DNA of 64,000 nucleotides. It comes from Patellaria atrata CBS 101060. Its lineage: Eukaryota > Ascomycota > Dothideomycetes > Patellariales > Patellariaceae. Each line of letters starts with the position of its first letter. Position 1 is the first letter of the stretch. The position numbers were made by a program, and so were the translations under genes. The notes below the pieces were generated by a model that did not search any database, was not told where the DNA came from, and worked only from the letters and a program-made list of their open reading frames with translations. Below, piece by piece: positions 1 to 64,000 of this stretch. The DNA is taken from contig MU006089.1 of NCBI GenBank assembly GCA_010093705.1, forward strand, positions 2,219,561-2,283,560, written 5' to 3'.

Positions 1-1236
1 CAGTCAGCTTCCGTGGAGATGTATCCGAAAAAGAGTGAACGCGTCGAAGGCAGAATGAAATATGTCCGAATCGATCCCCCATGGTCCCGGACTGTGACAG
101 CTGCACTCTGCTTTGTCGGTATCTGCGGTATTATTCTCCTGTTCCAACTGCGTCGTAAAAGTGGACTTCTGAGCGATCCCAAAGGCATTGCAGGCATAGC
201 TGCTATGGCTACCAGGAGTCACATTCTCAGTGACTTCAACGGACTAGATACAGCTAATCACAATAAAATCCATAAGCAGCTAAAAAACCGCCGCTATATT
301 CTCCATAAAAGCTCTCTCTGGCAGGGAGAGTATATCAAGCACACGGCCGCTGACCACAAATCCGACCAGAAACGGCCTGAGAACCCGCACCCACTCATGT
401 TACGCCTCAAAGCTGGGGTGCCATATATCATATTCCTACTCGTATTTGCCGGCTTCATCCCCATTTGCATGTTCGTCGAAGGTGCCAACATCATTACAGA
501 AAAGCTGCCTTGGTTTCTTACCGCGGTTGCTACCATTATCAAGTTGATCTGGAGTACTCTTGATTGCGATGTTAGGATGATAGAACCTTTCTATATCCTC
601 TCCCGCCGTCACGCTTCACCCCGCACTCTTACCCTCGATTACACAGGCACCGTACCTGGCTGGCTGCCTATCAAAGCAGCTATTAACAGACACTACCTCG
701 TCGCACTAGTTGGACTTGGCGCCGTGCTGACCGAAGTGCTTACAGTTTGCGTCTCATCGTTTAGCGTGGACGGAAAGAAGTTCATCTCCGGCAAAGGCGA
801 CGAGCTAGATGACGACGAAAGTCAGGGTGATTCCCGCGACAACAGCGGCGAGACCTTCAAATCGTTTTGGGTGTCTTTCGGTCTCGCCCTCGGTATCCTC
901 CTCTATCTCTTCCTCATCGCCTGCCTCGTCTATTTAAAACGTCGCCACAAGTTTCTGCCGCGCCAACCAGGAACCATCGCCTCAGTATTAGCGTTCATCC
1001 ACCAGAGCAAGATGTTGGTGGATTTCGTGAATACCGAAACGTTCAATAGTAAGCAAATGACTCAGTACTTGGAGCGTTTGCCGAAGACGTATGCGCTGGG
1101 TTGGTTTAGCGGCAGAGATGGCGAGGACCACTGCGGCGTCGATGAGGAGGAGATCTTGGCAGAGTATCAGCATGGTGTTGATTGGACGAAGAGTAGGTTG
1201 TTGGGTGGCCATATTGGGACGTGGGAGCATTATTAA
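1..1236 (+). CDS. DUF3433-family integral membrane protein, C-terminal part (5' end outside window)
   Basis: The reading frame is open from base 1, so the gene starts upstream of the window; only about 411 C-terminal residues are present. Four hydrophobic spans are visible: ALCFVGICGIILLFQL near residue 35, VPYIIFLLVFAGFIPICMF near 145, YLVALVGLGAVLTEVLTVCV near 235, and WVSFGLALGILLYLFLIACL near 290. Between the first two lies KSGLLSDPKGIAGIAAMATR, which I recognise as the signature of the fungal DUF3433 membrane family. An acidic loop (DELDDDESQGD) precedes the last span. The biochemical role of DUF3433 proteins is not established. No intron is needed in the visible part. Codon third positions drift from C-rich in the middle to G-rich at the end. 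The stop is at 1234-1236. Family assignment is fairly sure; function is unknown. Confidence 0.8.
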   Translation, partial: QSASVEMYPKKSERVEGRMKYVRIDPPWSRTVTAALCFVGICGIILLFQLRRKSGLLSDPKGIAGIAAMATRSHILSDFNGLDTANHNKIHKQLKNRRYILHKSSLWQGEYIKHTAADHKSDQKRPENPHPLMLRLKAGVPYIIFLLVFAGFIPICMFVEGANIITEKLPWFLTAVATIIKLIWSTLDCDVRMIEPFYILSRRHASPRTLTLDYTGTVPGWLPIKAAINRHYLVALVGLGAVLTEVLTVCVSSFSVDGKKFISGKGDELDDDESQGDSRDNSGETFKSFWVSFGLALGILLYLFLIACLVYLKRRHKFLPRQPGTIASVLAFIHQSKMLVDFVNTETFNSKQMTQYLERLPKTYALGWFSGRDGEDHCGVDEEEILAEYQHGVDWTKSRLLGGHIGTWEHY

Positions 1237-2088
1237 GACGGACAGGCGCCTCTTTCTTTTGGTAAATAAATAAATGGGAGTAAGGTGGGATATGTTGGGT
1301 TACAGGTAAGGTGTTTTGAAATGATCAATACTGGTTTATGTTTTTAGGCTGCGGAATATTTTGTGTATGGGATATCTAATGTTACGTTTATGTTGGGCGG
1401 ATATTGTGTCTATATTATACCCTATCTTTTAGCTGTTGATATAGCATTTACGGCAGTACGGTATTTTTATGGAATTCTGGGTGTCTCTTTTTGTATTATG
1501 TCACCAATCGAAATCATCTTTCGTAAAGCGCGATAAGCTTGCGGACATAATTCACACCGTTCTCTCAACCCAAGGATATAGGATCGCAAGAGATGTTGAA
1601 TAAACAACGTGGCCAATGTTTTTCATCTTCAATTGCGTTAGTAGGTAGTCCGTACCAGAAATCTTATTGGAACATCCACCAGATCCAATATGGAAGAGGA
1701 CGTCACTGGTAAATGAAAAGAAAAGTAAGTGACTACCTCACCCAGTTATACCACACGGATAACAAAACGTTGTATTTGTATTTCGACTGTCAAGAAGACG
1801 TATGCTATGATTGATTATGCTTTATATTAGATTCTCTTTATTAAACACTGGTGGCATGGGATGACAAGCATCAGCCGCCATACCCTATGGGGTCAGCCCA
1901 TTAAGCCGTGCAACAGACAAGGTCCCCATGTTCCTCCGGGAGTTGATGCCCAGACTCATCTTCTCTTTATATTTTCTGTTCTTCAAACATGACTGCATCT
2001 ACCGCTCAGGTTCTTATAACCACCTTTTCCAGATGGCCTTGTAAACAGTCGATATCCGACTGATGGCGCCGTCAATCCGGGAAACCCG
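1237..2088. other. intergenic, 3' flank of DUF3433 gene and 5' flank of Zn2Cys6 gene
   Basis: AT-rich sequence with no long open frame. It must hold the terminator of the left gene and the promoter of the regulator to the right. I see no convincing TATA box or repeat. Confidence 0.6.
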
Positions 2089-4651
2089 ATGGATCCTCAC
2101 TCGCTACGTGCGAGTTCAAATAAGACCACTCGGTCCAAAAGAGCTGCATGCCTTAGCTGTAGAAGAAGTAAAATAAGATGCATTAGAGGGAGCGATGATT
2201 CGATATGTGAAAAATGTCATCAAAGCAATACCGAGTGTGTAGTTCCAGAAGACTACCACGTCGGACGACAGAAGGGCATTAAGAAGTGCGTTCAACTTCC
2301 TTCCTATGACAGATTGGTCTGATCATTGAGACTGTAAAGCAAGCGGACAGGCCTGGATAAAGCTCTGCATCAAATTGAACAAGCTCTCAAAAAATCAAAG
2401 GCTACTGGATCACCTTTGGCAAATCCTTCTGGGAGGTCCATACCAGAACTCGAAAATCTACTCAGTGAAGCGCAATCTCAACTAAGTCCAACTACACCTA
2501 ACAAAGCCACGACAGAGCAGAACGGGGCACCTGGCAGCACCGCATCAACGCAGCATATTAATCAAGATGATAATCTGGCGTTAGATGATGCTGAAAACCC
2601 TCTTCAGCTGCTCGCGCGAGCGTCAGAAGCTCGACTTCCCCAATCCTCTAGACAAAAAGCACATTTGTCTGTGTCACCGCAGTCATATTCGTCTACCAAT
2701 GGTCATTCTACGAGCGAGTCTGATGAAGCTAACGTCAGCTGGTTCTTCGTCCCAGTACGGGCACATTTGGATGTTGGCAGAGATCTGGATCCCATTGATC
2801 TCGGCCTTGCCACTTTAGAAGAAGCTGAAACGCTATTTAGATAGTATGACTCCGTATAGACTCTGCTGGCCTGAGTTATAACCTAACCAATTCCGTAGTT
2901 TCTATCAAAAGCTCTCACACACCCGTTGGGGGCTTGATCCAACTATCCATACCCTCGACTTTGTTAGATCTCAATCGGCGTTTCTCTTCACATCGATACT
3001 GGCTGGATCTGCGCTGTTTATCCCATCAGAGGCAGCTCTCTCGAAGCGTTTATCAAACCACCGAGACCTTCTAGCTCAACGCGTCATATTAGGTCGTAAC
3101 CGCTCCGTCGAGATCGTCCTAGCGTTCATGCTCAATGTGCCGTGGATGTCCCCAGGAGAGCGATCTTCCGATGACGAGACCTGCTCATATATGGCGATGG
3201 CTTTGAAAGTGGCCATTGATCTTTCGTTAAACAAAACCGTCGTGCCTGTGCTTCCTATGGATTATTGTTATTCAACACGATTATCAAAATCCGACTGCAT
3301 AGATAGTAGAAAAGCGTTGGTTATGGACGGATTCAACAATGTCGATCCAGATTCGGTTTGGGGCCGACGATTGTTACGAAGACGAGAAAGAGCGTGGATA
3401 TCATTATTCGTTTTAGAAAGAGGTGTCTGTCTAGCTCGCGGAAGGAGCTTCACAGTTCCAGTCAATCCATTAATCAAGAACTGCGAAATGTGGCATGTTT
3501 CGGATATTCGCGATACTCAAGATGGTTCGATTGCTTCTATGGCAGTGTTGAGACGTGACCTGGTGAGCATAGCAGAACACCTGGGTCAGCAACTATAATA
3601 ACCTTAGCAACAGGACTCACTATTTAGGAGCGTGAGGTCAAGTTGTGATAATTACAAAGATACCGATATTGGTTCGGAGATCGCTCGCTCGTATGATTTC
3701 AAGATCTGTTGCTAGCTTGACACATAATGACTTTCGTCTAGGATTAAGAGAACGATTGAGGCTTTCTACGATCGATGGTACGCAAAGTGGGCATTTGCGA
3801 TAGGTGAAGGAGAGCGTAAGTGTGCCTAATGTTTCCTCTTCCCTCAGATAATCTGATACTTTGTGGTGGAACAAGTCAGCTGGTGACAGTGCTAATGCAG
3901 CTTGGACAAGAGTAATATGCATTATATTGACTGGGCTACAGGGCGTACGTTACCGCCGTATGTCGAAATCCTTGTGATACATACAAGACTTTCCACCTAC
4001 AGTGGCGTCATCAATCACCCAACAGCGCCGGTAGAGGTAAAACACTTCTTCAGAGCAGCCGGTTTATCCGCCTCACTCAACGTGATGCGTGCTGCTATTC
4101 AAGGCGAGACAAGACTGAAATCAATGCCGAACAATACGGCAATTATGATATCGTTCGCAGCCTGCTTTGCCCTAGGCTTGAGTGGTGCAATGTCCGGGAA
4201 TAACTCGAATTTGGCACCGAGCGTACGCAACCTTATTGAAGAAGTGGCGGATGTGCTAGAACGAATAGGTGCAACACCTAGCCATAGAAACGGAGCTTCA
4301 GTTCTGTATGGCAGATACCTTCGGGGCTTAGTGAGGCGCGTTCCTGAAAGATCTATTACTGCACCAGAGATGAATTTCAATAGAATGGCTACAGTTGACT
4401 CCCATCATGAGATGCATGGAGCTGGACTCTATCCACCAGGAGCGAATACGATCCGTGCGAGAACCACCACCCCCGGACTAGATGATGCAGGCAACCTATG
4501 CTGGCAGTTTTCTGCGATGTCGAATAACCAGATTGACGACGCAATAGATCAAGCAGATACAGCATGGGATACCGCTATCACAGCTGTTTCGTGGGACAAT
4601 ATAACCGGCTTAGATTGGTTTGATTGGGGTAATGGGGACTTTGGGTTTTAA
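2089..4651 (+). CDS. Zn2Cys6 fungal-type transcription factor (741 aa, six exons)
   Basis: A nuclear sequence-specific regulator is predicted. The N-terminal binuclear zinc cluster has Cys21, 24, 31, 40, 43 and 50 (C-x2-C-x6-C-x8-C-x2-C-x6-C), followed by a basic VGRQKGIKNKR linker and a short helical segment (ALHQIEQALKK) that could dimerise. The rest resembles the middle homology region of fungal regulators, with WAFAIGEGE and LPPYVEILVIHTRLSTYSG segments. Exons that keep phase are 2089-2285, 2340-2843, 2899-3562, 3614-3690, 3742-3815 and 3942-4651; they sum to 742 codons including stop. Four introns are 50-55 bp and one is 126 bp. The fourth exon was placed by choosing acceptor 3613 rather than 3627, because only the former keeps the frame open. 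The target genes cannot be told from the window; neighbours suggest no pathway. An upstream non-coding exon is possible. Confidence 0.85.
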
Positions 4652-6244
4652 AGCCAGCAAGGTAACCCTTTCTCAAGCTTGAATCTAGGAGATTCGCGAG
4701 AAGGCTCATGGGGTATTTGGCTACCCTTTCGATGATATACACAAACAGGATCTATGGAGTCAAACATCAACCAGCGTCTACGTCTCACGCATGATATCGT
4801 GCACTCATACAATGAGAAAGATAATGTCTCCCTTTCATCACGGCTCAAACCCAAAATGGAATCCTCGACCAACCAACATTAATCAAATAATCTCTCCACG
4901 TGACTTCTCCAGGCTATTCTCACATCATACGGGTGCAGTCTGAGCAAATATCCGGTTAGGAAAGACCTGATGTCAGGATCTGAATCACTTCATGGCTCTG
5001 ATGGCTAGAACCATAAGCTCAAATCAATTCACTCATGTGCCAGGATTGGTTCAAAGTCCCTCAATAATATTTATTGAAATGGAGAGATTAAATCCCCCGG
5101 TGATTAAATGACTAGCGTTCTGAAAAGCTACTGGAACCCTTGAAAGAATCACAGAACAGCTTTCGGACGAAATTCTCAGGTTGGGTGTGGATTCAGACTC
5201 GTAGTTATGACATAGGACACCGTTTGACTGAGCTTTAATCAATATGAGAGTACTTACGAACATAAACCTGATATTATAAAAATCAAGCGTTCCAGATACA
5301 TATCACATAACAACATAGAAACTTAGGTGTGACCGGGTGCGTCATAATTTTTAAGATCGGCTGTTGGGAATACCTTATACAGATGAAATTTTCGTGCTTC
5401 AAAGTTTTAGGCGTTAAATACTCAGCATCTTGAGAGATCTCGCCTCTCATCTTCAAGATCATCTGTAAGTTAGCTATTCATTACTCAGTTATGATGGTGC
5501 CGTGCTCGCCCAGGCCAGAAAAGGTTGGAGGACTGACGTCAGAAGTTACTTTCCACAGAATTTCCCGTTTAGGAATAAGGGCTACACCTAGAAGCGAACT
5601 TGGAAACCTACATTCAACTTCAGAGCCCCGTCCGGTAACAGCACGTGAGCACGCAAGCAGTGATGTCAGGTACGAGAATTGTTTGAGCCCATTTCAAGTT
5701 TGAAAGGGACCTAAGAAGCCGAACTTCTTGTCACGCGTCGTGCCACATACTAAGAATATACCAAGAATATGACGGCGAATAGGCGATTGGCGGAACTTCA
5801 GCCCTGGACCATGACGAAGGGGAGATCCATCGGGCGATCGACCCTGTGGCTGCGTAATGTCCTGTCAGGGTTTCGGTTGTGGCAGTTCCATACCCAGTTA
5901 GGCATCCGGAAGGTTTGAGGTATGTGGGGTACTTAGGTAACGAGCGAGAAGAGCCTCAATCCGGATTTTGGGTCATCTTGCAGTCGAAGAGACGTGGGAG
6001 AGTGGAATATGACGAAGTCACCTGCTATGGGAAGACGTTATTGTCGCAAACAGAATACTCATAGTCATTTGCTCTTTCCCATCTTACGAGTTATATAAGA
6101 ACAGTTCTCACCTCCACTAACCTGTCCTTTCTTCTCCCATCAACATCAACTCTCTACAAAGCAAAGCAATCCGAACTTTCCAAGCATACAAGCACATCAA
6201 AACCCACGTTACCACCTCAATTTCAATTCGAACAATCAATTACA
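4652..6244. other. long intergenic region upstream of the repeat-protein gene
   Basis: About 1.6 kb with only short unsupported frames on either strand. The right end holds the TATA-like element at 6092 and a CT/CA-rich leader (about 6105-6244), typical of a strongly expressed fungal gene. Nothing else recognised. Confidence 0.5.
6092..6098 (+). promoter_or_regulatory. TATA-box-like element of the repeat-protein gene
   Basis: TATATAA lies about 147 bp before the chosen ATG at 6245 and is followed by a pyrimidine/CA-rich leader, the usual layout of inducible fungal promoters. Assigned by position and sequence only. Confidence 0.5.
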
Positions 6245-7143
6245 ATGAATACTCGCGGAATGACTGGTGATACTGGCTCTGGCAATGCCCCAGAGAACTA
6301 CTCCTCTACCAACCATGGACCTCACTCTTCCAACATCATGAACAAGTTGGATCCTAGAGTCGATAGCGACCGTGGTACGCAATAACTTATCCCCATACTT
6401 TCAAACATCTACTAACTTTAATAGACAATCGTGCTGACGGTCCCGGTCTGACAAGCAGTCATGGCACAACCGGCCACACTGCTGGTTTGACTGGCACTCA
6501 TGGCACCACTGGTAACTCGACTGGCTTGACCGGCAGCCACGGCACTACAAGCCACTCCACCAACGCCGGACCCCACTCATCCAATGTCATGAACAAGTTG
6601 GACCCGACCGTCGACAGTGATCGTGATGGTCGCTCGGGGCTTACTGGCCCAACCGGCGCCACCGGTCATTCTTCAGGATTGACTGGCTCCCATGGCACTA
6701 CCGGTCACTCAACAGGCCTGACTGGCTCTCACGGTACGACGGGTCACTCCACTGGCTTGACCGGCAGCACTGGGACTTCCACCAATGCAGGACCTCATTC
6801 CTCCAACCTCATGAACAAGTTAGATCCCACCGTTGACAGTGATCGGGACGGCCGTTCAGTTGTTCCCGGCACAACCGGCCACTCAACCGGTCTGACCGGT
6901 ACTCACGGCACCACGGGTCACTCCACTGGTCTGACCGGTACCCACGGCACCACCGGCTCTACCAACCACGGCCCTCACTCCAGCAACTTGGCGAACGCAG
7001 CCGACCCGAGGGTCGACTCTGATCGTTCGGGTCATACCTCAACTCTGACTGGTAACACCACGACTGGAACGACTGGTGGTTCGCACCCCCCTCATAGCTC
7101 GTCACTTCTCAACAAGCTTGATCCTCGTGTCAAGACTTCTTAA
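6245..7143 (+). CDS. low-complexity repeat protein, GPHSSN/LDPRVDSDR repeats (282 aa)
   Basis: Two exons, 6245-6374 and 6425-7143, flank a 50-bp intron (gtacgc...ctaac...tag) and join in phase. The protein is built of two alternating repeat types. One is GPHSSNxMNKLDPxVDSDRDGR, present five times including a shorter last copy (PHSSSLLNKLDPRV) at the C terminus. The other is the short Gly/Thr/His run LTGxHGTTGHSTG, present about ten times. It has no signal peptide, membrane span or cysteine. Such hydrophilic, intrinsically disordered Gly/Thr/His/Ser-rich proteins in fungi are often abundant stress or surface proteins, but I do not recognise a named family and assign no function. A TATA-like box and a long CT/CA-rich leader suggest regulated, possibly high, expression. 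The start is the first ATG after the leader and puts one complete repeat in exon 1. Confidence 0.8.
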
Positions 7144-8050
7144 ACATGTCTTACAGTCGACGACAGCCCGCTTATGTGGTATGCCTACAACCGTCTTTAT
7201 GACCAAGCAAGAAAGATGCCATGCAAATCCAGCTATATGGCTTAGCCGGATACGAAGATACCAATTAGATACCTACTTGTAATTTTAGCAGTTGAAATGG
7301 AACGAAATATTCCTACCTCTCTCGCCCTTTGATGGCTTTTTGTTGATCGTGATATGCTGTCCCCATCCATTTAGTGAAAATCTAATCTACTATGAGTTTG
7401 CTCTTCGCCGCGTCAACTACTTTACTCTACTTGCATCTGACAAAGTAGTTTGAATAAAGTGAGCGGCTGGTGGACGATCGATTAGCTGCTCATGGCTCGA
7501 AAAGCTATTGACATGTCAATTTCGAGCTTTCGTCGGTAGAAGTCACTCAATTCACGACCGAAGGGTAGGTGATAGAGCTCTAAAAGGTTCCGTGGACCAA
7601 TGTTAACTTACCGTTTGGATGATATGCAGAGAACTTACGGACATGTTACACAATAAAAACACGAGGAAAGGCCAAATACATGGGGTACCAAACAGGCAAA
7701 GGAACTAAAGTCAGTAATGCGCACAGTGAAGAATGAGGACATCGTTATAACTGTTTGGGGTATCATTGATTCTACGGTCTACATGCAGGAAGAACACACG
7801 AGCGCTAATGGTAACAGCGTCGATGTTCAACCCTTGACCTTTTTCAACTGCCTCCTATACATGCCATATATCGTCTGACTCCAGCGTGGATTATCGCTGG
7901 AAACATGACGGGCTCGGCCTGATCTCATCCTTCAACCTCTGATATTATTTGTACAAATGTTTGCAATGGACGTTGTGTTGCCATGTGCTCGATATATTCG
8001 CCTGTCGCATCACTGGACTCGTGATGGACAGGGCTCACTCATCACTGAAC
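7144..8050. other. intergenic, convergent 3' ends
   Basis: About 0.9 kb between the repeat-protein gene (+) and rad26 (-), which are tail to tail. No supported gene or repeat seen. Confidence 0.5.
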
Positions 8051-11000
8051 TTACGATTCGCTTGGCCTGAATTCGTCCTTCAAAACCCACCTGCCCCTGC
8101 CAGAGCTGAGTCCCGGTTCCAGGTTAGCGATCCGGCGGAGCAGAGCCTTGAACTCCTCGATCCTCGCCGCATCGCCGTTCATCTGGTACTGGAAGTGGTT
8201 CGTGAGCATCCTGGAGGGAACTGAGCCGCCATGGAGGAGGATAAAGTCTCGCAGTTGGGCCAAGACCACCGTGGGCGGCTGACGGTTTCCCTGTAGAGGA
8301 ATGGCGGGGCGGCCGGGTGGTCCGCTTCCTGGGCGATTGGAAACGTTGCGTTGACCGCTTGACAGACGCGATAGGACTGCTGAGGATGAAGGGCCGCCGC
8401 GGCCACCGCGACCACCGCCTCGGACTGCAGGTGGAACCCGTTGAGTTGCTTGTGGATTCGGACGCGATAGAACTGCTGAGGGTGAAGGACCGCCGCGGCT
8501 ACCGCGACCACCGTCGCGTGGTGAAGGTGGAACCCATTGCTTTGACGGAGGACGGCCACTGACACCAAAGGCACCAGTCCAAGTTGGTGTCCCTGCAGGA
8601 ACGGTACGAGCGATTTCAGCGTTGCGTTGGAGCTCTTTAGCTGCTTCTGCGGCGACGCGTCTCGCTTCACGCGCGATATCCTCGGGATCGGCCTCAATCT
8701 TACGCTTGTCGCCGCTGTTAGAGGCGAGGATGGCGTCGTGTTCGAGCGCGGACTGGACGCCATTGCCAGCGAAAATGGCGGAGAGGAGGCGGTCGTTCCT
8801 GGAGCATGCATTCTCTTGTTTGGTGTCCTCATTATTGCGAAATTCTTCTTCACGCGCAACGGCGTGGATGTCTGCAATCTCGGTGTCAGTGGGCGGTGTT
8901 GGGATTCCTTCGCTCTGATCTTTGGAATCTTTATTGGAGAATTTGACTTCCGTGCCCTTGAAAATAGTGCTGGTCTCAGTCTCTCCATCATCTGAGCCCA
9001 AGGCAAACAAGTCATGCAAATCGCGCAACTGAAAAGTCTGGCGTTGTTTTGGATCTCGCAAAATCTTGTTCGATAGGAACTGTTTGAAGATCTGACGATG
9101 ATAAATCTTCTCCTCAATAGTGCCTGCGGTCATGAGACGGTAGACCTCGACTTCCCTCTTCTGACCTAAACGCCATGCTCGCTCACGTGCCTGCACATCC
9201 GTCGAAGGGTTCCAATCGGGGTCATAGATGATGATTCGATTCGCCCCGGTGAGGTTCACGCCGAGACCTCCGACCTTAGTGGTGAGAAGGAAGACATGCA
9301 TTTCGGAATCGTTATTGAAATCATCTACCATAGTCTGCCTGTCTTTAATCGCCGTCTTTCCATCCATACGACAGTAATTGAAACCATCCATCGATCTGAT
9401 CAGCTTCTCTAAGATGTCTATCGTAATACGATGTTGAGCGAACAAAAGAGCCTTATACCCGCCTTTCTTCCACGTTTCAAGCAGAGCTTTGACGACGTGC
9501 ATTTTCCCAGACTTGCTAATTCGTCCATAATCATAGTCACTCTTCTTAGAGAGGTTTTTGTGGTCAACGAGATCAGGATGGTTGCAGATCTTACGAAGTA
9601 TGTCGACGCCATACAAGGGCTGACGCCTGCCATTCATGATAGACTTCATTTCTTCCGAATTTAGGAAGATCTCATATGACTGTCGTTGTATTTTGGTCAG
9701 TTTGCAGAACAAGACTCGCTCACGCTTCTGAGGAAGATCAGTCGCCACGTCGACCTTATAGCGCTGGAGAAGGTACCCGCTAATGGTCTCCTTCAAGGTT
9801 TCCGCACATTTTATCGCGGTTTGGACCTGGAGATTCGAGGCATTCGCATAGCCTCCTATCTGAATTGGGATTCCAAACTGTGTACGAAAGCTGACGAGAG
9901 TACCAAGGCGCATTGGAAATACGAAGTCGAACAACGACCAGAGTTCCGTCAAATTGTTTTGCATCGGTGTACCCGACAATATGATCCGATTGGGCGTTTT
10001 AAGCTCCTTGCAGTAAATCGTGATACCTGCATTCGGGTTACGGATCTTATGGCCCTCGTCTAGAACTACGTATTGCCACTTAGTAGGTATGATATACTCC
10101 GCATAGCTCTGGAGACCTGTATATGTTGTAATTAATACGTGACCTTCCTTTATCGCTTTATCGACAATATCCTTGGCCACATTCGGGAACTTAGACGACC
10201 TCTTCACTTTTTCGTATGAGGAACCGGCTAGCTCGTCTTCACGGCGGGTTTCGCTTCGAATACTTACCATACCACTTCCAGAAGAATGTAGGATGGAGAC
10301 TCGGAGCGGAGGCCACCAGCGGTGGAATTCATTTACCCATTGCTTCATGACCGTAGCTGGGGTGACGATAAGAACAGGTTTCGTGAGCATCTTGGAGTAA
10401 TGTAAACCAGCTATGAATGAGATGGCTTGTATTGTCTTGCCAAGACCCATCTCGTCCCCTATGATTCCGCCGACCTGTTGAGAGTACAACTCCGAGAGCC
10501 ACTTAACGCCAGTCTTCTGGTAATCGAACAAACTGGGATAGATATCGCCTGGTATGCGTAAGCCGCCATCGAGCGTGGTATCAGGTATGCTGGGGTGTGG
10601 TAAATAGCATTCCTCGGCACCGCTCTCGAGTGCCTCTTCAAAAACTCCCTCAGCTGTGCTGGAATGTCCTGTTTCCCTAGCTACCCGCCTCGCTACACTT
10701 CGCCGTTCAATCCAGCTTCCTACCCTTATCTGAAATACTTTCTCATTGCCATCATCAATACCAGTTAGGTCTTCCACTTCGTCAGAATGAAACTTCTTTT
10801 TTTCCTTCCCGGCGGCCTTGCGTTTCCCGGAAGCCGGGATGGTATCCATGGGGAACATATCTTCAAAATCAACCTCGGAATCTTCCGATTCTCCTAATGC
10901 AGCTAGCTGGCGATCATTTAGCTCGGGCTCAAATTCATCATCGGAGCCGTCTCCTATAGATTCATTCAGGGTATCTGCAGTGCCATCCGGACGCTTTTGC

Positions 11001-11785
11001 TTCTTGATTGGTCGTTCAGCTGAGGACTTAGTTGCCCTGACATCTTCAAATCCAGGCTTGGTGAGGTTGCGATGTGACCTTGGCTGTTCGGCGCTTGTGA
11101 CTATAGGGTTTTCTTCTTCAATATCACTAACATCATCACCCATCTCCGCGTCAAGCATTGCTTCCTCTAGATTTGAGAATAGCCGAGCAGGTTTCCGGAC
11201 CTTGGAAAAAGGAGTGATTTTGCCAGTCCGGATAAGAAAGTCCCTCTCAGATTCGTGAGGCAACCGACCCTTACAAGTTTCCACATTTTCGGATCGAGGA
11301 TGAGCGTGACGCTCATCGATACGACTTTGAATTTGCTCGAGTTCCGTGTTGATACCATCAAGACGAGTTTGTGTCTGGAGAATATCTGAGCGTATCTTGT
11401 TCTTAACTGCAGAGCTGCCAGGTTGTAACAGACGCCGTTCCAGCGTGTTTAATTCTCCCGTGAGTCTCAGTTTCTGTACTTGCGTCTTTTCTAAGCGCTT
11501 TTTATCCCGCTCGTCAGCTTGTTCGGTGAGAATTTGGTCCGCTTGACGACCAATGTCCCGCTCCAAGTCATCTTGATCGCGAACCGACGTTCCAAGCAAG
11601 GCGAGCCTTGCCTCACCATCCAAATGGCTTCCAGCTGCCTCCAAATTTCCATTCTCGTCCTCTTCATTGTTGGTGATGGTCTCTATCAGCGATGTAGGGT
11701 TTTCAAAATTGATAGGGGCGACTCCCACTAGCTGATGCCCACTACCTTCAGTCGAGTGGTCTGGGCATGTCCCTGATTGTGACAT
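8051..11785 (-). CDS. rad26: Rad26/CSB (ERCC6)-type SNF2 ATPase, transcription-coupled repair (1244 aa)
   Basis: Swi2/Snf2 DNA translocase that acts on stalled RNA polymerase II in transcription-coupled repair. One uninterrupted exon. The N-terminal half has a coiled-coil, acidic stretches, a KKQK basic patch and the Rad26-type segment HESERDFLIRTGKITPF. The ATPase core starts near residue 445 with DEMGLGKTIQ (motif I), followed by DEGHKIRNP (II), SGTPMQNNLTELWSLFDF (III), and in lobe 2 FLLTTKVGGLGVNLTGA (V) and ERAWRLGQKREVEVYRL (VI). The C-terminal tail carries two tandem RGG-rich repeats (about residues 1105-1180) and a final winged-helix-like segment ending in GRGRWVLKDEF. I start at the ATG at 11785 (MSQSGTC...) rather than the upstream non-conserved hydrophobic extension, which has the composition of 5' leader. 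A head-to-head neighbour, the GH93-like gene, shares the 5' region. Length fits the CSB family. Confidence 0.95.
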   Translation of the reverse strand: MSQSGTCPDHSTEGSGHQLVGVAPINFENPTSLIETITNNEEDENGNLEAAGSHLDGEARLALLGTSVRDQDDLERDIGRQADQILTEQADERDKKRLEKTQVQKLRLTGELNTLERRLLQPGSSAVKNKIRSDILQTQTRLDGINTELEQIQSRIDERHAHPRSENVETCKGRLPHESERDFLIRTGKITPFSKVRKPARLFSNLEEAMLDAEMGDDVSDIEEENPIVTSAEQPRSHRNLTKPGFEDVRATKSSAERPIKKQKRPDGTADTLNESIGDGSDDEFEPELNDRQLAALGESEDSEVDFEDMFPMDTIPASGKRKAAGKEKKKFHSDEVEDLTGIDDGNEKVFQIRVGSWIERRSVARRVARETGHSSTAEGVFEEALESGAEECYLPHPSIPDTTLDGGLRIPGDIYPSLFDYQKTGVKWLSELYSQQVGGIIGDEMGLGKTIQAISFIAGLHYSKMLTKPVLIVTPATVMKQWVNEFHRWWPPLRVSILHSSGSGMVSIRSETRREDELAGSSYEKVKRSSKFPNVAKDIVDKAIKEGHVLITTYTGLQSYAEYIIPTKWQYVVLDEGHKIRNPNAGITIYCKELKTPNRIILSGTPMQNNLTELWSLFDFVFPMRLGTLVSFRTQFGIPIQIGGYANASNLQVQTAIKCAETLKETISGYLLQRYKVDVATDLPQKRERVLFCKLTKIQRQSYEIFLNSEEMKSIMNGRRQPLYGVDILRKICNHPDLVDHKNLSKKSDYDYGRISKSGKMHVVKALLETWKKGGYKALLFAQHRITIDILEKLIRSMDGFNYCRMDGKTAIKDRQTMVDDFNNDSEMHVFLLTTKVGGLGVNLTGANRIIIYDPDWNPSTDVQARERAWRLGQKREVEVYRLMTAGTIEEKIYHRQIFKQFLSNKILRDPKQRQTFQLRDLHDLFALGSDDGETETSTIFKGTEVKFSNKDSKDQSEGIPTPPTDTEIADIHAVAREEEFRNNEDTKQENACSRNDRLLSAIFAGNGVQSALEHDAILASNSGDKRKIEADPEDIAREARRVAAEAAKELQRNAEIARTVPAGTPTWTGAFGVSGRPPSKQWVPPSPRDGGRGSRGGPSPSAVLSRPNPQATQRVPPAVRGGGRGGRGGPSSSAVLSRLSSGQRNVSNRPGSGPPGRPAIPLQGNRQPPTVVLAQLRDFILLHGGSVPSRMLTNHFQYQMNGDAARIEEFKALLRRIANLEPGLSSGRGRWVLKDEFRPSES

Positions 11786-12621
11786 GTTGGATACAGCGGC
11801 TAGGCTGTGAGAAATTAAATGAACGTCGATGCGTGCGCGAAGCGATGTTAACCAGTGGTTATTCGAAAGGAACGTTGTCGCGAAGAACGGGGTGGCGAGA
11901 GACGAAGTAAACAGTAGTAAACAAGCGGAAGTTTGAGCAAGATAGCTCCGCGACAATGTCGCTTATCGTGCCGTAGTGCCCCTCATCAGAAATTACGCGA
12001 GGGTTTGTGGAGCTTGAATACTCGAGGTTGTGAATAGAAAATGTGTGCGAAAGTGAATTGAAGAAAAACGCGCAGCAACGTGAATGTAGTTCGTCATTGC
12101 AGCCTTATTACGGCAGACCACGCAGGCCCTGTACGTCGGTGTCTCGGTTAGCTCTAGTGCATGATCACGTGTTCGGTAGAACTACGGATGAAGGAGCCGC
12201 CATCCCCTTAAACTCCATCGCCAGAAGGTAATTTGTCCCTTTCCCCTCATCTCAGCATCCTCACTTTACAAGGACTCCCATCTCTGTCTGAGCTTTCGGC
12301 TGAGCTTTGATTGAGGGATATCAAGCTTTAGTTTCTCCGTCCTGTCAGTCACGGTGATGGACGATCAATGGGAAGTATTGCACGTTTAGCCAATAATTTC
12401 ACCTTTTTGGCATCTCTCCATGTCAAGACTGTTCGATCTGAATATGACGGATTTACGTCTCTAAACTGCTCTTAATAGGTTTTACGAACTCCGCATATTG
12501 ATATTTTGCCATATACAGGGTAATTTACCTCCATAGCGTCTTAGAAGATGGTATATAAAAATGCACTCTCCTCTGGTCCTGCGATTACAAGTAAATCAGA
12601 AGTATACCATCCTCCGTCATC
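11786..12621. other. divergent intergenic region, rad26 and GH93-like gene
   Basis: About 0.84 kb holding both promoters. The first 170 bp could be read as an N-terminal extension of Rad26 but looks like leader. A TATA-like element for the plus-strand gene lies at 12552. No gene seen. Confidence 0.5.
12552..12560 (+). promoter_or_regulatory. TATA box of the GH93-like gene
   Basis: TATATAAAA lies about 62-70 bp before the ATG at 12622, the expected spacing for an inducible secreted-enzyme gene. Confidence 0.6.
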
Positions 12622-13746
12622 ATGCTCGGTAAACATATCACTTTCTTTTTTGTGGTTCTCTTTGAGGTTGTATTTGCGGCTACAATCTTTAAACCACCCT
12701 CCAATTATAAGGTTCCTCGTACACTATACGCCCGAACGCTACTACTTAATCAGACCGATAATGCAATTCTTGCGACTTGGGAAAACTACTCGCCTGAACC
12801 ACCATACTTCCCGGTGTACCAGTCCAAAGATCTGGGGAAGACATGGACGGAGCTATCAAGGGTAACGGATCAAGTAAATGGTTGGGGTTTACGATACCAG
12901 CCTCATCTATATGAGCTCCCAGTTCAGATGGGGAATTTCTCTGCAGGAACACTCTTGATGGCGGGGAGCTCAATCCCCGAGGACTTAGCTATAACACAGA
13001 TAGATCTCTATACTAGTACGGATAGAGGGTGACGTACCCATCACAGATTCTGGATTCCAGTATACTTACATCTGAACAGACGTACATGGACTTTTGTCTC
13101 GCACATTGCTCGTGGCGGACGTGGTCTTCCCAACAATGGGGAGACACCCGTCTGGGAACCCTTTTTGATGGAGTACAAAGGCAAGATGATCGTTTATTAC
13201 TCCGATCAGCGGGATCGTTCAGCAGGCCAAAAAATGGTACATCAGGTCTCCAGCGATCTGATCAATTGGGATACTCCGGTAGATGATGTCAAGTATAGCA
13301 CCTATAGCTTGCGCCCAGGAATGCCCGTCGTAGCTCTATTGCCCAACGGCCAGTATATCTATGTGTACGAGTATGGAGGGAGCCCTATCAAATCCTTTGG
13401 TATATACTATCGTATGTCAGCAGACCCACTCAACTTTAGAGCAGCACCAGAACAGGTCCTCAGAGCGACCGACGGAACAATACCGACTTCATCCCCTTAC
13501 GTGGTATGGACTCCAGCTGGCGGTTCAAGCGGCACTATCGTAGTAAGCGCCAACTCTCACTCGGAAGTTTTTATCAACAAAAATCTCGGTGCTGTGAATT
13601 CATGGGTCAAGATGGCGACACCCTCAAGCAGATCATACACTCGCAGTCTACTCACGCTTCCTAGCAAGAATGATATATTGATTGTGGGTGCCGGAGTGCT
13701 AAATGGGAACAACAATGCTGTCACTGCCGAAACGATCAGAGTTTAG
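12622..13746 (+). CDS. secreted Asp-box (BNR) glycoside hydrolase, GH93 exo-arabinanase-like (357 aa)
   Basis: Predicted secreted six-bladed beta-propeller enzyme. A signal peptide is evident (hydrophobic FFFVVLFEVVF core, cut near Ala20). Two Asp boxes of the S-x-D-x-G-x-T-W type are visible: SKDLGKTW at 68-75 and STDRGRTW at 132-139. The second is formed only after splicing exon 1 (12622-13028) to exon 2 (13080-13746) over a 51-bp intron, which supports the model. Segments such as GWGLRYQPHLYELP, LPNNGETPVWEPF and YYSDQRD recall GH93 exo-1,5-alpha-L-arabinanases, which release arabinobiose from plant-cell-wall arabinan; GH33-type sialidases share the fold. Choice of GH93 over other BNR families is from memory of the family, not a search. 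Length is near that expected for GH93. It suggests a plant-associated or saprotrophic fungus. Confidence 0.85.
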
Positions 13747-14031
13747 TTATTATTTGAACACTATGAACACGAGCAGCTATAGTCCGAAGTAAAATATCAC
13801 GCTTACATACGACAATCTTCGACATCTGTTACTTTACATGATCTTGACTTCTCGGCAAATCTTGGTCACAATCCCATTCTCTCTATGCGAGAGTTATTGG
13901 TACATTACCTTCATCTACAACCGCTCCACAGTATTGCAGTGATATTATGAACCTTGATAAGTCTTTACCAGATATATGCACAAAAACATACAATTGCATA
14001 TGATGAATAGTTAGCTCTAGATTTACTCACC

Positions 14032-17000
14032 CTAAGTCTTCTTTCCCTTCCCCTTTTCCGCCTCACCCTTCAGCCCTCCCGCCTCACTGCTGACTCTCTC
14101 AGGCTCTATAACAGCCTCGACACAACCGCCAACCAGCCTTGCCCAAACTTCCCTACTCTCACCTTCCCCACCACTCAATGTCCCCTTGTCTCCCACGACA
14201 ACAACACCCCTTTTCGCCCTCGTCATCACGACGTTTATCCTCCTCAAGTCCTTCAAGAATCCCATCTCCCTGGACAAGTTGCACCTCGTCGTGGAAAAGA
14301 CAACATAATCTGCTTCCCGGCCTTGAAAACCGTCGATGCTTGAGATCGAGATCGAGGATGAAGATGGGATGAGGGAGGATAGGAGCGTGCGTTGTCGAGC
14401 ATAAGGGGTTAGGACGGCTATTGAGGGCGGAACGGGTGAAGATGGAGAGGAGGACTGGGAAGCAGGGCTCTGGAGGAGTTTGACGATGCGTTGACAAAGG
14501 AATGCTTGACCCTGATTTGATTTCGATGCGTTGCCGAGATCTTCGGGTGCGGAGCACTGCACGAAGACTCTACGGCCTGACACCGGCCAGGGAAACTGCG
14601 ACGGATGGAGTTCCCGCGCACTATCCGAAACACCAGTGCCAATTTTTTCGTAATAGAATTCCCTTGAGCTGAAGGAGGCGATATCCCTGTGCATGCGATA
14701 CTGCGTGTCGAGCATGATCTTGCTTACGTCCGGGCGTTCGGGGGCTTCGTACAGTCGCTCGAAGAGCGAGACGTCTAAACCGACTGCTAGAGCGCTCTGC
14801 TGCACCGTGGCACGCAACTGGACGTGGTCACCTACGATGACAGCGCGCTGGCACCCTTTAACAAGAGAAACGAGCGATGTTGGTTCGGTTTGCTGAGACG
14901 CTTCGTCGATGACAACAATGTCGAAATTTTCGTCGCGGAGGAGACCGAGTCCGGCGCCGATACAGGTACTGAAGATGATACGGCATTGTTTGATGAGCTT
15001 TTGGGCTTTGCGGCGAGCTTCGGGTTGAGCGTTGAGGTCTTTGCCGACCATGGCGTCGCAAGTGTGAGATTTTAGATCCTCTGCGACTTTTCTGACCTAG
15101 GCGATGTCAGTATCAGAGATAAATTTACTATTTATTGGATGCAAATTACATCTGTAGATACCCTTAGAGGTATTTCACCAGTTATCTCGGATCCCTTTTC
15201 GCTAATGAACTTCCGCAGTACATTATCAACCGCATTATGTGTTGGAGCGGCTACAAGAACACGCAGCGTTGGAGCCGCTATGAGCAGTTGCTGCAGAATC
15301 GCTACGACTGTGCGTGTTTTTCCAGTACCTGGCGGTCCCCAGAGGAACGTTAACGGAGAGGTTAGGGCCACTTCTAGAGCTCTATTCTGGCTATCGTTGA
15401 GCTCTTCATCTTTATGGTATTCAAGCTTCATTCCATACCGCTCAGTAGGCACATACGGTAACCCCGAGAGACTGAAGTACAGCGCGCAGCATTCCTCACG
15501 ACGAGTATACAGTGAAGTAACAGCATCGAAAGCGGTCTTCGCCGATGCAAAAGAGCCACACTTAATGACTGACCAAGAGCATTTCTCAATATAAGAAGGT
15601 AGATCGTGCAAGCACCGAAATACAACTTTACCGTGTTGACTGTTCTCAACAATCGCATCCATTGTATATGGCCTTGCTCCGGGTGAATTGGTCGGAATGC
15701 TGGCTGCTTTGAGCCTGACATGATCTCCAGTATTGAGGACGCCAGCAGAAGATGCATCGATGCGGAGACGACCTTCGACGTAACGTTTCTCATGATCGTT
15801 GACTGTAAGCTCTATTAACCCCTTTCTCTTAAGCCCACTTTGAGTCACCTCGTCAATATAATCCAGAGCAAGGCCAATGAGGTTCTTCACAAATTGTTTG
15901 ATAGCTGCTGGTCGGCCGATGAGTAGACGTATGCTTTCAGGCTCGAGGCAATTTTCACCCATCAGGAGGTCAAAAGCTAATTCTGATGAGCGCACAGTCA
16001 GTGCAATGAGCTCCACGGTCTGTGCGAAATCCTGGAATGAGATCTCCTTTAGTTCGGCTAATACGGCCTTGAATGGTTCAACTATAAGACCTTGCATGGT
16101 TGCGGCCGCGAGAATAAGAGATCTCAATAAAATGGGTGCGTCGAGCAGGAAGTCTTCCTGGAAATTAGTTTGGACCCCCTTCCATGTTTCAGACCTAAGA
16201 AGGAGGGCCGAAAGATAGGGGACATGTTGCAGAAAGTCCACTAGATACTTAATTAGGTCAATGAGTGAGAGCTCTTGGGGAATGTTATTCTTTGCATCTT
16301 CAAGCAAATGGTTGTAGATCGTCCTAATACGGGTTTTCTCGTCTCGATCTAGGAGCCAATAGAGTAGGTGATGTAACTCATTCATCGATCTAATATTCCG
16401 GAGCGCAGCTAGGTCATTATTCTTTACTACCTTAACCAAATATGGTGGTTCCTCAGTCCAATTGACGTTGCGCAGAGTAAGTACAGAGTACTCTCGAGCA
16501 ACCTCCTCGAACAGAGGAAGCGTTTCTTGAGTATCGATATACTGTAACCATAGATCTAGAGTAGCCAAAGCCCTGGTATCTCGATTACTGATGACGTAGA
16601 TCTCCTATAGATGGGATTAGCCTCCCCGATGGTTATTTAACCTATCAAGATACATACAGCTGCTTGAATCCCAGCGCGATTTAGTCTACCTACATGCCGT
16701 CGTATGGGCTCGCTTATCTTGTTCAAAGCTATACTCGCCACAAACTCATGATTAATTCCAGCATCAATGGTCTGTTGCTTTTGCCTTCGTTGATCACCTC
16801 TACTTGGAATGTTTTGGTAGCTAGACCTATCAGCGGCGGCACGATTAAGAAAGATCCAGGTATCTGCTCTCTTATCGTTGTATAGTTGGAATGTTGTGTC
16901 ATCACAATAAACTCGATAGTTCTTTTTTGTTGGGACTACACGATATTGCGCAGAATCGCTACCCTGCGAACGTGGTAAGGCGAAGACTCGAACACTACTA

Positions 17001-19401
17001 TCGACAACGCTCTCGGTCCTCTTTTCGATCTTGTTTGGAATGTATAGCGCCACTGTTAACCTTTGATCGACCTTCAAGATAATCATCTTCTTGTGGAATA
17101 GCTCTAGGATTTGATTTGTAGCACTCATAAATGATCCCATTCTATCTCTGGAACTATCGAAGACTCGTTTCCATCGCAACCCGGGGTAGTGCAGCTTGAA
17201 CTGAGATAATTCCTGCGAGTCAACAAGATTACTCTGAAGCATAGCATTCATGACTAAACATGATGATTCCATTGTTGGTGGAACCTTTCCTAAAGTCCAG
17301 GCTTTCTGTTCATCACTTAAGCTGTTGAAATCAAAATAGGGAAGCAAGTCTACAAAGTCGTAGTCATTTGCAGCGCACCATCTCAGAGCTATTAAAATAA
17401 GTTCAAACTCAGACATGGCGACATGATTCTTGCTCAAAAGAAACTGCATATCATCGAACGAATAAGTATTTTCAGAGAAATCTATTCGGTTTTTGATGAT
17501 TTGGGTGCCAGATTCGTGAAGAATATCAAGGACAAATTCCGGCTGATCAGGTCCGGGCTTTGGCGGGTCTTCCAATTGTGGTGGAACTCTGATGCGATTC
17601 CCGTCCACACATTGAGAAAACAGTCGGTTCAGCTGTTGGCATTCTGCGCTCATTGGACCTTTCAACCGGGCCCAGTCGAGGAATAGATTCTTTACACGCC
17701 CAAGAGACGCGTTAGAGTATCGCGCAAAGAACTCAATTCGGTCTTCCTCAGTCACTGCTTTGAATGTAACATGTTCCTTAGCGGCAGGATATTCCGCAGG
17801 TTCCGATACAGTACTTGGTACAAGGTCAGGATCCCAGCAAACAAAGACTACTGCAAAGGTTAGAAAATTTAAAATGCAAGGGTATGGAATTTCCTTACAC
17901 TTATCTCCATCTAGATCACCACCAGACATCATGTCTGCACTTGGTCTCTTCCCTTGTGTGGGAAAAACGATACAATCCACGAGGTGGGAGAGCTCCGGAT
18001 AATGTACCGTCTTGAATTTTTGTAAATCGCCCGGGTGCAAGCAAGGATTTCGAGTGACTAGCACTTCTGCATTCTTAAGCGTTTGAGGCTGACCGTCGAC
18101 GTCCATGGTAACTCGGACATAGCATTCACCTTGGCGAAGGATACCCCGAGGGTCACAAATTCCAAGGAGCAGTCTAGATTCCATGATGAGAATCCGAGAC
18201 CTTTGCTCATCCCTCTTGTTGAGCATCTTTGAATACTCTTGATTGACAAGCTTCTGCAGTGAGGTTTTGATTGAGCCCACGCCTTTGATAAGAAGTTCCT
18301 CTGCAAGATCTAAGCGGTCACAGAATGACAAGAACTGATAGGAAGTGCGAGGTTCCAAGAAAAACGCATTCGAGAGAAAGTCTAAATACTCAGCTTGCTT
18401 TCGAAGAAGGGTCTTGGTGGAGATTCCTAGAGCATGTAGTAATAGTATTACTTCGTCGTTCAAGTACCCAAATGCATACGGCTAGACTGTTAGCATCCAT
18501 ACCTCGAAACGTAGAGGGTTCCGATGGAGCTGATACTTACCTTTGAATATGCTACTGCAGAAAGAGATAGATCAGTGGCGTCGCGAAACTTTCTCATGGA
18601 ATCTCGGAATTGGACTAAAATCTGTCCTTTCAACAAGGGTTCCAGAGTCAAAACCCCTTTATAGCCACGGTATCTTATTTGATAGACGGACGGAAGATAT
18701 TTCTTATTGCGGAATGTAATATTTGACCCCTTGACAAGTAGTCTTGCCAAATGGGGTGATATGAGACCACAACCATCAGTGAAGGTATAGTCCTGGACTT
18801 CTATGTCTGCAATATCTTCGCATCGTGCTGGGTCTAGTTGTATGCCCATTTCCGTTGATGAAAACAGCAGTCCTATTCGCTTTGCTTTCTTTGCAGCTGT
18901 TTTCAGTTTCGAGAAGTCGCCCATAGACTCTACCTTTTGCTTAATCTCCTCTCGCGATGCAGCTAGGAGAAAGCAAGACCTTGACTTGAGCTGTGAATTA
19001 CTATGTCCGAAGAAGTTATAGTGAATATCATTGATAAAAATACCCCTTTGAAGGAGTCTTGAGATATAGTCTGCCGAGACTCTTGCTGGAACTGGCACCG
19101 TCTCATTCTGTGTCCCTTGGACTATCTGTCGTAACCGGAAGTCCGCAAAAGATATAAGTAGGATACTGGAAGAATGCTGGTTATTGGTAACTCGATTGGA
19201 AGGAAGAGTTTCCAAACGAATCATTATAGATTGCATTGATTTGTTTGACACGACGGATATGGCCTTGACTAATTTATGATGATCAAGCGCAAATGCTGTA
19301 GGAAGGTCATCGAGTTGATATTTCCATGATTGATCATTTACTTCAATGCGTTCCTGAAGAGTACGTTGGTACGCCCGAATGTTGCTCTTCTTAGGAGCCA
19401 T
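14032..19401 (-). CDS. fused RNA-dependent RNA polymerase and Upf1-like SF1 helicase (predicted 1717 aa, five exons)
   Basis: Exons in order of transcription: 19401-18541, 18481-17899, 17847-16658, 16604-15150, 15096-14032. All junctions keep phase and the sum is 1718 codons. Residues about 100-880 are a cellular (RDR/QDE/Rdp1-type) RNA-dependent RNA polymerase, with SNSQLKSRSCFLL, DGCGLISPHLARLL, RNPCLHPGD and the catalytic DLDGD (476-480) followed by FFVCWDPDLVP. Residues about 1230-1717 are an SF1B helicase: GPPGTGKT (1301-1308), DEAS (1427), GDHVQLRATV, DTQYRMH, DGFQGREADYVVFS and NVVMTRAKRG. The third intron (16605-16657, gtatgt...gctaat...ctatag) joins IQAA to EIYVISNRDT. Likely role: making double-stranded RNA for gene silencing, with the helicase clearing or engaging template RNA. 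The N terminus is short for a fungal RdRP. The start could instead be slightly upstream; two separate genes is the main alternative. Confidence 0.8.
16605..16657 (-). other. 53-bp intron joining the RdRP part to the helicase part
   Basis: On the minus strand it starts gtatgt, holds a gctaat branch-like site and ends ctatag, with phase 0 on both sides. Read without splicing, the RdRP frame runs six codons into the intron (VCILIG) and stops, so retention would give an RdRP-only product. This single junction decides whether the locus is one fused gene or two. Confidence 0.8.
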
Positions 19402-19694
19402 TCTTGTGGATGCTTGGAGAAATTGCTGAAAACAGACTATAAAAAAATCTTCGAGTTCAATGAGAATAGGAAGAAGGTAATCCAAAAGACAGATGCTGTA
19501 AGTGCAAACGAAGTGACTTATTTGAAAGATCAGATAGGGTATTTCTCCTCCACTTCAAACAAGCAAGGCTGAACCTACAGATAAGGTTACACTGCATGAG
19601 CGGGGAATAGGCAGAAGCAATCTTCCAAATTCGTGCCCCTGAAGTTCTTCGCATCTTCTAGTCAAGCACCGAACTATTCAAGTGGCTATTCAAT

Positions 19695-20354
19695 ATGGAG
19701 CAACAAGTCAGAATCTATATCATTGGTGCTCAGTGCACAGGCAAGACCACACTTATCAATGCGCTGGAAACGCACTTCAGCGAACCGGTTAACCGCGATT
19801 GGGACGGTAACTCTTCCAACCCTCCAAATGTTATTAAGGAAGTCGCTAGAAGTGTTCTTCGTGAGCATAGTTTTATCGCAAGCGACATCACCAATTCGCG
19901 GACCAGATGTCTCCAGCTCCAGGAACTCATTCTCAAGGCGCAACACTCTGCAGAATTAGAAACAAACTGGAGTTGGTATTTGTCGGATCGTTCTGGACTG
20001 GACCCCGTGGTGTATGCCACAATTTACGTTGGTCCAGACGAAGCGATGGCACTCATGGAGAGCCAGGAGTTCCAGGAGCTGAAAGAGAGGATGCGGAACT
20101 CATTAGTTATTCTCTGTGAAGCTGGAGTACTCTGGTTAACAGACGATGGAGTGAGGTTGATGCCGAAGGATAACGAAGACTGGATGCGAGTTCATCAGAC
20201 ATTCTGCGAGTTGCTAGTACTCAACGATATTAGGTATAACGTCATTTCCAAAGACATGACAAATCTCGATGATCGTGTGCAGTTAGTGACCAAGCTTTGG
20301 AAAAACTTCAACGTGGATACTAGGAAATTAAGCGGATACATTGAAATGGAGTAA
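19695..20354 (+). CDS. small P-loop ATPase, AAA_28 (NadR/Ttd14-like) domain (219 aa)
   Basis: Single-exon gene. A Walker A motif GAQCTGKTT lies at 11-19 directly after an N-terminal beta strand (VRIYII). The sequence WYLSDRSGLDPVVYA near residue 96 is a likely Walker B/kinase-like segment, and the whole length is one AAA_28-type domain as found in NadR kinase and in animal Ttd14. Such proteins bind and hydrolyse nucleotides; the substrate of fungal members is not known to me. It is divergent from the RdRP-helicase gene, with only 293 bp between the start codons, so the two probably share a promoter region. The ATG at 19695 is chosen because the P-loop follows at the normal distance. No membrane span or targeting signal is seen. 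Confidence 0.8.
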   Translation: MEQQVRIYIIGAQCTGKTTLINALETHFSEPVNRDWDGNSSNPPNVIKEVARSVLREHSFIASDITNSRTRCLQLQELILKAQHSAELETNWSWYLSDRSGLDPVVYATIYVGPDEAMALMESQEFQELKERMRNSLVILCEAGVLWLTDDGVRLMPKDNEDWMRVHQTFCELLVLNDIRYNVISKDMTNLDDRVQLVTKLWKNFNVDTRKLSGYIEME

Positions 20355-20949
20355 AGAAGGGAGAAGGTAAAAATCATATCCTTTCTTGCTATGACTGGAG
20401 ATCCTCGGCCTCTGTACACTTGCTCATCATCTACTGGCGAGCGAATGGGGCCGAAACTTAAGAAGTCTTCCTGAGCTGTACATTTGAGCCAATTGTATGG
20501 GTACAAGTCCAGCCTACATTTTTATCTTTCTCGTACAGTGCAGTCGGAGACGGTGTGAGGTGGGAGCGTACTGTACAGTAGGTGAGAGATGCTACAGAAC
20601 GAGAATGGACGCAAAGACAACAGCAAAACAAGTAAAAGCAACGATGATATTGAGATGTAGACTTATACAAAGATGTAGAGAGCTCGAGGAGGTCAACGTT
20701 CAAGGGGCAAGGGTGGTTCAGTCTGCAGCCGAGAAATCTCAAGCCGAATTCAACACTGCCAAGCTCCCTCGATCACATGGAGTGGGAAAATCCAACCCCC
20801 AGTCCGTACGACGTAACCTCTACTTTCCTGATTTCCTTTGTATTTGACTTGCTCTATCGACTTGAAAGTGCACCTGTATTTACATTTGAGCGTTTTCATC
20901 TGCATTTGATACCCCCCATATTGCGTTCTTTAGATCCGACTTCTAATGA
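20355..20949. other. intergenic between AAA_28 gene and DUF2235 gene
   Basis: About 0.6 kb. Short unsupported frames only; it must hold the promoter of the DUF2235 gene. Nothing else recognised. Confidence 0.5.
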
Positions 20950-23019
20950 ATGGCGCAGCCTATAGTGATTAGGGCGTCATCCCGACCTCAAGGTCCTCCT
21001 AGAAGAGAACCTATCAAGCGGTTGATACTGGCCTGTGATGGTGTGGCTCATCATACTAGTCCTTCAGTTCCACCAGCTTGTACTTACGAAGTATGATAGG
21101 GACGTGGTTAAACTCCGATAACACAAAGTTAAACGGAGAACTAGCCATCCCGAGCAATGTGACTAGAATCACCCGAGCTATCAAGCCGGAGAGTTCAGAT
21201 GGCACGCAACAGGTTGTCTTCTACCAGGAAGGCATTGCAACCATGGGAGGTATCTTCACCAGGGTTGTTGGAGGTAAGCAGACAAGAGCTAGGGATGACA
21301 GGTCCGATTCAGATCTGATGCGTTGTATCAGGTGCGATCGGGGCGGGAGTCCAGGAAAATGTTCGAGAAGGCTATTCATTCCTATGCAATAACTACCATC
21401 CGGGCGATGAAATAATCTTGTTGGGTTTCTCGCGGGGAGCATTTACCGCTCGTAGTATCGCAGGACTGATAGCTATCATTGGTCTTCTCACAAAGAAGGC
21501 ATTAAACTACCTTCCAGAGATACATAGGGATGTCCGTAATAGAAGGAAACGAGACTATAAACCCAAGAACCCGGACATTCCTTTCTCTAATAAACCAAGT
21601 GCGAATGACCCAGCTTATGCTCTTGAACTAGAAAGGGCAAGTATCCTTATCGTCAACAAGTCCTTCATGGCTGATAATTAATTCAGCGAGGAATGACATG
21701 GCTTAACGTATCCATCAAAGCAATTGGTGTCTGGGATACTGTAGGAACACTCGGGGTGCCTCGCGTAGGCCTTTTAAACCACCTCCCTATCCAGATGGAT
21801 GATTCCACACACTTCGAAGACACCAAATTAGGAAATCACATTGAAAACGCTTTTCAAGCTCTAGCATTGGATGAAGAGCGCACCAATTTTGCTCCATCTC
21901 TTTGGGAGAAGCCTCCAGGCTGTACAACAGTATACCTCCATTTCGTTGCTCTAAACCCCTCCCTCCAACACCCTGATGGCCCCTATCCCCACTTCAAAAT
22001 TTCTACCTTTATGAAACATATAAACTCTCTCGAACTGAATACTTTGCATTTTTCATATCTCCTATTTTCATCTCTTTATCACACTTCCTCCCCCTAATGC
22101 CTCCATCTCCCACTAACCCCTCTCCAAACAGACCCTCCGCCAAGTCTGGTTCCCCGGCGTTCACTCTAACATCGGCGGCGGCTATCAAGACTCCCAACTC
22201 GCCAACATAACCCTCGCCTGGATGATGTCGCAGCTTGCGCCCCTCCTCTCCCTCAACTATGACTACATCCTCCGCGAGGAGTCCTCAAACGCCGCCTACT
22301 ACCGCTCCACGCGGCAGAAAATCCGTCCCTGGTCCTTCGGCCGCATCTACGACTCGCTCTCCGGCCTCTACAACCTCGGCGGCGGCACCGCCCGCACCCC
22401 CGGCACGTACTACGCCACAGACCCGCGCGATCTCAACCCCACCGAGCGCCCGCTCAGGAACACGTGCGAGTACATACATCCCTCGGTGCGGACGCGGCTC
22501 AGGCTGGGCGGGCCCGGGATGGAGGATGAGGGCGTTTACGGGCCTGAAGCTCTGAAGGACTGGCGCCTCGTCGTAGAGTACCCGAACGACGATCCGGACC
22601 ACGGCGACCCGGATATCTACTGGCGCGCCCGCTTTCCCGAGAAGAGAGTCAGCACGCGTGTGCTCCCGGAAACCCCGTTGTGGGACGTCGAGCGCAGACT
22701 GCTGAGCCGCGACCCGGAGATGATGGATTACGTGATGTTTCCGCCGCCGACGAAGAAGAGGGGGGAGAGGCCTGTCTCGCTGTCCGGACCGGCGAGCGGG
22801 AGAGACGAGAGAAGAGGGGGAAGAAGGGAGGGTGGGGCAAGTGATTACGGTATCAATAGGGAGAGAGATAGAGATCGGGAGAGGAGGAGGTCGGAACCCC
22901 CGCCCTCGAGCTATCAGGAGTGGATGGATCAACAGCGACAGCAGCAGCAGCAACAGCCACAGAGACCCCGTTACTCGGATAGAGATAGGCCTGAGAGGTA
23001 TTATGCGAACCTGGAGTAG
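20950..23019 (+). CDS. DUF2235 alpha/beta-hydrolase-like protein (566 aa, five exons)
   Basis: Exons 20950-21040, 21100-21273, 21332-21640, 21691-21929 and 22132-23019 join in phase. Exon 1 ends in LILACDG and exon 2 starts TWLNSDN; together they form the hallmark start of DUF2235 (PF09994). The nucleophile elbow GFSRGAFTARS follows in exon 3, AIGVWDTVGTLG in exon 4 and WFPGVHSNIGGGY in exon 5. The family has an alpha/beta-hydrolase fold and is related to bacterial type VI lipase effectors; fungal substrates are unknown. After about residue 440 the protein becomes a charged, disordered tail (R/E/D-rich) with a QQQQQQ run. Exon 5 is much more GC-rich than exons 1-4, and its intron (202 bp) is longer than the others. 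No signal peptide, so probably cytosolic. Confidence 0.85.
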
Positions 23020-24129
23020 AGCACACGTCGGAATTCGGAAAACCGTATCGTACCTTGCCCGATGGATCTCCCAATCACGCTCGGAGAAACCAGGTTCCCC
23101 ATTCCTCCCATCTCAGGCTCTCAGCTCTAGCTTCACCATCCCATCCCCCGACATGTATCCAAACCCATCACACCACCACCACCCAATCCGCCTTTACGAC
23201 CCTTCGTCCTCCTAATTACGATACCCCTTCTACGCGCCTCCACAAAAATCCCGCGCATCGAGCTTCGGTAAACGGAACAGCAATTCATCATTATTATCCG
23301 GGATCCCAGAATAGCATCTTATCGAGACCTTAGGTCGCGGGATCTAGACCTAGCTCAGACTACTATCACGCGGGCTCTCTACACGGGCGATCCTCGGCAC
23401 TCAAATCGCCATTACCCAAAGCGGTAGTCCCATTACTTTCATGTCGAGATCCTCAGGTGCAGCATGATCACACCTCAGAAAAACCCAACGCACCAGGAAA
23501 GAATCTCAAATATAAACTTTTTAAATTATTTTCAAATCTACTGTCTTCCTCTCAACCAGGGGTGAAAAAGAAATACCTGATAGATAAGGTATCTCTAACC
23601 CCATCCACCAGAAAAGTAAGAAACGTATCTATCGTACACACAAACCCCCCAACTCTCCCGATGCTTTTGTGTGTATTAAATAAAAGAGGAAATATCGTTC
23701 CGTGGGGAAGCTCAGTCCAGCACGAGTCCCAACCGCCGCAACCCACGCCCTCCTTCCTACTCGTACATTCCTCCTGAGCCCGATACCCAGTTCCTGGTGT
23801 GCATGCGCTAAATCGAAAGTGAGAGAAAAAGAGATATATTGAAAAAGAAAAAGCAAAAAAAAAATCTACAAACGCAGTGAAANNNNNNNNNNNNNNNNNN
23901 NNNNNNNNNNNNNNNNNNNNNNNNNNNNNNNNNNNNNNNNNNNNNNNNNNNNNNNNNNNNNNNNNNNNNNNNNNNNNNNNNNAAACCGCAGGAATAGAAA
24001 CCGACCAACATTTCAGGACCATGACGCCGTTTTCCACAATTTTGTGCGCCCAAGAATGAAATTAAGAGCAATCTAACCAGCCAAGACTGCAAAAAAGGGA
24101 AAATTGATAAGGGAAAGGGGGAGGAGGTA
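23020..24129. other. intergenic region containing an assembly gap
   Basis: Contains 100 N at 23883-23982 (a scaffolding gap of conventional size, so true length is unknown). The left flank ends in A-rich low complexity. Open frames that span the N run are artefacts. No gene supported. Confidence 0.7.
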
Positions 24130-25470
24130 TCACAAGCAATCCCCGAGCAGATCATCCAGCTCATCGAGCTCGATGTTTTCTGGATTTTTGAGATCGGACC
24201 AACCCCAGCCTTCTTGAAGCAATAGCTCCTCGCCCAATGGACCCCTGACATCCTCCATCTCATCTGCGAACGTGACCTTTTTGGGTTGAGGGGCTGGGGT
24301 CGGTTTGATCAGCGGACTGCTGGAGACACCTCTCATCGCAGATACGGAAAGGTGATCAGAACCGAACAGTGCGGCCGCGGCTTCCCTGTTACGTTGCGCC
24401 GCACGCTCCTCCGTCTCCTCGGTCGTCTCTAGCGGCGGGCCATCCATGGTGATCTCCGGTGTCCTATTTCCATCCATCGATGCTTTATTTTCTAATTCTC
24501 TGCTCTTGCGCCTTTGCTGGAGTGAGCTGGCGGTCTGCGTAAACTCGCGTTCGTCTCGTTCCAGCGGAGGACTGACGGCGCGACGGTTATGAGAGTGATT
24601 ATTCGAGGAAGGTGGATGCGTCCCATCGCGGGATATGGAGCCATGCCTTGAGAATTGATCGCTTGTAGACTCGTCTTCTAGCTCTGGAGAGCTTAGATCT
24701 ACTTCTGGCGAAGGTGAGAGTTGTGCGCGCTCGCGAGCATCTGAGAATGCTTCCTCATCGTCATCAGCCGCAGACGAAAGCGACGGTGAAATGATGCGAC
24801 TCGCAGCTGCCGGAGTTGTAGGAGGTTCGGGGAAGTCTTGTCGCGGGCAGTTGGTCAGGTAGAAGTACATACGCTTAGGGTGGGTGCCAATGAGCTCTTT
24901 GCCGAGCGGGCATCGAGCTAATGCACTCCATGGTCTGCGCAAGTATATTGAAAGTCGATTCGAGATGATTGCAGCAGGATTTGCGGAGCTGTACGGATTG
25001 TTAGCGATGTCCGTGAAGCCAAGCGTATGGTTGTGCATGTCATACCTTTGGACAATGGGGACAGTATTGGAGAGCACAGCAGCGAGTTCTTTGACCAGAT
25101 GAGGTCTGTTACCCGTCTTTTCTAGTTGTTCAATGACACCGACCACGATATCATCATCGATGCCTCGCGTGTCGACTTTGTACCCTCCCGCGTCGCCCGG
25201 AGATGGTGGCGGGGTCTGTTCCGCCACCCGGCCTGCACTCACCGGACGTTCATTTCGAATGGCAATACTTGAGGATTTGGGTGGACTCTTGGGCGACGGT
25301 GAAGTAGCTGACAGTAAGCTGTGCGACCTCTTCACTTTTTTTGAAGGTGGTTGATCGTTGGAGGTGGTGCTAGGCGGTGAGCGGTGGGATGACGATCGCG
25401 AGCTATCCTTGGGAAGCTGGATACCGAGCGATGGCAAGGACAATGACTTTCTCCTTGTATTGTACGGCAT
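24130..25470 (-). CDS. GDS1-like winged-helix protein (446 aa)
   Basis: Single-exon protein. A basic, Ser/Pro-rich N terminus (PYNTRRKSLSLPSLG, then SKKVKRSHS, a possible nuclear signal) leads to a globular segment at about 102-212. That segment starts GIDDDIVVGVIEQLEK and ends GTHPKRMYFYLTN, and matches what I remember of the winged-helix domain of yeast Gds1 and its fungal relatives. The C-terminal half is disordered, rich in Ser and acidic residues, with VTFADEMEDV and the acidic end NIELDELDDLLGDCL, which could be an activation segment. Yeast Gds1 is linked to nuclear control of mitochondrial function; whether this protein acts likewise is inference. The 5' end faces 2.7 kb of gene-poor DNA. 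Confidence 0.75.
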   Translation of the reverse strand: MPYNTRRKSLSLPSLGIQLPKDSSRSSSHRSPPSTTSNDQPPSKKVKRSHSLLSATSPSPKSPPKSSSIAIRNERPVSAGRVAEQTPPPSPGDAGGYKVDTRGIDDDIVVGVIEQLEKTGNRPHLVKELAAVLSNTVPIVQRYDMHNHTLGFTDIANNPYSSANPAAIISNRLSIYLRRPWSALARCPLGKELIGTHPKRMYFYLTNCPRQDFPEPPTTPAAASRIISPSLSSAADDDEEAFSDARERAQLSPSPEVDLSSPELEDESTSDQFSRHGSISRDGTHPPSSNNHSHNRRAVSPPLERDEREFTQTASSLQQRRKSRELENKASMDGNRTPEITMDGPPLETTEETEERAAQRNREAAAALFGSDHLSVSAMRGVSSSPLIKPTPAPQPKKVTFADEMEDVRGPLGEELLLQEGWGWSDLKNPENIELDELDDLLGDCL

Positions 25471-28222
25471 TTTGGGGTACAGATGGAGATGGTGATTGAG
25501 ATTGAAATAATGATGATATGGTGGATGAAGATCGGTATGAGGCGAAAATGTTATGCTCTGTTCCTCTCACTTGTCAACTGATCGTTGTCGCGCGACCGGT
25601 AGAAGAGGTTAGGTTTTCTTTAGTGTCGATTTTCCTGGGGGAGTTTGTTGTGCTGGATGGAAGAAATTGGTAACCCTTGCTTTTCGGGTGATGTTATTGG
25701 TTGCCGCAGGAACTTTTGGAATGCACAACGGTCAGACGGTGAGACTGGTCCTTGCCTAAAGCATCAATCGCATATGCGGGCCTCAGACCTCTAATCCCGG
25801 TCCTAAACAGAAAAAAAAAGTTGGAGTGTCAAAATCTTTTTGCCTGATGTTGTAAAACGACAGGACAAAGTATTGGTGAGGGGAGTTTGTCGCAGAGGTG
25901 ACGGCAAAGAATAAAGATCAAAGGTTTCCGTTTATTGCGGCGGCGAATCCTTTCAGGGGAGAAATATGAATGGTAAACGGACAGCTTCGATGACAGCTGG
26001 TCCACGTAACTTGGTATTGGGAGCACTCAAAACGTCGACCCGCAACCTTGAGCTTTTTCTATGCGCCACTACTGCAGAAACGTAGATGACTGAAGTTGTT
26101 GCAGCTAAAAGTGGAGATGTCAAGCCAAGATGGATTCGATGGAAGAAGATGTGATGGACGATGAAGATGCAAGTCCAAGAAGATGATGTTGGGATGGGAA
26201 AGTCGAAGGTTGGATGGAGGGGAAGAGAGATGCACGGAAAGAAGGGGGGGGGGGGGCCGTTGGTGGTGAGAGGAGGATGAGGGATGGGAATTGGGAAAGG
26301 GCAAAAGCATCTCAAGAGGTCAAGATGGAAGGAAGGCATGGGGGAGAATGGATGGGGGAGAATGGATTTGGGGGCACAGACGGGGGCAGACTGGGCTCTA
26401 CGGTATGGTTCACTACTGGCGGCTGGTTGCACTGCGCTACGGGGTAAAAAGGGTGCCCCTACTGGTCCATTTGCTGGAATACTGGGGGTATTAAGGGCTA
26501 CGGAAGTTGTGGAAACCTGCACAGAAGGAACGAAAATGTTTAATGGCAGAAAGTACGAAACGCCCGACCTGGCAAGCTGGGCAGCGAGGGCTTCGCTAGT
26601 ATCAAAATAGTAACGACTCAACTCCATACTTAGGCGAAGGCGTACAGCATGCAAGGCTCATCATAACCCAAACAGCGACCACTTCGGATTCCTACTTTTG
26701 TCTGCTGCCAGCAACCTAAGTCGGATTATCGCTTTATGGCACATCTTAAGACAAAGAACATAAGTCAAGATAGCATGTCCAATGATTACGTCTTCTTATA
26801 GGAAACCTTCGGAATCTAACGAAAGTCTACTGGATAGTAAGGAATACTACCGTATTAGGCGTCAGCGTAAAGGTTCAAACTGCCCCTACACCATTTCATA
26901 GACTATCTGGGGTACATAACGATTTTCTTTGTCTGATACCTGGTTCTTTTATCTCTCACGTGCGAAGAGAACACGGAACCTTGAAGCAATATATCGGAAG
27001 AAATCAAGTTGGATGTCTGATCGTGTGCGTGGTAGCCTTGAGAAAAACACCGTAGCCCCTATGACGATGCTGATAGACGGGAGTTGTTTTATTTCATAGT
27101 GCTGCCTTAACTATATACAGTAAACAAAGGTGAAGATCCGATGTATTTTGCATCACTGACTGACAAACGTCGTCGAGCATCACCACAGAGACGGAAACAC
27201 CACACATCGCCGCATCTTGGGATTTTCGGATTTCTTCCTTTGTCCCTTTTGGCATGCTTGAAGCCATTAACCCCTGCCGGCTTCAAGTTTAGGCTCCTCG
27301 CCCTAATGTAAATACTTAAATAGTGTCACACGGCGCCCACTTAGGCACAGCCGCTACACTGTCCCGTAAAACCGTCAAATCGTCCGGCGCACATGGAATG
27401 AAGAAAAAACGAACCTTTTTTTCCCCTTGGGCTTGTTGGCCGTTCAGGCCGTGCCTTTGGTGTCTTTGATGCTTTTTTTGTGCCTCTTTTTGGCTTGTGA
27501 CGGGAAACTCTTTTGCCCGTTGCCCCTCTCAGCCCCTCTATATCCTTTTTGGCTCGGAATATCCAACCGAATCTTCTCAACAATGAAAAGAAAAGACCAC
27601 GTTTTGGTATGCCGTATCCCAAGACGCAGATTGCCTTCGTTGTCAACAAATCTCATAACTTGTCACACATCCAATATTGACTATTCCCGTTGATGGTGTT
27701 GTAAACCTAGGGATGACTGCAGAAAGAGAGAGTGATGTAAGACAGCCGGTGAGAGCTCTGACCAGTAGTCTAGATTGACAGTGATACTGTGATAAGGTTG
27801 CGATAGATGATTATATCCCCCAAGTTTCCACATCGTAACGTCTTCCAGCTCACTGGACAGCTAAGCGTCATTACTTTCAAGTTAAACGACGTCTGTCTGC
27901 ATCCGCGTGAATCGGGAAGTGGATTCCTTTAAGCTGATTACTGATGTTGTGTAGCGAGTCATCAGTCGTGTGCCCGCTGCCGCTCCATCACACCAACAAA
28001 GAAACTTTCCGGGACCTGCATCTCTAGTCTCTAATCCATCATTCGCGGAGGAGATGCGATGTTGATCTTTTTGAGCCCCCGTGCGTACTTCCGGATACTC
28101 ACCTCGGTTCGTGTAGATCGGTCCGGACAAAAACCTGAATATGGGACGGAAGTGAAGAAGTGATGTCGATAGTCCAATAGTTGGTTTCGAACTCTCGGTA
28201 AGATTAGACGAAATATCATGGA
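25471..28222. other. gene-poor stretch, 2.7 kb
   Basis: Holds a strongly strand-biased purine block (about 26180-26400, plus strand, including an uninterrupted G run near 26247) and a poly-pyrimidine/T-rich block near 27415-27490. Long open frames here on the opposite strand follow from this bias, and I do not support them. It probably holds long 5' and 3' flanks of the GDS1-like and methyltransferase genes. Confidence 0.5.
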
Positions 28223-29206
28223 TCACTTCCACAAGCTCCATCCAGAATTATTACTTTGTGTGACCTTCTCCACAGTCTGTTGCTGCATGTCTGACTGTAT
28301 TATTCGCGAATCGTCCCGCTGCGTGTTCCGCGCCTTAGGTTTGAGCTCCACCCACCATGTGGTCCCAAAGTTGTATCTCTTGATTTTAACAACTTCCAAG
28401 CCACTGTCTTCCACTATCCTTCCGATATCTTTGTTCCACCAGCAACCGTGCTTGTCTGCGTGTGCAGCTGCAGTCTTGTCTAATAGATTATCGAGCCATT
28501 GATAGTGCGATTTGCCATGCTCCAGTAACAATATCTGTCCGCCATCTTGCTTTACCATTTCTCCCATGTTCTTTAGCAATACCACTGGTTCCGGAGTCGA
28601 GCATAACCCCATGGTCTGAATAACTGTATCAAAACCTTCAGGTTCGGGACATGGTACTGGTTTCGCAGCTGATTGTACTCGAAATGCAACTCTCTTGAAG
28701 AGATGTAGCTCCTCCCATTTTTTCTTTGCAATATCAATCATCGGGACACTTTGATCCACGAATGTGATGGACTTGCAATCCTGCAGGTTGTAGTATGGGA
28801 AATTTCTCCCCGTTCCGACAGAGGTTTCCAGCACATGTCCCCTTGCGAGCTTTGTCAACGACTTTCTGTATCTATTCATTCCCATAAGCCATTCTGAACA
28901 ATCAACCTCGCTATCAAATCCCTCCGCAGTATTATCGTATCTATTCGTGACATCGAGTGGTACATCTTTCTGATAATCTCTTGTCAATCCTTTGTAGACG
29001 GCGACACTGTAGAAGCTGATCCCGAAAACGATCGCTGTCCCGACAAATAGCGGCAAGACCCTGAACCGTGCGAGTTCTCGGTGATTTGTTGGAGACTGTG
29101 GTATTCCTGAAGAATTTGATACCGGATTCCGTGGACGATATTGAAGCGGTTGTGGTGTATGTTGTCTTCGTGAAGTCGAAGAATCCGGACACGATTTAAT
29201 ACTCAT
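28223..29206 (-). CDS. Oms1-like mitochondrial methyltransferase (327 aa)
   Basis: Single-exon class I SAM-dependent methyltransferase with one N-terminal membrane span (LPLFVGTAIVFGISFYSVAV, about residues 51-70) after a basic, Ser/Pro-rich leader. That layout fits anchoring in the mitochondrial inner membrane, as for yeast Oms1. The SAM-binding motif I is HVLETSVGTGRNFPYY, then FVDQSVPMIDIA (motif II/acidic loop) and GFDTVIQTMGLCS, followed by ILLLEHGKSHYQWLD, typical of the Oms1/METTL7 group. The ATG at 29206 is used because further upstream only a GTG opens the frame. The substrate is not known. Family confidence is good; mitochondrial location is inferred from the family and leader. Confidence 0.85.
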   Translation of the reverse strand: MSIKSCPDSSTSRRQHTPQPLQYRPRNPVSNSSGIPQSPTNHRELARFRVLPLFVGTAIVFGISFYSVAVYKGLTRDYQKDVPLDVTNRYDNTAEGFDSEVDCSEWLMGMNRYRKSLTKLARGHVLETSVGTGRNFPYYNLQDCKSITFVDQSVPMIDIAKKKWEELHLFKRVAFRVQSAAKPVPCPEPEGFDTVIQTMGLCSTPEPVVLLKNMGEMVKQDGGQILLLEHGKSHYQWLDNLLDKTAAAHADKHGCWWNKDIGRIVEDSGLEVVKIKRYNFGTTWWVELKPKARNTQRDDSRIIQSDMQQQTVEKVTQSNNSGWSLWK

Positions 29207-29600
29207 CAATTCGGTATAGAGATGTCCCGCAAAGGGCGTTGTGGTGTAAGGTAGCAGAGTCAATTGCTGCAAGTCTCTCACGTGAGGAGTACGTTACGCT
29301 GTGTGATGTGGTCAATCGACGAATTAGCGTCCAATCGATGGTGTTGCAAATGGTGTTGTAAATGTTTCGTCGCGGTTTAGAGATCGAACTTTGATATCAA
29401 GCTACATTAGGACGCCAAGTTTGACCGACGTTTTCCGTCACTTCCATCTCAACCTCCAACCATCGAACAGCCGATAACGCACCAGCTCGGGGATTTTTAA
29501 AAGATGAATTCCGTATCTCCTAATCTTTATATAATACCTATGTATCTTCTCTTTACTTTTGTGAATGTGTCGGATAGTTATGGGGATATATTAAAGGACA
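29207..29600. other. divergent promoter region, methyltransferase and oxidase
   Basis: Less than 0.4 kb between two head-to-head genes. Just before the oxidase ATG it becomes AT-rich with a ttatataata-like stretch near 29526. No gene. Confidence 0.5.
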
Positions 29601-31286
29601 ATGGCTACTCTTAATGACAAGACAAGACCTATTCCATCTTCCATCCTTATTGTCGGCTCCGGCGTCTTTGGCCTATCGACAGCATATGAGCTTGCTAAGG
29701 ATGTGAAATACAATAATACTAAGATAACTCTTGTAGACAGATCTGTCTTTCCGTCAGCAGATGGCTCAAGTGTGAGTATATTCCAACAAATCTATCTCCT
29801 GCACCGTCTATCTTATGTTCGTTTTTTAAAGATAAGCTCCCTACTTTCTCAGTAGCAAGGAAAAAAGACAAAATATCATTTGTATAAGATTCAAAAGTCA
29901 GTATTTCCATCAGTTTAGAACATGCGTCTTCTCGTTCCTTAAAACCATAATACCACTTTTCTACCTCAACACCCATACCTTATCCACCTCAACCCTTTCC
30001 CCCTTTTACACTACCCATCCTCCTACTTCGTCTCCCCTCTTCCTCTCCTTAACCTACCCTCTCAGATCGACACCTCCCGCATCATCCGCGCCGACTACGC
30101 CGACCCAGCCTACAGCGCCCTAATGGCCCTCGCCCACACGCACTGGCACGGCCCCCTCGGCGCCTCAGGCCGCTACCACGAAGCCGGGCTGGTCCTCACC
30201 GGCGACCCCGGCCAAAATGAAGACTACGTCCTGGGTTCCCTGGCCAACGTCCTCGCCCTCGAAGCCGCAGCGCTGAAAGCCAACCCCTCGGTCCCCTCCC
30301 GCGGGCTCAAAGCCGTGGAAGTGCTGCGCTCTAGAGATGAGATCAAGTCGGCGATGAACGGTACCGGCGCGGCGGGGAGTATGGGATACCTGAACCGGCG
30401 GAGCGGATGGGCGGACGCGGAAGCTTGTATGCGCTGGCTTCGAGAACAGGTCGAGGGGACGGGACGGGTGGAGTTTGTCAAAGCGACCGTTGTCCGACTT
30501 CTCTTCGACCGCTCGTCCACTCCCCCGCGCGTCACCGGTGTCAGACTATCAGACCACGACCCAGATACTCTAACCGCCGACCTCACCATCCTTGCGGCTG
30601 GCGCGTGGACACCAAGTCTACTAGACCTCCGCGGCATCGCCACCGCGACCGGGCAGATAATAGCGTACATCCCCCTCACGGAGCCCGAACAAGCGACGCT
30701 GGGAAAAAACCCCACGATCCTCCACCTCTCCAGCGGCATGTTCGTGATAACGCCGCACAACCGCCTCCTCAAGATCGCACGTCACGGCTACGGCTACGCT
30801 AACCCGACGCTGATCCCGCACCCGGAATCTCCAATACCGTCGTCCCTCTCCCCTGAAGAAGGAACTATAATAGTCTCCCTCCCGAGCCCCGACACAACCA
30901 CCCTCCCCCCCGAAGCCCACACCGCTTTCCGCCATACCCTGACTCAACTCCTCCCCGCCCTCGCGACCCGCCCCTTCGCCCGCACGCGCATATGCTGGTA
31001 CACCGACACGCCGACCGGCGACTTCCTGCTCTCCCACCACCCCCTCTATGCGGGTCTCTTCGTCGCCACGGGTGGGTCGGGGCACGCGTTCAAGTTCTTA
31101 CCTGTTATCGGGGATATGGTTGTGCAGGCGCTGGAGGGACGGTTGGAGGAGGGGTTGGCGCGGAAGTGGGGGTGGCCTGGGGAAAGGTTGAAGGAGGGGG
31201 GATGGGGTGGGGATGGGAGTCGTGCGGGGGGGAGGGGTATGGTTTTGGCTGTGGAGATGAGGAAAAAGGAAAACGGAAAGTTGTGA
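29601..31286 (+). CDS. FAD-dependent amine oxidase, amadoriase/sarcosine-oxidase family (463 aa)
   Basis: Two exons, 29601-29771 and 30066-31286, joined in phase over a 294-bp pyrimidine-rich intron, the longest in the window. The N terminus has a Rossmann dinucleotide motif (SILIVGSGVFGLSTAYELAK, residues 14-33) and an acidic end of beta2 (TLVDRS). The junction yields GSSIDTSRIIRADYADP, the conserved FAD-contact segment of fungal fructosyl-amino-acid oxidases, L-saccharopine oxidases and sarcosine oxidases. DLTILAAGAWTP and ATGGSGHAFKFLPVIGDMV complete the FAD-binding fold. The likely reaction is oxidative removal of a sugar or carboxyalkyl group from a secondary amine, making H2O2; the exact substrate cannot be assigned. 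Exon 2 is very GC-rich and shifts from C-ending to G-ending codons; the C-terminal tail (after about 430) is Gly-rich and low in complexity. No clear PTS1 is present (ends NGKL). Confidence 0.85.
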
Positions 31287-31385
31287 AGGAGGCGGGAGGA
31301 GGAGGAGGAGGAGGAGGAGGAGAGGGGGGGAAATTGGAGCGGGGAAGAAAGATGGGGGGATGGGGAATGGGGGAACGGGGGGATC
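31286..31385 (+). repeat. GGA microsatellite and G-rich tract
   Basis: A purine-only run with about eight GGA units near 31297-31322, followed by G runs of five or more, directly after the oxidase stop codon. It has the sequence features of a G-quadruplex- or R-loop-prone 3' region. Confidence 0.7.
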
Positions 31386-32455
31386 TGTGATATATGGTAT
31401 AAGAGTGATGATCTCTGTCTCATTGTATTGTGGGGATTTGACGAGCTTGTTGGACACTTAAGGTAGCGTTTGCATTACTTGTCTGTGGGTGGAAAGCTTT
31501 GTCCGTGTTGTAGACGAATGCAACTAAACCTAATCTCAAAAGTTTGCGAGAGTCCGTCATAATGGTAATGCAGGAGAGGGTGGCCGTGTCTCTTCAGAAC
31601 CTTAAAGCATGCTGTAAGTTCAAACGTGCGCAGGTACGTAGAGTAGCAAAAGGTATGGACGGGAGTGAACGTCGATCATACTAAAGCTATCAAAGTCAAG
31701 TGATTCAATAGAACACCAAGCAAGTAACATCACATATATCCAAAAGCGCAAAATAGTTGATCGAGATATCTTTTCGTATAATATAGATGGGAATAAGCCC
31801 CAAGATCAGTCCAGCATGCAGAGAGGCATACTTCAAGACCGATACTACGTGCAATAAGCTCAACCACCACCGAAGACCATAGCTTCAAAACGGCAGCTAG
31901 AGGGTCTTCCAAACAAACATCTGCCAGCCAGTCTCAATCTCTTGTCATCCTTCATGCAATCTACTTCCACCACCAAATGGCAAGCCAAAGCTTCCATTCA
32001 ATAGAAAAACCAAGACTAATTATCGACGATAACTATTCGCCCACGCGCAATTCCGCCGCCAATGGAAGCGAGCGTGTGCCCCGAACCATTCTAAGTGTGT
32101 TGGAAAAGGAAATGAAACAGACATTTTATGATGAAAGGAGCCTCCAGGTAGAAAACTCCATGATACCAGACCGCCGGAACACCATGCAATGCCGCAATTA
32201 ACAACAGATAAACAATGCAAATGAAAATGAGGAGGAGATGAAACCCTATGCAGAATAGACTGCTTGGGTGAGGTGGCTAAAGCTTTTCCACAAGGCGTTT
32301 CCTGCAATAAGGTTGCGTCGGTCGACCGATCGAGAAGCGACACCGGACTCAAGATCGGTCTGTAGGCGAAGCATTAAAACAGGAGCTTATGATGATAGTA
32401 CATGGTGTCAGTGATGAATCACCTGTCCACAGAGACCATGCTTGACTGGAACCGA
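31287..32455. other. intergenic, 3' flanks of convergent genes, purine tract at left
   Basis: Begins with a (GGA)n and G-rich tract (to about 31385) running on from the oxidase 3' end. The rest is AT-rich with no supported gene, although an unsupported 74-codon frame starts near 31977. Confidence 0.5.
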
Positions 32456-33359
32456 TCAAGGCTTGCGGAAATCTAGGACAAGTTAGAAGAAAGCTCACTC
32501 GAAAGAATATATCAAGGTTAATTACCTGAGAGAACGGGGTAGATCATCTCGAAAGCTTGATAGATTTCCTCGCGAACTTTGGCACCAGTGAGCACGATTT
32601 TGCCGGAGACGAAGATGAGAAGCACAATCTTGGGCTTCATCATACGATAGATCAAACCGGGAAACAACTCAGGTTCATAAGAGCTGAAGTTGTGATGACG
32701 ATTTGCCAAGCCTTCAAGGCGGATGGGGAACTTGATGTCGCAGGAGCCGACGATATTCTGGATCTTGAAGTCGGTGAACTTCGCATTGAAACCAAGCTTC
32801 TGAATTATACGAGCGTACTTGCGGGATGCAAGTTTTGAGTCGTCTTCAGATTTGGCACCAGTCACAACCATCTTCCCAGATGCGAAGATGAGCGCAGTTG
32901 TCTTGGGTTCACGGATACGCATGATGACGGCCGCGAAACGCTACAGGATGGTATTTAGTTGAGGAAAGAACATAGAGCGAACGGAAGGGCATTTACCTTT
33001 GGATTGTATTCGGCATTGCGAGCATGCAAGGCAATCGTCTTGAGATCCAAGCGACAATCAAGATTGACGGTGGCGACGATATTCCTTTACGAAGTTATAA
33101 CCTCTTGTCAGAAACAATGAGGTTGGATCAATACTCACTGAAGGACTGGCACAATGCCACTCACGCCCTGGCCAGCACCTGGAGTGGCAGCCGGGGTCGC
33201 AGGTGTAACGCCGTTCCCGGCACTGTTGCCCTGAACTTGTCCATCTTTTTCAGAAGGGGGTGTCATGTCGCCGACTCCACCTGGGAAGGAAAGAGAGGCT
33301 GGTGATGTAAAGGCCTTGGCCTGTTGCACAGTCGCTGGATGAGTAGTGAGAGTATCCAT
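32456..33359 (-). CDS. tbp1: TATA-binding protein (246 aa, four exons)
   Basis: General transcription factor TBP. Exons in order: 33359-33139, 33084-32997, 32940-32526 and 32472-32456. The last is only 17 nt and encodes the end of the protein (FRKP). The N terminus (about 1-70) is a Pro/Thr/Ala-rich non-conserved region. The C-terminal saddle shows the two imperfect repeats: [20 protein letters not shown]...[25 protein letters not shown] and [19 protein letters not shown]...[23 protein letters not shown]. Conserved DNA-contact and intercalating residues are as expected. It is single-copy and essential in known fungi, and length fits other ascomycete TBPs. Intron phases were checked and agree. 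I could not judge regulation, but the 5' flank has a run of thirteen or more A residues near 33497 and CGGT repeats near 33586. Confidence 0.97.
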
Positions 33360-36110
33360 GATGACGATTGATGACGGAAGAGAAAACTTGGTCGAGATCG
33401 AATTTGCGACAACAAAATTCGCGAGGTGAAAGTCAAGCAATCAGCAGTCTGAGAGGTCAGGCAATGTTAGAATAGGTCGATCCAAGAAGGGAAAAGAAAA
33501 AAAAAAAAAAGGAAAGGAAACTGTGCTTGAGCGACCTTGATGACCTTGAGATCGACGACAGTGAGGTGAGGTGCCTCGTCTTTGATCGGTCGGTCGGTCG
33601 GTCGGTGGATGCTCAAACTAGGTTGTAGTAGGGTTATATCGTACCGTCGTGGGAGATCAACTATTGAAAGCCTCCCCTACAGCAAATGCCTAAAGTTTCA
33701 AGCTTGTCTTTCGAGAAGTGTCTGACGGCGATCCAACAAATAGGCGTCGATCAAGTTAAGTCGACGAATAGAGATCAAAGAGAATACCAGCTTGCCTTTG
33801 ATCAAAGGCGTCGAGATGAAGAAGAGAGATGCGGGGGGGGAGAAGTGAGGTTGTGGTGGGGGTTGAGCGAAAGTTATCGCGATTTGTCGTGCCTTGTCGA
33901 AAATTGGCTATTCCGGATGTGGAAGAAGTCAGAAAAGGTACCTTTTGATATAAAGGACGATTTCCTTGGGGTTTCAGAAATGTTGTAATTAAGAAAATGT
34001 GATTATTGAGGGCAGCAAGAAGGCGTTGAGTGTCTTGATGCTGTTTGATTCTGAGATGTAGAAGTGTTGGAGGCTGTAGTGCGGATGGCGGGCGCAAACA
34101 ACCGAACGTGCAAAATGAGCGAAATTGAGCTTAGGGGGGGACGGGCCTTTAAGTACTCCAGGCAGCAGCAGCGAGAAAAAAAGGGAGGCGCGCACTGTCC
34201 AGGTCAACAATGTCCCATCCCTGCTTCTTTCCCTGCTGTTGTCATGACCCGTATCCACTTAAAAGCAGTTAGACCCATGATCCTTGTCGAAAAGGGAGCT
34301 ATACTGTCAATTAGGCTGACGCACTGTTCTCTGAACCACATCAACCACTGGCACTCAGCATAAATTTCACCAATGAAAGCGTCACGGCATCACAGCCTCA
34401 TCTTTCTTTCTTTCTGCCGGGGCTGGCCCCAAATTCCAACATCCTCACCACCCAACTTTCCAACCCCAGAGGAATCCATCTCACAACAGCCACCGGAAAT
34501 ATTCAAAGGAGCCACCTAAACTTCCGTAGCACACATCTCTCGCCATCCATCAGACTTTTCCGCGATAAGGGATAATGTGTCCCCTATTGTCGGCGATACC
34601 ATTGTTACCTTGTTATTGCTATTGTCGATTTTCTCCCCTATTGACAATTCCCCCCCCTGCAGGCATGATGTTTTCGATCATGTTTGGGCTCTCCCGATCG
34701 GGCAGCCTCGGCTGGCTGCAAACGTTTCAAACTTACCCTTTGCCAAGCCAATCACCCAGTGTCCGCGTCACCCACGAACTCTCCTGTCCCCCAATGGCTC
34801 TTTCCTACGCCCCGCCCTGACAGGATGAGTCGAGCAACAAAAACATAACAATATCCCATCAGACTATGCAGTCAAATCGCGGGCCCCGGAAAGATAAAGA
34901 AGACCCTGAATATGACCTGCTTACATGCATTAAGGTGTCATCTGGGGTATCATCATTCTTCTTCAACTAAGGTAAAAGAGATGCACTCAACATCCATCGG
35001 CCTTGTATGATTTAAAACCCGTTGCCCGATGGACTTCAGCTGAGCGCTTGCCGGATGTCGCACGTGCAGGAACGGTCTGGCCAATCCTTTGCGCATGAAT
35101 CCATCTGCATTTGCGGAACACTACTCAAACCAACTTCACCGAAACACTCTACCTTACAGGCGACCCATAGAATGATCGCGATGACAGTAACCTTACTGTG
35201 ACCATATCCCGCTCTTCCTTTCTGCCTATCGGTTTTTATTCGTGGCGATAACCAGTAGCGCTGGGGCAATATTTTCGTCATCTTGCTACGGCATTACCGG
35301 TCGTACATTCCCTGTTGCCTTACCCTCCGCATCTAGCCGTGGTACTCCAGTCATCAAGATAACTCGTATCCACGGTATCCTAGAAAATATTGTATAGCGA
35401 AAGAAAGAGCTTGGAAGGTAGGGATGGCAAATTTGATATTGGTCGCGAAGAGATGGCGGTTCAGGATCAAAGTAAGAGCAGAGGAAGTCCTTTACCGAAC
35501 CAGCGATTTACACCTACGTCCTGTTGAAGATTTCGTTTGGATACCAAAGGCTGGCACAGAATACCACTCCAGGCGGAAGCCTTATCGCCTGAGCAACCGT
35601 CAATGAATTTGAAGGAATTGTTGATCTGCGTTTTTGTCTAGAACTGGATCAAGGTCTTCAAATCAGAGCCATGAGGGAAGGTGTATCTATAGACTCAAGG
35701 TAGGTGGTAGTTTCCGGATTTGGCAAGTACGCAGAAGGGAAGAGGTAGGTAAGTCGTTGGATTTCGTCATTGGATTTCGTCATCAGTCACGACCTGAAGT
35801 ATGGTACCTTAAAGCAGTGTCATACTAAGGTGTCTTTCAAATAAATCATAGCGAACATCAGTCATCGCATGCAGTACAGCTCAGCTATTAGTGTCATATA
35901 GATCATATAGTTCATAAAATAGCACTCAAAACCTAGAATTACAGAAAAAAGCACGTTAATAGTCAGTTCAGCAAAAAGTAGCAAAGCATCATCTTAATGT
36001 AGTTTTAACATTCATTCGAACAGTGAGAAATACCTTCCATTCTCCCAAAGGTGATCTAAATCTCTCCACATCCCCCTCCCCCCTCCCTCAACTAAATTTC
36101 CCCTATCAAA
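33360..36110. other. gene-poor stretch, 2.75 kb
   Basis: Contains a poly-A tract (about 33497-33511) and a (CGGT)n microsatellite (about 33584-33605) in the tbp1 promoter, then unremarkable sequence with scattered frames under 115 codons that I do not support. Possibly long leaders or non-coding RNA; nothing recognisable. Confidence 0.5.
33584..33605 (+). repeat. CGGT tetranucleotide microsatellite
   Basis: About five perfect CGGT units upstream of tbp1. Confidence 0.8.
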
Positions 36111-36680
36111 TCAAACTCCCCCCGCCCCAAACTCCCTCAAAACCCTCCCCGCATCCCCCTCATCCCCCTCATCCCCCCAATCCACCCTAACTCCCCTCCA
36201 CTCCCTCGCACACTCCCCACATCCCCCGAACCCGCCCCAAAACCTCACCTCCGGCCGCCTACACCGTCCCGGTAACAACAGCGTCCCCCGGTTCAGCGCT
36301 CTCAGCATGTTCGTCGGCAACGATACTCCGCTCCGCTGTAAGGCGAATAGCTCCGCGGCGTTTTGTTGCAGGACGTCGCTGGCGGGGAGGTCGCGGGAGG
36401 CGGCGGCGCAGAAGACCCAGAGGTCCGTTTGCGGGGGGGTGGAGGGGTTGGATTTGAGGGTGGAGGGGGAGCGGATCGGGAGGCTGGAGGTGGTGGTTGT
36501 GGGTCTGGGGGGTTGTGGGGGCAGGGTGGGTGGAGGGGATGGGTGACGATGCACATTTTGTCGTTCTTTTTGAGCGGCGGCATGTAAGATTGTGAAATTT
36601 CCTGGGGTCGCTGCGGATTTAGCAAGATGGGGTTTGGTGGTGTGGTTCTGGTTTTTAGGCAGGATGTTGTTCCTGGTCAC
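36111..36680 (-). CDS. GC-rich small protein of unknown function (up to 189 aa; start uncertain)
   Basis: The last 110 or so residues look truly coding. Third positions are strongly C-biased through TDLWVFCAAASRDLPAS, and G-biased in the C-terminal part (GECAREWRGVRVDWG), the same pattern as in well-supported genes of this window. Conserved-looking elements are LWVFCAAASRD, LQQNAAELFALQRSG, LNRGTLLLPGRCRR and C-x2-C in GGCGECARE. I do not recognise the family. The N-terminal 75 residues are Pro/Ser/Thr-rich; a second frame there begins MPPLKKNDK, so the true start or an intron upstream is uncertain. No signal peptide or membrane span. An alternative is a degraded 3' fragment of a longer gene. 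Confidence 0.45.
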   Translation of the reverse strand: MTRNNILPKNQNHTTKPHLAKSAATPGNFTILHAAAQKERQNVHRHPSPPPTLPPQPPRPTTTTSSLPIRSPSTLKSNPSTPPQTDLWVFCAAASRDLPASDVLQQNAAELFALQRSGVSLPTNMLRALNRGTLLLPGRCRRPEVRFWGGFGGCGECAREWRGVRVDWGDEGDEGDAGRVLREFGAGGV

Positions 36681-38241
36681 TTGACAGGGTCGTTGTCGTT
36701 TTATAGGGGGTCTTGAGCGCCGTGAACAATGTCGGCGGTAGGTTGCGTTGTTTCTGAAGTATTCCCTCTAACGTGTCTGGATAGTCGGAGCATAGCGTGG
36801 TAGTCCTCACACTGTCATGCCCACGACCCTGTTACCGTGACAAAGACGCTCTTGAGACATGGGAGTCCGACCAGCAAACCCTCTTCCGTATCCACGAAGC
36901 TGGTGTCAGAGCACCGACGTGAACTACACCTAAGACCTCTAACCCCTATTTCTTCAGTCTCAATTAGGTGCGAAAACATGATATTTGCTGTAAGAAAAAG
37001 CTGACTTGTACAAACGCGTGTCGTGCTAACTCTTACCAATCAATAGTATCAAGCATCCAAACATTCAATAAACTAAAACAAAAATACCGCTTAACCAACC
37101 CAAATCCCTATCATACTCGTCGTCAACGTGGCACAGCCGCCTCGCTCGATCTTGGGTCGTAATGCGAATTCCGCATCACCACGTCACGGTAACCGCTACG
37201 TACGACATCGGAAAGAGCAAGAGAAAGAATAAGAGTAAACACTGCTCCAACGTTTCGCGCGCTTCTCGCCGGACCTGGGTCTTGGGGGATCGTGAATTGT
37301 GTGTCTACGGCGCGTAGTTCGATGCGCGGATGAAGTTTTATGTGGCATTTCTCTCTTTGTTTATTGGAGGGTTCTGGGATAGGGAACAGGTATTTAAAAC
37401 AAAGTCTGAATGTGGGAAATGATTTAATTTTACTTTGAGACGGTTGAGGTTTGCTAAGGTACTTGTAGGTTGTATTGTCCCTGAGGCACTCTTAGGTTCA
37501 CACACTCTGATGTTGTCATGGGAGCCTGGGGTCTTACGAAAATATTCGCTGAATATGACGCTAGGGTGACGCCTTTGTCATTCGTTGAAACATGGTTTTG
37601 GATTCCTGTCGTTCCTTAGGAGGGTCTGCGTGGATCGATGAAAGGGATGTGGAAGGGATAAAGCTCGCTCGTGTCTTATTTCGTGTCGGGTCTTGGTATG
37701 AAAACACTATCATCTGCTAAGTATACGCTTTAAAACAACCGAACAAGGCTTCAGGTCAGTGAGGTGGACGGTGGTTATGATTAGCTATGCGAAGGACTTT
37801 TAGATGTCTTTCCTAAGATAGGATTGTTAGGTAGGATACCATATAATCATTTAGTCGAAAAAGAAATAAAGAATAAGAGGTCGACTTCCCTATCGAAGTC
37901 TCTGGAATAACCACCATTGATCGCTCTGGGAATAATTACTGAGACTACCTCGTTTATAATGCTGAAATATGAGATACTTTGTCACTCAACCCCCTTCCTT
38001 CGGGTGAGAGTTGTAACACCAGAACCCTTAACCGAGAGAGCTCGTAAGATACGTGACGTTGATGGAAGAGTTAGGAGGAATGGTGTGCCGAGTTTTGGGG
38101 GAAGGATACCACTCCATTACTAAGATGAGATATGTTTTCTCCAAAATCTCGTTTGAGAGCCAGGCGGAAAAAAAAGTACTGCAGTGCGTAGAGGTGAAGG
38201 AGGACTGTGTTCAGTAGGGTGCCGATTGAATAAAGTGATAT

Positions 38242-38735
38242 GAGAAGGTTGATTCGACGTTGGATCTATTCTGCTACTAAAGATAGCGAGCTAGAAACTA
38301 AGCGCCGTCATCTGGCCGAATTCAAGTAGAAAGAAAGGGAGAATATAGTCCTTCCCTAGAAGAGTGTGATGTCTTTCAGATGATGTACTTCATTCAGGAA
38401 TGATTAAGGAAATAAGCTGTCGAGAACCTTCTGCATCACTCACCGATCGCTTGATTCCTGCCTAGGCTCAAATTCCTTTCAGCACTTCCCTCCCTTGAGG
38501 GCCCGTGCAGGTACAAAGCTTTCCAGGCGCTTGTTCATCACGGTAGAATCTGGTAGAACATGTGGATGGCTGATGAGGCATGATTGTCTAAGGCACAAGA
38601 GACGATAAGTGACGCATACTGGAGCGCTTATGAATCTATATGTCTGTGAGACGGCGATATGACCAAATTTGTGAAAAAGGGTTGGTGGACTGTTACGAAG
38701 AGGTTGATTTTACATTGGATCTATTTGGATACCCC
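38242..38735. repeat. pair of dispersed direct repeats (about 35 bp each)
   Basis: The segment AGGTTGATTCGACGTTGG plus the following GATCTATT (38246-38272) recurs near 38701-38726 as AGGTTGATTTTACATTGG plus GATCTATT, with three mismatches in about 26 bases. Two of the three are transitions. Old duplication, possibly mutated. Confidence 0.5.
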
Positions 38736-38784
38736 AGTAAAGCTTTCAGGGGGAGACCGATCCACAAGCTTTGCTTGAGACGGA

Positions 38785-38912
38785 AATAGACGAATGGTTC
38801 GATCCTCTTCCGCTGAGACTTCCCGAGCCTTGGTTAGGGAAAGACATTTGGCGAATGGTAGGATTCTTTCCGCTCAGACTTGCCTCAATGTCGACTAGGA
38901 AAAGAGTTTGTC
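38785..38912. repeat. two-unit tandem repeat, period about 62 bp
   Basis: GAATGGTTCGATCCTCTTCC (38792) and GAATGGTAGGATTCTTTCC (38854) begin two similar units that go on with CGCTGAGACTT versus CGCTCAGACTT and then TAGGGAAAGA versus TAGGAAAAGA. Identity is about 75 percent by eye. Confidence 0.5.
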
Positions 38913-38925
38913 ATTTATGCGTCTA

Positions 38926-39132
38926 CTAGATATTATCCTCTTCACGAAGCGAGACGACAGAATTGGATCGTCGATAATCGCGGCGAGAGATATATCCGCA
39001 CCACTTCGCGATGTATGGCATAATCATGGGACAATATGACCCGATCACTGCCATATATATCCACCAAGTTTGAAGTGGAGGATCGTCAAAGTCACGTGCT
39101 CTTACCTGTTCGGGCGTCCTCTGCGAATCCAT
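38926..39132 (-). CDS. possible small one-span membrane protein (68 aa)
   Basis: An ATG-initiated frame with sensible composition: a polar N terminus (MDSQRTPEQVRARDFDD), one hydrophobic span (TWWIYMAVIGSYCPMIMPYIA) and a basic then acidic C terminus (ISRRDYRRSNSVVSLREED). It lies head to head with the alpha/beta-hydrolase gene, 221 bp away. No family recognised, and a chance open frame cannot be excluded. Confidence 0.3.
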   Translation of the reverse strand: MDSQRTPEQVRARDFDDPPLQTWWIYMAVIGSYCPMIMPYIAKWCGYISRRDYRRSNSVVSLREEDNI

Positions 39133-39353
39133 ACCAACATCAGGCTCCCGCCTGCGGCTGAAGGCTGAACATATGCGAGGATTTAGAAAAAATATAGACG
39201 ATACTAAAGCATTAAAGAAATAATAAGCGAATATATAACAAAAAAAAGTATTTAAGAGAGTCGCGTTGTCGCTGAACGAAATGCACCATCACTTACCAAT
39301 TCAGCTCGTCCACTCACATCAACAATAAAACTCAACCACCCGAACAATTCAAG

Positions 39354-40206
39354 ATGGGAACACCATTGCCAAAACCCCTCCCCATCGTCGTCCTCGTTCC
39401 AGGAGCCTGGCACTCTCCAGCCCACTATGCTCTTCTTATTCAAATGGTAGAAAACGCAGGGTATACAGTAGTCACGGCTGCTCTCCCTAGCTTGAACTCC
39501 CACGATCCCGCAAACCAGTCTGTCGCACGCGATTCTGCATACATACGCGTTGCCCTTCTGGAGCCGCAGATAGACGCCGGAAAGGAGGTCCTACTTGTCA
39601 TGCACTCGTACGGCGGCTGCCCGGGGGCTGCTGCAGCGAAAGGGTTGAGCGTGGTGGAACGGAAGGAGAGGGGCGAAGAGGGAGGGGTCGTGGGGATGGT
39701 GTTTTTAGCAGCTTTCGTAGCTGGCGAGGGGGACTCATTGAAGGGGAAGTTGCCGGGCGGGGTGTATGACTCTTGGGTTGTTGAGAATGTAAGATCCCTT
39801 GCGGCCGTTGGTTTAATGGGATAACGCGAGGCTGACAAACGCGTAGACCCAAACCAAACAGTTGATAGTCGACAACCCACAGGCTGTCTTCTACCACGAT
39901 GTCGAGCCTGAGCTTGCTCAAAAAGTCATCCTTGAGCTCAAGACCCAGGCGGAACCGTCGCTTTCAAGCCCGAGCCCTAGTCCTGCATGGCCGGACAAGG
40001 GATTCGATGGCCGCAGGGCATACATCCAGGCGCTACAGGATAGGGCGATTCCGTTCGTCGCGCAGGATGCGATGGTTAAGTATAGTGGTGTTGGTTGGGA
40101 GGTGAGACAGTTGGATACGAGCCATAGTCCGTTTTTGAGTAAGCCGGAGGAACTGGGAGACGTTGTGTTGGAGCTATTTAGAATGTTTGGGGGTTTGGAG
40201 GTGTAA
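39354..40206 (+). CDS. alpha/beta hydrolase (AB_hydrolase_6 type, 264 aa)
   Basis: Exons 39354-39788 and 39847-40206, 58-bp intron, phase 0. The N-terminal strand and oxyanion loop read IVVLVPGAWHSPAHY (residues 11-25). The nucleophile elbow is MHSYGG with Ser85, and a late histidine lies in QLDTSHSPFLSKPEEL, the usual place for the catalytic His. This pattern matches fungal small esterases/hydrolases of the AB_hydrolase_6 type, whose substrates vary. No signal peptide, so likely cytosolic. The exon 1 coding strand turns from C-rich to G-rich. Start chosen at the ATG just before the first beta strand. Confidence 0.85.
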
Positions 40207-41709
40207 ATTGGGTTGTGTATGATTGTGGATTTGTTATGTATGAAATTGCATAGTGAGAATGGGGATGAGTCTTAAATTGTAGTTTGTCTTCAAACATCCA
40301 TAGAGTGATTCCTACGATCCGAGATTTGTATAATGGTGTAAACTTAAAAGGAGGGATAATTGATTGCGGGAGTTGGAAGCTTAAATCAAATAGAAAATGC
40401 GATAGTTCTAAGGAGATATGAACCTTTGCCCCTATATCATAGTGAATCTTTCGGGATTCAGTCCTAATCGCGTAGCACTTAATGTAAAGCGGGTGAATTG
40501 AAATACCCCTCTAGTTTATCTGGCTGCTTTCCCATTGTGTGAAACGTTCTCTAAAGGCATGCTAATAGCATCCTTCCTTTAGTGGAATTTGACTTGCTCA
40601 ACAGAAGGCGGATGGGGGAAAGTTATTATAAACAGTAAAAGATGATAAAACAAATACGAAAAGAATACAATAGAGAACAGGCGTCTCAAGAATGTCAGTT
40701 CCTCAGGTAAAGGCATACTAAACGGGAATCATGTCCATGATCTCCCCTGGCAAGTTTTGGGACAGAAAGCTGCCTATCTAGTTTCCCTGTTCGCTTCAAT
40801 ACTCCATAATATGTACAGAATCCATGACGTTACCAACAGATAAAGCGACACGTCTGCGATAAGGTAGGCTGAAGGTTGATTGTTCGCATCTGGACATTCG
40901 CCGTTGGAAGGAAACCTAAGTTCGTGGGAAAAAATGGTCGTTGTCCATCACTATTTGAATTACCTTATCTGAACGAACTTGGCCTCCAAGTTCCATAAAT
41001 TAAAGGCACATATGCAAGACTGGGGAATGAAGTCGAGAGATGTGGGCTGGAAATTTCGTATTTGAATGGGACGGTTGAGGTGGACGCGTTCAAGGTGGGT
41101 CAGTGCCTTGGCGTTGGAAAACTTTTGATGAACGGAATATCAAAGTCGTTTCTCTCACGATTGTAGTTCAGACTGTTTGTTCCCTATCAATAAGGTCACC
41201 CATAGTACGTATATTAATTTCTTATTTATAGGTCTTTGGATTTTCTGCGCAATATATGATGATTTCATCTTTTATTCAAGTTTCAAGACGGATCGGAGAG
41301 ACATTTCTCGTACTTCTGTCTCTATGAATGAGCAACGACATCTGATTCATATTCTTCTAAGTCTTATCAATATTTGGTAAATCTCCATATAACTCACTTG
41401 CTGATTATTCTAGGCAGTATCGAGTTGCGTGCAACTTCAGTGAGGTAGTCGTCACGTAACGCCCCTACCGGACACGAAATCTGACAGATCACAGATCATT
41501 ACGAAGTTCACATTGCAAATAGATCTTTTACATGAAGTTAAATGACGAAGTATCCCTTTGTTGCCTAGTAACCACTACCGATAGATCCCTCACTTTCCGA
41601 CTGGTATACCAGTCCACCCCAGTATCACCCATCGTAATCCCGTCGTAAATCCCTTTCCCGATCTCCCATAAAGCTCATCAGACCGTACAAACGTATGAAT
41701 CTAAAAAAT
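40207..41709. other. intergenic, 1.5 kb
   Basis: AT-rich; no supported gene, RNA or repeat seen between the tail-to-tail hydrolase and TUDOR genes. Confidence 0.5.
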
Positions 41710-42473
41710 TTACTTGTTTCTCGCACTCCTCCTAGGTTGACCATCCTCCGTTGCAGCTTTCTTCGGTTCTCTCTTTTTCTTTGGCTCTGCTTTTGGCTTG
41801 GGCTCTGAGCTATCCTTCTTCGGTCGGCCTCTACCTTTCTTCGCGGCACCATTCTCTTGCGGCTTAGCCTCCACGGGTTTGGTAGCCTCCACCTTTGCAT
41901 TCTTGGCCTTCTTTAATGCAGGTTTGGCGCTTCCCTCCTTCTTAGTCTCACCGTTCTCTTGCGGCTCTTCGGTAGCCTTTCGTTTATTGCCTGTTGATGC
42001 TTCACCATTCTCCTTTGGCGCCTCTTCCTCCTTGGTGCCCTTAGACTCGTCTGATTCTTTGGGTGCTGAGTCTCCAGCGTCGGCTTTCTCTTGGACTTCT
42101 AATTCGGACGCGTTCTTCACGACATCATTTCCAGATCGAGCAATTTGGACGGCTGGATCACCAGGCTCCGCGCTCTTCGTGATGGTGTTACTTCGGTGGG
42201 ATTCCACTGAGACCTCGCCCTTCTCGGCTATGTCAGCAACTTTTCCGCTTGGAGTGCTGTCATTCCATTGCCATGATACTAAAATGACTATTCATTAGCA
42301 CTGCTGTATAAATGATGGCCTGGCCAGTGAAGGAGTATGGGTATGCTACTAATAAGCTTTCTGGTAGGGTTATAAGGAATGCGCGAACGCGATTTATGTA
42401 GTTCGAACGGTACGTTTCAGGGGTAGTCAAGAATCTTACCCTTATCGCCTTTCTCAATGCTTCCTTCAGCCAT
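41710..42473 (-). CDS. HVA1-type TUDOR (DUF2945) protein with C-terminal AT-hook (200 aa)
   Basis: Exons 42473-42440 and 42278-41710 flank a 161-bp intron and join MAEGSIEKGDK to VSWQWNDSTPSGKVADI. The first about 75 residues form the hypervirulence-associated (HVA1) TUDOR domain, formerly DUF2945: GDKVSWQW...PSGKVADI...NTITKSAEPGDPAVQIARSGNDVVKNASEL. The rest is a Lys/Glu/Ala/Pro-rich disordered tail, with KKGRGRPKK at 158-166 forming an AT-hook core (GRP) and a basic end PRRSARNK. The arrangement suggests a small chromatin-associated protein. HVA1 itself was described in Cryptococcus in connection with metabolism and virulence; this protein's role is unknown. Only splicing gives the TUDOR start, so the second exon alone would be misread as a bare AT-hook protein. 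Confidence 0.85.
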
Positions 42474-43059
42474 CTTGTCTCGAATGAACTGCTTCGTCGT
42501 TTAATCCGAGAATTGAAGGTCTAAAATGAGGTACGCAAATAAGTTAATGATGTAAGAGTAAGAGTCGCAATAACGATGCGACAATGCGCGCCCTAATCAA
42601 TGACAATGCGCGTGTTTTGGTGGATGGACGCGACAGAGAGGAAGGATGGAGGTTGGAGGTCGGGACGATGTGAGGTTAGGTCGATAGCCTGATTTAGCAA
42701 GAGCGACTGTGGCAGGGGTGAGACGGCACGATCGACGTCCTCTGTACTAAACATGGCAGCCAATTAGATGCAATATGCGGGGAAGCCCATCTAGCCGAGA
42801 CGCCATGTGGTTCGTGCTTTTGATATTCGCGACTACACCTCAGAGAGAGATCTTGGTTGTTTCCTCCTATTACGAACACTAATGCTCTGTTGCGGTAACT
42901 TGAGATTGCGAAAAGAGTAATCGTGAGGACTTTGATGGATCAGGCACTTCTTTAACCTCAAGACTCCAAAAACATCTCCCAGATTAGTTCCAACACTTAC
43001 ATCTGTACCAACTTACAATAAAGCAGTCTGCTCTGTACAATTCGTACATCAAAGCGAAG
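42474..43059. other. divergent intergenic region
   Basis: 5' flanks of the TUDOR gene (-) and family copy A (+). No gene or repeat recognised. Confidence 0.5.
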
Positions 43060-44054
43060 ATGGATACACCAACAGATCTATCGACACCAGAACAATTAAG
43101 CCTAAAGGAATCTCTGAACCAGGTCCTAAATCCAGAATATCAAGACCATGAGTCCTGGTCATTAGAACCTTGCAACAACAACTATTGTTTCGAGGGTAGA
43201 ATGGAAACAGTTGAAGCGTTTCCACCCACAGTTCTATATTAACTCCATAAACATCGCTATGGGATCATCAGCCTCGAAGCATTTTCAGAGGACTCCAAGG
43301 AAGCACAATACCTGTTTAGTCAGCATTCTAAAATACTTGCAAAAGGATGTGCTATGGGTGACGCATTACGGCAAAAGTAGACGTACGAAGGCGCAGGTAT
43401 TCTAGGCGATGCTGAACGCACAGAAGTAGTAGCAGCTCAAGAAGATGATACTATACAAGAAGATGATATTGCACAAGGAGTTGTCGCTGTGCAAAAGAAT
43501 GCTGCTGAATTAGGAGCTCCTCGTATACAGGGAAACGCTACTATGCAAGAAGATACTAATCACGAAGCTATCTCGGAGATAAAGTCGACACCATGGGCCA
43601 TGACAGTTCTTTGGACGGATGGACCCACTTTGAACTCTTTACTGAGTCTGCTAGTTCACCAAAGTACATAGCTCGTCCTTTCTGCGAACGGCAGCGTCAT
43701 CAGAGTAGCAGCTGCAATACCCCATTCTACAGCAGAATCTCCTCACAGTTACTCACATACCGCATCATTGTCACTTTTGGCATGCCGCCCCGAGCAAATG
43801 GTTCTATGGACAACAATTGTTGGGAAATCGTACTCCATTACCGCGGTGGATCGAGTACGCTGAGGTTTTGGGACTATGGTGGCTCTGCACGTGTGCAATT
43901 CCAAGGTTGTGAAGAAGGGAGAAATGACGCGTTGGAGCTTGTTAATTACTTGACAGGTTTGGATTGCTGGTACCACTGCGGTATGCAAGCTGGGACGGAA
44001 GCTTTTGAACCAGCTGATTCGGTTGCTGAATGTATGTTGTATATAGGGGCATAA
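43060..44054 (+). CDS. unknown local gene family, copy A (predicted 260 aa, four exons)
   Basis: I do not recognise this protein. A model that keeps phase uses exons 43060-43195, 43289-43357, 43406-43583 and 43655-44054. The third donor (gtcgac) is poor, so the middle is uncertain. The N terminus (LSTPEQLSLKESLNQVLNPEYQDHE) matches copy C (LSTKEVLEEILDPSFLDTE). The centre is acidic with QEDDTIQEDD repeats. The C-terminal domain (RISSQLLTYRIIVTFG...CWEIVLHYRG...ARVQFQGCEEGRNDALELVN YLTGL...GMQAGT) matches copies B and C. The shared C-terminal part looks globular, about 110 residues; no signal peptide or membrane span. Could be an intact gene or a recently decayed one. Confidence 0.5.
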
Positions 44055-45028
44055 AATAGCCTCTAAGTCGGTAAGATTATCTGAATCATTGTATCCCTCC
44101 CCCCGTTAGTGTAGTCTCCTCCTATTGTATGCTAGTTCATTAAGCGATTTCGCCCACTTCACGGTGCGGAAAAGAATCAAATGTGCATGGAATTCCTAGT
44201 CTTGAGTATGACCTAGTTGTGTAGACTTACGTACTGTGCACAGAGTCACCCAAGGTACCCTAAATGATATATATTTGACTCTACATGAGACCTGACGGTG
44301 CCGATAGTCAAGGGTTTGTGATACTTCGTACTCACCAGGTGCTTCCCTCTTCCTTTACCAGTCCCTATCTCAAGCCATATCATTATAGTATAGAAGTGTA
44401 AAAAGATTAGCAAGCAATAACAAAAAGATTGAGGAATTAGACCAAATTGCAAAAATTCAGCAAAAAATACATAAAATAAATAATATTACATCTGGGCAAC
44501 ATGGCGTTGACGTGACTCGAACCGTCGACCTTGGTCCCGAATTAGGAATTGATTAGTGACAAATAAAATTCCTAGCTATTACCCATGCTAAAATTGAGTA
44601 TTCTAAGGGATTTTGGCCAAATATATAGTGTAGTGGTGCTTTCCTAAATTGAATGTGCGGATCTATACGCTTCTATAGTCTACACAATGAGTCATAGAAT
44701 ATTCTACATTAGTCTTCAGCTAATGAAGATGGTCTTACAGATATTATTTCTTGAATGCACTCGTTCATTGGTTAGAATACTCGCCCTTAGTTTGTTTGGC
44801 TCACGTGCTCGATCGAGGTAGAACAGTACCTGCAGCAGCTCAGCTGACTGTCCATCTACTTATCACTCTCCCACCAACACAAGACATCTCTGCTTCCACC
44901 CCGCCTGGTGAAGAATTGTCAACCGAAGAAATATCATCGTAAACTAACCCATCATGCAATATATACACTGATAACTGATAACTTACCCTTTACATAGTCT
45001 AGATTCACATCACCCAAAATCAAAAGCC
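44055..45028. other. AT-rich intergenic between family copies A and B
   Basis: No supported gene. A tRNA B-box-like string lies near 44520 but does not fold (see rejected). Confidence 0.5.
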
Positions 45029-46078
45029 ATGGACGAAATGTCAAAGGTGACCCCATCACTCGAGACTTTAAGTTCGAAAGCATGTCGCAAACAATTGCTG
45101 AATGCAAAGTTCCGGCCTTCGGATTTCGCTTCCCTGGAATCTCGTCTGATCGAACTCGTGTTCATTCGCATGCGCAAGGAGATCAATCGCTTGCAGACCA
45201 TGGAGAAGGAGTAGAAACGAATGTGCATGCTTTGTCCGCAGACTGATCTCGAGATTTACTAGTGGCGTGGTACTGACTGCGATATCGACCGCATGGATGA
45301 AGATTAGATGGCTAGACGGTACAACTGGCCTAAAGGGAATGGAGATGATCTCGCTGCTGCCCTCCGGAAGAAGTGGAGATACTCCGCCTATGACTCCTCC
45401 GACGATGAAAGTAACGAAGGTTCTGATGGAGTACCCGAAGCCTCCACAATTCATATCAATGCGGAGGGTGCACAGGGTACCACCTCTAACGTTGATACTC
45501 TAAACGAAAATGAAGCACAAAACGATGATATCCCAGGACAGCGATGAAAAAAACACTGGTGATGATACTTCATGCGACAATGAAGCCAACACTGGCGATA
45601 CTACAAAGGACATCAAAGCCAACACTAGCGACAAGATCGTGAATAAGAGCAAAACAGCAGGCGAGGCTAATCATCCAAAGGTCGATAAGACCCCAGGTAA
45701 GGACAAGACCCACATAGACTCGAGACCAGCTCCCCTAATGCAAAGTTTGAAATCTCCAACCGACACCTACCCGCTTATGCTAGAGATGGTCATCGCGACA
45801 TCTATAAGCGAATTTCTGCTCAACTTCTTCTCTACCGTATTACCGTCGTTTTTGGTATGGTACCAGCGGACTTGGATTATTACAAAAGCTGCTGGCAAAT
45901 AGATCTTAAACACCGTCAGGATACCAGGATGCTGACGTTCGGAGAGTGGAAAGGTGCAGCAAGTGTACGCTTCCAGGGCACCGAAGAAGCTAGCGACAAC
46001 GCTCTCTAACTTATCAATTACTTGGTCGGGCTGAAGTGTGTACATCCCTATGGTATGGAGGCAGGTACCTATGCATGA
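45029..46078 (+). pseudogene. unknown local gene family, copy B (degenerate)
   Basis: Homologous to copies A and C in pieces lying in different frames. An N-terminal piece at 45029-45214 (LSSKACRKQLLNAKFRPSDF...SLESRLIELVF) aligns with the start of copy C. An acidic, low-complexity middle (45308-45740, SSDDESNEGSDG, then NEANTGDTTKD) corresponds to the acidic centre of A. The C-terminal domain at about 45740-46078 (SSPNAKFEIS, IYKRISAQLLLYRITVVFGM, CWQIDLKHRQ, ASVRFQGTEEASDNAL) is clear but interrupted by a TAA where A and C have Glu of DALEL. At least one frame change is also needed near the A7 run at 45546. I conclude it no longer encodes a full protein. Confidence 0.6.
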
Positions 46079-47589
46079 TAAATCGTACAAGATGGAAAAT
46101 TATCCAGTTTGAGTCCTGGTGAGTTCCAACATTTTATACAATTTAGGAGGTCTTCTAACTGTAAAGTATAGTTAGCTATGGACGCCCCGGAAGCGAGAGA
46201 TCTCCATGGATTAATTTTACACTTGGTAGAATTCTCAAACACTCTACTAGCTGACTAACTTCAAGCTGTTGAAATGGGTTTTCATTTACGGGAATACCTT
46301 CTAATATTGATGTTGATATTGCGCGAAATTTAACTAGTTGCTGCTTTCGGAGGATGGCATGATCGATCAGTTATCATAGACAGCGGAAATAGAACTGTTT
46401 CTCAAAAACATCATGAAGTTAAAGAAACGTGTGTCATGTAAATATGCTATGCCATTAGGGGATGTGAAGCGATCATGTCAACCGGCACCCCTTATATTAT
46501 AGCAAATACAGTAATACGAGATCGGACACTGGACTCCACCGAAACCTAATAAGGTAATTCAAAAGGAGATTGACACGAGGCTAAATCACTTTGGAACGGG
46601 ACAACGAAGAAGTAGGAACTAGGTATATTTCTGAACGATTGATAAATACTTTAACACTATTCTTTGCTTATCCTGACTAATATACTCTTGTCTTCGTCAC
46701 CTAAGTAGACCCTAGATCTTCAATCCCTAATTGTTTGGATATGTATAACATAGATCAAACGCCCACACGAAGGCGTATGAGTATGCTTCAAGTAGAAATT
46801 TCGTACCTTAAGGGAGCTTGCGGTCAGTTGGCGGAACCGTGGAAGTATGATACAAGATGTAGCGGTTGCCACATTTAGACGGTTTCTGAAACGTTCGACC
46901 TCTTCAATTGAACTTCATAAGGAACCAAACGATGGTGAACTCCTACCGCGCATTCTGTTCACATTTGGAGTGAAATGACCTACCAAAGAGAACCGGGAGT
47001 TGATGGTTATGCGAGATAGTACTTCTGACTAAGAATGTACTCCTCGTCAAGTCGAAGGTTCTAATTGAATGATCGAATTTGCTTGAATGATTCTAGAACC
47101 GAAAGCTAACATCAAATACGAGAATGTGTACCGCGGCGTATGAATTATAAGAGGTAGATAGAAGGGCACTAGACATGCAACTGGATTAGATGGTTGAGGT
47201 CTGGTTTATATTGGGGCCATTCCTGTTTCGGCAAGCGTAACAGCATCAATCCGGAAGACACTTTACCGCATACGGGATTCACGAACATGTGTGGTTGTCA
47301 TTACACCCTCACTACGACGGCCTCAGTCATATCTCAGTATTGATACATGAGAACACACCGCATGCTCTCTACTTGACCGGCGGTTGAACCTACCTATGGC
47401 TGACTTGTGCGACGGCTCCACGTGGACATCAAGTGGGCGCCAGGTTATTTAGTTCATTCAGCAAACGTACGTTGTTATGTTCATCCTCCGTCATGGAATG
47501 TTCTATTTCAGAACTCACAGCGGGTTCGGAATCCAACTTCAACTCCGTTGGGAAATGGTCTTTGCACATGTTCAACACTCAGACGTCGT
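46079..47589. other. AT-rich stretch without supported genes
   Basis: 1.5 kb between family copy B and the decayed minus-strand gene. No frame above about 60 codons looks coding, and no repeat recognised. Confidence 0.5.
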
Positions 47590-48724
47590 CCGTGATTTTT
47601 CCATATTGAGAGGATGCGGTACGGAGACTGAAAGCAAGAAGCATGGAGCGAGCTCTAGCACCTCCAATACTTTCAAGGTCCTCCATATCTGTTGAACTCG
47701 AATCTAAACCGAATAAGCTTTTGAGATAGGAGAACGCTGACTGATAATCAAGGTTGGAGGGGTGGCTAAGTTTCAGATCTGCTTGGGCGAGGATTGGTTC
47801 TGAGCTCTAGTAATTGCATAAAGCAACGACTCGATCATGAAGATCATTAATTCAGCCACATCTTTGTATTCCTGGCTATGTTTGACAAGAAATTTCAGCA
47901 TTGTGGATGCGACAGGTGTGTCCCTAATAGGATATCCTCTTTGGGTACACGTTGTTGATTAAGATCAATAATGTCGCATAATGCTTTCATTCCTGGGCGC
48001 TTGCAACGTAGTGATGTCGTTACCAACCTAGTGGCGATCCATTTCTTCCATCTAATAACCTGGTGGCCTGCTATCGGCGATTTTTTGGTAATTCCAGATG
48101 ATAGGACAGAGATCCACTCCTAAAGAAGGCGTTGTCGTCCCTCGATAATTAGTACCGTGGTAAGATTTCTGATGAAAGTGCCAGAGAGCATGAAGTCTTC
48201 AGACCATATGAGATTGCTTGCCCAGAGCCAATTCAGAAGGCTGGAAGCTGGTTTCGCGTTTCGAATCCATCGTTGTTCACGCTCTGATATTGAACTTTTT
48301 AGTGATGGTGCTGTTTTATATAAACATTGTTCCGCATGGTAAAAGGTCGCGGTACCATTCGCAGCAAGGTTTTTAAAATAGGAGAGTTCGTGGTCCTTTA
48401 AGCGATGAGATAGGTTTATATCCTGAGGCTTCTCTGAGATAGTACCAAACAAGGGATTAGACAGAATAGAGTCTATATGTTTGTCTGCCACATGACGTGA
48501 ATTGCGAGACGGGTGTGATATTAGAGTGAGTCCGGATCGGTGAGCAACTTGGGGCTTCTTCTCTCATCTTGTAGAAGGGAACTCATCCACAAGCTGCCTC
48601 TCAAACGACGTGGTTAGTAAAGATAGAAGCTGCTGGGACTCGCGTGGACTGAGCGGAAGCTGAGGATGTATCCTAGATTTTAGATCGCGAATAACGGATC
48701 TGAGTACGGCGGTTGACTGCATCA
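47590..48724 (-). pseudogene. decayed copy of a conserved ascomycete protein gene
   Basis: Reading the minus strand from 48724, an ATG-initiated frame (MMQSTAVLRSVIRDLKSRI...LSPRESQQLLSLLTTSFERQL) continues after an in-frame TGA as VADKHIDSILSNPLFG...HAEQCLYKT, and after a TAG (48120-48122) as EWISVLSSG...IATRLVTTSLRCK. It then shifts frame to MLKFLVKHSQEYKDVAELMIFMIESLLYAITRAQNQS, and again to FSYLKSLFGLD...ARARSMLLAFSLRTASSQYG. The segments keep protein-like composition and order, so this is one gene broken by at least two stops and two frame changes. The beginning resembles a conserved unnamed ascomycete protein with a DRHIDSILSNPLF-like motif; I recall it only loosely. An intact parent elsewhere in the genome is expected. 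Confidence 0.6.
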
Positions 48725-49400
48725 TGAACAGTACAGTCTATCACAACTTAGGCGGGACGAGAATGCGTACAGTAACGGGAAAGGAGGTCATCCCTACGGT
48801 GAGGCGGGTATTGTGGTGGATGTCGTGTGCTCTCGGTACAGTACAGATTGCTGTTGGATTGGGGCCTTTCCGGTGTTTTATTCGCCGTACGGAAGTCTTT
48901 TATGGGCATCTTGTGACTTGTGATGGTGTCGTTTGGGGTCTGGAAGTCGTTAAAAGGCGGAGGGTCAGGGCAAGTTGGGGCTGATTGGGCAGTTCGGGCA
49001 CGGCGTAGGCGTTTCACACACAGCTCAGCACGACGACGCAGACACTAAGACGCGACGCCTTTTGGTTTTGTCTAACGGCAACTTTTCCTTCTTTCTCTTC
49101 TTCAAGATTCTTTCTTTACAGATGAAGTTGCGGTAGATTCCACTTTCGCACCACCCGCATCTTGCTTTTAACCAAGTACGAAGCCTCACTTAGGCTCTCT
49201 TGCCTCGGACATCGAAGCTTTCGGACCTGTACCTGCCCTGCAACTCTCCTAGCTGGCGTGCACGCAACCCAACCCAAGCAATCCCCCTTCGTCATCTACA
49301 CCGCACAACTCAAACAACTTCCATCAACTTAACACAACAAACATTCTCCCCACACTATTCTCAGTCCTTTTGCAAAGGCGTGAGATACACAATTCTCACA
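48725..49400. other. upstream region and leader of def1
   Basis: The right half (about 49060-49400) is CT/CA-rich and free of strong structure, as expected for the leader of a highly expressed gene. No other gene. Confidence 0.5.
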
Positions 49401-52400
49401 ATGTCTACTGAAGTACACACCCGACAACCTGCCTCGCGCGGCAGGTCTACAACTCGTGGCGGTAGAGGTAGTTATGCTTCAAGGAGCGGTCCTCGAGGAG
49501 GAAATAGACATACCAACGGCGACTCTAAGAATGCGGTACCCGATGAAACCGATCTTGGTGAACTTGGAGAGCTGAAAAAGCAGTATTCCTCGCAATTGAG
49601 CATGCTTAAGGAAATGTTCCCCGATTGGGCAGACGTGGACCTCTTATTTGCAGTCCAGGAGACTGACGGTGACCTACAGCGCACCATTGACCATATCACT
49701 GAAGGTAAGAAAGTTATGGGGATGCAGACTAACTCGCAAAACTGATCCTACAATCTGATCTCTTACTGTCGCCGGGTTTTCTCAAATCTACATCGCTAAC
49801 TGATCTTTGTTAGGAAACGTTTCTCAATTTGCTGAGATCAAGAAGAAAACCAAAGACAGGGCCCGTTCGAAAGCGAAGGAATCATCTGCAGCAGCTCCAG
49901 ACGCTTCTTCATCTCGCCCAAGTCGTGGCAGAGGCGGCCTAGATAGCTCACGTGCTGGCCGTGGGCGAGGTGACCGTGGCGGACGAGGTGGTTTTCGCGG
50001 TAGCAGAGGAGGAGCTCATGCAACCACAAATGGAACCCGCACTATAGGTCAACCATCAGTCCCAACTACGGAATCATCAGCATGGGATACTCCGCAAACT
50101 GAGGCTGGCGGTGACTGGGATAAATCTGTACCTGCAGCTACAGCTGAGGCAAATGATCAGTCGGCTGCGCCAGAGGCTCAGAAACCCGCTCCAGTTCCTG
50201 CCGCCGTCCCGAAGAAGACCTGGGCGCAAATGTTTGCTCAACCTAAACCTGCTCCAATTCCGGCAAAGAAAGCTGCAGAAGCCCCTCAAGTTCCTGATGT
50301 CGGGCTTCCACCCCCTAGTGAGGACATTACAGCTCCAGAAGAGCAAGTGGAAGCTGCGATTGAAACGGAAGCGCTATCTATCCCACCGGTAGCAGACGAA
50401 GCTGCACCGGATGAGCCCATTGCCGAGACAACGGAACCTTCTATATCGACACCTGATATTACTGAGGATACGGCAGCATTGGATTTAACTCCCTCCAAAG
50501 ATGAACTGACCGTTGACAATGTCGAACATCTCCCAGACTCATCCCATCCGGTTGTTTCGGAGACGGTCGCGAGTACAGTCGCCAGCACTCGCGATGCGGG
50601 AAGCACACTCAGCGCAATTACACCCTCTATTCCACTGCAGCAACAACCGCCTATTGGACGGCCTCCTATGGGAGGATATGCCACGACCGCCTATAAAGCG
50701 ACCGCTACTCCGGGAACACGAAGTGCGAGCTATCAGCGTAGGCTCCTAGAACAACAAGAGGCCGTTGTCTTGCCTGGCAATCATGCTATAGACAAGGTGG
50801 GAGTTCAGTTTGGTAGCATGGGCTTGAACGGTGATTTGGATTCCGATACTCTTGATGTGGACGAAGATAGGGAGGAGGCAGAGACGCGTACACAACCCCC
50901 ACAACATTCTCCTACCCAGCAACCCAGGGCATCACTACCTCCAGTTCCTCGTCAACCGTCAGCTCCCACAGAGGCCCCTCAGCCGGAAACTCTCCCAACC
51001 CCTAAAGCTGCTCCTGGTCTTCCTTCTGTACCTCAGCAACATCCGCCACCACAGCAGGCTGCACAAAGTTCACCTCCAGCTCCATTAGGTTCTCAGGTAA
51101 TGTCACAGCAAGGCTCTCAAGGCGCACATCCTTACAGCCAATTTGGCCGTTATGGACAACCCAATCCAACAGATGCTTCAGCCCCAAGCCAGAAACCTTA
51201 TGATCCATTCGGTCATCAAGCAGCGCAGTCGAACCAATTTGAGGGGTTCCCAGGGCAATCAAGCGCTCAAAGTCAACAACCCCAAAATCATTCCCAGCAA
51301 GGTGCTTTCTCATCAGCTCCGTCGGATTACTCTTCCTATTACACTTCTGAGCAGCAACGGAATGCATACTCAAACTATTATGGGCATAATTATAACCAAC
51401 AGGGTGCAAGCGGTCAGAATGACAGTGCTCCATCTCAGCAAAGGGTGGGCAGCGCTTTCAGTGCTGCTCCTGGCGACTCGTCATATCCTACGAGTCAGCC
51501 GCAGCAGGTGAGAATAGATTCTATTCACAATACGTCATTTTCTCGTAGTCTTTTTCAAGGACTTGAATATATTGATCATTTATTGCCATCTTATCAGAAT
51601 AATTCTAACAAACGCAAACAGAGTCAGAGCCGTTACAGTGAAGCTCAAAATAGCGGTCACACAACTCCAAATCCATTGGTAGGTGGCCAAACTCAGACTG
51701 GAGCTCAATCTCAACAAGCCCAACATATTGGTCAGCAACCTCACGGACACAACAGTGGACAACATTTTGGTGGTTATGGCGCCCAGCCTTATTTCAATAA
51801 CCCACAGCAATACTACAATGCTTACATGAACCAGTACGGGTACGGTCAAGGCGGATATGGTGGCGGTCCATTTGGAGCTGGAAAGGGTGGAATTTATGGC
51901 CAACCTCACCAGTACGGCATGTCTCCACATGCAGGCTACGATCAACATTCCTCTTCTCCTGCAAATGCAGCTGCTTTCACTCAGTCATCCCTACACGGTC
52001 GTGACAGTGCTCTCGGCGGTGCCTTGGGAGACTATGGACGTTCTGGATCGGCGCAACCTTCCCAAAGTCAGCAGCACGGTACTGCTAGCGGATTTGGCGG
52101 CATGCACGATGTCTTTGGCAGCCGTGGTCAGGGTGGATTTCCCAGTCAAAGTCAAGGTTATGGTCAACAGCAAAGCGGCCAGCAATCCGGTAACGAGGAT
52201 TCTTTGAAGCCGTTTGGCGACACGAAGGCGACCGCAGGACCTAGTCCTTCATTAGGGCAACCACATCGTCCGAGCTCAGCCACAAATACCGCCCCTGGAC
52301 AAGGAGCCCAATCTGGATTGCCCCCACAATCGCACCAGCAAGGCTTTGGTGGATATCCTGGTGGACTTCACAACAACCAAGGCTCTCAATACGGTGGACT

Positions 52401-52527
52401 TGGGGGTCTTGGACATCAAGGCGGCAGCCAAGGACAAGGCTATGGTGGAGGTTACGGTGGATTCGGGGGTACCTACGGCAGCTATGGAAGTCGTGGTGGC
52501 TGGGGCTCGAACTACCCTAATCATTAG
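49401..52527 (+). CDS. def1: Def1-like RNA polymerase II degradation factor (CUE domain, 975 aa)
   Basis: Exons 49401-49704, 49814-51507 and 51598-52527. After an RGG-rich start, residues about 57-101 form a CUE domain (QLSMLKEMFPDWADVDLLFAVQETDGDLQRTIDHI), the ubiquitin-binding part of Def1. Next come basic and RGG segments (RGRGDRGGRGGFRGSRGG), a conserved KKTWAQMFAQPKP motif, an acidic/Pro-rich region, and a very long Gln/Ser/Gly/Tyr-rich tail (GQGGYGGG, GYGGGYGGFGG), prion-like in composition. In yeast Def1 works with Rad26 and promotes ubiquitylation and removal of stalled RNA polymerase II. The second intron (51508-51597) is exactly 90 bp, free of stops and in phase, so its retention would add 30 residues. 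The first intron is 109 bp and is needed for the frame. Length and composition fit filamentous-fungal Def1. Confidence 0.9.
51508..51597 (+). other. in-frame, stop-free 90-bp intron of def1 (exitron-like)
   Basis: It begins gtgaga after CAGCAG and ends ttatcag before an Asn/Lys-rich segment. If kept, it would encode VRIDSIHNTSFSRSL and a further 15 residues, unusually hydrophobic inside a Gln/Ser-rich tail. This supports intron status, while retention stays possible without a frame break. Confidence 0.75.
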
Positions 52528-53239
52528 CCTTTTGGACATGTGCAAAGAAGTGAGCCTCTCTATCCCAGACTGGACAATAATTGAGACACAAGCAAGGAGG
52601 ATCACCAGGAAATAACCATCCATTTATCCATCTACGAGGAACAGCGGGAATGGGATTGTATTATGACGGGAATGGGCCACTTTTGACTTAATTCCGATTC
52701 TTTTCTTGCTTGTGCTTTTACTACTCTCCTCTCGTCTCTCCCTTTTCATTCTACAGATTGTATCACAACAAATGGGCAAGGGTGGTTTCGCCGAAAAAAA
52801 TTTCTAAGGGTATGAATGGATAGTGTTAAGGTTTCTTTGCTTTATACGGCGAGTCTGCGATTGCAGGGTGTGTTTGGCGGATTATGCTGAGGTTTAGGAA
52901 CCAATGATAGGACTATTGGAACTGGGGGCACTAATTTTGCTCGATCTGATTGCTTAGCATTAACGATTAAATCGATGAAGTTGCGAGCAGGACTATCTAT
53001 ATTACCTCTGACACGTGACCGTTTTTCTCCTTGCCGTTCAAGGGGTCGATATCCCTTAAGCCTAACCTAAGCTCCGAACCGGGTATCGGAATCGGAGAAA
53101 TCCCATCCCGAGAAGCTCCCAAAACTTCACGTCACCTCGAGATAAATACTCGATCTAGACAACGAAGGAATAAGATGGTCCGATAACACCTGGACATACT
53201 GTATATACACCTCGAGCTCGTGTTCCATCCCGTCAGGCC
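52528..53239. other. intergenic, def1 3' flank and next promoter
   Basis: 0.7 kb; nothing recognised beyond AT-rich 3' flank. Confidence 0.5.
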
Positions 53240-54322
53240 ATGGCCAAACCATCGCGCCGATCCAAATCCTCACTCCCATCCTCCACCTCCACAAACGCAA
53301 CCACACCACCCAACCCGCTGCCTCCATTCGCGCCCGCGCCCGCAGCGCTAAAACCGTTTCTTCGCACCCTCGATTCGGGTAAGATGTATATCACCCACAT
53401 CGATACCTTCCCCGCCGCGTTCAAGAAACGAATCTTCCTCGTCCCCTTAACCCTAAATCTCACCATCTTCCTGCTGCTTGTCTGGAGAATATGGGTCATC
53501 TGGCCTCTCTACTGGCGCATTTTCGTGGTGCCGTTGGTGTTGAGGGGCCAGGGCCTCGATTTGAGGCCGAAGGATATGACATGGGGTGAGATTGCGTGGT
53601 TAGGGACGAAGAGGGGTGCGACTTTTTTGTTGGATTGGTTTCTGCTAACGATCGTGGGAAGATGGCCGTGGAGTTTCTTTTTGGAGCGGCCGGGGAATCC
53701 GTGTGAGTGGAGATGGAGGGTGGGGTTCAGGGAAAGGGAGGTCGTGGTGAGGGTGAGTAGGGGGTGGGGAAGGGACGATTTACTCGAGGGGGCTAAGAAA
53801 GGGGGAGAGTCACCATTTTTTAAAGTGAGGGTGTTGCCGGCGGTGCGGAGGGATTATGTAAAGGCGAAGACGGGGTATGTTATGATGGGCAAGGATTGGG
53901 ATTTGGAGTTTGCGGCTATGGTTACTGCTCATGACCTAGTCGACAAAAACGTGGTTGAAGAAGAATTACTGCAGAAGAGCGTGCTGGTCTATGGCGGAAC
54001 CGATAAGGGGAAGAATGACAGTGATAATTGGTGGATCTGGGATCTCTGGCGTTTGGACGAGGGTGCAGAAACTGAAGCGAGGAACAAGATCGTCGAGTTC
54101 AAGGATAGGTTGACCGCGATGGGTAAGGAGGGCCTATTTTTCAGGTGGATCGAACTCGTGCAGTACGAGAGCAGTCAGCCGGGCGGGTTCACGAGGGAGA
54201 GGCAGGAGAACGCGGTTAAGAATGCGAGAGAGCTGTTCAAGTTAAATGGGATCGATTTTGACGACTTTTTGAGGAGTATTGGGGGGTTAGAAGAATTGCC
54301 GGGCATGGAGAGTGCTGCATGA
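53240..54322 (+). CDS. conserved-looking membrane protein of unknown function (360 aa)
   Basis: Single-exon gene. After a Pro/Ser/Thr-rich N terminus the protein has a hairpin of two hydrophobic spans (about residues 66-84, IFLVPLTLNLTIFLLLVWR, and about 86-102, WVIWPLYWRIFVVPLVL). These are followed by a third amphipathic segment (FLLDWFLLTIVGRWPWSFFL). The C-terminal 200 residues are soluble and basic/acidic, with WWIWDLWRLDEGAETEARNKIVEFKDRLTAMGKEGLFFRW and a final helical ELFKLNGIDFDDFL. It resembles uncharacterised ascomycete membrane proteins of endoplasmic-reticulum type, but I cannot name a family. The 5' part of the gene is C-rich and the 3' part G-rich. The ATG is the first in the frame and gives a normal leader. 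Confidence 0.75.
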   Translation: MAKPSRRSKSSLPSSTSTNATTPPNPLPPFAPAPAALKPFLRTLDSGKMYITHIDTFPAAFKKRIFLVPLTLNLTIFLLLVWRIWVIWPLYWRIFVVPLVLRGQGLDLRPKDMTWGEIAWLGTKRGATFLLDWFLLTIVGRWPWSFFLERPGNPCEWRWRVGFREREVVVRVSRGWGRDDLLEGAKKGGESPFFKVRVLPAVRRDYVKAKTGYVMMGKDWDLEFAAMVTAHDLVDKNVVEEELLQKSVLVYGGTDKGKNDSDNWWIWDLWRLDEGAETEARNKIVEFKDRLTAMGKEGLFFRWIELVQYESSQPGGFTRERQENAVKNARELFKLNGIDFDDFLRSIGGLEELPGMESAA

Positions 54323-54877
54323 TAAGCCATAAAAGATAATTAGTACGTTTAATTGTAAACAGCAAATGGGTGGTACGTCAGGTGAGTGTACACAGTGGTC
54401 ATGTATAGACCACGGATATGATATCGTATCTTAGCAACCATGGTACGATAGTGTACAATTACTGTAAACTAATGGATAACAGGCCAATTGTTCTATTTGT
54501 GACGGATCTTTCTGGCAACCACTTGGGTTAATCGCGATACCTCAGCGAGCCGTGATGGCTTTCCGACGTTGCTTATTCACGTAGATAAATGAATTGTCGA
54601 TCCGGCATTAAGAGCGGTCAATCGAACCGATAAGGCGGGATAATTCGATATCCGCCGGCACATTTGTTACTCTTGCTTGTTATTTAACCTCCGGAGAGCT
54701 ACTCCAGGTTCTTCTCCGTCGACTTCAGCGTTCAGCGGTTGCTTTCCGGTGTACCCTCATGGTCACAGACCGATATTTACCGGCTATCTCCCTGTAAGTA
54801 AAAATATTTTAGGGCATGATGAATGCGATCTAACGTATCAGATAGTTAAGATCAAAAATTTCCATATCAGACCGAGA
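54323..54877. other. intergenic before family copy C
   Basis: 0.55 kb, AT-rich; nothing recognised. Confidence 0.5.
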
Positions 54878-55646
54878 ATGGCTACGTCACCAGCGTCACC
54901 CAATGCGGTTCCGTCCCTCGAGAAACTAAGCACAAAGGAAGTCCTTGAGGAAATTCTAGATCCCAGCTTTTTGGATACCGAATTCATATCGTTAGAATCT
55001 CGACTAGAACAGTTCATATTCCACGCAATGCGAACTGAGATCAACCGCACGCAAGTTGCCGCAAGTAACTAGACACATTTTACTAGTCATTGCCGATCTC
55101 TAGATCTCGAATGCTTTGGATTAAAGTCTGAGGCTACGCTCTTCAGGGACGACGGAGAGTATAACAGGAGACTTGAGGAATAGGATTGAAGAAAGTGGTG
55201 CTATAGGCCGTGCTCACATTGGAAAATGGACGCTTTGTTTGCAACTAGATACTAGAGCCTTCTGGATACAATGCGAAAGGGAATGGAATTCCCATAATCT
55301 TTTTATGGAATCGCCCAATTCACCAAAGTTCGAAATACGAGACTCTGATTCGTGTCACGCTAGTCTTAATAATCGCTTTTCTACGTATTTCTCGCAGCGA
55401 ATCTCACTACAACTATGTCTCTACCGTCTTTCAACTCTTTTTGGTAGGCCAGAACCACCAATTGATTCACGTGGATATACCACTTGGTACTTTATGCTCA
55501 AGCACTATAACAATGATAGTTCCACGATATCATTCTATGAAAAGTCAGGTGGTCCACACGTATGCTTCTCCGGTTCTGAGGAAGCAAGCAAAGATGCTTT
55601 AGAACTTGTCAATTTTATTACAGCGTCGGCGTATTGGTTCCAATAG
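54878..55646 (+). CDS. unknown local gene family, copy C (predicted 228 aa, two exons)
   Basis: I do not recognise the family. Exons 54878-55064 and 55147-55646 (82-bp intron, gtaact...cttcag) keep phase and give an uninterrupted protein. The N terminus PSLEKLSTKEVLEEILDPSF...SLESRLEQFIFHAMRTEINR aligns with copies A and B. The centre (AIGRAHIGKWTLCLQLDTRAFWIQCE) is less acidic than in A and B. The C-terminal domain has ESPNSPKFEI, QRISLQLCLYRLSTLFGRP, TTWYFMLKHYNNDSSTISFYEKSGGPHVCFSGSEEASKDALELVNFI. The protein ends soon after NFI, shorter than copy A. No signal peptide, membrane span or known catalytic motif. It is the best-preserved copy of the three. Confidence 0.6.
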
Positions 55647-56986
55647 AGCGTTGCGCGGAGCCGTAGAAGACGATAACGAAAAGGATCGATACCATGTTCA
55701 GCGCTAACTTTCCCTACGGCATGATTTATGGCTTAAAGACCGGCGAATCCAGGGTTATAATTATCAAGATACCTCATACCAGTGTTAACAAACTGTCTCT
55801 TGCGGCTGTGCTCTCGTAAACGCTAGAATAGGACGGCATTTTGCACTCAGTCCTTCCAAATTTCTTTCATAGAGAGAAAAGATTTCCTAGGGAAAATGTA
55901 CATCAAATTTGACTATGCTCGACTACTTCTCCGTTAAACTAATTTGATTCTCCCTAATCCCCTATCTGTGAAGCTTCACATATCTTGAAATAATGGACCT
56001 TCTCCCAAATGCAGTGATCATAGGCTCCATAAGTAGCACGTAGAATATCTACAAGACCGTTCTGCTATAGAAAAACTGCGTTGAATGCGTACGAGGTTAA
56101 AAGCTTCATCCACATTAGGAGTAACAGCCTCTTCGACAGTAACTACCGTATGTGGAATATAAAGGCCACGTACGATGTCAACAGATTTACTATGTTAGGG
56201 AAAGGGCTTTCGGAATGCACATGTCTAAATAAAAGAATAGTGTTGAATGGGAAAACAAATTCCATCCGTCCATGGGAAATAAAAAGTTTCGCTACCGTAC
56301 GTCCTCCCTGCTTCCCAGCGAGCGAGTAAAGTAAGTATCACAAAGGTGATATTGGTAGTGGCTCTATATAAGACCATATAAATGAACGCGTACGATATCA
56401 AAAATTTTCTCCTGGTATAAGGGATCGCATGCAATTACATCTGGTCGAACTTTACAAAGTTATTTTTACACCCAGTCAAACATGATGAACACTTGGTACC
56501 GTGGTACTGTAATCAATGAATGAACTGCTGGAACTAAAATTCAAGCCGATCGGTACGTACTGTTAAGGTACTGTAGGCAGTGGTTCTGTACGGGGCAGGC
56601 GATATTTTGAACCCCTATCCCTGAACCTTCCCCCTACGAGACATTTGGGTTCCCAATGTTGGCGAGTGGATACCCCAACGGAAACGTCACTTCACAAATA
56701 TCGCAGGTTAATGTTTTGAGCAGATGTATTATGTAAGTATATAAAATCTCTCCTCAATCATCGCTTTTCTTTCACTAATTCTTCCCCTATTACACTTCCA
56801 CGATACACAACTTCAATATTCCTCTAGTACGCTCTACATCTATATCTCATACAGTCAATATTCACCATCTACTTTCTACTCTCTTCTCCCTTCTCACTAC
56901 TCATCTTCCATCTCTATATCAAAATCTCCTAACTAGTACAAGTACAATAATATTCACATCTCCGTACGAAGTACAGCCCTCCCACA
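55647..56986. other. intergenic, leader of the next gene at right
   Basis: 1.3 kb. TACC/GTAC-rich strings near 56500-56590; a TATA-like element at 56738 and a strongly CT-rich leader to 56986. Confidence 0.5.
56738..56746 (+). promoter_or_regulatory. TATA box before the 57-kb gene
   Basis: TATATAAAA about 240 bp before the ATG at 56987, followed by a long pyrimidine-rich leader (about 56750-56890), as in well-expressed fungal genes. Confidence 0.5.
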
Positions 56987-57490
56987 ATGGCCTCCCGCAA
57001 CCACTGGAAAGAAGCCAAAGCCATGATCTCAAAGTCGGTCGACAAAATCGAGCTCAACAAACAGCTCGACAAGGAAGCCGAGATCCGGAATGAAAACGTT
57101 GCCGAACTGGCAGAGTCGTACGAGAATATCTACGGGAACGACGGCTTCATAATCCGCAAACGGCTTAGAGCCAAGGGACGTAGGCAGAGGCAAAGGAAGG
57201 AGAATGCCTGGGCTGGAACGAGTGGTGGGGGAGAGGTTTTGCTGAGCGGGAACGACGGGGACTGGGACGTAGATCAGACCTTGGAGATCCAGAAGGCTCA
57301 GGCAGAGGGAGAGTTTGAGGAACAGGTTTGGGAGCCGGACACAGAGTTAGAGATGAAGACAGAGGAGGAGAAGAAGAAGTTTGTGAGGGGCTGGGAGCCG
57401 CCGAAGAGGAAGGTTAAGGTTCCGAAGAAGGTCCCGGAGAAAGACCCGTGGGAGGTTGATGACGGACAGCTGAGTTTCTTGCCTTCTTAA
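56987..57490 (+). CDS. small highly charged protein of unknown function (167 aa)
   Basis: Single-exon ATG-initiated gene preceded by a TATA-like box and CT-rich leader. The sequence is hydrophilic and helical: WKEAKAMISKSVDKIELNKQLDKEAEI, a basic block RLRAKGRRQRQRKE near residue 59, then an acidic half ending in PKRKVKVPKKVPEKDPWEVDDG. No membrane span, signal peptide or cysteine. I recognise no family. Promoter-like context and codon use support a real gene; function is open. Confidence 0.55.
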   Translation: MASRNHWKEAKAMISKSVDKIELNKQLDKEAEIRNENVAELAESYENIYGNDGFIIRKRLRAKGRRQRQRKENAWAGTSGGGEVLLSGNDGDWDVDQTLEIQKAQAEGEFEEQVWEPDTELEMKTEEEKKKFVRGWEPPKRKVKVPKKVPEKDPWEVDDGQLSFLPS

Positions 57491-58738
57491 TAGGGTTCAA
57501 TCCTTCGTAAAACCACCCCAACTGGTCCCTCCTCGTTTCTGCTTTACCCTTTCTGACGTACCACCACTGCGACTGGGAACTCAGCGATGGTGGATCATCC
57601 AAGTGCTCCCATCATGTCCCCATCACGTGTACCTCAGCGCCAACCGGTCTGTCCGGTTGTTGACGGAAACGAAGAGGGCAACCATGAGGCAGAAGAGAAG
57701 AGATCAGTCCTCCACCTCCATCGCGGCGGATGAGGAGAGGGGCTGGGCGATTGTGAGTGGAGGTCGGGGAGTCCTACTCCTCCAGAGATCATTATCTCTG
57801 CAGCTCTGCGGACAGATAGTTGTGACCACAGCAGTGTTTCGAACTGTGCTCCGGCTCCTAGCAGAGGTGGATTCCGCAATACGGGCAGTGAAGATGGAGG
57901 TATTAGTATAAAATATTGAGGGGCCGGCTCCGGCCATCCACCCACCGTCATTGACGCCAGGTCAAGAAGATCGAAACAACTCAGCGTAAACTCCTTAGCT
58001 CCGCCCTCAACCTAGGGTCTCAGGTGAATCCTATTACACAAGCGAAGAACAAGTACAATGCACCCGACCCTCTACCCAGGCATCTCAGTCGGCATCCTCG
58101 GGCCGGACGTCAACATAGGGCTCGGCACCAAACTCACCCCCTCGACTACACCTGTCGCTTCCACCACCATCGGCGTAGCCCATACCTTCTACCCGGTGCC
58201 GTTCTCTACCGCTCGCCGCAGGTTCGCAATTTTGATTTAGCAAACGCGGTGTTCGTCATCGGTGACCCTTTGCGAGTGCGTAACTATCAGGCTCTCCTCG
58301 CGCGGAAGGGGGGAGTTATTTTCTGTCCTCGGGTAACATCCCCACGCGAAAAGATGTAAGTGTTGAATAACACATTTTCTGTAGAAGCGAGCTTACGAGT
58401 TGCAGGTGGCCTATATCATAGACAGGGCATTTGAAGTATGGAATTCGTATTCAATTAGTGTAACCTGCTTTTCCTGGTTGTTACCTGCTTCGAGGCTTGG
58501 ATTTCTTGATTTTTATAGAAAGTATATTTCGCGGGGTACTGGTCAGCGTTGATAGATTTTGTTGATGCTTTTGCATTCTGCGGTACAGTCACTCGCTTTT
58601 TGAGATTCTGCGAATAAAGAGGTTCGTTCGATTGTCTTTCGGACTATCTTCGTAGATTTCTAAAGGTCTTGAGGACGCGTACAATAAATTTGTTTTGTCT
58701 ATACGCACAAAAACTTTTTATATTAGCTTTATACTCAT
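57491..58738. other. intergenic with one possible short coding segment
   Basis: Mostly no supported gene. A C-biased short frame at 58058-58240 is listed separately. Confidence 0.5.
58058..58240 (+). CDS. possible small protein or gene fragment (60 aa)
   Basis: ATG-initiated frame with strong C bias at third positions (PTLYPGISVGILGPDVNIGLG), as in real genes here. The bias ends at ARRR, just where AG|GTTCGC occurs, so it may be the remnant of a longer gene. No family recognised. Confidence 0.3.
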   Translation: MHPTLYPGISVGILGPDVNIGLGTKLTPSTTPVASTTIGVAHTFYPVPFSTARRRFAILI

Positions 58739-60417
58739 TCAGCTCATTTTCCCCATCTCAACATCACCCTCTAGCATATCATCATCATCCCACCCTCCAC
58801 TTTTCACCTGCTTCCCGACCCAGATACCCGCCGCCGTCAACGTGGTAACCGCGAGGAACCATCCCTCAAACCAGCGTTCAACAAAAACAGGTTCCAGTGG
58901 CGCTCCCAGAACTTCTGAAATCACAGAACTAACCTCTTTCGGCAGATTACTCCGTAGGAGCAACGCAGAGCTGATTACATACGTAGCGCTGACCTGCGAC
59001 ACTATTAAGGCGAGGTTTGCTTGCGCTTGACGAACGACTCCCGGCGCGATGCGAGCGAAGAGGAGGAAGGTCTGAAGGACGCTGTTGAAGGAAGCTAGGA
59101 GCATTACACCGGAGAGGAAGAAGCTGATTTGCCGACTCCAAGCTGCACGATCAAGGCTGGGATCCCAGTGCTTAGCCAGTAAAGCTAGCATGTTGTTAAT
59201 CGGATCGCTGTTCGAGAAGCTGGTAGCAGGTGAATAGAACCGTCTTAATGTTGCGAACGCAGTCGCACAGATGCGGTACAAGCAATAGAGGGAAAAGCCG
59301 TAAGAGAAGAGATTCAATAGGCGCCCGAAAGCTGTTCGTGAACGGATTTGAGTTTGGCGTCGCGCTTCGAGTGAAGTAACAGAGTTTGAAAGTGAGAAGA
59401 GCATGGCTTCTAGACCGGAGATTTCCATCTGGAGACTATTACGTTCCTGCGCTTCTGGGTTACCTCGGACAGTGCTGATCATGCGTGTCATGAAGCCTTC
59501 GGAAGGTATATCGGACATCTTGCGCTGCAGTGCTCGTAATCGACTCCTCTTTGCTTCAAGCATTTCTTGAGTTGCGTCGAGACCGGTCTGCCTGCGCGTA
59601 ATATCGGATTCAGTAACCTGATATAGAGTCAGCGGGTAACTTAAAGGATAGGACTATACATGACGGTTGGAAGAAGGAGGACAGTGAGATATACCATCGC
59701 AGTCTTTGCCCCAAAGGTCTGCCACAGAGAGCTAATTGCGGCGAATCCAGCCAGAGAGGCCATCAATGATATACCGATAATTCCTATTCTCTCTAGACAA
59801 CCCTCGCTAAGACTATGATCCCTAGTGTAGAATTCCTCGTGCAGGTACGAGCCTAGGAGGCCTTGACCAAGGTACCAGAAAGCAGATAGCCAGGCAAATA
59901 GTCCCAGACATTCTAGTACCCATGCTGTTTTGAATCTGCGCTTTCCAGATTCTCCAAGACCAAACCCCGCAGAAGATATGACTGAATGTATCTCCAATGC
60001 TGGCGCAACAAGAATTAAGAGAAATAAGAGCGAAGGGAGGGTGACCTTGAGAGCAGCGGTGCGTGCGGCGCGGTTTAAGGAATCCGAAATTTCGCAAAGT
60101 ATCAATTCAACGAGGACGGTTGATAGCGCAATATTTGCAGAAAATGTAAGACTAGCCAAAGATTTCGCATTCAAATGAATCCATCTTTCTCTGGAGGACG
60201 ACGGTCGCCACACGTCTTTGCTTTCATTGCGTTGGCTCCTTGAGCTTCCGGAAGATGCTGAGCCCGACAAAAGGGGAAATAGCCTGATTGATACAACACT
60301 GGCAACTATCAAGAAGGTAAGAATGAACGGAAGAGCTGAAACAAATGTCGAAAAGGCGTTCGTATGTCGCATATATTCGGGGATGCAGTCATCGCAATCA
60401 TCTTCAGAAGGAAGCAT
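58739..60417 (-). CDS. Golgi pH regulator / GPR89-type membrane protein (533 aa)
   Basis: Exons 60417-59695 and 59617-58739, 77-bp intron, phase 0; they join AKTAM to VTESDITRRQTGLDATQEML. The protein has about nine hydrophobic spans around a central hydrophilic coiled-coil (RLRALQRKMSDIPSEGF). This is the layout of the GPHR/GPR89 family (GPHR_N plus ABA_GPCR domains), known as Golgi anion channels that keep luminal pH and proposed as G-protein-type receptors in plants. RRFYSPATSFSNSDPINNMLALL and the C-terminal SQISATYVISSALLLRSNLP-like stretch are typical of the family's second half. The ATG at 60417 is used; a TTG further upstream is not needed. Length fits the family (about 450-550). An acidic tail (DDDDMLEGDVEMGK) ends the protein. 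Confidence 0.88.
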
Positions 60418-60881
60418 AAGGGTCGTCAAGTAGAGTTTATAGGTGAGTGTTCAGATATTGAGTACAGGTAGAGCGATCGGAATGGACTAGACATCGATGT
60501 AAGTTTGATAGAGAAGTGAGCTGAAGCAAAAGAAAAGCCACTTGAGCAGTGGAGGTTGATTTCACCCACACGTGATTAGGTGAATCGCAGTGACGCGTTT
60601 ACGCCAAGCTTCAATGATTGACCGGAAAGACCCCACGCCAAGGAATCTTACTTTGTCTTCCCGCCGCGCTCCGGACGACTTCAAAGAATCACTTGTGGTT
60701 AACCTTTTTTTGGTCTTATAATTATTTACTAAGTCGTCTATAAGTCGTGATGATATTCATGTCTCCCGCCAATACCAACAAAGTACTTCTACCTAGACTC
60801 CCGACCAGAATAAGACCTATCTTGCTGGATAGACCCAGCAAATCCTTATCAATTTATCACTCCCTACCCCGATAGTCTTTG
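60418..60881. other. intergenic, GPHR promoter and USP 3' flank
   Basis: About 0.46 kb; no gene recognised. Confidence 0.5.
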
Positions 60882-62578
60882 TTATTGCTTCTCCTCCGCC
60901 TTGCTCGACTGAGAATCGGATTGACTGCTACTGCTAGGGTTGATATTTTCGGTCAAAATGAGCCTATCAAGGCTTGCAGTAGTATGGTCTACGGCTGTTG
61001 ATTGACCCTCCTTATTCATCGATTCAGGCGATTCAACCACGAAGTTGGAACCCACCCTTTCCTCGATACTGCTCTCTGTATCACTAGATATATCACTTGG
61101 TGGCGGACTGTCCACATCCCGAAGTTCCGGGCTCTTCATCACTACTCCTGGACTTCGAAGATCTTCTGGGGATGAGCCGCCAGCGTTGCCACTGGCTACG
61201 CTATCTGGTGACATTGGGGTTGGACCCACGTTCGTATCAATTCCAGGCGGGACAATAGCATCTTGAAGTGGCTTATACCCGATCGCTGCAGCAACAGCTG
61301 CGGCTTCGGCGTCAGTTGCGGGAGGAGCTTCTTCGACTAAACTGTTCCTGTGGCTCTTATCTAGGATGTGACCCTGGGAGCCCGCCCTATCGAGAATATC
61401 CCGGTATCCTTGTCTAGAAGGATCGTTCATGCGCTTCTTTTTGTTCTTCGTCCTTTTTGAATTTGGTCGCACAACAATCACTGGAACAGGCGAATGTTGG
61501 AGACAATACTTGGATACTGAACCGGGTAGAAGCCCTTGGAACCCACCAAGACTTCTCCCTTTGGTACCCACAATCAAGATGGCAGGTTCATAGAGGTTAA
61601 TCTGCAACCTTTAGAATTGCTAAACATCAATTCAGAAAGCCACTTACCATTTCCCCTATAACCTTGTTTACTTTGCCTACAGAGAATTCAAGGACCAAGT
61701 TTATGGCTTTGTTCTCTTGATTTTTCGACTCTATTTGCTCCATAAGCTGCCTTGCCTCTTCCCGGTATCTTCCTCGATCGACGCTAGAATCCCCTGCAAT
61801 AGAAGCATCTCTTTCTACCACTCTCAAACATACAATCTCATCACCATCATCAACCAGCTCATCAATCAGCCATTCGAGAGCGTACTCAGAATACTCGTTG
61901 GAGTCTAAGCCGCAAAGGAAAGTTCTTGAACGTTTTGTATACTCGTAATCCTTGTGTTTCTTGATTAGTGTGAATGAATTCTCCTCGATGAAATCTGCAG
62001 GTTTGTCGAACGTGTCGAACGAGACGCGGGGTTGAAAGTTCCTAGTGATGTCAATCAGTCTGATTTTATAAACCCTTGAAAGCATAAAGCCACATCAAGG
62101 CAGCAATAGACGAATCAGAGCCGGATAAGCAAGCAGATTGACGGTTGATCACAACGTACTCGGACATCACCAAGGGAGTATGTTACAAGTCATGGGGTGA
62201 GACGATCTAGTCTGAGACCTTAAAGCAAGAAAGTCCGATACGTGAGTTATATTGTAAATCCAATGCCTTCACACTGGAGAGATTGCAAAACTTAGAAAGT
62301 TTATATACTTACGGTGGAGGAGGAGGTGATGACATGCGTCTAGGTTTCCGGCCTTTACCCGCCTTCGGACTACCAGTTGGCAGAGAAGCCTGAGGCGGAA
62401 GGAATTGAATCGATGGACGTCGTACATCTTGTGCATCGTGGTCCGCTCTCGAAGCCCCGAGAGCGAACGGACTCACAGTAGGTCGTGCAGGTGCATCGGG
62501 AATGGTGGTCGGTGACGGCGACGACTCGGGTAGCGCAGAAGCCTTAGATGTGGGGGAGGGCGTGGGCGAAGAGTGCAT
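60882..62578 (-). CDS. fungal universal stress protein (UspA domain, 459 aa)
   Basis: Exons 62578-62313, 62041-61648 and 61601-60882; the joins PPPPP-NFQPRVSFDTF and VIGEM-INLYEP are in phase. The first intron is 271 bp, the second 46 bp. A Ser/Pro-rich N terminus leads to the UspA fold at about residues 115-260: RTFLCGLDSNEYSEYALEWLIDEL, DGDEIVCLRVVE, ILIVGTKGRSLGGFQGLLPGSVSKYCLQHSPVPVIVVRP. The last part holds the ATP-binding G-2x-G-9x-G(S) pattern (GTKGRSLGGFQGLLPGS). A basic patch (KRTKNKKKRM) and a Ser/Asp-rich disordered C terminus follow. Such proteins are cytosolic nucleotide-binding factors in stress response; the exact role is unknown. The start at 62578 is the first ATG in the frame. 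Confidence 0.88.
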
Positions 62579-63538
62579 CTTTGGGCTCCGATTGGTATAC
62601 CTGAGCGAAAGTTGGGGCAAATCTCCTCTGAAACTGTCAGAAGTAGTCAAGTAGAATCTGGGGCATCGAATCGATCGAACCCTCTGCGCGATACCCGCAG
62701 CTTTGTGGGGTTAAAGTGCCAGCTGTGTGCCTTGCTCACACGACAACAACTGCAGGAAGATGTCTTAACAGACGGCCACGATGGCCCTGGAATCCTGCCG
62801 TGCTGGATCGCTGCTGTTCGTGGGGGTTCGGCAAAGCCAAGAGTAAAGAATGTCACTTTGTCGTATGCGCTTCGTGCTCGGCACAGCTGCTATGGAATAT
62901 TTCCTCTCGAAAGAATAAAGACCAATGTGCAACATTCAAGGGGTAATATGGATGCTATGAAGAATGGAGGAGGGGTCGAGATGTTACGGAATGTCTTGTC
63001 TACATCATCTCTGGTAGAGGAAAGAAGCATTCACGGGCTTGGCCTGTGATGCATTTGTGCATAGCTGCTACCTAGCCAAGAGGATGGCGCTCTATCGTCC
63101 CTCCTTTGAAAGAAAGTCGAGACTCTACGGTACGATGCTTTCATAATAATGAGAGAGGTTGGTGTTCGGGATGCAGCTACACAATTTCCTAGCCGCATGA
63201 GAATTGTCCAGCGTAAGGTATCTAGCTGTCACCAAACCATCGTGGGTGGTGCGTTCAAGAAGTAAACAGCTAAGCATTAGCAGCTAGGGGTCTTTTGTGG
63301 CGATTATTATTAGGAGCATTAACACGATCATTACATCTATCAACATAGTTTGTAGATATACCTTAGCAACTAAGGGCTAAATTTGAAGAGACCGAGTTGA
63401 CCGTGGACATTTTAAAACCCATCTATCCTTTCATTTTTTATCATGGCTAAGTATCTCCAGGTAAACCGTACGCGACTACGAAAGGAGTGGTGAAGATATA
63501 AGGTAGTAATAAATATGCCGCTAAAGCTCAAAGACGGC
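62579..63538. other. intergenic between USP gene and zuotin
   Basis: 0.96 kb with unsupported frames only, including the USP promoter and zuotin 3' flank. Nothing recognised. Confidence 0.5.
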
Positions 63539-64000
63539 TTATGATAAGGACTTAAGCTCACCGTCCTTGAACTTGCCAGCATCCACCAGCCTCTTGACCT
63601 CCGTTGTGAATATCTCCTTGATATCAGCAACATCTTTCTTCCCGTTGAGTTTGCCAGTCAAAGCTGCTAGCTCGTCTACATCGAGCTTTGCAATAATGGC
63701 ATCTACATCGTTGAGAGCGGAATCTATTTGAGCCGGTGAGGCGGTCTCTGTCCCACAGAAATAGTTCCCATCCTTGGCAGCTCCACGGATTACTCTTTTA
63801 TTCTTCTTCGCCGCGTTCTTCGCCGCCTCTTTAGCCTTCTTACTCTCGGCCTTTTCAGCTTTGTCGGCAGCATCCTTCTCCGCCTTTAGCCTTGCTTCCT
63901 CCTCCTTAGCTTTCGCTGCCTCCTCGGCCTGCCGTTTTGCTTCAGCTTCCCTCTCGAACCGTTTTTTGTTCTTCTGAGCATGCTCCTCCTGTCTGAATCT
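63539..64000 (-). CDS. zuo1: Zuotin (DNAJC2-type ribosome-associated J-protein), C-terminal 153 aa
   Basis: The frame is open from the right edge to TAA at 63539-63541, with no ATG needed, so the 5' part lies outside the window. The visible part starts in the long charged, helical middle domain (KKRFEREAEAKRQAEEAAKAKEEE, written here in parts: KKRFEREAEAK, RQAEEAAKAK, EEEARLKAEK) that spans the ribosome. It continues with NKRVIRGAAKDGNYF and the C-terminal bundle PAQIDSALNDVDAIIAKLD, ELAALTGKLNG. In fungi Zuotin pairs with Ssz1 in the ribosome-associated complex and stimulates Ssb Hsp70 at the tunnel exit. The J domain itself is not in the window. The identification rests on this C-terminal pattern. 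Confidence 0.85.
   Translation of the reverse strand, partial: RFRQEEHAQKNKKRFEREAEAKRQAEEAAKAKEEEARLKAEKDAADKAEKAESKKAKEAAKNAAKKNKRVIRGAAKDGNYFCGTETASPAQIDSALNDVDAIIAKLDVDELAALTGKLNGKKDVADIKEIFTTEVKRLVDAGKFKDGELKSLS

Follow-up and report, generated by a model that had tools for sequence, protein, structure and literature searches.

In fungal RNA silencing, RNA-dependent RNA polymerases (RdRPs) can act together with helicases. The partners of the pairs Rdp1/Hrr1 and SAD-1/SAD-3 are separate polypeptides, and SAD-3 is of the same ZNFX1 type as Hrr1. According to the accessible part of PMC9276528, Rdp1 of S. pombe works in RNAi with the helicase Hrr1, an orthologue of ZNFX-1, and the same cooperation is described for SAD-1 and SAD-3 of N. 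crassa (PMC11237814).

Both activities have also been found in a single protein. This is the case for Dictyostelium RrpA-C and for the RDRs of oomycetes, Hydra and Nematostella, where the RdRP is fused to a helicase (PMC4791657, PMC3661229, both in the parts available), and for BL02069 from Branchiostoma lanceolatum, one predicted protein which, in the excerpt of PMC6396948 consulted, carries AAA_12 alongside a complete RdRP domain whose catalytic site is preserved. The portions at hand of PMC10766185, PMC4870495, PMC6764512, PMC4182546 and PMC5805368 describe no further RdRP-helicase fusion.

The closest described system is FgRdRp5 (FGSG_09076) from Fusarium graminearum, published in 2015 with C-terminal helicase domains, DEXDc/AAA (PF13087) (PMC4515635). 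In 2024, the boundaries of these domains were given as 1277-1478 and 1475-1677, and the protein was placed on a branch apart from the relatives of QDE-1, SAD-1 and RRP-3 (PMC11237814). Upon deletion of Fgrdrp5, Dicer-dependent exonic siRNAs (ex-siRNAs) are lower, with 5'-U reads of 21-25 nt down about 32%, and ascospore discharge falls to 47.6% of wild type. The effect of this single deletion on ex-siRNAs is partial, since 75 of the 511 keep their level or exceed it (PMC11237814).

Here we describe a gene of Patellaria atrata CBS 101060, located in a window of 64,000 nucleotides (the whole stretch of DNA analysed), which is another example of this already published, little-studied fusion. The first-pass annotation of the window could not tell whether such a fusion was on record: it is, as FgRdRp5 (PMC4515635, PMC11237814), and it may be recorded more widely in subscription papers or database annotation.

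Gene model

Five minus-strand exons (19401-14032) join without internal stop into a predicted protein of 1718 residues (Table 1), and removal of all four introns leaves a coding sequence of 5157 nt, in frame and with a single terminal stop. This in-frame model bears out the claim of the first-pass annotation that an RdRP and an SF1 helicase are covalently joined in one predicted gene; the DLDGD and helicase motifs on which that claim was built lie where it had placed them, on the minus strand. The intron that it had put between the two parts, intron 3, was found again at the coordinates given there, and would form the junction of polymerase and helicase. The other three introns are absent from that annotation.

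Table 1. Exons, introns and helicase motifs of the predicted fusion gene
Feature	Position in window	Strand	Description
Exon 1	18541..19401	-	residues 1-287; start codon and N-terminal portion of RdRP domain
Intron 1	18482..18540	-	59 nt; predicted
Exon 2	17899..18481	-	residues 288-481; RdRP core through DLDGD catalytic motif inclusive
Intron 2	17851..17898	-	48 nt, directly after DLDGD; predicted
Exon 3	16658..17850	-	residues 482-879; PF05183 match ends at 593, then polymerase C-terminal region
Intron 3	16605..16657	-	53 nt, GTATGT...CTAAT...CTATAG, phase 0 on both sides; predicted
Exon 4	15150..16604	-	residues 880-1364; GPPGTGKT of helicase motif I at 1302, preceded by the linker (880 to about 1280)
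Intron 4	15097..15149	-	53 nt, weaker donor GTAATT; predicted
Exon 5	14032..15096	-	residues 1365-1718; remaining helicase motifs and stop codon
Exon 5 helicase motifs		-	residues: DEAS 1428, GDHVQL 1453, QYRMH 1496, GREADY 1623, TRAK 1656

All four introns are putatively spliced, as judged from their sequence. Short introns with branch sites resembling CTAAC, long frames free of introns and an RdRP of the QDE-1 type are what a filamentous ascomycete would be expected to show. A scan of the gene for triples of donor, branch and acceptor, whose donor pattern was picked after the introns had been seen, returned six candidates at four donors, these being the four donors of the model; the count of six is not significant against local shuffles (mean 2.5, maximum 10). 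By a codon score that penalises stops in other frames, the frame of the model exceeded the other five in 26 of 29 segments, each 60 codons long except for a shorter final one. It failed to do so in the last three (1561 to the end), and those around intron 3 are not among them.

Domains of the fused protein

A Pfam search gave matches far beyond chance for both halves. The cellular RdRP family PF05183 matches in two exon frames (E 2.4e-46 and 2.2e-62), spanning residues 60-593 with DLDGD intact, and the helicase exons match AAA_11 (E 4.1e-17 and 2e-22; residues 1280-1463) and AAA_12 (E 2e-48; residues 1471-1668). The RdRP domain thus starts almost immediately, at residue 60; in each of the genome's three other RdRP open frames, 300-480 residues come first. 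The linker (residues 880 to about 1280) has no second match anywhere in its own genome. AlphaFold2 prediction of exon 4 alone was uninformative (mean pLDDT 36.8), and a weak match of exon 3 to TLD, with 17.0 bits under a cut-off of 24.5 (E 0.006), was treated as chance.

This arrangement differs from that of the RDRs of Dictyostelium, oomycetes, Hydra and Nematostella, whose helicase is of the DEAD-box plus helicase-C kind and lies N-terminally in oomycetes and before the RdRP domain in Dictyostelium (PMC4791657 and PMC3661229, in the parts available), whereas that of P. atrata is SF1 and C-terminal. An assignment to this SF2 fusion type was rejected, given the C-terminal AAA_11/AAA_12 and a PF00270 match in exon 4 (E 0.0011, 19.2 bits) under the cut-off of 26. 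BL02069 shares the combination of RdRP and AAA_12; however, it is an animal protein, and its domain order is not given in the portion of the text consulted (PMC6396948).

The likeness to FgRdRp5 is one of architecture and coordinates: in both proteins the RdRP is followed by a C-terminal helicase, with domain boundaries agreeing within 15 residues. For a protein of the FgRdRp5 type, AAA_12 is expected at about 1475-1677, where P. atrata has it at 1471-1668, and the required PF05183 RdRP with DxDGD is present. The same layout with near-identical domain spacing in a further genome suggests that the arrangement has been kept by selection, and would argue against a quirk of one species or an error of the gene model.

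Affinities of the two halves

In a seven-row tree, 100/100 support separates QDE-1 and the RdRP locus L044 from the fused RdRP, and the core of the latter scored 106-109 bits against four RDR2-type chains and 68-72 against three QDE-1 chains, so that a QDE-1 type was rejected. The fused RdRP joins none of the genome's three other RdRP loci, and the tree does not fix its place among the non-QDE-1 rows. A special plant affinity, as stated for FgRdRp5 (PMC4515635), was likewise rejected, because L042 and L043, the other two non-QDE-1 RdRPs, likewise reach 245-253 bits against RDR2 chains and only 43-66 against QDE-1 chains; leaning towards RDR2 is therefore a trait of the whole non-QDE-1 group. 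Nor is the fused RdRP assigned to the SAD-1 type. The N-terminal region of SAD-1 has an RRM, according to the accessible part of PMC4182546, and at E<=0.001 the exon 1 frame lists solely PF05183, from residue 60, an unseen upstream exon being possible. The likely SAD-1-type RdRP of the genome is L042, on account of its fungal PH-like domain.

As for the helicase, its second half (a 334-residue query, mostly exon 5) matches Upf1/NAM7 best, with 153.9 bits vs 84.7 for ZNFX1 (PDB), and Upf1 is the best match of the fused helicase among eight helicases of its own genome. The Upf1-like label of the first-pass annotation holds on these grounds, with a weak tree node (67/57) uniting the fused helicase with Upf1. 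Judging by its AAA_11 and AAA_12 core, its intact motifs and this nearest relative, we classify it as a putative Upf1-like SF1 helicase. It does not appear to be Upf1 proper: the genome's own Upf1, L034, has the domains UPF1_Zn_bind (UPF2-interacting) and UPF1_1B, neither of which appears among the exon 4 matches at E<=10, where HMMER filters hide most weak matches. This class, distinct from the ZNFX1/Hrr1-type helicase of the genome, departs from the DEAD-like or DEAD-box label which the authors of the two FgRdRp5 papers used.

Proposed function and competing explanations

We consider it probable that the gene product belongs to the FgRdRp5 type of fungal cellular RdRPs, has an N-terminal RdRP and a C-terminal Upf1-like SF1 helicase, and makes dsRNA for Dicer. 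Alternatively, the enzyme could serve mainly in the quality control of RNA, either NMD-like or as surveillance of rRNA, instead of in RNAi, its polymerase marking aberrant RNA. Besides the Upf1-like helicase, this would fit the genes altered in the Fgrdrp5 deletion, enriched for ribosome biogenesis, and the links to rRNA processing and NMD which the authors also raise (PMC11237814). However, Dicer-dependent ex-siRNAs fall in that deletion (PMC11237814), and the genome has in L034 a Upf1 of its own with the UPF2-interacting domain that is unlisted for the fused exon 4, which makes a main role in quality control unlikely.

The first-pass annotation had proposed a covalent RDRC-like enzyme. That the protein works as Rdp1 and Hrr1 do can reasonably be inferred. 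Descent from the Rdp1-Hrr1 or SAD-1-SAD-3 pair, with the ancestral partner helicase fused, is unsupported and seems quite unlikely. In its favour, the two activities are the same, and a grouping of the fused helicase with L037, L038 and L039, the wider ZNFX1-side group, was not rejected (p-AU 0.117). However, the genome keeps a ZNFX1-domain helicase separately, L038 (Pfam ZNFX1, PF25396, 4.9e-34; best PDB match ZNFX1, 409.5 bits), and direct sisterhood of the fused helicase with L038 was rejected (p-AU 1.4e-8). PF25396 is absent from the matches reported for exon 4 up to E 10, a range in which HMMER filters hide most matches above 0.1, and both the better match to Upf1 and the location of the likely SAD-1-type RdRP at a different locus speak against such a descent.

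Very unlikely, in our view, is a pair of adjacent genes on the same strand, in which the RdRP would stop a few codons after residue 879 and the separate helicase would have a start of its own. Even though the RdRP frame stops six codons beyond the donor if intron 3 is retained, and the last 60 codons before this intron score 0.057 bits per codon, in the zone where coding and non-coding overlap (true coding sequence has a median of 0.09, and stop-free wrong frames reach 0.07 at their 99th percentile), the first 60 codons after the acceptor score 0.118. Moreover, since the first Met past the intron is residue 953, about 73 coding-like codons would stay untranslated, and a canonical-looking intron lies exactly at the junction. 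FgRdRp5, finally, has the one-protein layout with near-identical boundaries.

A captured viral replicase can practically be dismissed: RNA viruses often combine an RdRP with an SF1 helicase, but the RdRP exon frames match only cellular PF05183 at E<=0.001, with DLDGD, a membership that refutes capture, while the helicase matches AAA_11/AAA_12, four introns are predicted, and a scan of viral contigs with the 199-residue catalytic core, which detects close relatives only, was empty. With the same core, 34 stretches of genome contigs fitted a pattern and none was confirmed; both results are expected, because fungi lie outside the intended content of the two collections.

Proposed mechanism and significance

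As a dsRNA-producing enzyme of the FgRdRp5 type, the protein would use certain single-stranded RNAs as templates for dsRNA that goes to Dicer, and the tethered helicase would strip protein or structure off the RNA. Upf1-family helicases travel 5'->3', opposite to the movement of an RdRP on its template, and a motor simply running ahead on the template is therefore less likely. More likely, the helicase would clear proteins off the template RNA prior to copying, or would travel on the nascent strand behind the polymerase, the way synthesis runs, and peel that strand off for reuse of the template. The 5'->3' motor predicted from the Upf1-like class alters what experiments should seek. In a bolder extension, which we regard as doubtful, the RdRP5 type would be an ancient lineage of fungi and some animals (amphioxus BL02069), joining RNA surveillance and dsRNA synthesis in one molecule, whose built-in Upf1-class motor would move along the nascent strand and free the template for further rounds; each template could then be copied many times with no separate helicase of the Hrr1 type. 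The role of the enzyme may also be minor or redundant, given the partial effect of the single Fgrdrp5 deletion on ex-siRNAs. A role in RNAi would fit the P. atrata genome, in which Dicer_dimer is matched twice and Piwi three times, one of the Piwi matches containing stops.

Gene model and domains

Removal of the four predicted introns (59, 48, 53 and 53 nt) leaves a coding sequence of 5157 nt whose sole stop is at its end, giving a 1718-residue product encoded in a genome of 28.3 Mb and 46 contigs. In the exon frames, Pfam matches PF05183 (E 2.4e-46 and 2.2e-62), AAA_11 (4.1e-17 and 2e-22) and AAA_12 (2e-48), and the fused frame comprises two units with the signature motifs intact in both. The first-pass annotation, which saw an RdRP and an SF1 helicase in one predicted gene, had read the locus well and is borne out. 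The model starts at the first ATG in its frame. As judged from sequence, it appears to have no long N-terminal region, since PF05183 starts at residue 60, versus 484 (L042), 312 (L043) and 462 (L044) in the stop-to-stop frames at the other RdRP loci.

Features of the fused gene, its predicted protein and its neighbours
Feature	Position	Strand	Remark
Fused gene	19401-14032	-	predicted from sequence; four short introns
AAA_28 frame	19662-20354	+	Pfam; divergent neighbour of fused gene
Tle1-like phospholipase-type catalytic domain, end	22117-23019	+	beyond AAA_28 neighbour
SNF2-family helicase gene	8051-11962	-	other side of fused gene, past 13033-13746 frame
PF05183	residues 60-593		spliced fused protein
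AAA_11	residues 1280-1463		spliced fused protein
AAA_12	residues 1471-1668		spliced fused protein
GGDLDGD	residue 474		fused protein
GPPGTGKT	residue 1302		fused protein
DEAS	residue 1428		fused protein
GDHVQL	residue 1453		fused protein
QYRMH	residue 1496		fused protein
GREADY	residue 1623		fused protein
TRAK	residue 1656		fused protein

One gene or two

The strongest support for a single predicted gene is external: the domains published for FgRdRp5 of Fusarium graminearum (DEXDc 1277-1478, AAA 1475-1677; PMC11237814) have all four ends within 15 residues of those in the fused protein. A separate helicase gene, whose part has its first Met at residue 953, would leave unaccounted for the 73 codons between that residue and the acceptor of intron 3, which joins the two parts. 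Of 29 windows, 26 have their best codon score in the fused frame, the pair flanking intron 3 among them, and the misses are the final three; the score reaches 0.057 and 0.118 in the 60 codons upstream and downstream of this intron, on a scale of moderate coding/non-coding separation (true windows, median 0.09; stop-free wrong-frame windows, -0.07, 95th percentile 0.06). A scan for donor/branch/acceptor triples, whose donor pattern was set only once the introns were known, returned six candidates at exactly the four donors needed by the reading frame, a count that alone is not significant against shuffled sequence (mean 2.5, maximum 10). At E<=0.001, nothing else in the genome matches the linker (residues 880-1265).

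Published fusions

RdRP-helicase fusion is not new to science, and the P. atrata gene is a further member. The C-terminal DEAD-like helicase and AAA domains of FgRdRp5 were reported in 2015 (PMC4515635). Fgrdrp5 occupies its own separate branch and is induced about 10-fold during sexual development, and its deletion leaves ascospore discharge at 47.6% and lowers 5'-U reads of 21-25 nt by about 32% (PMC11237814). The authors of that study propose NAM7 and an NMD factor as possible partners in its network and label the motor DEAD-box, whereas the P. atrata helicase is put here in another class; in the available text, 'UPF1-like helicase' occurs only in a reference title (PMC11237814). Other cases include an amphioxus RdRP with AAA_12 (PMC6396948), and fusions with DEAD-box helicases in oomycetes, Dictyostelium and cnidarians (PMC4791657, PMC3661229).

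Placement of the helicase half

Eight other AAA_12 loci (L033-L040) of the same genome, a lower bound on their number, served for comparison: by Pfam, Sen1, Upf1, Dna2-rift type, SMUBP-2 type, Aquarius, L037 (ZNFX1 match slightly below cut-off, 26.1 vs 27 bits), L038 (ZNFX1 match above it) and L039 (no further Pfam name). A ninth, L041, has a weak AAA_11 match but turned out to be replication factor C-like, and the tree excludes it. By BLASTP, the fused helicase is closest to Upf1 (192 bits), followed by Sen1 and the Dna2 type (126 each), SMUBP-2 (119), L037 (107), L038 (69.7), Aquarius (58) and L039 (56). Against PDB, its second half finds Upf1/NAM7 first (153.9 bits; ZNFX1, 84.7), whereas L038 finds first ZNFX1 (409.5 bits), of which Hrr1 is termed the S. 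pombe orthologue (PMC9276528).

The 9-row tree puts the fused helicase in a group with the Upf1, Sen1, SMUBP-2 and Dna2 types (90/93), adjoining Upf1 (67/57). This apparent position near Upf1 is a placement rather than a proof, because many branches are long and all rows come from one genome. The AU test rejects L038 as sister of the fused helicase (p-AU 1.4e-8) but not a wider group that also takes in L037 and L039 (p-AU 0.117).

Two of these loci, both on contig C11, have features of their own. L037 (2789-9253) holds a 2155-residue open frame in which CCCH zinc fingers, the sub-cut-off ZNFX1 match and an SF1 helicase core are joined by a C-terminal zinc finger of RZ type. In L039 (3668-8065), an SF1 helicase frame is followed by a nearby one carrying AAA and AAA_lid_6; the two may belong to a single helicase/AAA+ fusion gene interrupted by introns.

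Proposed mechanism

The polymerase half would make dsRNA, with the motor half perhaps engaging the same RNA. Upf1-family motors travel 5'->3', opposite to the 3'->5' course of an RdRP along its template, so a motor running ahead on the template is less fitting; a tethered motor would be better placed stripping proteins ahead of copying, or tracking the nascent strand and freeing the template. FgRdRp5 contributes to Dicer-dependent exonic siRNAs (PMC11237814).

Other RNAi genes

PF05183 has six matches in four loci, namely the fused gene, L042 (with a fungal PH-like RdRP domain), L043 and the QDE-1-like L044 (332 bits to a QDE-1 chain); Pezizomycotina genomes carry 2-5 RdRPs according to funRNA, where each of the four mentions of 'helicase' in the available text belongs to a Dicer domain or a reference (PMC4290597). 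The 7-row RdRP tree splits QDE-1 and L044 from all others (100/100), leaving on the other side L042, L043 together with the RDR2 chains, and the fused RdRP, a long branch of no fixed place. There are two Dicer_dimer and three Piwi matches, the third Piwi match (L047, G000:C9:1060403-1061209) having an internal TAG and TAA that reflect either introns or a decayed Argonaute.

Neighbors in the window

Two plus-strand open frames lack Pfam matches: 13033-13746, and a 907-residue frame at 49804-52527 (E<=0.001). The divergent AAA_28 frame has an ATG at about 19695, ~290 bp from the start of the fused gene.
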